41,988 nucleotides of DNA. It comes from Candidatus Zixiibacteriota bacterium. GTDB taxonomy: Bacteria > Zixibacteria > MSB-5A5 > GN15 > PGXB01. How positions within the stretch are numbered: the stretch's first letter is position 1; each line of letters starts with the position of its first letter. Below the pieces are notes generated by a model that saw only the letters and a list, made by a program, of their open reading frames with translations, ran no database searches and was not told where the DNA came from. The stretch is from assembly GCA_900498245.1 (NCBI GenBank), contig LS998015.1, forward strand, positions 572,478 through 614,465. Reading direction: 5' to 3'. The position numbers and the translations under genes are program-made. Of this stretch, positions 1 to 41,988 are shown piece by piece.

Positions 1-358
1 CCTTTTTGACATATTCATCGAGAGTCGCCCGGCGAAGGATTCCTTTGATATGATTTTCATCCTGCCAGAAGTTATAGACGTACTTGCCGTCGAATGTCCC
101 GTACGGAATCCGGTCTTCGGAATTCAGAATTTCGAGTGAAATATCGCGGAACTTGGCGAAATTGGAGTCGCTTTCCAGTACAGCGGTGGTGGCATCATCC
201 TGGGCCTTGACCCAATCGAGGGCTTTGGGATCAGTGGCGTTTTCCAGCCAGATGAAAGAATCGGAATCGGGCGGTGCGGCGGTCTGGGCGGCCGGATGCT
301 GGAAGGAAGATATAATTAGAAACAGAAGCAGTAGAATCAGTGCGGATCTTGTTTTCAT
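1..358 (-). CDS. Prolyl-oligopeptidase-like (S9) secreted peptidase, N-terminal part
   Basis: Only the first 119 codons lie in the window; the gene runs off the left edge. The start ATG (358-356) has GGAGG at 367-363, five to six bases upstream. Residues 1-24 are a Sec signal peptide with a Leu/Ile-rich core ending near HPAAQ, so the protein is exported. The following segment, with WLENATDPKALDWVKAQ and a downstream RIPYGTFDGKYVYNFWQD, matches the start of the propeller domain of S9A prolyl oligopeptidases, which cleave short peptides after proline. The catalytic Ser/Asp/His domain lies outside the window, so activity cannot be judged. It is downstream of the amidohydrolase gene on the same strand but separated from it by a hairpin and has its own promoter-like sequence. 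Confidence 0.72.
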   Translation of the reverse strand, partial: MKTRSALILLLLFLIISSFQHPAAQTAAPPDSDSFIWLENATDPKALDWVKAQDDATTAVLESDSNFAKFRDISLEILNSEDRIPYGTFDGKYVYNFWQDENHIKGILRRATLDEYVKK

Positions 359-382
359 CGAACCTCCGGTAATGATGGCGGT

Positions 383-410
383 AATTTATTTTAGACACAA
401 AAATAGGCAA
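383..410 (-). promoter_or_regulatory. Possible promoter of the S9 peptidase gene
   Basis: On the minus strand TTGCCT (410-405) and TAAATT (388-383) are separated by 16 bases, about 25 bases before the start codon. The match to the sigma-70 consensus is only 4 of 6 at each box. Confidence 0.3.
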
Positions 411-476
411 TTTTTCCCGTAATATCCACCGGCCTTAAGAAATTTCGGCGAATTTGTTCGTGGGATAGACACTGAA

Positions 477-509
477 GACCCCTCCCGGTCATTAAGACGG
501 AGAGGGGTC
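477..509 (-). terminator. Hairpin after the amidohydrolase gene
   Basis: Two 14-base arms (477-490 and 496-509) pair at 12 of 14 positions around a 5-base loop, about 22 bases beyond the stop codon of the amidohydrolase. There is no clear U-run after it, so it may be a weak or factor-assisted terminator, or a 3' end stabiliser. Confidence 0.5.
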
Positions 510-531
510 GAAGACTGTAAGATATTGCCGG

Positions 532-3500
532 TCAATCGCCTAAGCAGGATGTTCCGATATCTTTGCCGAGGATTCCTTCGAGATTCGGCCCTTCGGGCAG
601 AATCTTTTGGCCGGGTTCGATTTCATTCAGGGTGCGGGCATCATATAGCCGGCCGTTTATCATAGTGTATTTGATATTTTGTGATTGGCGAATATCGGCC
701 AGCGGATCGCCATCGATGATTATGATATCCGCCAAAAGGCCGGGCTGGATACTTCCGATTTCCTTTTCCATTCCGATGGAGCGCGCTCCCATCCAGGTGG
801 CGGAACGAAGGGCCTCATGATTGGTCATGCCGCCCTGCTGAAGCATCCAGAGTTCCCAGTGAGCGCCGAGTCCCTGCATCTGCCCGTGGGCGCCGAGTTC
901 GACGTTGCCGCCCCGGTGCAGAATCTCGGTCGCGGTTTTGGATAGAGCAAAATGGTGGTACTCCGAATCGGGGGCCATGGTACGGCGAATGGAGCGGGGA
1001 TCGATTACCCAGCGGGGAACAAAACGGGTCAGGCGTTCATTTTTCCAGACTTCATCATGCTGATACCAGTAATTTTCTCCCCAGAGCCCCCCGTAACCGA
1101 CGATCAGAACCGGGGTGTACCCGGTTCCGAAACGGCTCACCAGTCGGAGTTCCGGATCATACAGGGGCACCACCGGGAACGGGTGTTCCAGTGTGGTATG
1201 ACCGTCGAGAACCATCGTCATCATGGTATTCAGGGTAGAACCGCCCTCGGGTACGACCATGATACCCAGTTCTTCGGCGGCCTTGATAACCATTTGCCGC
1301 TGTTCGCGCCGGGGCTGATTGTAACTCTTGACCGAAATGGCGCCCCAGGCGGCGGTGCGTTTGACGGCGCCGACGGCATCTTCATATTTGTTTATGACAG
1401 TCTTGAAATCTCCCTCGGCGCCGTACAGTATTGTCCCGGTGCTGAAAATTCTCGGCGCCAGCATGGCACCCTGTTTCTGTAATTCGGCGGTGCCGAAAAT
1501 CATCTGGGAGTTATTGCTCGGGTCATGCATGGTGGTGACGCCGAAAGCCAGATTGGCCAGATAGGCCCAGTCCTGCTGAGGGTAGATATTGTTATCGCTC
1601 GACCAGGGATGGGCGTGAATATCGATCATTCCCGGCATCAAAGTCATTCCGGTCACATCGATTGTTTTGGCGCCGGCCGGGATGGAGATTTTATCTTTGG
1701 GTCCGACTTCGGCGATGCGGTTGCCTTTGATGTGCACGACGCCGTCGGGGATCACCGACATATCATGCATCGGCAGGATTTTCGCGCCGACAAAATAAAG
1801 ATCGGTGTTCGGGATGTCGGCTTTCTCGTCCCATCCAAGATTGAAGGCCGTCGGTTTCGGGACCGCCAAAGTGTCCCGGGAGTAAAGGGCGGAAGGTTCA
1901 ATTTCGAAGAATTGCGGCCCCAGACTCCAGGTTAAATTTTTGCTGTCGGAGGTCCAGGCGAGATAAGTGCCGCCGTCGGTCGAGAGCTGTTTCACCGGAA
2001 GGTTCTGCATTTCCGGGCCGATTTCGAGCGGTTCGTTCGTATGCGGGTATGGTATCACATAGGTCTGCCATAACTCTTCGAACGCCAGCCAGTCTTCATT
2101 GGGAGAAAGCCGAAAATCAGAGGCCCGCTCCGAGACGGCGAGAACCCGTCGGTCGGATCCGAGCAGGTCGATACTTATCAAGGCCGCCTTGCCACTTTCG
2201 CGGGAGATCAAATAGATCCGCTTGCCGTCTTTGGAGAAACGGGGATCGTTCCCTTCGCGGGTGAGAAGACGGGGTTCGGATTTTCCGGAAGCGTCAATAA
2301 TATAAATGCCCGGTTCTTCCCGCCACAGACCGCCGCGGAAGGCGTCGCTCCCGCCCCGCTGATAGACGACCCAGTTGCCGTCGGGTGAGAATTGCGCGCT
2401 GAAGTAATGTCCCGGTTTGGGAACTAGAATTTTCTCGTTACGGCCGTCGAGGCCGATAGTACGAATAGTGCCACCGCTGGTATCGCTCCAGGTGGTGAAG
2501 GCAATTTGTTTGCCATCGAGGGAAAGAGCGGGGGCGAATTCAAAATGGTCGGACTGTTTTGTCAATCTGGCGGGGACACCATCGGGGAGATTCTTTTTAT
2601 AAAGATACCCCAGGGCCTGAAAGACGGCGATATCGTGCGATGGTGTCAGTTGCGGCCAGCGAATGACTTTGACCGGAAAGGTTGCTTCGCCCAGGTTTTG
2701 AGGAACCCGGACGGCTTTGGCCACGATCTGGTTGACATGGACCCGGAACGGAATCTGGGTCGGGGTTCCGGTGGCGACATCGACTTTCCAGATTTTCCCT
2801 TTGGCCCAGATGACGATATTTTTGCCGTCGGGGGTCCAACTGAAGCCGGGATAGACGCCGAAGAGCGACCAGGTTTCCTGCTGATCCTCGTCGAGATTGT
2901 TCCAGAGGTGGCGGACCTGCCCGTTATCGAGGTTGAAGAGCGCCAGCACCGATTGACCGCGGACACGGCGGACAAAGGCGATGGTTTTGCCGTCGGGGCT
3001 GATCTGCGGCCGGCAGGCGCCGCCATTAATATTAATAAGATTGGTAATTTCATTGTTGTTCAGATTCAGGCGGCGGATCATGTAAATGGTGCCGTTGGGA
3101 TCTTTGTTGTATTCGAAATAATCTCCCGGCGACATATCTTCCGACCAGTAGAGATATTGGCCGTCGGGGGAGAAGACCGGCTCGTTGGCGTCCATCTGGT
3201 CGTTTTTCCGTTTGGTCAACTGTATCCCGTCGCCCCCCTCGGGGACCTTATACATCCACATTTCGCCGGCGCCCATGCTTCGACCGCTGGTGAAATGCTT
3301 TTTGGCCACGATATAATTACCGCTCGGGTGCCAGGCAGCGTTATTCAGAAGACGATAATTTTCCCTGGTGATTTGCACCGGCTCGGTTCCGTCGGCGTTC
3401 ATAATCCAGATATTGTCGCCGCCGCCCCGGTCGCTGGTGAAAAGAATCTTTTTGCCGTCGGGAGAGAACCGGGGCTGAACCTCGTAGGGGAGGCCCCCCG

Positions 3501-3777
3501 AAAGAAGTTTCGCCTCGCCTCCCGCAAAAGGAAACTTATAGATATCGCCGAGAAGATCGAAAACGATTTCCGTGCCGTCGGGGGAGACATCGACCGTCAT
3601 CCAGGTCCCTTCGTCGGCGTCGAATTGAAGAGTATCGCTGGGGACATGGGGAGAAGCGACATCCCATTTCTTGTCGGTAGTATCTTTCGGCGGTTCCGCC
3701 GCGTTCTGTCCCGCCGCGCCCGTTGCCAGGACGGCGAGCAGGGTTAGCATTATAATTAATCTTTTAGCACTGAGCAT
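532..3777 (-). CDS. Secreted TolB-propeller amidohydrolase
   Basis: A 1081-residue exported protein. The start is placed at the ATG at 3777-3775 because GGAGG lies nine bases upstream; an in-frame ATG at 3804 has no such site. A Sec signal peptide (MLSAKRLIIMLTLLAVLATGAAGQ) is followed by about ten PD40/TolB-type blades, recognisable as repeated SPDGxxIxF motifs through roughly residue 600. The C-terminal third is a metal-dependent amidohydrolase: the IHAH metal-binding pair is near residue 720, further candidate ligands are in TLEHPF and ELGAHGQ, and the typical closing motif GLLADIIIIDGDPL is present. Such propeller-amidohydrolases are thought to act on peptides or cyclic amides in the periplasm, but the substrate is unknown. 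The adjacent S9 peptidase gene fits a role in peptide scavenging (inference). Confidence 0.85.
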   Translation of the reverse strand: MLSAKRLIIMLTLLAVLATGAAGQNAAEPPKDTTDKKWDVASPHVPSDTLQFDADEGTWMTVDVSPDGTEIVFDLLGDIYKFPFAGGEAKLLSGGLPYEVQPRFSPDGKKILFTSDRGGGDNIWIMNADGTEPVQITRENYRLLNNAAWHPSGNYIVAKKHFTSGRSMGAGEMWMYKVPEGGDGIQLTKRKNDQMDANEPVFSPDGQYLYWSEDMSPGDYFEYNKDPNGTIYMIRRLNLNNNEITNLININGGACRPQISPDGKTIAFVRRVRGQSVLALFNLDNGQVRHLWNNLDEDQQETWSLFGVYPGFSWTPDGKNIVIWAKGKIWKVDVATGTPTQIPFRVHVNQIVAKAVRVPQNLGEATFPVKVIRWPQLTPSHDIAVFQALGYLYKKNLPDGVPARLTKQSDHFEFAPALSLDGKQIAFTTWSDTSGGTIRTIGLDGRNEKILVPKPGHYFSAQFSPDGNWVVYQRGGSDAFRGGLWREEPGIYIIDASGKSEPRLLTREGNDPRFSKDGKRIYLISRESGKAALISIDLLGSDRRVLAVSERASDFRLSPNEDWLAFEELWQTYVIPYPHTNEPLEIGPEMQNLPVKQLSTDGGTYLAWTSDSKNLTWSLGPQFFEIEPSALYSRDTLAVPKPTAFNLGWDEKADIPNTDLYFVGAKILPMHDMSVIPDGVVHIKGNRIAEVGPKDKISIPAGAKTIDVTGMTLMPGMIDIHAHPWSSDNNIYPQQDWAYLANLAFGVTTMHDPSNNSQMIFGTAELQKQGAMLAPRIFSTGTILYGAEGDFKTVINKYEDAVGAVKRTAAWGAISVKSYNQPRREQRQMVIKAAEELGIMVVPEGGSTLNTMMTMVLDGHTTLEHPFPVVPLYDPELRLVSRFGTGYTPVLIVGYGGLWGENYWYQHDEVWKNERLTRFVPRWVIDPRSIRRTMAPDSEYHHFALSKTATEILHRGGNVELGAHGQMQGLGAHWELWMLQQGGMTNHEALRSATWMGARSIGMEKEIGSIQPGLLADIIIIDGDPLADIRQSQNIKYTMINGRLYDARTLNEIEPGQKILPEGPNLEGILGKDIGTSCLGD

Positions 3778-3891
3778 TTGCTGAGACCTCCATCTCGGTT
3801 GCATAAAGGCCGGTGATTCGTGGTTACCTTACCCGCCAAAAATATGCGAATTTCGGGGAAATTGCAATCCCTTTGGGCGTTCATTATTCTC

Positions 3892-3921
3892 TTGCCATTC
3901 CGGCGGCCGAAGCGATATAAT
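3892..3921 (+). promoter_or_regulatory. Sigma-70-like promoter of the OCD-family gene
   Basis: TTGCCA (3892-3897) and a perfect TATAAT (3916-3921) are spaced by 18 bases. The Shine-Dalgarno site follows at 3942-3946 and the start codon at 3952, leaving a leader of about 24 bases. Confidence 0.65.
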
Positions 3922-3951
3922 AAGGATAAATCTATCCCATTGGAGGTTTTC

Positions 3952-4932
3952 ATGCCGCTTCTCTTAACCCGCGAAGATGTCGTTCATTTGCTCAATATGT
4001 CCGATTGCATGACCGTGGTGGAAAAGGCGTTCGCCGAGATGGCGTCAGGGACGGCGGTACTGCCGCTTCGGATCGGTATCACGCCGCCGGACGGTCTTTC
4101 GCTTTATATGCCGGCCTATTTAAGACAGATGGGAGCGCTGGCGTGCAAGGTCGTGACGGTCTATAAAAGCAATCCCGCCCGGCACAAACTGCCGACCACG
4201 ATCGGCAAAGTGTTGCTTCAGAATCCGGAGACCGGCGAAGTGGTCGCGATCATGGACGGCGGCTTTCTGACGGCGGTCCGGACCGGGGCGGTCAGCGGGG
4301 TCGCCACGAAATATCTGGCGCGGGCCGATGTCGGGCAGGTGGCCGGTATTTTCGGCGCCGGGGTGCAGGCCAAGATGCAACTCTGGGCGGTGGCCGAGGC
4401 AAGGAAACTGCATCAGGCCCTAGTATATGATATTTCACCCGAGGCGATTGAAGGATTTATCAAGGAGATGAGTCATAAACTGAATCTGGAAATTTTCCCG
4501 GCTGATTCGCCGCGGCAGATTCTGGCCGAGGCCGATATCATCTGCACGGCGACATCATCGGCGACGCCTTTGTTCGACGGCACGCAGATGCGGCCGGGGA
4601 CGCATATCAACGGTATCGGCAGTCACACCGCCAATGCCCGGGAACTCGATACCGAGATAATAAGGCGGTCGAGAATCGTGGCCGATTCGTACGAGGCCTG
4701 CCTGAAAGAGGCCGGGGATATCATGATTCCGATTCAGGAGGGGGTAATCACCAAAGAGCAGATGTACGCCGAACTGGGGGAGATAATTATCGGCAAGAAG
4801 CCCGGCCGGGGAAATGCTTCGGAAATTACAATATTTAAATCGAATGGTCTGGCGATACAGGATGCGGCGGCGGCAAAACTGGTGTATGATAAGGCGAAAA
4901 AGGCCGGGGTGGGGAAAGAGGTGGTGATCTAG
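3952..4932 (+). CDS. Ornithine cyclodeaminase / mu-crystallin family dehydrogenase
   Basis: A 326-residue cytoplasmic enzyme. The start at 3952 is fixed by GGAGG at 3942-3946 and by a TATAAT box at 3916-3921 that would lie inside any longer version. The sequence follows the OCD/archaeal alanine dehydrogenase family from end to end: LLTREDVVHLL at the N-terminus, substrate-side ALACKVVTVYK and DGGFLTAVRTGAVSG, and the Rossmann dinucleotide motif GIFGAGVQAKMQ near residues 125-140. Members include ornithine cyclodeaminase, NAD-dependent L-alanine dehydrogenase, ketimine reductase and amino acid dehydrogenases of siderophore pathways. Sequence alone does not choose between them; alanine dehydrogenase or ketimine reductase is most likely for a lone gene. 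The next gene begins 110 bases downstream. Confidence 0.85.
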   Translation: MPLLLTREDVVHLLNMSDCMTVVEKAFAEMASGTAVLPLRIGITPPDGLSLYMPAYLRQMGALACKVVTVYKSNPARHKLPTTIGKVLLQNPETGEVVAIMDGGFLTAVRTGAVSGVATKYLARADVGQVAGIFGAGVQAKMQLWAVAEARKLHQALVYDISPEAIEGFIKEMSHKLNLEIFPADSPRQILAEADIICTATSSATPLFDGTQMRPGTHINGIGSHTANARELDTEIIRRSRIVADSYEACLKEAGDIMIPIQEGVITKEQMYAELGEIIIGKKPGRGNASEITIFKSNGLAIQDAAAAKLVYDKAKKAGVGKEVVI

Positions 4933-5042
4933 GGGGTTCAAAAAATGAGCGCCTAAATTTCGCACGGACTTGATTTATCGAAGCGTGAATGAGGCGTAGT
5001 GTTTTGATAATAATATTTTCTCAATAGTCATGTTGAGGCGGT

Positions 5043-5546
5043 ATGATCAAAATCAGGCAGATCAGGGAAGAGGACGCGGAGAATTTCCTGGCCATGCTCA
5101 AAATGCTTGATAATGAGACAACCTTCATGATGTATGAGCCGGGAGAAAGAACCACCACCATCGAACAACAACAAGAACGAATCCGCGAAATATTAAGTAA
5201 AGATTACCAGGCGACATTCGTGGCCGAGGATGACGGCTGGATTGTCGGGTATCTGGCGGCCCGGGGAGGGGAACTCAGCCGGATCCGGCACAGGACCTAT
5301 ATCGTGGTCGGGATAATCAAAGAGTTTCGGGGGCGGGGGGTCGGCAAGAAATTATTTGATGAGATGGAGAAATGGGCGCGCGCGAAAAAAATGCACCGTC
5401 TGGAACTGACGGTCATGGTCAGCAACGAGCGGGGGATCCGGCTGTATCAGAAAATGGGATTCGAGTTCGAAGGGGTCAGAAAGGATTCGATGCTGGTGGA
5501 GGGGGAATATATCGACGAATACAATATGTTCAAGTTGCTGGATTAA
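5043..5546 (+). CDS. GNAT family N-acetyltransferase
   Basis: A 167-residue GNAT-fold enzyme that transfers an acyl group from acetyl-CoA to an amine. The acetyl-CoA pyrophosphate loop is the GRGVGKKLF segment near residue 100, and the end of the fold is typical: LELTVMVSNERGIRLYQKMGFEFEG. It resembles the RimJ/RimL/SpeG-like group, but no substrate can be assigned. The start ATG is preceded by a modest purine-rich site (GAGG). The 110 bases upstream are AT-rich and contain no promoter I would defend. It lies 26 bases before the lipoprotein gene, so the two are probably co-transcribed. Confidence 0.85.
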   Translation: MIKIRQIREEDAENFLAMLKMLDNETTFMMYEPGERTTTIEQQQERIREILSKDYQATFVAEDDGWIVGYLAARGGELSRIRHRTYIVVGIIKEFRGRGVGKKLFDEMEKWARAKKMHRLELTVMVSNERGIRLYQKMGFEFEGVRKDSMLVEGEYIDEYNMFKLLD

Positions 5547-5572
5547 AGACAGACCTCAGGAGGGAATGAATC

Positions 5573-6130
5573 ATGAAGAACCGCTCACTGCAAATAATTA
5601 TTTTTTTGTTCTTTTCGGGAATTGCCTTGACTCTTGCCTGCAGCCTGGCGCCGGGTAATGTCAAAAGCAAATTAGCCGAATGGCGGAAAGGGGTCTGGAT
5701 TAGCGGGGAGGGGACCTATACCATATATACAGACAATCATTATTTCGTGATTTCTTTCGAGGGTGACACCCTCAGGCCCAATATATATTGCGGGGCCTCG
5801 CAAATCGCTTTTACCGATAAGGGAACGGCCCGAAAGCAAGTTATCAGACTTCGCCAGAATCCCGGTTCGACCATGAATCTCTTCCGGGAGCTGGCACGTC
5901 AATCCGACAGCACCGAAACTCCCCTGGCCTACGACAGTACCTTGTTCAAGCCGGGAGCGTGCAATATAAAAGACGGCGTTATTTATGACGCGGTCACCGA
6001 AGTTGCCGCCGATTATATTCTTTTATCCACGTGCAATGGCGACAAAGAGAAGATTTATTCCAATGGCGTATCGGTCTACCTTCCGGCGGGCGGAGGAGAA
6101 TTTAATTCTTATCGTATTGAAAAATTCTGA
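5573..6130 (+). CDS. Hypothetical lipoprotein
   Basis: A 185-residue protein of unknown family. It starts with a lipoprotein signal peptide: two basic residues, a hydrophobic stretch and a lipobox LTLAC with the candidate lipidated Cys at about residue 23, so it should be membrane-anchored outside the cytoplasm. The start is supported by AGGAGG a few bases upstream. The mature part is rich in Tyr, Thr and Asp and lacks any catalytic motif I recognise. It follows the GNAT gene by 26 bases. Its stop codon directly abuts the stop codon of the convergent MFS gene (6130/6131), leaving no room for a separate terminator. Confidence 0.7.
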   Translation: MKNRSLQIIIFLFFSGIALTLACSLAPGNVKSKLAEWRKGVWISGEGTYTIYTDNHYFVISFEGDTLRPNIYCGASQIAFTDKGTARKQVIRLRQNPGSTMNLFRELARQSDSTETPLAYDSTLFKPGACNIKDGVIYDAVTEVAADYILLSTCNGDKEKIYSNGVSVYLPAGGGEFNSYRIEKF

Positions 6131-7516
6131 TTAATTTCGTTTTAAATTGCCGCGGGCCAGGGAAGCAAAAATTCCAAGAAAGCAGAGCCCGACAAAAATT
6201 CCGAACGAGATTCTCAAACTGGTGACAAAGGCCCCGGCGCTTTCGGGGGTAATTTCCGCTTTGCCGATCATGACCGACATTGTCATCATAACGATCCCCA
6301 TCGAAAACATCATCCCGACCTGACGCATGGTGCTCAAGGTGGCGCTGGCGACACCGTAGACCTGCCGGTCGACCGAACTCATGACGGCGTTGATATTGGG
6401 CGAGGAGAATAGGCCGAAGCCGAAGCCGAGCACCACCAGACAGGCGATGACATAAACAAGACCGGTGGCACTTCCGAGAAATATCATCATGGCGAGCCCG
6501 ATCATGCTGATGGCCATGCCGATCGAGGCAATAATGCGGGGTTCGATTTTGTCCGACATCTTCCCGCTCAGGGGCGAAAAGAGGGCCATCATGACGGGTT
6601 GGGCCACCAGCACCAGTCCGGCGATTTCCGGTTTCAGGCCCTTTACATTCTGAAGATACAAACTCAAGAGAAAAGCGACCGCAAAAGTGGCGGCGTAATT
6701 GATGAGCGCCGCCAGGTTGGAGAAAGCGAAAGGGATGTTGCGACGGAAGAGATCGATATTGAAAACCGGATGAACGGTCCTCTGCTCAAAGTATATAAAG
6801 AGCAACAGGGTCAGGACGCCGACAATCAGAAAAATCCAGGCCGATGGTTCCGGCAGAGTGGAGAAGCCGTACATGGTGGCGAAAAGAGCGAGGCCCAAAA
6901 TTGCCGAACCTAATAGATCGAATTTTTCCCCATGGGCCTCGGCCCATTCTCCTTTTAGAAGGGCGAATGTCATGGCCAGTAAGATCAGGGCGAAGGGAAC
7001 GATTATCCAGAAAATGTACCGCCAGCCAAGCAGTTGCGTAACAAAGCCGCCCAAAAACGGACCGGCGGAGAGGCCGATATAAGTGGCGGCGCTGGCGATT
7101 CCGAGGGCGTGCCCGCGACGGTGCGGCTCCACCACCGACACGAGGATCGGGATAACCGACGAGAAAATCATCGCCGCGGCCAATCCCTGCAGAACCCGGC
7201 AGGCAATGATCATGGAAGCAGAAACGGAGGCACCGATAAGAAGCGAGGAAAACAATAAAATAAAGAGACCCCAGATATAAATTTTCTTGCGGCCATAGAT
7301 ATCGCCCAGCCGCCCGAAGGGAATCAGAAAAGCCGCCGCCGAAAGAAGGTAGGTGGTGTTGATCCAGCCGAGAAGAACCGGGCCCATCGAAAAGGTCTGG
7401 CCTATCGTGGGCAGAGCGACATTGACCGACGAGGACATAAACGGCCCGATAAAAGAACTGACCGAGGCCACGATGATGGCGGCTCTGGCCGAAGCGCGAG
7501 CGGAATCAGACTTCAT
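6131..7516 (-). CDS. MFS drug/metabolite exporter, DHA2-like
   Basis: A 461-residue polytopic inner-membrane transporter, with about 14 hydrophobic segments by eye. The N-terminal half carries the signature of the DHA2 (EmrB/QacA) group: the segment-1 region VNVALPTIG, the cytoplasmic loop GRLGDIYGRKKIY, the RVLQGLAAAM region, and motif C with glycine-rich GLSAGPFLGG. Members export drugs, lipophilic compounds or metabolites in exchange for protons. The start at 7516 has only a weak purine-rich site upstream. No regulator is adjacent on this strand. The substrate cannot be inferred. It is convergent with and abuts the lipoprotein gene at 6130. Confidence 0.87.
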   Translation of the reverse strand: MKSDSARASARAAIIVASVSSFIGPFMSSSVNVALPTIGQTFSMGPVLLGWINTTYLLSAAAFLIPFGRLGDIYGRKKIYIWGLFILLFSSLLIGASVSASMIIACRVLQGLAAAMIFSSVIPILVSVVEPHRRGHALGIASAATYIGLSAGPFLGGFVTQLLGWRYIFWIIVPFALILLAMTFALLKGEWAEAHGEKFDLLGSAILGLALFATMYGFSTLPEPSAWIFLIVGVLTLLLFIYFEQRTVHPVFNIDLFRRNIPFAFSNLAALINYAATFAVAFLLSLYLQNVKGLKPEIAGLVLVAQPVMMALFSPLSGKMSDKIEPRIIASIGMAISMIGLAMMIFLGSATGLVYVIACLVVLGFGFGLFSSPNINAVMSSVDRQVYGVASATLSTMRQVGMMFSMGIVMMTMSVMIGKAEITPESAGAFVTSLRISFGIFVGLCFLGIFASLARGNLKRN

Positions 7517-7697
7517 TATATATACTCTATCGTCCCGAATGGCTTTAAAGTCAGAAAAGATAACAATGTTTGGTGCAGAATTGACAGCAAAAAGTAATCA
7601 TCACACCAGCCAATATTGTCCCTAATAGATTATCGGATAACATATTACAGAAAAAACGCAAATTTGGGGAAAAATTAAGCGAAAAGGCTTGACTTTT

Positions 7698-7724
7698 TTG
7701 ATTAATTGGCGATATCTTTATAAT
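7698..7724 (+). promoter_or_regulatory. Possible promoter of the SPFH operon
   Basis: A perfect TATAAT (7719-7724) is preceded at 15 bases by TTGATT (7698-7703). A nearer match to the -35 box, TTGACT at 7689-7694, is 24 bases away and too far to be used with this -10. The -10 box overlaps the left end of the palindrome at 7723-7737. Confidence 0.4.
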
Positions 7725-7737
7725 ATCAAATTGATAT
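7723..7737. promoter_or_regulatory. Palindrome in the SPFH operon leader, candidate RHH operator
   Basis: ATATCAA-A-TTGATAT is a perfect 7-base inverted repeat with a 1-base centre. It overlaps the -10 box and ends four bases before AGGAGG. Related GATATC blocks occur at 7711-7716 and 7733-7738. The position suits a repressor site, and the second gene of the operon encodes an Arc-like ribbon-helix-helix protein, which typically binds such short dyads and represses its own operon. The assignment is inference. Confidence 0.45.
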
Positions 7738-7751
7738 CATAGGAGGTATCG

Positions 7752-8609
7752 ATGTTTAAAGAAAAGATTCGTGATCTGGCCAATGGCTGGGCGTCCTTCT
7801 TCATTCTGTTCGTGGCGCTTCTGGCTGATATTTACTGGCTGATTATTTCCCCTGAAGACGGCAAAATCGTGCCGGGATTGATAATGCTTCTGCTCATATT
7901 TCTTTTGCGGGGTCTGTTCATGGTTAATCCCAATGAGGGACGGGTTCTGCAGTTGTTCGGTAAATATGTCGGGACGACGCGGATGGCGGGACTTCGCTGG
8001 GGAAATCCGCTTTATACCAAGAAGAAGATATCGCTCCGGGTGCGGAATTTCGAGACCAACCGGCTGAAAGTGAATGATGTCGACGGCAACCCGATCGAGA
8101 TCGCGGCGATCGTGGTCTGGAAGGTGATTGATACTGCCGAAGCGACCTTTCAAGTCGACAACTACGAGAATTTCGTGAAAATTCAGAGCGAAGCGGCGGT
8201 GCGTAATCTGGCCACGCAACATCCGTATGATTCCCACAGCGAGAACCGCGTGTCGCTTCGCGGACATACCGTAACGATTTCGGAGCAGTTGAAGACCGAG
8301 ATTCACGAGCGTCTGGCGCAGGCCGGGGTGGAAGTAATCGAGGCGCGGATAAGTCATCTGGCCTATGCTCCGGAGATAGCCGAAGCGATGTTGCGCCGTC
8401 AGCAGGCAGGCGCGGTGGTGGCGGCCCGGCAGTTGATTGTGGAGGGAGCGGTCGGGATGGTGGAGATGGCGCTGGAGCAACTGGCCCAGAAACATATAAT
8501 TGAACTGGATCAGGAACGGAAGGCGGCGATGGTTTCAAATCTTCTGGTGGTCCTGTGCGGGGAAACCTCCAGCCAGCCGGTCATTAACACCGGAACGTTG
8601 TATCAATAG
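7752..8609 (+). CDS. SPFH (band 7) domain membrane protein
   Basis: A 285-residue protein with a strong AGGAGG site at 7741-7746. Two hydrophobic segments at roughly residues 15-32 and 40-57 anchor it in the membrane. The SPFH/prohibitin-homology domain then starts with VNPNEGRVLQLFGKYVGT and includes RVRNFETNRLKVNDVDGNPIEI and VVWKVIDTAEATFQVDNYENFV. The C-terminal part is helical. SPFH proteins oligomerise into membrane scaffolds and often control proteases or membrane domains. In many bacteria this subfamily is followed by a small Arc-like gene, as here. It is first in an operon of four genes whose gaps are 2, 0 and 14 bases. Confidence 0.85.
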   Translation: MFKEKIRDLANGWASFFILFVALLADIYWLIISPEDGKIVPGLIMLLLIFLLRGLFMVNPNEGRVLQLFGKYVGTTRMAGLRWGNPLYTKKKISLRVRNFETNRLKVNDVDGNPIEIAAIVVWKVIDTAEATFQVDNYENFVKIQSEAAVRNLATQHPYDSHSENRVSLRGHTVTISEQLKTEIHERLAQAGVEVIEARISHLAYAPEIAEAMLRRQQAGAVVAARQLIVEGAVGMVEMALEQLAQKHIIELDQERKAAMVSNLLVVLCGETSSQPVINTGTLYQ

Positions 8610-8611
8610 TC

Positions 8612-8794
8612 GTGGCGGAACGGAAGTCATTTTTGCTGAGGATGGAGGGGGAGACTCTTAATCTCCTTCAGAAGTGGGCCGACGAGGAACTTCGCTCCCT
8701 CAACGGACAAATTGAATATATATTAAGGGACGCTTTGCGTAAGAGCGGACGGATGCGCCGGCCCGAAAAGGAAAATGAGAAACCGGGAGAGTAA
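8612..8794 (+). CDS. Arc-like ribbon-helix-helix protein
   Basis: A 60-residue protein. The start is a GTG two bases after the stop of the SPFH gene and has no strong Shine-Dalgarno site, so translation is probably coupled to SPFH. The first 45 residues fit the Arc/MetJ ribbon-helix-helix fold: strand KSFLLRMEGETLNLLQKWADEE, then a second helix with LNGQIEYILRDALRKSG. The SLNGQIEYILR segment is typical of Arc-family DNA-binding proteins. The basic tail is short. Such proteins dimerise and bind short inverted repeats, so the palindrome at 7723-7737 is the obvious candidate target. A role as an antitoxin-type partner cannot be excluded, but no toxin is visible. Confidence 0.75.
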   Translation: MAERKSFLLRMEGETLNLLQKWADEELRSLNGQIEYILRDALRKSGRMRRPEKENEKPGE

Positions 8795-9559
8795 ATGACG
8801 AAAAAGCCACAACTAAAACGTACCACCGCGACCGAAAATAGGGATTTAGTTCGGGAAAGGCATTATGCGACGAGGGGGGCCTTTCCGGAATTTTTGTATC
8901 ATGGAGCGGTTGTCAATATTCTGGCGGGGGAGCTTTATCAGGCTTTCCCGGAATATCAATTCATATTACAGGATAGTCCCTCCGGTGCTTTTAAGGCGTT
9001 AGGGAACTGCTTTCCGGTCAATTGGGATAATTCGCTTTCGCAACTTCCCGACGGCGGGCTGGAGGCCATGCTTCAACTCGCGGTCCAACAATATCGGGAT
9101 GGAACAAGACCGAATATTCTTTGCGCTTTTCAGATTATCGTACCAAAGGAGTTGCAGGGAAGCGGGTTAAGTTATGAGGCGGTGCATGCCATGTTGAATA
9201 TCGGCCGTGAGCATAAACTGACCGGTTTGATAGCGCCGGTTCGTCCGAATCGCAAGGCTTTTCATCCCGAAATGCCGATGGAGCAATACGTGCATTGGAA
9301 GCGTGAGGACAATCTTCCGGCCGATGACTGGATTCGGGTGCATATACGGCTCGGGGCGGAATTAGTAAGAGTCTGCCCGCGCTCTTTTGTTGTCGAGGGA
9401 AAAATATCCGAATGGGAAGAATGGACCGGGATGACTTTCGCGGAAAGCGGAGATTATCCGGTACCGGGGGCGCTGGTTCCGGTGCATATTGATTTGGACT
9501 TGAATCGCGGGATATATGTTGAGCCGAATGTCTGGATGTATCACAGGATCAATATATAG
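8795..9559 (+). CDS. GNAT-like transferase family protein
   Basis: A 254-residue cytoplasmic protein. The ATG follows the previous stop codon directly, with GGGAG inside the upstream gene. I recognise the family from memory: proteins of this length, often annotated as GNAT or acetyltransferase-like, share the ordered motifs FPEFLYHG, GLIAPVRPNRK, YVHWKREDNLPADDWIRVHIRLGAELV, EWEEWTGMTFAESGDY and a C-terminal YVEPNVWMYH. The family is found mainly in actinobacteria and scattered elsewhere. Substrates are not known to me. The middle segment SYEAVHAMLNIGREHKL would correspond to the acetyl-CoA-binding helix. Its place in the SPFH-Arc operon is unexplained. Confidence 0.6.
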   Translation: MTKKPQLKRTTATENRDLVRERHYATRGAFPEFLYHGAVVNILAGELYQAFPEYQFILQDSPSGAFKALGNCFPVNWDNSLSQLPDGGLEAMLQLAVQQYRDGTRPNILCAFQIIVPKELQGSGLSYEAVHAMLNIGREHKLTGLIAPVRPNRKAFHPEMPMEQYVHWKREDNLPADDWIRVHIRLGAELVRVCPRSFVVEGKISEWEEWTGMTFAESGDYPVPGALVPVHIDLDLNRGIYVEPNVWMYHRINI

Positions 9560-9573
9560 GAAGTCATAAAGAT

Positions 9574-10368
9574 ATGCCCAATAAGCTAAAGAGAACGGTT
9601 TTTCTGGTGCACTGGAAAGCGGAAGAAGCTGGCGAAAAGGCGAAACTTCTTAAGAATGCCGGGCATGATGTCGTTTATAGACCGATAACACCGGCGATTT
9701 TGAAAGCGATGAAAACCGATCCGCCCGATGCCGTGGTCATTGATCTCTCCCGGGTACCGTCGCAAGGCCGCGAGATTGCGGTCAATTTGAGGCAGGCCAA
9801 GGCGACGCGTCATATCCCGATTGTCTTTGTCGAGGGGGAAACAGACAAACTGGCCAGAATCAAGGCGCTTCTTCCCGACGCCGAATATACCACTTGGGAA
9901 AATATAAAGGAATCTCTGGATAAAGCGATCAAGTATCCCCCAGCCAATCCGGTGGCGATGAAGACGGTATTCGACGCCTATATTGGCACGCCGCTTTTCA
10001 AAAAACTCGGCATCGTGGGGAATATGACAGTTGTCCTGATTGATCCGCCGTCAGATCATAAAAAGATACTGGGAAGACTTCCGGCAGGGAGTACTGCCGT
10101 CACAAAACTAAAGAAGCAGAATGAATTCGTCATCTGGTTTGTCAGATCGTCCATAAACTTGAGAAAGTTCGGGGACTATTCCAGAGTTGCGGCGAAGACC
10201 GGGCGGTTATGGGTCGCCTGGCCGAAAAAATCGTCGGGAATCGTTTCAGATTTGTCCCAGACGGCGGTTCGCCGCGCCGGTCTGGCGACAGGGATGGTCG
10301 ATTGCAAAATTTGCGCAATCGATGATACCTGGTCGGCGCTTCTATTTACCTGGCCGAAAGATAAATAG
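9574..10368 (+). CDS. Pseudo-receiver fused to DUF3052-like domain
   Basis: A 264-residue two-domain protein. Residues 7-120 look like a response-regulator receiver. The phosphoacceptor position is kept (Asp57 in DAVVIDLSRVPSQG), but the paired acidic residues that bind magnesium are His13-Trp14, so ordinary phosphorylation is doubtful. Residues 130-264 match the DUF3052 family, a small alpha/beta domain whose hallmarks here are FKKLGI, EFVIWFVRSSINL, GRLWVAWPKKSSG and a closing VDCKICAIDDTWSALLF. The function of DUF3052 is not established. The start is 14 bases after the preceding gene, and the stop is two bases from the convergent metallophosphoesterase stop. Confidence 0.65.
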   Translation: MPNKLKRTVFLVHWKAEEAGEKAKLLKNAGHDVVYRPITPAILKAMKTDPPDAVVIDLSRVPSQGREIAVNLRQAKATRHIPIVFVEGETDKLARIKALLPDAEYTTWENIKESLDKAIKYPPANPVAMKTVFDAYIGTPLFKKLGIVGNMTVVLIDPPSDHKKILGRLPAGSTAVTKLKKQNEFVIWFVRSSINLRKFGDYSRVAAKTGRLWVAWPKKSSGIVSDLSQTAVRRAGLATGMVDCKICAIDDTWSALLFTWPKDK

Positions 10369-10370
10369 GA

Positions 10371-11567
10371 TTATCGAGCGGGCAGATCCAGCCGGTCGAT
10401 GATATTATTATTTATATCAAAGACCTTCAGATACATTGTCCTATCCACCACCTGAACTTTGCAGAATTCATAAGTTTTGAGAAACAACTGGCTGCAGGGA
10501 TGGGTGCGAGCCTGATCCCGAAGCGGGGCGCCGCCGCCGCCGGTGACGATATAATAAATGCCGCCGCAATAAGAACGCTCATAGTCATGGTCGTGGCCGA
10601 TGAAGACGATGCCGATTTTACTGTACTGCTGAAATAGAGGGACCAGAGTGTTGCGGAGCCCCATTTCATCTTCGGTATGCGGACCGGTGCTGTACGGCGG
10701 GTGGTGAAAGACGGGGACAATGAATTTAATCGAGTCCGGGACTGAGGCCAGATCCTGTTCGAGCCATCGGTACTGTTCGGAACCGGGGGCGATGGCCACG
10801 CAGGTGTTCAGAATTATCCAATGGATATGATTGCGATTGACCGAGTACCACTCTTCATTATGGGGCAAATCGAAATTGGCGAAAAACAGGGGTGACTGGT
10901 GTTCGTGATTCCCCAGCGCCGGGTAATATTCGGTGAGGGTGCGGAGATTGCCGATAATGGCATTGAGCGTGTCCCAATCGCTCGGAATATTGCCGTCGGC
11001 GACGAGATCCCCGACATGAAAGACGGACAGGGGACGAATATTAGTTATGAGATTCACCAGTTGGCGATGCTGGTCGTGGCCGGTGCGGGTGTCGCCATAG
11101 ACGACTATCGGTCGCATCATTTGAATGGCAACATGCTGAGTATCGGCGGTCGTTCCATCGGAAACGATCAGCACGAAACTGCTGTCGGCGGCGCCTATCC
11201 CCGGAATCCCGAAAAGAGAATCGTGATCGGCGGTCAGCCAGGAGGGGAAGGACTCAAATCGGCTCGATATTCCTTGAAGGCCGTTATTTCTGTATGATGC
11301 CTTATATCGGAACGGAATCTCTTCGGACGCCTCAACATTTGAAGGTGATGTAATTATCGGATGGCGATTCAACGGCTCCGAACCGATTGTCGGGCGGGTG
11401 CTGTCGGGCCGGTGTTGATTGGGATTGGGAATGATATTGCCGTCATTGGGAAGGGAATCGGCCGGGGCATTCTTGGGGCTGACATGGGAGGAATCCTGAG
11501 GGGCCGAGGAGCAGGCGACAGAGGACGACAGAACCGTGATAAGAAATGCCATCAAGACAGGTATCAT
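10371..11567 (-). CDS. Calcineurin-like metallophosphoesterase lipoprotein
   Basis: A secreted phosphoesterase, 398 residues from this start. An ATG at 11633 is in frame, but the promoter at 11639-11667 would start transcription at about that base. The ATG at 11567 gives a compact lipoprotein signal (MIPVLMAFLITVLSSSVAC). No strong Shine-Dalgarno site supports either. A Ser/Pro/Asn-rich linker follows, then a cadherin-like segment near residues 70-150, then the metallophosphoesterase with all five metal blocks: GDTRTG, VGDLV, GNHEH, HHPPYS and GHDHDYER. This purple-acid-phosphatase-like subgroup hydrolyses phosphate mono- or diesters using two metal ions. The exact substrate is unknown. It is convergent with the DUF3052 fusion gene. 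Confidence 0.85.
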   Translation of the reverse strand: MIPVLMAFLITVLSSSVACSSAPQDSSHVSPKNAPADSLPNDGNIIPNPNQHRPDSTRPTIGSEPLNRHPIITSPSNVEASEEIPFRYKASYRNNGLQGISSRFESFPSWLTADHDSLFGIPGIGAADSSFVLIVSDGTTADTQHVAIQMMRPIVVYGDTRTGHDQHRQLVNLITNIRPLSVFHVGDLVADGNIPSDWDTLNAIIGNLRTLTEYYPALGNHEHQSPLFFANFDLPHNEEWYSVNRNHIHWIILNTCVAIAPGSEQYRWLEQDLASVPDSIKFIVPVFHHPPYSTGPHTEDEMGLRNTLVPLFQQYSKIGIVFIGHDHDYERSYCGGIYYIVTGGGGAPLRDQARTHPCSQLFLKTYEFCKVQVVDRTMYLKVFDINNNIIDRLDLPAR

Positions 11568-11638
11568 GTTGTCCAACAAAGAAATAGAAGTTCGAATCAG
11601 TCCGGAATAGATTTTGTATTTGGGATCGGCCATGAGTT

Positions 11639-11667
11639 AATCTATCATCAAGGTCCATTTTTGTCAA
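11639..11667 (-). promoter_or_regulatory. Promoter of the metallophosphoesterase gene
   Basis: On the minus strand a perfect TTGACA (11667-11662) is 17 bases from TAGATT (11644-11639). The predicted transcription start is near 11632, which argues for translation from the downstream ATG at 11567 rather than from 11633. Confidence 0.55.
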
Positions 11668-11713
11668 GCGGTCTCAAATAACGGAAAAAATTTATGGCGC
11701 ATATATTTTTCTC

Positions 11714-11741
11714 TTGGAAATTTAGAAAATCTTTATATAAT
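11714..11741 (+). promoter_or_regulatory. Promoter of the EF-G gene
   Basis: TTGGAA (11714-11719) and a perfect TATAAT (11736-11741) are separated by 16 bases. Transcription would begin near 11748 and give a leader of about 140 bases. Confidence 0.5.
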
Positions 11742-11816
11742 ACCGCGCCCCAGAATTCCCGCCCGGCGGGAACATTCGTCAGATTACTCCATTATATCTG
11801 CGTGTCGGGTTGAGTT

Positions 11817-11833
11817 TATGAACTAAGTTCATA
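11817..11833. promoter_or_regulatory. Inverted repeat in the EF-G leader
   Basis: TATGAAC-TAA-GTTCATA is a perfect 7-base inverted repeat with a 3-base centre, about 56 bases before the start codon. It could be an operator or a small leader hairpin; nothing in the window identifies a partner. Confidence 0.3.
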
Positions 11834-11888
11834 TTTACGGGGCGGAAATTTTTATTTTTATCGGCCAATGTTTGGCAGGAGCAGTTAG

Positions 11889-13970
11889 TTGGACCAGGCG
11901 ACCATACAGAAGATCAGGAATATCGGGATCGTGGCGCATATCGATGCCGGCAAAACCACCACGACCGAGCGGATTCTCTTTTTCACCGGCATGATTCACA
12001 AGATGGGTGAAGTGCATGACGGTCAGGCCGTGATGGATTTCATGAAGCAGGAGCAGGAACGGGGGATCACGATCTCGTCGGCGGCCATCACCACCCGCTG
12101 GCGGGAACATCAGATAAATATCATAGATACTCCCGGTCATATCGATTTCACACTGGAAGTGGAACGGTCGTTGCGGGTTCTTGACGGCATAGTCATGCTT
12201 TTCTGCGCGGTCGGCGGGGTGGAGCCGCAGAGCGAGACGGTCTGGCACCAGGCCGACCGGTACAAGGTCCCCCGGATCGCGTTTGTCAACAAGATGGATC
12301 GCCAGGGAGCCGATTTCTTTCATACGATCGAAATGATGAACAATATTCTCGAAGCCAACGCGGTCGCGTTTCAACTGCCGATCGGGCAGGAGGAAAATTT
12401 CGGGGGGATAATCGATCTGGTGACCATGACGGCGGTCAAATACGAAGGGCTGGACGAAAAGCCGTCGGAAATCCCGGCGGATTTATATGGCAAAGCGGTC
12501 CAGATGCGGGACGAATTGGTGGCCAAACTGGCCGAATTCGACGAAGTCTTGATGGAGAAGTATCTTAATGAGCAGAGCATCACGGTCGAAGAGATCTATC
12601 ATGCCGCCCGTCACGCCGTATTGAGCAACTTGATTACACCGGTTTTCTGCGGGGCATCGTTCAAGAATAAAGGCATCGGGGCCCTCATGGATGCCATTGT
12701 CGAGTACCTTCCCTCGCCAATCGACCGCGGCATAATTGCGGGGACCGATCCCAAGGATTCTGATATAGTTCTATCGCGGAAACCGACGACAAGATCCCCC
12801 TTTTCGGCGTTGGCTTTTAAGATAATTACCGACGCCTATGTCGGCCAGCAGACCTTTATCCGGGTTTATTCGGGAGAACTCAAAGCAGGGAGTTATATTT
12901 ATAATTCATCGAAGGGGGAACGGGAACGGATCGGCCGGATCATGCGGATCAAGGCCAATTCCCGGGAGGAGTTATCGGAAATCAAGGCCGGCGATATCGG
13001 GGCGCTGATTGGGATGAAGTACACCACGACCGGCGATACCCTGTGCGACGAGGAACATCCGATTCATCTGGAAAATATCCATTATCCCGATACGGTTCTC
13101 GATTTGCGGATCGAGCCGGCGACGGTCAAGGATCGGGAGAAACTGTTCATGGCACTGGGTAAGGTGGCCCTCGAGGACCCGTCGTTCAAGACCCGTTACG
13201 ATGACGAGACCGAAGAGACCATTATCTCGGGGATGGGTGAGTTGCATCTGGAAATAATTGTCGATCGTCTGAAGAACGACCATCAGGTCGATGTGGTGGT
13301 CGGCGAACCGGCGGTGGCGTTCCGGGAGACGATCACGCGCGAGGCCGAGTCCGAGTATAAGTACAAGAAACAGACGGGCGGAAAAGGGCAGTACGCCCAT
13401 ATTGAGTTTTTGATATCACCGAATAACGGTGGGGGGGTGCAGTTTGTCGATCGGGTCAAAGGGGGAAACATTCCGAAAGAATATATTCCCGCGATCGAAA
13501 AAGGGTTCCTTCAGACGGTGGAGGAGGGGCTTCTGGCCGGTTTTCCGCTGACGGGGATAAAGTTCGTGCTTCTCGACGGGAGCCATCACGAGGTCGATTC
13601 GAGCGAAATGGCGTTCCGTATCTGCACCATGCAGGCCCTCAGGGAAATCGCCCCCAAAGCGGCGCCGCATCTTTTGGAGCCGATCATGAAAATCGAGGTC
13701 AATACGCCCGACGAGTACATGGGCGATATCATCGGCGACATCACGCGACGCCGGGGCAAGATTCTGAATATGCGCCGTCACCGCAAGGGCTCGCAGAAAT
13801 TGAACGGGACGGTGCCGTTGATGGAGATGTTCGGTTATGCCTCGTCGCTTCGGACCCTGTCCAGCGGACGCGCCAACTATTCGATGGAATTTCTTGAATA
13901 TGCGTCACTTCCACGGGAGATCGAGGAAAAAGTGATCACGGATCGTCTGGAGAAAAAGAAAAAGCAGTAA
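11889..13970 (+). CDS. fusA: Elongation factor G
   Basis: A 693-residue translational GTPase that drives ribosome translocation. The start is a TTG at 11889, chosen because AGGAG at 11877-11881 is seven bases upstream and the product begins at the usual point just before [18 protein letters not shown] (G1). G2 is RGITISSA, G3 is DTPGHID and G4 is NKMDR. Domains II to V follow to the normal EF-G length, with TGGKGQYAH in domain IV. It stands alone: none of the usual str-operon partners (rpsL, rpsG, tuf) is adjacent, so it may be a second EF-G copy, although single relocated copies also occur. It has its own promoter and a good terminator. Confidence 0.92.
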
Positions 13971-13991
13971 ATTACCGTTTTATAATAGATG

Positions 13992-14023
13992 AAGGCGGCC
14001 GATATAGGGCCGCCTTTTATTTT
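13992..14023 (+). terminator. Rho-independent terminator of the EF-G gene
   Basis: A perfect 9-base stem (AAGGCGGCC at 13992-14000 with GGCCGCCTT at 14008-14016) and a 7-base loop are followed by a T-rich tail, about 20 bases after the stop codon. Confidence 0.85.
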
Positions 14024-14149
14024 GGTCGATCGGGAAGGCCGCCGGATAAATGAATTTGCCCTCGGCGGAATTAATATCATATATTCGGTTTTGTATCTAT
14101 TTAAACAGGGTTCTTAATTGATTTTCGGAGATATAGAAGGAGTCGTGCG

Positions 14150-15619
14150 ATGGATTCTTTATTGATAGCCAAAGGGGAGCGCGAAGTGGTGCTTCTGCCG
14201 AAAATGGCCAACCGTCATGGTCTGATCGCCGGGGCGACCGGCACCGGCAAAACGGTCACTTTGCAGTTGCTGGCGGAACGATTCAGCCGGATCGGGGTTC
14301 CGTCGTTTCTGGCCGACGTGAAAGGAGACCTTTCGGGATTAAGCCGGCCGGGAGGGGACAAACCGCAGATTGCCGAAAGGGCGAAACAACTCCAGATTGC
14401 CGATTTTGCTTTTGCCGGCTGTCCGGTATCGTTCTGGGATGTCTACGGTGAGAAGGGGCATCCGGTACGAACCACTATTTCCGATATGGGGCCGCTACTT
14501 CTGGGACGTCTCCTGGATCTCAACGATACCCAGAGCGGGGTTCTCAATCTGGTCTTCAAAATCGCCGATGACAGCGGGCTCCTTCTCCTCGATCTCAAGG
14601 ATCTTCGCGCGGTGCTTCAGTATGTCGGGGAAAACCAGAAAAAATTTGCGACCGAGTACGGCAATGTTTCGACAGCCAGTATCGGGGCGATCCAGCGGGC
14701 CCTGCTGGTGATCGAAGAGCAGGGGGGCGACAAATTTTTCGGCGAGCCGGCGCTCAATATCAACGACCTGATGCGGACCGAAGCGGGGCAGGGGGTGGTA
14801 AATATTCTGGCGGCGGATAAATTGATGCAATCGCCGAAGGTCTATGCCACGATGCTCCTCTGGCTCCTTTCGGGATTGTTCGAGCAATTGCCCGAAGTGG
14901 GGGATATGGATAAGCCGAAACTGGTTCTGTTTTTCGACGAGGCACATCTGCTTTTTGACGATGCCCCCGAGGCGCTTCGGGATAAAATCGAACAGGTGGT
15001 GCGCCTGATCCGCTCCAAAGGAGTCGGCGTCTATTTCATAAGTCAAAATCCGCTCGATATCCCGGAGGTGATATTAGGGCAGTTGGGAAACCGGGTCCAG
15101 CATGCCCTTCGGGCGTTCACTCCCAAGGATCAGAAATCGGTCAAGGCGGCGGCCGAGACGTTCCGGGCCAATCCCGGTCTCGATGTGGCCAAGGTCATCA
15201 CGGAACTGGGAGTGGGGGAGGCGCTGGTCTCGGTTCTGGACGAGAAAGGAAGTCCGACGGTGGTGGAACGGGGATTGATTTTCCCGCCGGGGAGTCATAT
15301 CGGTCCGATTGCACCGGAAGAAAGGCAGACCGCCATCATGCAATCGCTTTTATATGGCCGATATGAGCCGATGGTGGATCGGGAGTCGGCGTACGAACTT
15401 CTCAGGGGACGGGCCGAGAAAGTTATGGTGCAGGTCAAGCGATATGAAACGATGCCGGCGCCGGCGCGGCGCACCACCGGACGGAAATCGTCGTCGCGGG
15501 AGCCGATGGGGATGGGCGAGGCGCTGGCCAAGAGCGCGGCGAGAGCGGTGGGGAGCCAACTGGGACGGGAGATCGTACGGGGCGTTCTGGGGTCGATATT
15601 CGGGGGACGGAGAAGATAG
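14150..15619 (+). CDS. HerA/YjgR-type ATPase (DUF853)
   Basis: A 489-residue P-loop ATPase of the HerA-FtsK superfamily, matching the YjgR/DUF853 family throughout. Walker A is GATGTGKT at about residue 28, and Walker B is [11 protein letters not shown] near residue 260. Other family markers are [16 protein letters not shown], the [17 protein letters not shown] segment, [30 protein letters not shown], and a basic Arg-rich tail ending in IFGGRRR. The cellular role of YjgR proteins is not established; a DNA-translocating or membrane-associated ATPase is presumed from homology. The start has AAGGAG eight bases upstream. The gene is followed after two bases by the alcohol dehydrogenase gene, so they share a transcript. 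Confidence 0.88.
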
Positions 15620-15621
15620 CG

Positions 15622-16614
15622 ATGCGGGCGATGGTACTTAAAAAGCAGAGAACCCCCTTGGAGCCAGTGAATCTCCCCGATCCGGTTCCTCACGACAATC
15701 AGATATTGATCGATATCCATGCCTGCGGGATCTGCCGGACCGATCTGCATGTGGTCGACGGCGACTTGACCGAGCCGAATCTTCCGATAATACCGGGACA
15801 TCAGATTGTCGGGACGGTGATTGATGCTTCGAAAGGAACAGGAAAATTCAAAAATGGCGATCGGGTCGGGGTGCCGTGGCTGGGGGGTAGTTGCGGCCAT
15901 TGCCATTTTTGTGCTTCGGGACGGGAGAACCTGTGCGATGAAGCCCTTTATACCGGGTATCAGATTAACGGCGGGTTTGCGGAAAAATGTGTCGCTGATG
16001 AAAGATTTTGTTTTCCGATACCGGCCGGTTATCCCGATTTGCAGGCGGCGCCGCTTTTCTGCGCCGGGCTGATCGGGTACCGCGCTCTGCGGATGACCGG
16101 CGAGGCCAGGACGCTTGGCTTTTACGGTTTCGGGGCGGCGGCGCATATTTTGATTCAGGTGGTGCGGTATCAGGGAAGGAAAGTTTTTGCGTTCACCCGG
16201 GAAGGGGATAAAGCCGGGCAAGAATTCGCGCTCAAATTGGGCGCAGTCTGGGCGGGAAGTTCCGAAGAGGGGCCGCCGGAACCGGTCGAGGCGGCGATAA
16301 TTTTCGCCCCGGTCGGCGAACTGGTTCCGGCCGCCTTGAAAGCGGTGGCCAAAGGGGGGATCGTGGTCTGCGCCGGAATTCATATGAGTGATATACCGTC
16401 ATTTCCGTACTCGATTCTCTGGATGGAGCGGTCGATAAAGTCAGTGGCCAATTTGACCCGCCGTGACGGTGAGGAATTTCTGTCGCTGGCGCCGAAAGTG
16501 CCGATCAGGACAGAGGTTCATCCATACCCGCTGGAAAAAGCCAACGAGGCGCTGGATGATTTGCGGCACGGCCGTTTCACCGGCGCGGCGGTGATAGTGG
16601 TGAAGAATTCATAG
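15622..16614 (+). CDS. Zinc-dependent alcohol dehydrogenase family protein
   Basis: A 330-residue medium-chain dehydrogenase. Catalytic zinc ligands are Cys38 (ACGICRTD), His60 (PGHQIVG) and the Cys in LFCAGLIGY near residue 150. The four-Cys structural zinc lobe is GGSCGHCHFCASGRENLC near residues 90-107. The cofactor segment is GFYGFGAAAHILIQV, which fits the AdhA-like subgroup that oxidises or reduces small alcohols and aldehydes with NAD(P). The start follows the HerA-like gene by two bases, with GGAGA inside that gene. No other alcohol or aldehyde metabolism gene is nearby, so the physiological substrate is not suggested by context. Confidence 0.88.
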   Translation: MRAMVLKKQRTPLEPVNLPDPVPHDNQILIDIHACGICRTDLHVVDGDLTEPNLPIIPGHQIVGTVIDASKGTGKFKNGDRVGVPWLGGSCGHCHFCASGRENLCDEALYTGYQINGGFAEKCVADERFCFPIPAGYPDLQAAPLFCAGLIGYRALRMTGEARTLGFYGFGAAAHILIQVVRYQGRKVFAFTREGDKAGQEFALKLGAVWAGSSEEGPPEPVEAAIIFAPVGELVPAALKAVAKGGIVVCAGIHMSDIPSFPYSILWMERSIKSVANLTRRDGEEFLSLAPKVPIRTEVHPYPLEKANEALDDLRHGRFTGAAVIVVKNS

Positions 16615-16674
16615 ATTTTTCAGGTTTTTGTCTTTATCTTGCAGTTCGTTAGAACAAACTTCATGGAGACCAAA

Positions 16675-18168
16675 ATGCGTTTTAAATCATTATTGATCAT
16701 TATTGCCGTCATTTTACTTTCGGCAAGTAGTGTGACGGCACAGGATTATACCCTGCAGTCATTGAATGATAAATACAAAGCTCTCAATGATGACACCCAG
16801 ATTATGCAACTCTGCCGGGAATATATGAGTAAGGCGTCAGATATCAATGTCATCCGTGACGCCCAGGATAAATTTTCCGGTATCAATCCCGATTCGGCTT
16901 TGGTTTTCAGCAAGAAATTGTATGATGAGCATCCCGACTCGGCCAAATATGCCTATCTTTACGGCCGTTTGGTGGAAGGGTCGGTCGAGAAAATAGATCT
17001 GGGAAAGAAGGTGGTGGCGCTGGCCCCGAAGTGGCCGTTCGGGTATCGCCTGGTGGCCGCGACTTATGTGCAGTCGCTTCTCGGCGCGCAGAAAAAGGAC
17101 CCGGCCGAAGATAAATTGAAAAAGAATCTTCCGGGGGATCTTCATTATATAAAGGATTTGGTTAAACTCGATTCCAATCAGGTCTATCCCTATCAGTTTG
17201 TTCTGGCCTATTATCTCTATAATAAAAGTTATGACTCGGCCCTGCAGACATTGCAGAGGGCGTCGGAACTGAAACTGGCGTGGCCGTCGCCGATCGATTA
17301 TGCCTCGCTGTACGCCGCCATGGGACGGTACCCTGACGCTCAAAAGGCGGTGGAGGCGTATATCGATATGGGTATCTCTCAGGGGCAGATGGATCCGCAG
17401 GAGAAAGATTCGTATATCGACCAGATTTATACCAGCGCCCTGCAGGGAGTGCATGCCTATAAAGAGGCGCTGGATTTTAAACTGGCCCGGACCGCCTCGC
17501 CCGACAGTTCGGCGTCATACGACATCGCCTGCCTTTACGCCTTAAGCGGCGACAAGGAAAAGGCCTTTGAGTACCTGACCCGGGCCGGCGATTTGAAATG
17601 GAGCGAGATCGAGCAAGTCAAGGGGGATTCCGATCTGGTTTCGCTTCATTCCGATCCCCGCTGGGCAAAAATTCTGGCAGTCTTTGAGGCCAACTATGAT
17701 GCCGGGATCGGCGGCCGCAAGGCGGCGGCTTTGGCGATGATAACCGATCAGGAGGCCCCGCTCTGGACCCTTATCGATGATAATGGCAATGCGGTCAGTC
17801 TGGCCGACTTGAAAGGGAAAGTGGTGGTGCTTGATTTCTGGGCGACATGGTGTGTCTATTGCAAAATGGCGATGCCTCTAATAGACGAGTTCACGAAGGA
17901 AAAGGCGGCCGATAACAATGTTCGTGTTTTTGCTGTCGATGTTTTCGAGAAGGGGCAGAACAAGGTTCATAATTTCTACCGCGAGAAAGGGTACAATATG
18001 ACCCTTCTCTACGGCAATGATGAACTGCCGCGCGCCTATGGATTCCGCGGCATACCGTATATCTGCGTGATCGATAAAAACGGGCGGATCAGGTATATTG
18101 AATCAGGATACAGCCCGGATTTGAAAGAAAAATTAACCTGGTGGACCGAGGATTTATTGAAATTATGA
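16675..18168 (+). CDS. Secreted TPR protein with C-terminal thioredoxin (TlpA-like) domain
   Basis: A 497-residue exported protein. The start at 16675 is chosen over in-frame ATGs at 16639 and 16663 because only it has GGAG seven bases upstream and places a Sec signal peptide (MRFKSLLIIIAVILLSASSVTAQ) at the N-terminus. Residues 30-340 are helical repeats of TPR type (for example SYDIACLYALSGDKEKAFEYL). From about residue 355 a thioredoxin-fold domain of the TlpA/ResA/AhpC-TSA type follows, with FWATWCVYCKMAMP and the redox pair CVYC near residues 393-396, then RGIPYICVIDKNGRI containing the cis-proline. It probably reduces or isomerises disulfides in the periplasm. Its stop overlaps the next start (ATGA). 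Confidence 0.85.
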   Translation: MRFKSLLIIIAVILLSASSVTAQDYTLQSLNDKYKALNDDTQIMQLCREYMSKASDINVIRDAQDKFSGINPDSALVFSKKLYDEHPDSAKYAYLYGRLVEGSVEKIDLGKKVVALAPKWPFGYRLVAATYVQSLLGAQKKDPAEDKLKKNLPGDLHYIKDLVKLDSNQVYPYQFVLAYYLYNKSYDSALQTLQRASELKLAWPSPIDYASLYAAMGRYPDAQKAVEAYIDMGISQGQMDPQEKDSYIDQIYTSALQGVHAYKEALDFKLARTASPDSSASYDIACLYALSGDKEKAFEYLTRAGDLKWSEIEQVKGDSDLVSLHSDPRWAKILAVFEANYDAGIGGRKAAALAMITDQEAPLWTLIDDNGNAVSLADLKGKVVVLDFWATWCVYCKMAMPLIDEFTKEKAADNNVRVFAVDVFEKGQNKVHNFYREKGYNMTLLYGNDELPRAYGFRGIPYICVIDKNGRIRYIESGYSPDLKEKLTWWTEDLLKL

Positions 18169-18749
18169 AAGCGCTTCTTTTATTCCTATCGCTGATTTTT
18201 CTGATCGGTTGTTCCTCGAGCAACAAATCGGAGCCGGTCAAACTTACCGACGGCGCCGCCTATTTCCCGATTGCCGACGGTGACACCTGGTATTTTTCCG
18301 CATTTGGCGGGAGGAAGGTGGTTCGGACGGTTTCCGGTGATACTACCATTAACAGCCTGACGTGCAAGAGAATTCTGGAGAATGACACCACCCAGGAAGC
18401 GTGGTCGGTCGATGCCGCCGGATTCAAGACCCATCTTTTAATCCGCGACCACTGGTTCGATCCGCCACTTCTGATTCCGTTCAATCTGGAGCAGGGAAAG
18501 CCATATAGTTTCAGTTCGACCGTCTACTTCATTGTAAATGACACCACTTATCAATCACCGGTCGAGGGGACACTTACATTTGACGGTTATGTCAATAAGA
18601 CCGTCCCGGCGGGGACTTTCGGTAATGTCATAAAGCTGCATTATTTGCCGGACGATTATTCTGAGTTTTACGGCAAAGGGGTGGGGCTTCTCGATAACGG
18701 CGATTATGTGCTGGACAGCGCTTTTATAGACAGCGTCTGGTATAAATAA
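18165..18749 (+). CDS. Hypothetical lipoprotein
   Basis: A 194-residue lipoprotein with no family I recognise. The start ATG overlaps the stop of the thioredoxin gene by four bases (ATGA), indicating translational coupling. The signal peptide MKALLLFLSLIFLIGC ends in lipobox LIGC. The mature part begins with a Ser-rich linker and then reads like a beta-rich extracellular domain: YFPIADGDTWYFSAFGG, VPAGTFGNVIKLHYLPDD and YGKGVGLLD. Similar phrasing is common in lipoproteins of unknown function in this type of bacterium. Coupling to the TPR-thioredoxin gene suggests the two act together in the periplasm (inference). Confidence 0.72.
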   Translation: MKALLLFLSLIFLIGCSSSNKSEPVKLTDGAAYFPIADGDTWYFSAFGGRKVVRTVSGDTTINSLTCKRILENDTTQEAWSVDAAGFKTHLLIRDHWFDPPLLIPFNLEQGKPYSFSSTVYFIVNDTTYQSPVEGTLTFDGYVNKTVPAGTFGNVIKLHYLPDDYSEFYGKGVGLLDNGDYVLDSAFIDSVWYK

Positions 18750-18778
18750 CCGGCTGGCAGGTTGCTTTCCGGATTTTC

Positions 18779-18815
18779 GGCCCTGATGCAGACGAGCCGC
18801 AGAAGGGCCCTTTTT
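18779..18815 (+). terminator. Terminator after the thioredoxin-lipoprotein operon
   Basis: GGCCCT (18779-18784) pairs with AGGGCC (18804-18809) and is followed by C and five T. The loop is long (19 bases), so it is weaker than the others in this window. Confidence 0.5.
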
Positions 18816-18916
18816 ATGGCTTTGCCGGTATTCAGACCCGGCACTTTTTTGCCGATATACTATTAAACGGACAAATTGAATCGTATATATTTTTGAACAT
18901 GTTCGGGAAATGGAAT

Positions 18917-19447
18917 ATGAAATTGAATGTAAAAGAACTCATTTTAACCCTGTTTGCGGTGGCGCTGGCGGGAGCGGTTTTCGGCCAGGAGGTTCCGGCC
19001 AAGGCCGATTTTATTCTGAAGGCGATTGATGAAGTCACCTGGCCGGCCGACAAAGCCACCGGGACGGTCGTGATAACGGTCGTGGGGGAAACACCTCTTA
19101 AAGCGGCTCTTGAAAAGGATGCGGCTAAGGGGACCCCGGGGGGCAAGAAAATAGAAGTACGTTTCGCCGCCCCGACCGACGATTTAACCGGCTCGCAGGT
19201 GGTTGTCATAGGTGTCAAGCAATTGACCGATCTGGCCGCGGTGCTGAAGAAACTGAACGGTCAGCCGGTTTTGACGGTAAGTGATAACGGCACTTTTGCC
19301 GGTTTCGGCGTGATGATCGACTTTCTCAAGGATAAGCCGAGTAACGGCGCTCCGGTCAGTTATGCCTTAAATAAAATGTCGATGAAGGAATCGGGTCTCA
19401 AGCCGGGTGAGAATATCGTGAAGATGGCCGCGAAGACGTACGGATGA
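18917..19447 (+). CDS. YfiR/HmsC-like periplasmic protein (DUF4154)
   Basis: A 176-residue exported protein. In-frame ATGs lie at 18893, 18899 and 18917; the last gives the cleanest signal peptide (MKLNVKELILTLFAVALAGAVFGQ) and has a purine-rich stretch just upstream. The mature part follows the YfiR family: KADFILKAIDEVTWP, an ITVVGETPL strand, VRFAAPTDDLTGSQVVVIG, PVLTVSDNGTFAGFGVMIDFL, and a C-terminal helix ENIVKMAAKTYG. YfiR proteins repress diguanylate cyclases of the YfiN type from the periplasm, and relatives occur with many sensor systems. No diguanylate cyclase is adjacent; an HD-GYP protein is encoded about 15 kb away, which is not evidence of a link. Confidence 0.7.
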   Translation: MKLNVKELILTLFAVALAGAVFGQEVPAKADFILKAIDEVTWPADKATGTVVITVVGETPLKAALEKDAAKGTPGGKKIEVRFAAPTDDLTGSQVVVIGVKQLTDLAAVLKKLNGQPVLTVSDNGTFAGFGVMIDFLKDKPSNGAPVSYALNKMSMKESGLKPGENIVKMAAKTYG

Positions 19448-19463
19448 TAGCGAATAAATTCTA

Positions 19464-19499
19464 ACAAAAAAACCCGCCTTGAAAGGCGGGTTTTTTTGT
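19464..19499. terminator. Bidirectional terminator between yfiR-like gene and trpB2
   Basis: ACAAAAAAACCCGCCTT and its near-exact complement form a stem with GC-rich core CCCGCC/GGCGGG and long A and T runs on either side. It can end both the plus-strand YfiR-like transcript and the minus-strand trpB2 transcript. Confidence 0.9.
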
Positions 19500-19517
19500 G
19501 CAAGGATAATCATCGGC

Positions 19518-20873
19518 TCAAACTTTCGGCAGGCCGGCCGCGATATTCTTCACTTGCTCCTCCGTAAAATCGGCATCTTCGAGCGTTCCGGTGAGATATT
19601 TTTCATAGGCGGTCAGGTCGAAATAGCCGTGTCCGCTGAGACAAAAGGCGATAGTTTTCTTCTCGCCCGATTCTTTGCACCGGAGGGCCTCGTTGACGGC
19701 GACGCGAATGGCATGGGCGCTTTCCGGAGCCGGCAGGATTCCCTCGGTGTGGGCGAAAAGGACGGCGGCATCGAAAACATCCTTCTGCCTGACCGCTACC
19801 GCTTCAATCACTTTCTGATCATAGAGGTGGCAAAGAAGCGGGGCATCGCCATGGTACCGCAGGCCGCCGGCGTGGATGGCGGCCGGAACGAAGGAATGCC
19901 CGAGGGTGTGCATTTTCACGAGCGGCGTCAATCCGACGGTATCGCCGAAATCGTAGCGATAAAGCCCTTTGGTCAGAGAAGGGCAGGCGGTCGGCTCCAC
20001 GGCTATAAGGCGGATATTTCCCCCATTTTTCATCTTATCGCCGGCGAAAGGAAAAACGAAGCCGGAGAAATTGCTTCCGCCGCCGACGCACCCGATCATG
20101 ATATCCGGGGATTCATCGATTTTCTCGAACTGTTTTTTGGTCTCCAGGCCGACCACGGTCTGATGAAGCAGGACATGGCTCAGGACCGACCCGAGGGCGT
20201 ACTTGGTGTCATCATGTTTGGCGGCATCTTCGACCGCCTCGCTGATGGCGATCCCCAGACTGCCGGGGGAATCGGGTGATTCCGAGAGGACTTTGCAGCC
20301 GGAGTCGGTGAGATTGGTGGGGCTGGGGTGGACCTCGGCTCCCCAGGTTTCCATGAGGAGACGGCGGTATGGTTTCTGATTATAACTTACTTTGACCATG
20401 TAGACGGTACAATCGAGTCCAAAAATGCGGCAGGCAAAAGAGAGGGCGCTTCCCCATTGCCCGGCCCCGGTCTCGGTGGCCAGTCGCCTGACCCCTTCCA
20501 TTTTATTGTAGTATGCCTGCGGGACGGCGGTGTTCGGTTTGTGGCTCCCCGACTGGCTCACCGATTCATTTTTGAAATATATTTTGGCCGGAGTGCCGAG
20601 GGCCTTTTCCAAGCGGCGGGCGCGGTGCAGAGGGGTGGGGCGCCAGAGACGATAGGCATCGCGCACCGGCTCGGGTATTTCGATGAATCTCTCCTGACTG
20701 ACCTCCTGCTTGATAAGTTCCATCGGGAAGAGCGGCGCCAGGTCGGCAGGGCCGATCGGTTTCAAGGTGCCCGGGTGCAGGGGCGGTGCCAGAGGGGTGG
20801 GAAGATCGGCCTGAATGTTGTACCAGGCGCGGGGGATTTCATCTTCCGTCAACAGGATTTTATTGGTGTCCAC
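19518..20873 (-). CDS. trpB2: Tryptophan synthase beta chain, TrpB2 type
   Basis: A 451-residue PLP enzyme that condenses indole with serine or O-phosphoserine to give tryptophan. The start is a GTG at 20873 with GGAGG five bases upstream. TrpB2 rather than TrpB1 is shown by length (TrpB1 is about 400), the extended N-terminus, [13 protein letters not shown], the PLP lysine in SGSHKPNTA, the [14 protein letters not shown] block, [10 protein letters not shown] for the PLP phosphate, and [12 protein letters not shown]. TrpB2 enzymes do not normally form the complex with TrpA and are thought to salvage indole; at least one archaeal TrpB2 prefers O-phospho-L-serine (published work, recalled). No trpA or other trp gene is nearby. 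It lies 31 bases after the SerK-like gene, in one transcript behind the Trp attenuator. Confidence 0.92.
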
Positions 20874-20904
20874 TATGACCTCCAGGGGTATATGTTAATA
20901 TATT

Positions 20905-21792
20905 TCATTCATCGAAACGAAAAGTCGGTTCCTGATAGAACCGGATCGCCTTGGCCAGGACCATCTTGTGAATCATTTCGGTCAGCCAGCGGTTTTTTTC
21001 ATCGAGGGTCAAATCGGATTTCAAAAATTCGAGCCGGATATTGAGGCCCAAAGCCCGTTTGGGCAGAAGGACCCGCGTGATGCCGGCCGGGAGTTTGCGT
21101 CCGGCCAGAACTATTTTTTCCACTTCGTCGATGCAGAACCGCCGAAAAGTTATCAGGGTCCGGAATTCGGGATAGTTTATTTTCAAATGCTCGAAATTGG
21201 CATAGCTGACCCGGTCGGAGTTGCCGGTATCGAGATAGAGATCGGTCAATTTTTTCAGATGGCTCAATTGATCCAGCAGGTCGCCGCCGTTATAGGCGGC
21301 GTAGGTCTCGCCGTTTTCGAAAAGGAACTGACAGAGATACCCGTCGCGGGCGTGCTCGGGATTACACTCCGAATCATCGCTGTTACGGGCCGCCTGCGCC
21401 GGTTCGGTTTTTTGCAGGCGGATCTCGGTCATTCCGGAAATATGATGCAGAAAATAATCCGGCCCGAGTTTTTCGACGGCATGATGCCAGCAACGGATTT
21501 CCAGGCCGGGGTCATCGGGATGAACCACCTGCACGGGGATATTTTCATATTTCAATTTTTTCAGGGCGGTGACCCGATTGGCTCCGTCGAGGATAATAAA
21601 GCGCCGACCATGATCGGCGACGGCGACAATAGGCGGGTTCTTTAAGATGCCTTCGGCTCCGAGCCGATTCACCAAATTTAAGAGCCGCCCCTCATCGGGG
21701 TCTTCGTGGAACATGAGACTATCGACATGAAGGACCCTTAGATCGGGCAATTCACCGATTTTCAGGTGATTGTTTTTGTTTTCCTCATTCAA
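20905..21792 (-). CDS. ParB/Srx-fold protein, SerK/SbnI-like (putative free serine kinase)
   Basis: A 295-residue cytoplasmic protein. The start is a TTG at 21792 with AGAGGT at 21803-21798. Residues 19-105 fit the ParB/sulfiredoxin fold as found in SerK (archaeal) and SbnI (staphylococcal), which phosphorylate free L-serine to O-phosphoserine: VDSLMFHED with Glu30 at the position of the catalytic glutamate, GILKNPPIVAV, and nucleotide-binding LDGANRVTALKKL (Asp69-Arg73). The segment ending LEIRCWHH also fits. Ordinary ParB features (helix-turn-helix, CTP-binding GERR box) are absent. The C-terminal 190 residues are unrecognised. It is the first gene of the operon with trpB2, whose co-substrate may be phosphoserine. 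A transcriptional-regulator role is the alternative. Confidence 0.68.
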   Translation of the reverse strand: MNEENKNNHLKIGELPDLRVLHVDSLMFHEDPDEGRLLNLVNRLGAEGILKNPPIVAVADHGRRFIILDGANRVTALKKLKYENIPVQVVHPDDPGLEIRCWHHAVEKLGPDYFLHHISGMTEIRLQKTEPAQAARNSDDSECNPEHARDGYLCQFLFENGETYAAYNGGDLLDQLSHLKKLTDLYLDTGNSDRVSYANFEHLKINYPEFRTLITFRRFCIDEVEKIVLAGRKLPAGITRVLLPKRALGLNIRLEFLKSDLTLDEKNRWLTEMIHKMVLAKAIRFYQEPTFRFDE

Positions 21793-21860
21793 AGGTGACC
21801 TCTTGATGTCCGGGATTAATTGCTTTTCATTTCATTTCGGCTTTTGCGGCAAATAAAAAA

Positions 21861-21942
21861 GGCGGGAACGCCGATTTAAGGTATTCCCGCCGAGGAAATT
21901 TATATATACCGGTGGGTATACCTAAGCCATACCCCACCACCA
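21861..21942 (-). promoter_or_regulatory. Trp transcription attenuator
   Basis: Four segments, in transcript order: 1 (21938-21929) overlaps the Trp codons; 2 (21922-21910); 3 (21892-21880); 4 (21872-21861). Segment 1 pairs with 2 over nine pairs with one bulged G. Segment 2 pairs with 3 at 11 of 13 positions (antiterminator). Segment 3 pairs with 4 at 11 of 12 counting one G-U (terminator), followed by six U at 21860-21855. A ribosome stalled on the Trp codons would cover segment 1 and free 2 to pair with 3, so transcription continues into the serK-like and trpB2 genes when tryptophan is scarce. I checked the pairings by hand. Confidence 0.85.
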
Positions 21943-21981
21943 ATTTACGTTATTCAGGATTTGGTTTTTGCAATTGCTCAT
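21922..21981 (-). CDS. trpL: Trp leader peptide
   Basis: A 19-residue ORF reading MSNCKNQILNNVNWWWGMA, with three consecutive TGG codons at 21942-21934 and a TAG stop at 21924-21922. It starts about ten bases after the predicted transcription start, with AGAG just upstream of the ATG. Trp is encoded by a single codon and is rare, so three in a row in so short an ORF directly before a terminator and a tryptophan synthase gene is the classic arrangement of a leader peptide that senses charged tRNA-Trp. The stop codon lies at the edge of RNA segment 2, as expected for attenuation control. Confidence 0.85.
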   Translation of the reverse strand: MSNCKNQILNNVNWWWGMA

Positions 21982-21996
21982 AATTAACTCTTCGAA

Positions 21997-22024
21997 AATA
22001 TACCAAAAACAGGACAAAAGTCAA
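21997..22024 (-). promoter_or_regulatory. Promoter of the trpL-serK-trpB2 operon
   Basis: On the minus strand TTGACT (22024-22019) and TATATT (22002-21997), each 5 of 6 to consensus, are spaced by 16 bases. Transcription would begin near 21990, immediately before the leader peptide. Confidence 0.7.
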
Positions 22025-22172
22025 GCGGTTTTCTTGCAGGCCGCCATAGGTTGTCGTAACTGTTTGATAATAAATAAAATAACAAAAAACGCCGGTGGAG
22101 CCGAATTGTTTTAATATGGACTGCTATTGACTATATTAAGTCGCTATGCCGCAATATGTTAGATATTAATTT

Positions 22173-22215
22173 CGGGGAATTATGCCCCACCGGGGTGAAA
22201 TTCCCCGGAGTTTTT
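22173..22215 (+). terminator. Strong orphan hairpin with T-run, plus strand
   Basis: CGGGGAATT (22173-22181) pairs perfectly with AATTCCCCG (22199-22207), with an inner CCCC/GGGG pair, followed by GAG and five T. No plus-strand gene ends before it. It may end a small RNA or be a premature terminator in the leader of the redox operon. The rest of 21985-22430 holds the trp promoter, AT-rich sequence and a loose repeat of TGCAATT type; I see no gene there. Confidence 0.5.
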
Positions 22216-22430
22216 GTCGCAAGTCTCACTTTCAAATGACTTTGACTTGAAAACGGCCCCGGCCGCCATGCCCATTATAGCATTATTCCTCAACGAGTTA
22301 GAGTCGGTGAATTGCAAACTACATAACTCCAATATCAATTGTCTCTTGATCTGCAATTGCGGTACAGCGGTTGCTTTGCCCTATTCTGTTATTTGTGACC
22401 TGTAGGCACCATTAATTTTAGACCGGGTGA

Positions 22431-22868
22431 TTGAGAGGGAGAGAAAGTGGTTCGGCGGTATCAGGACTGCCCCACATTATTTATAGACTGCGGGCCGGAT
22501 CGGGGGGGGGATTTCTGACTAACCGGCCTGTCAGGAAATCCGACAAACCGGAATCTTCTCCGGCCCCCAAACCGGAAGAGGAAAGACCGGCCGGACTTTG
22601 TTCGGTTTGCATTCATTCTTCCACCTGCGCGTATCTCAAATCTCACAAAGAAGGGGCGATTTTCTGCGAAATGTTCGAAGGGGAAGATCCTGATTCCTCG
22701 AAGGGGAAAATCGACGGCCCGGCGGTGGCGTTTCGTTCCGCCGCCAATGTTGCCGACCCCGAGAAGATTTATCAGGGCTTATGTGTCAACTGTTTTCATC
22801 GCACCCGATGCTCGTTAGCGACATCCCACGGCGGTGTCTGGCACTGCGAGGAGTACCAATTGGAATGA
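22431..22868 (+). CDS. Small protein with two CxxC-x5-C-x(11-12)-CE motifs
   Basis: Up to 145 residues. The start is uncertain. TTG at 22431 opens the frame but has a poor site. A GTG at 22447 has a good GGGAG site but is one frame off, and its frame closes at 22516-22518 just after a run of nine G (22502-22510). One extra base in that run would join the GTG to the downstream frame. The body has a Pro/Glu-rich linker and two copies of a cysteine motif, GLCSVCIHSSTC...FCEMF and GLCVNCFHRTRC...HCEEY, each with four Cys. The same motif opens the next protein. A metal or Fe-S site is likely, but the family is not known to me. It is the first gene of the redox operon. Confidence 0.65.
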   Translation: MRGRESGSAVSGLPHIIYRLRAGSGGGFLTNRPVRKSDKPESSPAPKPEEERPAGLCSVCIHSSTCAYLKSHKEGAIFCEMFEGEDPDSSKGKIDGPAVAFRSAANVADPEKIYQGLCVNCFHRTRCSLATSHGGVWHCEEYQLE

Positions 22869-22959
22869 AGATAAAAAATTTTTCAATAACGTCCGTCGGT
22901 ATAGCGGGCGCCAGTAAATTTTTTAAAACACCTGAGGATGACTCGGAGGAGGAATCGTA

Positions 22960-23901
22960 ATGACGTCAGTCCAAGATACTTCCGGTCTCTGCTCGACCTG
23001 TAATTTCGCCCCGAATTGCGTTTACAGGCAGGGTCGGGAAGGGCCGGTGCAATATTGTGAAATGTTTGCCGAGATAATCGAACAGCATACCGGCACTCAG
23101 GGAGGCTTGATTGCCACCCTGGAGGAGATTCAGGCCCGCTACGGCTATCTTCACCCGGAAGCGCTGAAGATGGTGGCGGAAAAGTCGGGCCGTTCCCTGG
23201 TCGATGTTTACGGTGTGGCCACTTTTTACCGGGCCTTCAGTTTGAAACCACGGGGAAAGCATCTCGTTTCGGTTTGTCTCGGCACCGCCTGCCATGTGCG
23301 CGGCGGTCCGACAATCGCCCGGGAACTGGAACGGCAACTCGGTATCAGCGCCGGTCAAACAACGCCCGATAATGAATTCACGCTGGAAACGGTCAATTGC
23401 CTGGGGGCATGCGCCCTGGGACCGATCGTGGTTATCGACGGTCACTATTTTTCCAAAGTGAAAACGACGATGGTCGGGGAGATTCTGGACCGGGCCCGGA
23501 GCGGTCTGGACAAGATCGAGATTATCACCGATCAGAGAATTTTCCCGATCGAAGTGAGTTGCGCCCGGTGCAACCACAGCCTGATGGACCCGCGTCATCC
23601 GATCGACGGTCACCCGGCGATACGGGTGACGGTGGCGTTCGAGCAGAAGCACGGCTGGCTGGCGCTTTCCAGTCTGTACGGCAGTTACAATACGGCGTCC
23701 GAGTATGAAATTCCGCCCGATACCGATTTGCAGTTTTTCTGTCCGCATTGCCATGCCGAACTGATCGGCGGCGCCAGTTGCACCGAATGCGGCGCGCCGA
23801 TGATCCCGATGATCGTCCGGGGCGGCGGTATCGTGCAAATCTGTTCGCGGCGCGGCTGCAAAGGGCACATGTTGGATTTGAGCGGGGCGCTCGTTCTCTG
23901 A
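22960..23901 (+). CDS. NuoE/HydC-like [2Fe-2S] subunit with extra N- and C-terminal cysteine domains
   Basis: A 313-residue protein, about twice the usual NuoE length. GGAGG lies seven bases upstream. Residues 9-40 repeat the cysteine motif of the preceding gene (GLCSTCNFAPNC...YCEMF). Residues 45-190 are a NuoE-type thioredoxin-fold domain: LEEIQARYGYLHPEAL, GVATFYRAFSLKPRGKH, then the four [2Fe-2S] ligands in CLGTACHVRG and CLGACALGP. The C-terminal 120 residues carry zinc-ribbon-like pairs: CARC, FFCPHCH, CTEC and CSRRGC. NuoE partners deliver electrons between the NuoF flavin and other clusters in NADH-dependent hydrogenases, formate dehydrogenases and transhydrogenases. The adjacent NuoF-GltD gene supports that role here. 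Confidence 0.82.
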   Translation: MTSVQDTSGLCSTCNFAPNCVYRQGREGPVQYCEMFAEIIEQHTGTQGGLIATLEEIQARYGYLHPEALKMVAEKSGRSLVDVYGVATFYRAFSLKPRGKHLVSVCLGTACHVRGGPTIARELERQLGISAGQTTPDNEFTLETVNCLGACALGPIVVIDGHYFSKVKTTMVGEILDRARSGLDKIEIITDQRIFPIEVSCARCNHSLMDPRHPIDGHPAIRVTVAFEQKHGWLALSSLYGSYNTASEYEIPPDTDLQFFCPHCHAELIGGASCTECGAPMIPMIVRGGGIVQICSRRGCKGHMLDLSGALVL

Positions 23902-23938
23902 GCGACGGCGGCTTATGCAATTAGGAGGAATTAATTAA

Positions 23939-26900
23939 ATGAAACGACTCAATACACTCGATGAATTCATTGACTTCCGCCGCCGGATCATGGCTGAAAA
24001 AGAAATTCAGTATGATAAGCCGACCCTGGTCATTTGCGCCGGAACCGGCGGGCAGGCCAGCGGATCCAATGATATCATCCGCATCATCAAAAAATATTTT
24101 CTCGATAAGGGTCTTCAGGATAAACTCGGTTTCCGGATCACCGGATGTCAGGGCTTCTGCGAGATGGACCCGTTTATCGTGGTTCAGCCGGGGCGCCATC
24201 TTTACCCGAAATTGAAGATGGAGGATGTGCCGCGCGTAATCGAGGCGGCGCTCTCGGGAAAAGTCGACGAGGGCCTACTTTATAAGGAGCCGAGAACCCT
24301 AGCGGTCTGTCACAGTCAGAACGACATTCCGTTTTTCCAGAAGCAGACGCGGACGATTCTCGGCAACAACGAGAAACTCGATCCGATCCGGATCCTGGAT
24401 TATATCGAGCAGGGCGGTTATGCCGCTCTGGAAAAGGCGATGAAAAGGAACAATCCCGACTGGATTGTCAACGAGGTCCTTAATTCCGGTTTGCGCGGAC
24501 GCGGCGGGGCCGGATTCCCGACCGGGAGAAAGTGGCAGTTGGCCCGGGCCTCGGGCAAAAGCGGCGGGCAGAAATATGTGGTCTGCAACGCCGATGAAGG
24601 CGATCCCGGTGCTTATATGGATCGGTCGCTTCTCGAGGGGAATCCTCATGCCATAATCGAGGGGATGCTGATCGCCGGCATGGCGATCGGGGCCACGCAG
24701 GGGTTTATCTATGTCCGAAGCGAATATCCGCTGGCCATCAAGCATACCCTGATTGCCTTAAGGCAGGCGCGCGACCTGGGCCTTCTGGGCAAAAATATTC
24801 TCGGCTCCGGGGTGGAGTTCAATATCGATATCGTCCGCGGCGCCGGGGCCTTTGTCTGCGGTGAAGAGACCGCGCTTATCAAATCGGTCGAAGGGTTCAT
24901 GGGCGAACCGCGGCAGCGTCCGCCTTATCCGATCGAAAAGGGTATCGGCGGTCACCCGACCTGCATCAACAATGTCGAGACACTGGCCAATATCCCGGTC
25001 ATTATCAGCCGCGGGGCCGAGGAGTACGCCAAGGTCGGTGTCCCCGGAAATACCGGCACCAAGATTTTCTCGCTGGTGGGGAAAATCAAGAATACCGGTC
25101 TGGTGGAAGTTCCGCTCGGTATCAAAATAAGCGATGTCGTGTATGATATCGGCGGCGGCCCGGTCGGAGAAGCCAAAATTAAGGCGGTACAGACCGGCGG
25201 CCCGTCGGGCGGTTGTATCCCGGCCAGCATGTTCGATCTGCCGATCGATTATGATTCTCTGGCCAAGGCCGGCTCCATCATGGGTTCCGGCGGTATGATC
25301 GTGATGGACGAGAACACCTGTATGGTCGATATCGCCAAATATTTCATGAGTTTCCTTAAAGACGAATCGTGCGGCAAATGTTTCACCTGCCGCAAGGGAA
25401 CGCAGAGGATGTATGAAATTCTCGACGATATCACCAAGGGTAAGGGAACGCTGGAACAACTGGATCTCCTCGAGGAACTGGCGCTGGTGGTCAAAGACAC
25501 GACGATGTGCGGTCTGGGGCAGTCGGCGCCCAATCCGGTTCTTTCGACCCTGAAGTATTTCCGGCAGGAGTATATCGAGCATATCGTCAACAAGCGGTGC
25601 CCGGCCGGAGTCTGCAAGGAACTGGTGGGAGCGCCCTGTCAGGCGGCGTGTCCGCTGGGGACCGAGGCCTGGCGCTATGTGGCGTATATCGCCCGGGGCG
25701 ATTTCGATGAAGCCTATCGGGTTATCCGCGAAGCCAATCCGTTCCCGTCGGTCTGCGCCCGGGTCTGCAACCATCCCTGCGAGAATAAATGCCGGGCCGG
25801 GGCCAGCGGCGGGGAATCGATTTCGATTCGGTCGCTGAAACGATTCGTGACCGATCGGACCGATCCGGCGTCATACATTCCGATCCGGCACCTGCGGGCC
25901 AATGAGGAATCGCCGCGTGTCGCGATTATCGGGGCCGGTCCCTCGGGATTGACGGCGGCGCACTATCTCTCGCTTCAGGGGTACAAGGTGACGGTGTTCG
26001 ATGCCGAGCAGAAGGCGGGGGGGATGATGTTTTCCGCCATTCCGGCGTACCGTCTCCCGCGTGAGGTCATCGAAAAAGAAATCAATGCTTTACTGGATGA
26101 AAATATCACTGTCAAATATAACTGCGCCCTCGGAAAAGATTTCACGGTCGACAGTCTTTTTGAGGAAGGGTTCAAGAGTGTTTACCTGGCCCTGGGGGCG
26201 CATCGCAGTATTCCTTTGAAGATCGACGGCGAGAACGCCGAAGGGGTTTACCCGTCGATACAGTTCTTGAGATCCTTCAATGTTTTCGGAAAGAAACTCG
26301 GCACCGGCGCGGTGGGCATAATCGGCGGGGGCAATTCGGCGGTCGATGCCGCCCGGGTGGCGCTTCGCCAGGAAGATGTCACCGGCGTGACCATCTTCTA
26401 CCGCCGGACCCGTCATGAAATGCCGGCTTTCGAAGAAGAAATCGAAGCGGCCGAACAGGAAGGGGTGGAACTGAAAACACTGACAGCTCCGCTCAAAATT
26501 CTAACGACGGGAGGTCGGCTCACCGGCCTGCAGTGCCAACGCAATGTTCTCGGTGAACCGGATGCCAGCGGCCGGCGCCGTCCTATCCCGGTTCAGGGAA
26601 GCGAATTTGTCGTCCCGCTCGATACCCTGATCGTCGCCATCAGCGAAGGTTCCGATATCGATTGCCTGGAGGTCGCCGGTCAGATGAAAATCGAAGTGGA
26701 TGAACGGTCCAGCACGGTCAAGGTCGATTCCGAGACGCTCTGCACCAATCGTCCCGGTGTCTTTGCCGGCGGTGATCTGGTGACCGGGCCCAATACGATT
26801 GTCGACGCCATAGCGGCGGGCAAGCGGGCCGCGGTAATGATTGACCGGTATGTCCGCGGCGTGGAACTCAAGCAGCCGGCGGCGGTTCGTCTGCCGAAGA

Positions 26901-27127
26901 TTTATGTTCCGCCGGTGGTGGTGGAAGAGGAGGTCGCGACGGCCCCGCGGGTGGAAACGCCCCGGGCGGCGGTGCAGTGGCGCCGGCGCGGTTTCGCCGA
27001 AGTGGAGATGTCGCTGACGGTTCGGGAAGCGGCGCGCGAGGCCCTGCGGTGCCTGCGCTGCGATCTCGATTTCACCCGCCCCAAAGAAAAGGCGCAACCG
27101 GAACGAATGGAAGTAGAGGTGAAATGA
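23939..27127 (+). CDS. NuoF/HydB-GltD fusion flavoprotein
   Basis: A 1062-residue protein with AGGAGG upstream. Residues 1-120 are the thioredoxin-like domain that opens HydB-type NuoF proteins; GCQGFCEMDPF is kept, but the usual CxGTGC motif reads CAGTGG (Cys33, Gly38). Residues 125-545 are NuoF: GRGGAGFPTGRKW (NADH/FMN) near 185, CNADEGDPGAYMDR, and the [4Fe-4S] site SCGKCFTCRKG near 476 with a later TMCG. Residues 550-1040 are a GltD/NfnB-type NAD(P)H flavoprotein: Fe-S cysteines in CQAACPLG and CARVCNHPCENKC, FAD motif GAGPSGLTAAHYL near 664, NADPH motif GGGNSAVDAAR near 795, and GGDLVTGPNTIVDAI. The fusion joins an NADH site to a second pyridine-nucleotide site, as in Stn/Nfn-type electron-bifurcating transhydrogenases. 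Confidence 0.88.
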   Translation: MKRLNTLDEFIDFRRRIMAEKEIQYDKPTLVICAGTGGQASGSNDIIRIIKKYFLDKGLQDKLGFRITGCQGFCEMDPFIVVQPGRHLYPKLKMEDVPRVIEAALSGKVDEGLLYKEPRTLAVCHSQNDIPFFQKQTRTILGNNEKLDPIRILDYIEQGGYAALEKAMKRNNPDWIVNEVLNSGLRGRGGAGFPTGRKWQLARASGKSGGQKYVVCNADEGDPGAYMDRSLLEGNPHAIIEGMLIAGMAIGATQGFIYVRSEYPLAIKHTLIALRQARDLGLLGKNILGSGVEFNIDIVRGAGAFVCGEETALIKSVEGFMGEPRQRPPYPIEKGIGGHPTCINNVETLANIPVIISRGAEEYAKVGVPGNTGTKIFSLVGKIKNTGLVEVPLGIKISDVVYDIGGGPVGEAKIKAVQTGGPSGGCIPASMFDLPIDYDSLAKAGSIMGSGGMIVMDENTCMVDIAKYFMSFLKDESCGKCFTCRKGTQRMYEILDDITKGKGTLEQLDLLEELALVVKDTTMCGLGQSAPNPVLSTLKYFRQEYIEHIVNKRCPAGVCKELVGAPCQAACPLGTEAWRYVAYIARGDFDEAYRVIREANPFPSVCARVCNHPCENKCRAGASGGESISIRSLKRFVTDRTDPASYIPIRHLRANEESPRVAIIGAGPSGLTAAHYLSLQGYKVTVFDAEQKAGGMMFSAIPAYRLPREVIEKEINALLDENITVKYNCALGKDFTVDSLFEEGFKSVYLALGAHRSIPLKIDGENAEGVYPSIQFLRSFNVFGKKLGTGAVGIIGGGNSAVDAARVALRQEDVTGVTIFYRRTRHEMPAFEEEIEAAEQEGVELKTLTAPLKILTTGGRLTGLQCQRNVLGEPDASGRRRPIPVQGSEFVVPLDTLIVAISEGSDIDCLEVAGQMKIEVDERSSTVKVDSETLCTNRPGVFAGGDLVTGPNTIVDAIAAGKRAAVMIDRYVRGVELKQPAAVRLPKIYVPPVVVEEEVATAPRVETPRAAVQWRRRGFAEVEMSLTVREAAREALRCLRCDLDFTRPKEKAQPERMEVEVK

Positions 27128-27128
27128 T

Positions 27129-27806
27129 ATGATAAATATGAAATTAAACGGCCTGAATGTAACGGTGGAAGACGGGATGACCATTCTCGAAGTGGCCCAG
27201 TTTTACGGCTTTCCGATTCCGACGCTGTGCCATATGGAAGGGTTGTCGCCGTACGGCGCCTGCCGTCTCTGTGTGGTCGAAGTCGGCGAGGGAGCGCGAG
27301 CCCGTCTGGTGACATCATGCACCTCGCGAGCCGAAGAGGGGATGGTGGTTCGTACCGCCTCGACGCGGGTGATGAAGGCCCGGATGATGATACTGGAACT
27401 CCTGCTGGCGTCCTGCCCGCAGTCGAAAGTCATCCAGGACCTGGCTTCCGAATTCCAGGTCCGGCAACAGCGGTTCCGCCAGGAGCACGACGACTGTATC
27501 ATGTGCGGCCTTTGCGTGCGGATGTGCGAGGAACAGATGATGGCCAAGGCGATCGGATTCCGCGGCCGAGGCGAACGGCGGACCCTGGGGACCCCGTTCG
27601 ATATCAAGTCGGAGACCTGCCGCCTGTGCGGGGGATGCATTTATGTCTGCCCCGCCTGTCAACTGCGCTGTACTTACACCGATCCGGACAAGGCGATTTG
27701 CGGCGGCTGTGCCAACATTCATCCGCCCTGCTACCTGAAAGACAAATTCGACGACATGATGTGCTATATGGAACCTTGTGTCGCCTGCGAAATAAAGAAA
27801 GATTGA
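27129..27806 (+). CDS. NuoG N-terminal-like / HydA-like ferredoxin subunit
   Basis: A 225-residue iron-sulfur protein with AGAGGT upstream; the ATG is one base after the preceding stop. Residues 1-85 are a plant-type [2Fe-2S] domain with Cys spacing C-x10-C-x2-C-x14-C (TLCHMEGLSPYGACRLC). The rest holds ferredoxin-type clusters: DCIMCGLCVRMC, CRLCGGCIYVCPAC and a Cys-rich C-terminus with CGGC and CVAC. This is the architecture of the N-terminus of NuoG and of the electron-wiring part of HydA, without any hydrogenase or molybdopterin domain. In the operon it is the likely ferredoxin-facing subunit of the complex formed with the NuoE-like and NuoF-GltD proteins. Confidence 0.83.
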   Translation: MINMKLNGLNVTVEDGMTILEVAQFYGFPIPTLCHMEGLSPYGACRLCVVEVGEGARARLVTSCTSRAEEGMVVRTASTRVMKARMMILELLLASCPQSKVIQDLASEFQVRQQRFRQEHDDCIMCGLCVRMCEEQMMAKAIGFRGRGERRTLGTPFDIKSETCRLCGGCIYVCPACQLRCTYTDPDKAICGGCANIHPPCYLKDKFDDMMCYMEPCVACEIKKD

Positions 27807-27830
27807 AAGAAGTATAGGAGGAAACAATAA

Positions 27831-29414
27831 ATGACGTACTCGAGAGTAAATGCATCGGCCGCCACCCTCACCAAAAACAGGACGGAGGGATCGGTGATCC
27901 CGGCATCGGGGATGTGTGTCACCTGCGTTGACGGCTGTATCGGGATGTGCGAAATCGGCAAATCGGCCTACCGCGGACACGAAGTTATCTATCCGCAACC
28001 GTTCGGTGTCATCACCAGCGCCGCCGAGAAAACCTATCCGGTCGACTATTCCCATTTTAATATCTCCGGAACGGCGGTCGGGGCGCACGGTATCGAAGCC
28101 GACAGCGACAAGGCGATTTTCCCCAATGTCAGCCTGGAAGTTCGTTTCGGGCATGACAACGGCATCAAGTTCAAACTGCCCTTCATGATTCCCGGCATCG
28201 GTTCGACCGATATCGCCAAGAACAACTGGGAAGGGCTCGCCATCGGCACGGCGCTGGCGGGAACCGGTTTGACGATCGGCGAAAATGTGGTCGGAATGGA
28301 TGTCGAGTCGGTCATCCGCGACGGCCATGTGGTCGATACGGTCGATCTGAAACGGCGCGTGAGCCTGTTCAAGGATCATCAGCGCGACGGTTACGGGGCG
28401 ATTATCGTGCAGGCCAATATCGAAGATACCCGGTTGGGGGTGCAGGAATATGCCGTCCAGAAACTGGGCGTCGAAATCGTGGAACTGAAATGGGGCCAGG
28501 GCGCCAAGAATATCGGCGGCGAGGTCAAGATCCGCAATCTCAAGAAGGCCCAGATGCTGTATGAGCGCGGTTATGTGGTACTGCCCAATCCGACCGACCC
28601 GAATGTGATCAAGGCCTTCGAGCGCGGTTCCTTCAAGGAGTTCGAACGTCATTCCCGGGTGGGGATGGTGACCGAGGAAGGGTTCGCCAAGCGGGTCGAG
28701 GAACTTCGCAAGGCCGGGGCGAAATATGTCTTCTTGAAGACCGGCGCGTACCGTCCGGCGGACTTGGCCCGGGCGATCATGTTTGCTTCGAAATACAAAA
28801 TCGATCTATTGACCGTGGACGGCGCCGGCGGCGGAACCGGGATGTCGCCATGGCGGATGATGAACGAATGGGGCATTCCGCCGGTGGAGTTCCACTCCCT
28901 GACTTATTTCTATGCCAAGAAGCTGGCCGATCGCGGCAAATATGTGCCGCCGATCGCTTTCGCGAGCGGATTCACGTTCGAAGATCAGATTTTCAAGGGG
29001 CTGGCCCTGGGCGCCCCGTATGTCAAACTGATCGGTATGGCGCGCGGTCCGATCGCGGCCGCCATGGTCGGCAAGACCATCGGACGAACCATCAACGAGA
29101 ACCAGGTTCCGGTCTACGTGGAGCGGTTCGGCAATACCAAAGATGAAATTTTCGTTACGGCGGCCGACCTGCGCCATGAACTGGGTGACGCGGAGTTCGA
29201 GAAAGTCCCGACCGGGGCGCTCGGGCTGTATACGTACTACGAGCGTCTCGCCCAGGGCCTGCGCCAGTTGATGGCCGGGACGCGCAAATTCGGGTTGCAG
29301 CATATTACCCGCGATGACATCTTCGCTTTGACCCATGATGCCGAAAGGATCAGCGGGATAAAGTATGTTCTTGATGTCGACAAGGATGAATGCGAGAAGA
29401 TATTGAATTATTAG
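27831..29414 (+). CDS. FMN-binding glutamate synthase-domain protein (GltB2-like)
   Basis: A 527-residue protein starting after a perfect AGGAGG. The N-terminus holds a four-Cys motif, CVTCVDGCIGMCEIG. The remainder is the TIM-barrel FMN domain of the glutamate synthase large subunit: LPFMIPGIGST, KWGQGAKNIGG, the LLTVDGAGGGTGMSPWRMM phosphate-binding region, and GAPYVKLIGMARGPIAAAMVG. The glutaminase (class II amidotransferase) domain, the GXGXG domain and the canonical 3Fe-4S cysteine triplet of full-length GltB are missing here and in neighbouring genes. The FMN site would receive electrons from the GltD part of the fusion protein. Reduction of 2-oxoglutarate with free ammonia, a partner glutaminase encoded elsewhere, or a different substrate are all possible. 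Confidence 0.85.
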   Translation: MTYSRVNASAATLTKNRTEGSVIPASGMCVTCVDGCIGMCEIGKSAYRGHEVIYPQPFGVITSAAEKTYPVDYSHFNISGTAVGAHGIEADSDKAIFPNVSLEVRFGHDNGIKFKLPFMIPGIGSTDIAKNNWEGLAIGTALAGTGLTIGENVVGMDVESVIRDGHVVDTVDLKRRVSLFKDHQRDGYGAIIVQANIEDTRLGVQEYAVQKLGVEIVELKWGQGAKNIGGEVKIRNLKKAQMLYERGYVVLPNPTDPNVIKAFERGSFKEFERHSRVGMVTEEGFAKRVEELRKAGAKYVFLKTGAYRPADLARAIMFASKYKIDLLTVDGAGGGTGMSPWRMMNEWGIPPVEFHSLTYFYAKKLADRGKYVPPIAFASGFTFEDQIFKGLALGAPYVKLIGMARGPIAAAMVGKTIGRTINENQVPVYVERFGNTKDEIFVTAADLRHELGDAEFEKVPTGALGLYTYYERLAQGLRQLMAGTRKFGLQHITRDDIFALTHDAERISGIKYVLDVDKDECEKILNY

Positions 29415-29463
29415 ATTTCAATATGATGTACGGCGGATAATGTATTTGCCGTCAGATAATGGC

Positions 29464-29495
29464 AAGGGCGGATCATAAGATCCGCCCTTAATTTA
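29464..29495 (+). terminator. Terminator of the redox operon
   Basis: A perfect 11-base stem (29464-29474 with 29479-29489) with a 4-base loop and an AATTTAT tail lies about 50 bases after the stop of the FMN protein gene. Confidence 0.85.
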
Positions 29496-29540
29496 TGGGG
29501 TCCGCCGGGCCGGGGATTTACGCTCTGTCGAAATTCGCTC

Positions 29541-30884
29541 TCACGGGCAATTGAGCGCCGGGCCGTGCTTGTAAAGATTATTAATCAAATACGAAACATC
29601 GAGAATATTAATGCTCCAGGAATGATTTACGTCCGCGGACTGCCAGGGATTCGGGGCCGCTCCGCCTTTGTACAGGTAATTAATAATATACGAAACATCC
29701 AGAATGTTGACGGTGCCGCTGCTGTTGGCGTCCCCGCAGAGGAAAGTTCGGGTGCATCCGATACCATAATATCCAATATCAACATGACAACTGTTGTATG
29801 CAGAGGCACAGGGGGAAATGTTGGCGATAGTATAGTCGCCATGGGTGGTGTCGCAAAAAATCGGGTCATAGGAAATATCCCCGACGGAGTCGTTGGGATA
29901 GTACGGCATATTGACATAATTTCCGTCGGGATTGCCGAAAGCGTCATTACATTCCAGATGGTAGGAAAAGACCATGCCGCCATGGACGATTCCTCTGCGG
30001 GCGTTGAAGGCGACAATGGAATTGATAATGTTGCCGTCGGCGGCAGTCACTTCCGGGGCCGGAGCGATTATTTTGGGCGGAGCGAAATCAAAATAGATAC
30101 CGGTGTCATTCGATACCACCGTGCAGTTGGATATATTGAAAGCGGTCAGGCCGGATTGGAGAATGCGGATGCCGTTTTTGTGATTCCCCTTTACAAGCAT
30201 ATAAGTAAATTCCACGGGCGAAACCCAGAAGGCCTGCACGCCGTCGCCGTCATTATCAAGGACATGGACGTTATTCAGGACGCCGGCGGTCTGCTCGATG
30301 CGTATGCCGGTGCCGGAATTGTTGAGGACCCGGCATTTTCCCATAATCAGGGAATCCATTCCCGTACTGTTGGTTATATAAATTCCATAAAGATAATTTT
30401 CGCTTATCTGGCAACCGTATAATCTGAGACTGGAGCCGCCGGAGGCGTAGATTCCCAGAGACTGATTGCCGGTAATGAAGCAGTTCTGGATAATAGGGGA
30501 TGAAGCATCGCACTGAATGGCGCCGCCTTTTTCATAGGCGTTTATGATTTTGAAGCCATTAATGACGGTGGCGGTATCTTCGCCATGCTGAATATAAAAA
30601 GCGCGGTGCGGGTCCAACGACGTTCCCTGGCAGTCGATGGTGGTGGTGTCGGAACCGGAGGCGCCGGTCAAATAAATTCCCTTTCCCATCAGGTCAATAT
30701 CCCGGTTGCCGTTACCGGTGAAGACGCCCGATGCCACCATGACGGTGTCGCCATTATGGGCGCTACCTATACCGTCCTGAATGGTGGGTTGATCTCCGGG
30801 GACATGGATAATTGTCGATAATGATATTGTCGGAATTGCCATAAACAGGACAAAAAATATCAGGATGATCGCAAAGCGAGCCAT
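29541..30884 (-). CDS. Secreted parallel beta-helix protein with C-terminal dockerin
   Basis: A 447-residue exported protein; GGGAGG precedes the ATG by a few bases. A signal peptide (MARFAIILIFFVLFMAIPTISLS) is followed by a pectate-lyase-like right-handed beta-helix: IIHVPGDQPTIQDGIGSAHNGDTV, then short Asn/Gly-rich coils such as GGAIQCDASSPIIQNCFITGN and GIYITNSTG. Repeats of this kind are common in surface proteins with unknown or carbohydrate ligands; no lyase catalytic residues can be assigned. The last 65 residues are a type I dockerin: two calcium loops (GDANSSGTVNILD and ADVNHSWSINILD), each followed by a YLINxLY helix. No cohesin or cellulosome gene is in the window. Confidence 0.85.
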   Translation of the reverse strand: MARFAIILIFFVLFMAIPTISLSTIIHVPGDQPTIQDGIGSAHNGDTVMVASGVFTGNGNRDIDLMGKGIYLTGASGSDTTTIDCQGTSLDPHRAFYIQHGEDTATVINGFKIINAYEKGGAIQCDASSPIIQNCFITGNQSLGIYASGGSSLRLYGCQISENYLYGIYITNSTGMDSLIMGKCRVLNNSGTGIRIEQTAGVLNNVHVLDNDGDGVQAFWVSPVEFTYMLVKGNHKNGIRILQSGLTAFNISNCTVVSNDTGIYFDFAPPKIIAPAPEVTAADGNIINSIVAFNARRGIVHGGMVFSYHLECNDAFGNPDGNYVNMPYYPNDSVGDISYDPIFCDTTHGDYTIANISPCASAYNSCHVDIGYYGIGCTRTFLCGDANSSGTVNILDVSYIINYLYKGGAAPNPWQSADVNHSWSINILDVSYLINNLYKHGPALNCP

Positions 30885-30927
30885 ACATCCTCCCGTAAAG
30901 ATTAAATTTAGATTGATATTTGTACAT

Positions 30928-30956
30928 AATATAGGCCGAATTGCCTATTTTTGCAA
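30928..30956 (-). promoter_or_regulatory. Promoter of the dockerin protein gene
   Basis: On the minus strand TTGCAA (30956-30951) and TATATT (30933-30928) are 17 bases apart, about 45 bases before the start codon. The rest of 30885-31127 shows nothing else I can support. Confidence 0.5.
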
Positions 30957-31127
30957 GCCATATTTCGCTGAGCGCCTCCTGTTGCCGCAGAAAATAGTAA
31001 TATTGTCCGGTACGAGTCCGAGGAAGGTTCCGATTGTGATCTCCCCCTTGACCCTTCTATGATGCCTTATGCCGGTATGTAAAACTGAATATTTTTGCCG
31101 ATAAGTCGTTTATGGAGAATAATATCT

Positions 31128-32510
31128 ATGACTCCTAAGATATTGGTTTTCGGTGATCGTAAATCCGAAGAGGAGTTGCAGAAAAGAATCGGCAAGGTTC
31201 CGGCGACGGCAAAAAGGATCGCCTTGTGCCGGGAGCCGATCGTGCCTGAAATGGACAGTTTCGACGGGACCGCTTATGTCGATCTCGAAAAGGCAGAATT
31301 TGCCGGTGATGATTTTCTTTCCGAACTGGCGCAGTCTTTTGACAAACTTCGGATTGTCGGCATCGCCGAAGCCCCCGACGAAGCCGAGACGCTGCGGGTG
31401 GCTCAACTGGGCGTAGCCGAGATTGTCAACAGGAAACAGTTTTACGAGCGGATTGAAGTTTATATACATGGGAACGGCGATTCCAAAAAAGCCGAAAATC
31501 CTCCTGCCCCTCTCCCGCCGACCGACCCGTACGGTTTAAATGCCATAATCGGCCATTCGCCGCGGGTCGCCGAAATTAAGAAAATGGTTGATCACCTGGG
31601 GGAAGTCGATTATCCTAATGCCATCATTTTCGGCGAGACCGGCACCGGCAAGGATCTTCTGGCCAAGGTCCTGCACTATACCGGGGTGCGGAAAGATAAT
31701 AATTTTATCGAGGTCAATTGCTCGGCGATACCGGATGAGTTGTTCGAGTCGGAACTGTTCGGTCATAAGAAAGGGGCTTTTACCGACGCCAAGAACGATA
31801 AGGCCGGCCTGTTTGAATTCGCCAGTAACGGCACCATTTTCCTCGATGAGATCGGCAACCTGACGATGCCGGCTCAGGCCAAACTCCTCAAGATTCTGGA
31901 AAGCAGACGGCTCCGCCCGCTGGGCGCGGTCGAGGAAAAAGATATCAATGTCCGGGTGCTGGCCGCGACCAATATCAACCTGGAGCAGGCCGTAAATGAG
32001 CACCGTTTTCGTCAGGATTTGCTGTTCCGTCTCAATCTGATTGCCATACATTTGCCGCCATTGCGGGAGCGGAAGGAAGATATTCCCGATTTGGCCCGAT
32101 TTTCGTTTGATTTCTATCGCACATTATATAGCCGTTCCACACTCTCGCTCGATGAGACCGCCCTTGAGGCCCTTCAGCAGCATAATTGGCCCGGCAATGT
32201 TCGGGAATTGCGCAATGTGGTCGAGCGGGCGGTGCTTCTGACAACGGCCGACCGGATCACGGCCACAGCGATGAAAGAGGCGATCAAAAACGGCCGGGTT
32301 ACGGCCAGGGAACGGCGGAAGATTATAATAGAGATTCCTGATCAGGGAATTAGTCTCAAAGCGATAGAAAAGCAGGCCGTCGGCGAAATACTTAATATGG
32401 TACAATGGAACCGCACTCAGGCGGCCTCGCTTCTCGGCATCTCCCGCGCCCGATTGCGCCGTATTATGGAAGAAAACGGGCTGGAGAACGACAAACGGGG
32501 GACCGATTAG
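31128..32510 (+). CDS. Sigma-54-dependent transcriptional activator with degenerate receiver
   Basis: A 460-residue NtrC-family regulator. The ATG at 31128 has GGAG ten bases upstream; an upstream in-frame ATG at 31095 lacks a site. Residues 1-110 are shaped like a receiver (ILVFGDRK, RIVGIAEAPDEAETLRVAQLGVAEIVNR), but no phosphoacceptor aspartate is in the expected place. The AAA+ domain follows with Walker A GETGTGKD near residue 168, the sigma-54 contact loop as GAFTDA rather than GAFTGA near 216, Walker B GTIFLDEIGNL and arginine-finger region FRQDLLFRLN. A Fis-type helix-turn-helix ends the protein (TQAASLLGISRARLRRIM). It probably activates sigma-54 promoters in response to something other than phosphorylation. 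Confidence 0.88.
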   Translation: MTPKILVFGDRKSEEELQKRIGKVPATAKRIALCREPIVPEMDSFDGTAYVDLEKAEFAGDDFLSELAQSFDKLRIVGIAEAPDEAETLRVAQLGVAEIVNRKQFYERIEVYIHGNGDSKKAENPPAPLPPTDPYGLNAIIGHSPRVAEIKKMVDHLGEVDYPNAIIFGETGTGKDLLAKVLHYTGVRKDNNFIEVNCSAIPDELFESELFGHKKGAFTDAKNDKAGLFEFASNGTIFLDEIGNLTMPAQAKLLKILESRRLRPLGAVEEKDINVRVLAATNINLEQAVNEHRFRQDLLFRLNLIAIHLPPLRERKEDIPDLARFSFDFYRTLYSRSTLSLDETALEALQQHNWPGNVRELRNVVERAVLLTTADRITATAMKEAIKNGRVTARERRKIIIEIPDQGISLKAIEKQAVGEILNMVQWNRTQAASLLGISRARLRRIMEENGLENDKRGTD

Positions 32511-32635
32511 CCCGGTATAAAATGTTCCGTACCTCCAACCGGTTCTAACCTGTTGTTGTACTGCCAATAAATTGAATCTTCTGCCCTATCATATTTCCGG
32601 GCCGATACGAATCGTTCCAAAGACAGCCCCGTAGA

Positions 32636-32674
32636 GACGAATTCCGGTATGGGATTTATCCCGGCATAGGCGTC
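32636..32674 (+). other. Imperfect stem-loop in the gap before the ZU5-like lipoprotein gene
   Basis: Nested short complements (GACG/CGTC, CC/GG, TATG/CATA, GGAT/ATCC) form a broken 14-pair hairpin with a TT loop. It lies in the 275-base gap 32511-32785, which otherwise holds only the sigma-54-like site. Its role is unknown; it could be a weak terminator or repeat-derived. Confidence 0.3.
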
Positions 32675-32718
32675 ATATCTTATTGGTGATAGCCATGTTG
32701 GCGAGGAAGTTCCGCTCT

Positions 32719-32734
32719 CGGCACGGCGGTTGAT
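32719..32734 (+). promoter_or_regulatory. Possible sigma-54 promoter
   Basis: CGGCACGGCGGTTGAT matches the TGGCACG-N4-TTGCW consensus except for C instead of T before the -24 GG and GA instead of GC at -12. It lies about 50 bases before the lipoprotein start codon and directly downstream of a sigma-54 activator gene. The missing GC at -12 is a serious weakness. Confidence 0.3.
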
Positions 32735-32785
32735 TATATCTTCACCAGTATGATGAAGACAAAAACCCAGAAAGGAGCGAGGATA

Positions 32786-33319
32786 ATGTCAAAAAGACTC
32801 AGTAAGCGTTTTCTTCCGGGGGCTGTCGTACTTTCGGTGGTGATAGCGCTTCTGGCATTCGCGGGTTGCTCGCAGGTTCCGACCCAGAGTGCGCCGTCAC
32901 CGGCACCGCATCTTCTGAAGCGGAGCGTTTCCGCCATGAAGATATTGGGCGATGCGGCTCATGTTGACACGGTTCTCTCGGCCGCCGAGGGCGGAGCGGT
33001 TTCGCTGGTCGATGTCGAATTGTTCTTCCCGCCTGACGCTCTTTCGTCCGACACGCTGATATCGATCGACATTCCCGACATCACCGTTTTCGAGAATCAT
33101 TTCGGCACGGCCGGGCTGCAATTCAACGTTCCCGTCAAAGTTGTCATGAGTTATCGTGACGCCGATCTATCCGGGATAAATGAACCAACCATTACTCTGG
33201 CATGGTACAACGATGTCACGGGGGAATGGTGGAAGATTCCCTGCACGCTGGATGTCGTCAATAAAACCGTAACCGGGTATTTGAACCACTTCTCGGCTTA
33301 CGCCCTGATTTCGGACTAA
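32786..33319 (+). CDS. ZU5-like domain lipoprotein
   Basis: A 177-residue lipoprotein. The ATG at 32786 follows an extended purine-rich site (AGGAGCGAGG); an ATG at 32750 is in frame but has no site. The signal peptide ends in lipobox FAGC near residue 28. The mature protein has a beta-sandwich pattern of the ZU5 type: VELFFPPDALSSDTLISIDIPD, GLQFNVPVKVVMSY, ITLAWYNDVTGEWWKIPC and VTGYLNHFSAYALISD. Domains like this are frequent in surface lipoproteins of uncultured bacteria and have no known activity. The gene is followed after 37 bases by a TPR gene. Confidence 0.7.
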   Translation: MSKRLSKRFLPGAVVLSVVIALLAFAGCSQVPTQSAPSPAPHLLKRSVSAMKILGDAAHVDTVLSAAEGGAVSLVDVELFFPPDALSSDTLISIDIPDITVFENHFGTAGLQFNVPVKVVMSYRDADLSGINEPTITLAWYNDVTGEWWKIPCTLDVVNKTVTGYLNHFSAYALISD

Positions 33320-33356
33320 TAGGAATAGAAAAGTAAGCCTGATGCGGAAGGATAAT

Positions 33357-34427
33357 ATGAAAGCCACAAACCGAAAGAATCCTGAAAATGCTGTCAGACG
33401 CGGACAGCGCTTGCTGGAACTGGCAAGAGAATGGATGAAGCAGGGGAATACCGCCGTGGCTTTTCAGTTGCTCAATCAGGCCCTGAAACTGAAAGAGACT
33501 GAAAACGATAAAGTTCTTAAAGGGGAACTATCCAAGGAAGTCGGGCGCATCTACATGCAAAGCGGTCAATGGGATCGGGCCGAAGAAGCGTACAATCAAG
33601 CCAAAGTCACATTTCTCGAATCGGGCCATTTTCGCGGCGCGGCCGAATCGATTCGCAACCTGGCTAACCTGAAATTCCAGCTGGGTGAATTCACAGTTTC
33701 GGACGATCTGTGCCGCACTGCCATTGACTGGGCCACCAAGTCCGGCGATTTCCAGTTGCGGGCGACCATTCTGAATACCCAGGGCGCGATCAAATCGATT
33801 GAAGGCAAGCCGAAAGAATCGCTACAGGTTTTTCGTCTTTGCCTTTCCGATTTTCGGCGCTCGGGGAACAGGTTACGTCAGGCCTATGTCCTGCATAATA
33901 TCGGACTGGCCCAGATTGAACTGGGGCAGTACCGTGACGCCAAAGCGTCGCTGGAAGAGGCCCTGACCCTGGCGCTGGAAAACCGCGACCTCTCCCTGGT
34001 GGAAATGTGCTATCAGAACATGGCCAAACTCCATATTGAGACCGGCGATTTGATTGCGGCCCGAACTTTGATAAAAGCGGCGCGGGAACTTCTGGATACC
34101 CTAAAATCACCGGGCCTTTCTGCCGACCTTGATATTATTGAAGCGGAAGCGGAACGGCGGTCCGGAGATCTAGCGGCGGCCGACAATATAATCGATCGGG
34201 CGCTCCGTCGGACCCGGGAGCAGGCGCTTTCGCAGCATGAAGCCGAACTTCTTTATGAAGGCGGGCTGGTGGCCGCCGATCGCGGGGCCGGTGACATTGC
34301 CCGGTCGCGCTTGGAGGCGGCGATAGTTCTCTTTAAGAAAACCGGCGGCGGTGGACTGAAGAAAGCGGTATTGAAACTCAAGGCTCTGGACGAAATGCAT
34401 ATCAATCGGACGGCCAGGGTTGCTTAG
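33357..34427 (+). CDS. Tetratricopeptide repeat protein
   Basis: A 356-residue soluble protein made almost entirely of TPR-type helix pairs. The start at 33357 has GGAAGGA just upstream; the ATG at 33342 has none. Repeats are visible as GQWDRAEEAYNQAKV, GNRLRQAYVLHNIGLAQIELGQYRDAKASLEEAL, YQNMAKLHIETGDLIAARTLI and RSGDLAAADNIIDRAL. There is no signal peptide, so it acts in the cytoplasm as a protein-protein scaffold, resembling the sensor half of Rap/MalT-like proteins. It precedes the TPR-HD-GYP gene by five bases, with similar repeats, so the pair probably arose by duplication of the TPR region and works together (inference). Confidence 0.82.
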   Translation: MKATNRKNPENAVRRGQRLLELAREWMKQGNTAVAFQLLNQALKLKETENDKVLKGELSKEVGRIYMQSGQWDRAEEAYNQAKVTFLESGHFRGAAESIRNLANLKFQLGEFTVSDDLCRTAIDWATKSGDFQLRATILNTQGAIKSIEGKPKESLQVFRLCLSDFRRSGNRLRQAYVLHNIGLAQIELGQYRDAKASLEEALTLALENRDLSLVEMCYQNMAKLHIETGDLIAARTLIKAARELLDTLKSPGLSADLDIIEAEAERRSGDLAAADNIIDRALRRTREQALSQHEAELLYEGGLVAADRGAGDIARSRLEAAIVLFKKTGGGGLKKAVLKLKALDEMHINRTARVA

Positions 34428-34432
34428 AATAT

Positions 34433-36319
34433 ATGAACGCCATGCTGTCAGAGAATTTCGACAACTTGAAGGATCATGTCCCGGCGGACAAATGGGCGGC
34501 GACTCTGGCCGACCTGCTTCAACTGGCCAAAAAAGCGAGTGAGAATTTCCAGTACGAGCGGGCCCTGGGTTATCTGGCGACCATGGAAGAGCTTTGGCAA
34601 TCCAAGGCTCTTCCTAATTTTTCCGATGAATTGAAATTCGATCTATATAATGAAAAGGGGCGGGTCCTATCCAAACTGGGGCGGTACGGCGAAGCGGTCA
34701 CCGAGTCCGAGAAACTTTTGAAATTCTGTCAGGATAAAAAGATGCCGGCCAAACGGGCCGAAGTCTTTCTGGAAATCGGGCAACTGCTCGCCAAGCAAGG
34801 GGAACTGGATCGAGCCCTGGGGCACCTGCACCGGGCGCTCGGGTTGTACCGCCGACTTAATGACCCACAGGGAATCTGCAAAAGTCTTCGCAATCTCGGC
34901 GTCATTTATATCGAGATGGGAGAATTCGATGACGCCGAATCGTCATACAAAGAAGCGATCCAGATTGCCCTGGTAAATGACCAGTACATTCTTTATGCCG
35001 ATCTCAACAACAACCTCGGGGCGATTCGTAACATGAAAGGAGACTGGGAAGGGGCGCTGGAAAGTTACCATCTGGCCAAAGAAGTTTATGAGAGGGAACG
35101 GGAGGTTCGCAAGGCGGCCTACACGGTTAACAACATCGGTATTACCTTTCTGGAGCAGGAGCAGTATGGCCGGGCCCTCAAATATTTCGTGGCGGCGGTC
35201 AGGACCGCCGAATCGATCAAAGACGCTTCCCTCTGCCTGATATTGAGCATCAACCTGACCGATTTGTATCTCAAGCGCGGCGAAATCGATGAAGCCAAGA
35301 GATATTGTTCCAATGCAGAGACATATCTGGCCACAGAAAAACTTCGGAACAGCCAACTGGTCGAGACCCGGAAACTGGCGGGGCAGATCGCCATGCGGGA
35401 GGGTAATTTTAACGAGGCCCTGCGCTGTTTCGATGAGGCCTTCGAAATCTCCGATGAACTGGGACTGCAATACCAGCAGGCCGAAGTCTGGCACGAAAAG
35501 GGGCGGCTGTATCTTGAAATGGATTCCCATATGGAGGCCCTGCAGTCACTGGAACGGGCGATACATATTTTTTCACAACTGCAGGCGGCCGGAAGGATCG
35601 AGAAGACCGAAAACCTGATCGGCTCTATCGAGGAGTTGTACCTCAAGATTTTCGAATCGATGGCGCATAAGGTCGATCAAAAGGATCATTATACCAAGGG
35701 ACATTCCGACCGGGTGGCGCATCTGGCCCTGGTTATTGCACGGGAATTGAATCTTACCGACGGCGAGGTCAAGGAAGTGGTTGGCGGGGCGCTTCTGCAT
35801 GATATCGGAAAACTGGATATCGCCGACGAGATTATCAAAAAAGAGGGCAAACTGACCGACGACGAATATGCCGAAATCAAATCGCATCCCGATCGCGGCG
35901 TGCAGCGGCTGTCGGGAATGACCTTCCCCTGGAACATCGAACCGTTGATACGGTACCATCATGAACGGTTCGACGGCGGCGGCTACCCGGCGGGGCTGTC
36001 GGGGGAATTGATTCCTCTCGGAGCGAGAATCATCTGTGTTTGCGACGTCTTTGACGCCCTGACCTCGGAACGGCCGTACCGCGCCGCTTTCCCGGCGGAA
36101 AGAGCCCTGCAGGTCATGAAAACTGAAATGGCGGTCGCTTTTGACCCGGTCATTCTCGATACCCTGATAAATCTGGTCCATGCCGGACGACTGGAAGAAA
36201 TATTGAACCGGCAGACCTCGCCTGACGAACTGTATCGGATCTGGGCCGGGGTCCGGGTCAAAGAAAATTCTGATGCTGATGAAGCCGTTCCGGATCCGGC
36301 TGTCACAGTTGCCCGATAG
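34433..36319 (+). CDS. TPR protein with C-terminal HD-GYP phosphodiesterase domain
   Basis: A 628-residue cytoplasmic protein. The ATG is five bases after the upstream stop and has no clear Shine-Dalgarno site, suggesting coupled translation. Residues 20-390 are TPR repeats, for example ICKSLRNLGVIYIEMGEFDDAESSYKEAI and AYTVNNIGITFLEQEQYGRAL. From about residue 410 there is an HD-GYP domain with KGHSDRVAHLA, LLHDIGKLDIADEII near 455, SHPDRGVQ, and the diagnostic HHERFDGGGYPAGL near 509. HD-GYP enzymes hydrolyse cyclic di-GMP or related dinucleotides. All canonical metal-binding motifs are present, so it is likely active. The TPR part would sense a peptide or protein partner. No receiver domain is present. 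Confidence 0.9.
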   Translation: MNAMLSENFDNLKDHVPADKWAATLADLLQLAKKASENFQYERALGYLATMEELWQSKALPNFSDELKFDLYNEKGRVLSKLGRYGEAVTESEKLLKFCQDKKMPAKRAEVFLEIGQLLAKQGELDRALGHLHRALGLYRRLNDPQGICKSLRNLGVIYIEMGEFDDAESSYKEAIQIALVNDQYILYADLNNNLGAIRNMKGDWEGALESYHLAKEVYEREREVRKAAYTVNNIGITFLEQEQYGRALKYFVAAVRTAESIKDASLCLILSINLTDLYLKRGEIDEAKRYCSNAETYLATEKLRNSQLVETRKLAGQIAMREGNFNEALRCFDEAFEISDELGLQYQQAEVWHEKGRLYLEMDSHMEALQSLERAIHIFSQLQAAGRIEKTENLIGSIEELYLKIFESMAHKVDQKDHYTKGHSDRVAHLALVIARELNLTDGEVKEVVGGALLHDIGKLDIADEIIKKEGKLTDDEYAEIKSHPDRGVQRLSGMTFPWNIEPLIRYHHERFDGGGYPAGLSGELIPLGARIICVCDVFDALTSERPYRAAFPAERALQVMKTEMAVAFDPVILDTLINLVHAGRLEEILNRQTSPDELYRIWAGVRVKENSDADEAVPDPAVTVAR

Positions 36320-36344
36320 TTCTCGGTAGTTTTTTATCAAGTCT

Positions 36345-37034
36345 TTAACAACAAGATTTTCCCAAATATCTAATGATTTGTCGGGTATGAACATGTTCGT
36401 GCCAGATGGCGCGGCGCAGTAATTTGCGCGGCGACCACTGCTCTTCGGAGCAGACAGCCGACTGTCGGCTTCCGGTCAGACCCGGCAATTGTTTCATAGT
36501 AAAATTTCGAACTTTCTCAAGCAGTTCAAATAGTTCCGGGGGCCGCTCTTCTCTCGGGAAGGCCAGTTTCAGCCGATCCCAGTACCACCATTCGGCGGTC
36601 CCGATATGCCTTAAGATGCCGGCAACATTTTTTTGCACTTCGCCGGGAATTTCCCGATAGAGAGTACTATCGGGAAGGGACGAGACCGCGGCTAATAGCG
36701 TCTCCCGATTTAGATTCAAGACCGGGAAGGCATAGGCAATATCGGCATCGGTCAATGGCCTCTTGTCATCTTCAAAAAAGGCATTGACGATATAATCGGG
36801 CGGGCATTTAAAAGAACGATACTCTTCCGAAATTTCGATCTCCGGAGGTGTGCTGTCATCAGGGACCGGGTATCCCGCCCCTTTTGATCGCTTCAGCAGT
36901 TCGGATACCGCGGCGGGAGCCCTTTCAACGGCTTCCTCCCGAGTGGCTCCTCGGGCGTAGCAACCGGGCAACTCGAAAACCCAGGCCACCCAATTGCCGG
37001 GCTCGATATCTTCAATGCCAAGATGATATTTCAT
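36345..37034 (-). CDS. HicB-like domain fused to DinB-like domain
   Basis: A 229-residue cytoplasmic protein. Residues 1-60 match the HicB antitoxin fold (YHLGIEDIEPGNWVAWVFELPGCYARGATREEAVERA), but no HicA toxin gene is adjacent. Residues 90-229 fit the DinB/YfiT four-helix family, with His in LRHIGTAEWWYWDRL and the later WHEHVHTRQI providing a possible three-His metal site. DinB-like proteins are often thiol-dependent transferases or of unknown function. HicB-DinB fusions are known to me in other bacteria, but their role is not established. The start ATG overlaps the stop of the secreted subtilase by four bases, so the two are translated together even though their cell locations differ. 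Confidence 0.75.
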   Translation of the reverse strand: MKYHLGIEDIEPGNWVAWVFELPGCYARGATREEAVERAPAAVSELLKRSKGAGYPVPDDSTPPEIEISEEYRSFKCPPDYIVNAFFEDDKRPLTDADIAYAFPVLNLNRETLLAAVSSLPDSTLYREIPGEVQKNVAGILRHIGTAEWWYWDRLKLAFPREERPPELFELLEKVRNFTMKQLPGLTGSRQSAVCSEEQWSPRKLLRRAIWHEHVHTRQIIRYLGKSCC

Positions 37035-40000
37035 TTCAGCATCACCATTTTCTTGGCCTGAACGAATTCCCCGGCCTTGATGCGATAGAAATAGACGCCG
37101 CTGGCGACCGGTTGACCGGACTGATTGGTGCCGTCCCAGCGAACCCGGTATTTCCCCGCCGGACGGTTGCCGTCGGTCAGCAGTTTGACTTTTCGTCCCA
37201 GAATATCATAAACGACAATCGAGACATCACTTCGTACCGGCAGGTTGAATTCGATTTCGGTCGCGGCGTTGAAAGGATTGGGATAATTCTGTTGAAGAGC
37301 AAAAGTGCCCGGCAGCGACTCGGGATTTTCGGGGACATCGACCGGCCGGCAGGAGTCCGAATACTTCCCGATGCCGCTGAAACTCCGGTCGTATCTCCAG
37401 ATCGGAACCGGAGCATGGCAGGGGTCGTAGTCGACCGCCGGGTAGTTGACAAAAATCAGGGAACTATCAGAGGAGGTCATGATAAGGTCGGTCTTGCCGT
37501 CCTTATTTATGTCGCCGACAATGGGGGTGTAACGCAGGTATGTACTGACCCCTGTTTCCGATATCAGCGGAAATCCGTCGACAATCCTGGCCCGGCTGTC
37601 CCAGCAATAGAGGCGTTGCACCTGATAGGTGAAGAAAATGTCGTTTATGGCGCAGGCCAGAAGATCCGGAGTGCCGTCGCCGTTCATATCCGCCAGGGTG
37701 AGCATGTTAAGGACACTTAATCCCGGAACCATGGCGAAATATCCCCCGGGACTGCCGGTGACAAACGGGGTGCCATCGATATTCCAGGCCATGATATAAC
37801 TGGCGCTCAGGTCGAAATAGGTGCTGAAATACTCCGGCTGACCGTCGCCGTTGATGTCGCCGAAAATGGGGGTGGTCGGGACCACGAAATTATCGATATG
37901 CATGTCGTGGGGCCAGCCGGGGAGAAGATGGAATCCGGCATCGAAAGCGTACAGCCGGTAGCCGTAATCGTTGTAGTAACCATATACGATAAGTTCCAGG
38001 CGGCCGTCATTATTGATATCATAAGCGGAAAAATCCGAAGGATTAAAGGGACTATCATTGAGCTGTATTATGACGCTGTCGACGGCCGTACCGGTGGCGT
38101 AATCGTACTGTTTCAAAAGTCCGAAATTTTCGGTGGCGACATACAATTCGTCTTTGCCGTCGCCATTCAGGTCGGCGGGGAGATAAACCGAAAAATGATC
38201 CAGCACCGTACTCATGGTGCCGTCGGATTCCATTATAAATGCTTTCGACAAGGAACCGTTGTAGATAAGGATATTGATTTCGTCGAGCCCGTCGCCGTCG
38301 ATATCTTTCAAAAACAGTTTGGGCAACTCGTGCTCGGAATAGAGACTGCTGCCCACGCCGGGCAGAATTCCCAGATAATTTTTGAACGATGGCGCACCGG
38401 ACGGATAGCCGTACACGATGGGAGGGTCGTAACCGAGCGCGACATAATCGTCGATACCGTCCCCGTCGAGGTTCCCGACCGCGATCGGGATGGCATAATT
38501 ATTAGGCGGGAAAGAGGGGATACTGTCGGTCTGTTCGGTTCCGTCGGTATGGAAGATTTTTATGCCGTTGGATGTCCCGACAATGATTTCGTTTTGGCCG
38601 TCATGATCGATATCGGCATAATTAGGGACGATGGTCGGGGTTCCGCCCAGGGGGACTTTCCAGCCGCGGTCTCCGGCGAAAATTGATTCATTGTGGATGA
38701 AAATCGAATCCGAGCGCACCGGGCCGAGAAGAGAATTGACGGTCAGGCGGATGGTGTAATCGCCTGCCGCCGCCTTATCCGAGATCCACGCCCCCAGAGG
38801 GCTGTCAAAAGCCGGAAGGTATGATATCGCCAGAGTGTCCCATTGCGCCGGATTTACACCGGCGCCATATTCGAGAAGAAATAAGGAAAAATCGGGGCAA
38901 TAGGCGTTGCCGTAAATGGTCGCGGAATTGGTCAGGGTATCGTTCGTTCCGGGACCGGTGATGTCGGCGGCGGTTTGATTGACCACATAAATTTTGTAAT
39001 AGGAATAGTTGTCGTTGCCGGCCTGAAGCCGGAGAGTATATAACCCATTCAGTCCCGAGGTCTCCCAGGTGCCGAGAGGGCCGTCGGTAACAGGAATCGC
39101 CGATGATGTAATCGGTATCCAGGATGAAGGGATGTCCCCGGAGCCATAGTCAAGGGCATAGCCGGTGAAATCGTCTCCATCAGCCGTTCCTGAAATAGTG
39201 ACGGAGCCGGACACGACCGCGTTCGGCAGGGGAGAAACGATTCGGGCGCGGACTCGCGGGGCGGCCTGAAGAGCCCGGAAGAGATTGAGACGGCCATAGC
39301 CGCTGTACTTATCCCATCCGGGAAGGTTCCAGCCGACACCATAGGGGTCGGTTATATCATCGGCAGTTTGTTGCATAATGTCGCGGACTCTGTCGGGTGT
39401 CAGGCCGGGCGATACCGAGCGAAGGTACGAGGCGATCCCGACCGCGTGCGGGCAGGCCATACTGGTGCCCGAGGCGAGATAATAGTTGGTATCGATAATA
39501 TGCACACCCGGTTCCTGAGGATAGTCGGTGCCATACATATCGGTCCCGGCGGCCCGCAGGGAGAGGACACCGTCGCCCGGTGCAATAAAGGCGATATTGC
39601 TTCCGTAAGTCGAAAAACTGGTGACATGATCGGAATCATTGGAGGCCCCGACCGCCATCACCTCCGGCACGCTGGCCGGGAAATTGAGTTTCTCGGTGAA
39701 GTCATTTCCCGAGGCCGCGCAGAGAATCACCCCTTTATTATGGGCGTAAATAAGGGCGTCTTCGACCAGTTGGCTCTGGAAAGCCATCCCGAAACTCATG
39801 TTGATGACATCGGCCCCGTTATCGGCGGCGTAGACGATACCGGAGGCGACGTAAGTTGTCAGCGGCAGAGGGTCGAATTTAAGCGGCATTATCAGGGCGT
39901 GGGGGTTGATCCCGGCAATGCCAATCGTATTATCGGTCACGGCCGCGGCGATTCCCGCCAGATGGGTGCCGTGCCCGAAGTCATCGGTGGGGTCGTCATC

Positions 40001-40762
40001 CCCGATAGTTCCGATGGTACCATCGCCGCCGAAATCCCAGCCGTGAATGTCGTCGATATAGCCGTTATGATCATCGTCGATGCCGTTTCCCGGAATTTCG
40101 CCCGGATTGGTCCAGATATGGGCGGCCAGATCGGGGTGAGCCATATCGACCCCGGTATCGAGTATTGCCACCACGGCGGTGGCCGTATTGTCCGGGGGGG
40201 CTTGATAGATGGTATCGGCATGAATGTCGGCGCCGGAAATGCCCGAAACAGAAATCAATTCATCGTTTTTGGGGCCGTCAATGCGAAAAACTGCATAATG
40301 CGGCTGACCGCTGTTATGAAGGGCCCACTGCTGGGCATAAAGAGTGTCATTCGGCTCCCCGTAGAGTTCAACTTCATATTCGGGCTCGGCGTACGCCACT
40401 TCCGGCAGGGCTTTATAGGCGGCGGCCATCTCAGTTAAGTCAGCCCCTCCGGCGGGAGTCAAAATGGCGACATTGTCAAGGGGCGAGCCCGGATCACTTT
40501 TTCCTGCGGCAGGCAGCGGGGCCAGGTTGATGACCTGAAATTGCCGATTGAGGCGATCCAGGTTGACCAGCCCGGTGCTTATCGCGGTCCCCTTGCGGGT
40601 AACTGCTTTTGGCATGGCACCGTCCTGGAACTTCACGATCAGGCGGGCGGGGTGCGAACTTGCGGGGGACTTTGCCGCTCCCGGATTATAGAGGGCAAAT
40701 GAATTAGGGATAAGAGATAGAGCGATAATGGCGGCATCAGTTATTATCTGGCGAAGCGACAT
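37031..40762 (-). CDS. Secreted subtilisin-like protease (S8) with VCBS repeats and C-terminal sorting domain
   Basis: A 1243-residue exported protease; GGAGG precedes the ATG by six bases. A signal peptide is followed by an I9-like propeptide (residues 35-120). The S8 catalytic triad is intact: Asp in AILDTGVDMAHPDL (about 201), His in DFGHGTHLAG (about 265) and Ser in SGTSMACPHAVG (about 433). Next come Ig-like beta domains (ARIVSPLPNAVVSGSVTISG) and then FG-GAP/VCBS-type propeller repeats with calcium-binding D-x-DxDG loops (NYADIDHDGQNE, GNLDGDGIDD, DINGDGQPE). The last 85 residues are a PNPFN...LPxxSxVxIxVYDILGRxV domain typical of type IX secretion cargo, ending VQAKKMVMLK. It probably digests extracellular protein from the cell surface. 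Confidence 0.92.
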   Translation of the reverse strand: MSLRQIITDAAIIALSLIPNSFALYNPGAAKSPASSHPARLIVKFQDGAMPKAVTRKGTAISTGLVNLDRLNRQFQVINLAPLPAAGKSDPGSPLDNVAILTPAGGADLTEMAAAYKALPEVAYAEPEYEVELYGEPNDTLYAQQWALHNSGQPHYAVFRIDGPKNDELISVSGISGADIHADTIYQAPPDNTATAVVAILDTGVDMAHPDLAAHIWTNPGEIPGNGIDDDHNGYIDDIHGWDFGGDGTIGTIGDDDPTDDFGHGTHLAGIAAAVTDNTIGIAGINPHALIMPLKFDPLPLTTYVASGIVYAADNGADVINMSFGMAFQSQLVEDALIYAHNKGVILCAASGNDFTEKLNFPASVPEVMAVGASNDSDHVTSFSTYGSNIAFIAPGDGVLSLRAAGTDMYGTDYPQEPGVHIIDTNYYLASGTSMACPHAVGIASYLRSVSPGLTPDRVRDIMQQTADDITDPYGVGWNLPGWDKYSGYGRLNLFRALQAAPRVRARIVSPLPNAVVSGSVTISGTADGDDFTGYALDYGSGDIPSSWIPITSSAIPVTDGPLGTWETSGLNGLYTLRLQAGNDNYSYYKIYVVNQTAADITGPGTNDTLTNSATIYGNAYCPDFSLFLLEYGAGVNPAQWDTLAISYLPAFDSPLGAWISDKAAAGDYTIRLTVNSLLGPVRSDSIFIHNESIFAGDRGWKVPLGGTPTIVPNYADIDHDGQNEIIVGTSNGIKIFHTDGTEQTDSIPSFPPNNYAIPIAVGNLDGDGIDDYVALGYDPPIVYGYPSGAPSFKNYLGILPGVGSSLYSEHELPKLFLKDIDGDGLDEINILIYNGSLSKAFIMESDGTMSTVLDHFSVYLPADLNGDGKDELYVATENFGLLKQYDYATGTAVDSVIIQLNDSPFNPSDFSAYDINNDGRLELIVYGYYNDYGYRLYAFDAGFHLLPGWPHDMHIDNFVVPTTPIFGDINGDGQPEYFSTYFDLSASYIMAWNIDGTPFVTGSPGGYFAMVPGLSVLNMLTLADMNGDGTPDLLACAINDIFFTYQVQRLYCWDSRARIVDGFPLISETGVSTYLRYTPIVGDINKDGKTDLIMTSSDSSLIFVNYPAVDYDPCHAPVPIWRYDRSFSGIGKYSDSCRPVDVPENPESLPGTFALQQNYPNPFNAATEIEFNLPVRSDVSIVVYDILGRKVKLLTDGNRPAGKYRVRWDGTNQSGQPVASGVYFYRIKAGEFVQAKKMVMLK

Positions 40763-40988
40763 AATTTTCCTCCGAATGAAACGGCCGGAACATAATAAAG
40801 GCGGTCAGGGTAAGTCGGAAAGATCCGCTATTGTTCCGGGCGGGGTGGCCTTTCCGCTTTTCCTTCTCGGTTCAATTTAAGAAGTCTCGCGGCCCGGCGC
40901 AAGGGGGGACGGGCCCGTTATTCAAAAGGCTATCTTTCACCGGATATGGACGTATAAATGTTGAGGATATGGCAAGATTAATTTATTT

Positions 40989-41019
40989 TTGACTTGATAA
41001 TTTATTTTATCCGTATTAT
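40989..41019 (+). promoter_or_regulatory. Possible promoter of the structured leader
   Basis: TTGACT (40989-40994) and TATTAT (41014-41019) are spaced by 19 bases in an AT-rich stretch; an alternative pairing is TTGATA (40994-40999) with TATTTG at 41017. Transcription would begin just before the structured region. From 40763 to 40980 I see no gene or motif. Confidence 0.35.
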
Positions 41020-41062
41020 TTGATTAGGTACATTATGAACAAATACAACGAAAAATGCATCT

Positions 41063-41290
41063 GTTCCCGGCTGTCCGGAAGCGGTCGAAGTCCGGAAGGA
41101 AAACGAGGCAAGTGAGAGAACTGCCATAGACGGCCGGCAGGCGCGGTCAAAGGTGTGACCGAGGGCCCGCCCTCACACCCCAGATGGACTCGACAGAATC
41201 ACATAATTCTCAGAAAGGCAGTTCTTATTCCCCACTGTCTTTAAGAATATCGGTTATATCTCGCTCCGGTCGCGGGTCACGCGACGGATC
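41063..41290 (+). ncRNA. Candidate structured RNA or leader of unknown class
   Basis: A GC-rich gap without convincing codons contains several exact complements: 41084-41093 with 41186-41194 (nine pairs, one bulged A); 41117-41125 with 41217-41225 (nine pairs, extended by AGTG 41111-41114 with CACT 41233-41236); 41152-41158 with 41173-41179 (seven pairs); and a hairpin at 41266-41287 (GTCGCG/CGCGAC plus CC/GG). The first two helices interleave and so would form a pseudoknot or be alternatives. CTGCC at 41121-41125 can instead pair locally with GGCAG at 41136-41140. A 9-base direct repeat GTCCGGAAG occurs at 41073 and 41090. It matches no RNA family I know. It could be a free RNA or a cis-regulatory leader of the ATP-grasp gene. 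Confidence 0.45.
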
Positions 41291-41389
41291 CCGGCATAAT
41301 ATTTCCATAACAGGCAGAACTGACAATAAATCTTATTGCGGATCAGGGCGGAAAATCTGTCTCCGTTCCGGCTTCGCAGGGGAGGCGCT

Positions 41390-41988
41390 ATTTTAGTTTC
41401 CGAAAATTACAGCAAGTCGATTAGAATGGGATCATCGGGAAAACCATTCATCTGCAACCTGGCGGCAAAAATGGATTACCTGGCTTATTTGGAGGATGAG
41501 GAGATATATGTCAATCTGGCCGGGTATTACGGTTATCTTGAGACCGCTTATTATGCCTCGCAGGATCTGAGGGCCGAAGGCAAAGATATTCATCCGACCT
41601 GTATGGAAATTCTGGATGGCGCCGTGGTGCCGGTGTTCCTGGAAAAGGCCCGCCTGGCGGGATTGAAGGTCCCCGAGCATTATGTGACCAACGGCTATTT
41701 TGAGCCGCCGGTGATTGTTGATTCGATAAATCCGTTCATGACCCGCCAGAGTATTGTGCTGAAAAACGGGCACCAGGAACGGGTGGCCAAGTCGATGACC
41801 CGCAATTTCACCTATGCTATCTGCTGTCAGGAGGTTCCGCCCGAGAGCAAAATCGGCAATTTCCGCATGGTGCTGGGATGGACGACGCAGGAAAAATATC
41901 TTGATCTGGCACAACAGGTATGGCAGATTTTCCGGATTCCGGTCGCCAATATCAGAATCATAACATTGCCCGATGAATCGGTTTTGGT
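41390..41988 (+). CDS. RimK-like ATP-grasp family protein (RLAN N-terminal domain), partial
   Basis: The frame is open to the right edge. The visible 199 codons resemble the RLAN domain that precedes RimK-like ATP-grasp ligases: ILVSENYSKS, EEIYVNLAGYYGYLETAYYASQDLRAEGKDIHP, EILDGAVVPVFL. Such ligases join an amino acid or peptide to a carboxylate using ATP. The catalytic ATP-grasp part lies outside the window. The start is uncertain: AGGGGAGG at 41378-41385 points to an ATT at 41390, which keeps the first beta strand, while the first ATG (41426) has no Shine-Dalgarno site. The RLAN assignment rests on pattern memory and is moderate. Confidence 0.5.
   Translation, partial: MLVSENYSKSIRMGSSGKPFICNLAAKMDYLAYLEDEEIYVNLAGYYGYLETAYYASQDLRAEGKDIHPTCMEILDGAVVPVFLEKARLAGLKVPEHYVTNGYFEPPVIVDSINPFMTRQSIVLKNGHQERVAKSMTRNFTYAICCQEVPPESKIGNFRMVLGWTTQEKYLDLAQQVWQIFRIPVANIRIITLPDESVL

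Follow-up and report, generated by a model that had tools for sequence, protein, structure and literature searches.

A putative tryptophan attenuator before serK-like and trpB2 genes points to a probable indole-salvage operon induced by tryptophan shortage

Here we describe a tryptophan attenuator, almost certainly a genuine one of the ribosome-mediated type as judged from its sequence, that stands before a serK-like gene and trpB2 in a window of 41,988 nucleotides (the whole stretch of DNA analysed) from a 3.5-Mb genome in one contig (G000). The reading that we favour, and consider probable, is that ribosome-mediated attenuation governs an indole-salvage operon for a SerK-like protein and TrpB2, which would be induced by tryptophan shortage. 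The route from SerK to TrpB2 we hold with less assurance, as a fairly likely one predicted from the genes: the SerK-like enzyme would convert serine to O-phospho-L-serine, which TrpB2 would combine with indole to yield tryptophan.

Both genes lie on the minus strand. The serK-like gene (20905..21792, 295 aa), identified by profiles, predicted fold and residue alignment, starts at a TTG that carries an AGAGG ribosome site, and trpB2 (19518..20873, 451 aa), identified by profiles over cut-off, follows 31 nt past its end. Because the flanking ORFs on both sides lie on the opposite strand, the pair looks like a two-gene operon. Upstream, also on the minus strand, a sigma-70-type promoter (21997..22024) combines a -35 box TTGACT (22024-22019) and a -10 box TATATT (22002-21997) across a 16-nt spacer with an extended TG; it matches the consensus at 10 of 12 positions, the top promoter match within 19000-25000, and all six other genomes with the leader have similar boxes, TTGAC(A/T)...TAT(A/C)TT, 5’ of it. 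Transcription would begin at about 21990. If the start lies 7 nt past the -10 box, only about 9 nt of leader mRNA would precede its ATG (window 21981-21997), leaving hardly any room for a Shine-Dalgarno site, which the leader may largely or wholly lack; a similarly short 5’ stretch precedes the leader ATG in three relatives (G001, G004 and G097).

The leader ORF (21922..21981, minus strand) has 19 codons from ATG to TAG, encodes MSNCKNQILNNVNWWWGMA and ends in WWWGMA; WWW and its 18-nt distance from the TAG stop are invariant in seven genomes. Three tandem Trp (UGG) codons at 21934..21942 form the predicted sensing site, recognized from the sequence and the seven-genome comparison. They are overlapped by segment 1 (GGUGGGGUAU; 21929..21938), which in folding is the partner of segment 2 as long as no ribosome sits on it. 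Segment 2 (GGUAUACCCACCG; 21910..21922), defined by pairing, folding and shuffle tests, has the G of the leader’s stop codon as its first base. By pairing and folding, segment 3 (CGGCGGGAAUACC; 21880..21892) supplies both the 3’ arm of the antiterminator and the 5’ arm of the terminator, and segment 4 (GGCGUUCCCGCC) with its six U (21855..21872) supplies the terminator 3’ arm and U-run. All four segments are on the minus strand. The terminator, GGCGGGAAUACC-loop-GGCGUUCCCGCC plus UUUUUU at 21891-21855, has 11 of 12 possible pairs; the antiterminator, segment 2 (21922-21910) with segment 3 (21892-21880), has 10 of 12 computed core pairs, or 11 of 13 counting an outer G-C pair read off the sequence. 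Segment 3 can pair with segment 2 or with segment 4, never with both, and serK starts 62 nt past the U-run. A sequence-only reading of this DNA had reported the promoter, the 19-codon leader with three Trp codons and both helices, and every one of its counts recurs here.

This is the layout of a ribosome-mediated Trp attenuator: a promoter is followed by a leader ORF with tandem Trp codons, the 2:3 antiterminator excludes the 3:4 terminator with its U-run, and a stalled ribosome leaves segment 2 free while one at the stop codon masks it. When Trp-tRNA is scarce, the leader ribosome would stall on the three UGG codons with its front edge 2-5 nt before segment 2, allowing segments 2 and 3 to pair; no terminator would form, and serK-trpB2 would be transcribed. 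When tryptophan is plentiful, the ribosome would run on to the UAG, where it would hide about 11 nt of segment 2; segments 3 and 4 would form the terminator, and transcription would end near 21855. Translation of the leader and termination itself are what we infer from this arrangement.

The architecture is common to seven genomes from four families and always lies 5’ of trpB2 or serK-trpB2. Leader, WWW and stems are intact in three genomes of the window’s family (G000, G001 and G004), and outside it, in G083, G091 and G097, trpB2 itself follows the same leader directly, without an intervening serK. Trained on these six attenuators, a covariance model found the seventh blind (G119, 76 bits), before a trpB2 at 75% identity; against 132 genomes of the phylum it otherwise recovered only a decayed copy in G010 (38.7 bits), the rest scoring at most 34 bits. 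Matches below 35 bits were set aside; they resemble generic terminators, and those of their loci that were fetched encode no TrpB2 or SerK. The first Trp codon lies 18 nt from the leader stop codon and 20 nt from segment 2 in all seven genomes, though the codons and stems themselves vary. In G083, for example, segment 1 has changed to GGCAGA and segment 2 to UCUGCC, and the 1:2 pairing is kept. If the front edge of the ribosome is taken to lie 15 nt beyond the P site, stalling leaves segment 2 wholly uncovered in all seven (0 nt), and a ribosome at the stop codon covers 11 nt of it.

Masked folding, a check proposed in the sequence-only reading, gave the alternate states in every one of the seven genomes: with a stalled ribosome and an RNA ending at segment 3, the 2:3 helix forms at -13.8 to -18.5 kcal/mol, and with a ribosome at the leader stop the 3:4 helix forms. 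That reading had also proposed aligning leaders to look for conserved Trp codons and covarying stems; the codons are conserved, and the covariation is thin. Over the seven sequences the terminator stem is 91.7% paired, versus 45-52% when slid, and two of its pairs have changed on both sides; 3:4 has three double-changed cells. The 2:3 helix is conserved but has no double changes over these sequences, and shuffled controls score as high; covariation in 2:3, being no better than in shuffles, was dropped as support, and segment 3 is held by two partners.

A scan of both strands for ORFs of 7-50 codons that pack three or more Trp into six codons and are accompanied by an intrinsic terminator gave a single match in the window (42 kb) and 14 matches across 0.90 Mb comprising this and related loci; 12 of the 14 precede trpB2 or serK-trpB2. 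The same scan returned none in 1680 random windows, none in reverse complements and none in shuffles, and an RNA-model scan of the 3.5-Mb genome found one such element. As the plain fold z-score of the leader is modest (-1.7), the evidence is one of architecture and conservation, not of overall stability. No Rfam family, the T-box included, matched the leader at gathering score, and no Trp leader family was among the weak Rfam matches.

The family of the window has a SerK homologue in eight genomes, beside trpB2 in all eight. The sequence-only reading had named gene pairs lacking a leader as evidence against its proposal; such pairs occur in four relatives (G006, G007, G011 and G013). In a further relative, G010, the leader is destroyed and the terminator kept: upstream of serK (L005, at the contig end of G010:C203) a repeat-like stretch stands in place of the leader peptide before an intact terminator, which marks either an attenuator in decay or an assembly junction. 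The TrpB2 tree unites the attenuated genes with the serK-linked family in a single clade (support 97/89), inside which the serK family is nested (96/99). Because four genomes (G083, G091, G097 and G119) have the leader before trpB2 alone, the attenuator was apparently on trpB2 first and serK joined behind it later, once, in this family. The tree and these attenuators directly on trpB2 also make leader loss the simplest reading for the lineages of G006, G007, G011 and G013, with two or three losses on a tree of modest inner support. Comparative genomics thus supports a Trp attenuator linked to serK-trpB2, as had been claimed. The accompanying claim that both genes are tied to tryptophan supply holds most strongly for TrpB2; for SerK it draws on the gene’s place behind the attenuator and on separate SerK-TrpB2 pairings.

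TrpB2 is a clear member of its class, passing the cut-offs of NF009057 (736.7 against 366) and TIGR01415 (662.9 against 518.85), and is the only TrpB of the window’s genome. The sequence-only reading had noted no trpA and no other trp gene. A search of complete genome G000 for TrpA, TrpC and TrpE found no match, and all 14 control genomes were positive, which verifies the claim for these three. Among 98 genomes, TrpA is present in 1 of the 16 with TrpB2 versus 54 of the 82 without (Fisher p = 9e-6, not corrected for kinship), and the sole overlap, G031, is 8% contaminated. Gene content excludes TrpB2 as the last step of a normal pathway in the window’s genome, and from the absence of TrpA, TrpC and TrpE together with this near-exclusion it most likely uses free indole. 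O-phospho-L-serine is used by TrpB2 enzymes (Busch et al. 2014, as cited in PMC11917138) and, by analogy with the class, is the predicted substrate here. Possible sources of indole are the surroundings and the cell’s own tryptophan turnover via tryptophanase, in which case Trp could cycle through indole. Tryptophanase-related matches occur in 14 of 15 family genomes, including those without trp synthesis; in the window’s genome a tryptophanase is encoded at L177:1825-3228 (G000:C1:2529351-2530709; NF009709, 674 bits, cut-off 285). The absence of SerC was considered as support for SerK and proved uninformative, as most SerK-free relatives also lack a SerC model match.

Like the free serine kinases SbnI and SerK, the SerK-like protein has a full-length predicted fold (pLDDT 84.7) that matches them with E values of 1e-15 to 1e-17, the matches including 5x0j, a SerK E30Q mutant; profiles of SbnI and archaeal SerK likewise align with it from end to end. 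Its E30 and D69 correspond to E20 and D58 of SbnI, both required for kinase activity (PMC9641203). Unlike SbnI and SerK, with which it shares 17-25% identity, it has Asn for the His of their DG-x-H-R motif, is encoded with trpB2 and scores far below the NCBIfam equivalog cut-offs (79.6 against 350 for SbnI and 37.6 against 380 for SerK). As both scores fall short, we assign it to neither equivalog and describe it as a protein predicted to work like a free serine kinase; its residues and modelled fold make a kinase function likely. Distant SerK-fold paralogues in the same order (L012-L028), in which the DG or Glu motif is changed or gone, probably do something else. A literature search that covered few subscription papers found no published link of SerK with TrpB2.

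Trp leaders with terminators, unrelated in sequence, also precede trpB2 at L085, L094, L141 and L118, the lineages being a genome of the same order (G031), Gemmatimonadota, Calditrichota (Caldithrix) and a deltaproteobacterium. Each of the antiterminators outscored 498 to 500 of 500 shuffles, except for that of L085 (494 of 500). L097 (Bacteroidales) was rejected as a full attenuator: it has a leader and terminator, and an antiterminator no better than shuffles (152/500). In a Longimicrobiales genome (Gemmatimonadota), a leader of its own, with WWWW, and a terminator precede serK-trpB2; the order is trpS-trpB2-serK in two Chloroflexota (L060:3696-7335 and L087:3889-7771), with a methylguanine-methyltransferase-like ORF between trpB2 and serK in L087. 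Since serK is not adjacent to trpB2 in the four genomes outside the family that share the window’s attenuator, and was adjacent or one gene away in only 3 of 80 named TrpB2 loci and not in the other 77, TrpB2 does not always need SerK nearby. In an earlier survey, trp operons were the only conserved gene neighbourhood of trpB2 (PMC1854888). On balance we lean towards a history in which most of the family gave up de novo synthesis for a module of serine kinase and TrpB2, the attenuator being on trpB2 first and serK inserted later, and in which Gemmatimonadota, again with an attenuator, and Chloroflexota, with trpS, acquired the pairing separately. G002, of the same family, has kept classical trp genes and carries an aromatic leader of its own (...NYYWNSFYFWWYQLPND...) plus terminator just before trpE (L122:3757-4000); this leader is unrelated in sequence to the trpB2 leader.

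Several other explanations bear on these data. A constitutive terminator or a chance leader ORF would suit the modest overall fold z-score, and deserves practically no credence given that WWW, spacing and stems are kept in seven genomes and that 12 of the 14 scan matches in 0.9 Mb lie at trpB2. Arrest of the TnaC type, with a leader ribosome stalling on free Trp and induction by Trp excess instead of starvation, is very improbable: the Trp codons are close to the stop codon and the genome has a tryptophanase, but three tandem UGG codons, exclusive 2:3 and 3:4 hairpins, a U-run terminator and a stall spacing that frees segment 2 make up a starvation layout, and the target genes are synthetic, not degradative.

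The remaining alternatives accept the attenuator and concern the SerK-like protein. It might be a ligand-responsive regulator or another nucleotide binder of the ParB/Srx fold and no kinase for TrpB2, a possible but unlikely reading. SbnI has also been described as a heme-responsive regulator (PMC9641203), ParB-fold proteins differ in nucleotide and function, with a SerK-like archaeal protein having bound CTP (PMC12704722), and the equivalog scores are low; yet the fold matches the free serine kinases over its full length and ParB/Noc over only about 80 residues, E30 and D69 are intact in every trpB2-linked copy while several distant unlinked homologues have lost one, and the TrpB2 class uses the product of such a kinase. 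It is improbable that TrpB2 instead joins L-serine to indole and that SerK makes O-phosphoserine for cysteine or other metabolism, co-regulated by an accident of operon order. Thermococcus SerK does serve cysteine synthesis (PMC5120207), and attenuated trpB2 genes exist without a neighbouring serK, but this family, a Gemmatimonadota and Chloroflexota each have a separate pairing of serK with trpB2, which in Chloroflexota includes trpS.

Leader-peptide attenuators are a classic feature of proteobacterial trp operons. The sequence-only reading had presented attenuation in that light, which leaves out Actinobacteria, whose trp operons have attenuators too (PMC1262725), and Firmicutes, where a His leader has been described (PMC2965389). 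Like trp operon attenuators of proteobacteria and Actinobacteria, the element described here has a short ORF with tandem UGG codons, segments 1-4, an exclusive antiterminator and intrinsic terminator, and ribosome position as its predicted sensor; unlike them, it is found in another phylum and targets serK-trpB2 or trpB2 alone, not trpEDCBA. What sets these TrpB2 enzymes apart is control by a Trp attenuator and a genome that lacks TrpA, TrpC and TrpE. Bifidobacterium and Chlamydia likewise make tryptophan without relying on a full pathway, from indole or salvaged precursors, but with other genes and other regulation, and the abstracts of those reports describe no serine kinase partner (PMC11085991, PMC6504234).

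The mechanism is therefore a known one, and its operon target, its phylum, the repeated attenuation of trpB2 and the kinase-TrpB2 pairing appear to be new. TrpB2, long termed a “second” TrpB of unclear role, gains a regulatory signature of tryptophan supply in several phyla, and O-phosphoserine, its unusual substrate, gains a likely dedicated source in the SerK-like protein. The known range of leader-peptide Trp attenuation now takes in a candidate phylum, as well as other phyla for which our literature search found no report, and the attenuator outlives changes in the genes under its control. Elsewhere in the window, positions 23939-27127 encode a 1062-aa fusion of a NuoF-like with a GltD-like domain, beside a HoxE/NuoE-like protein.
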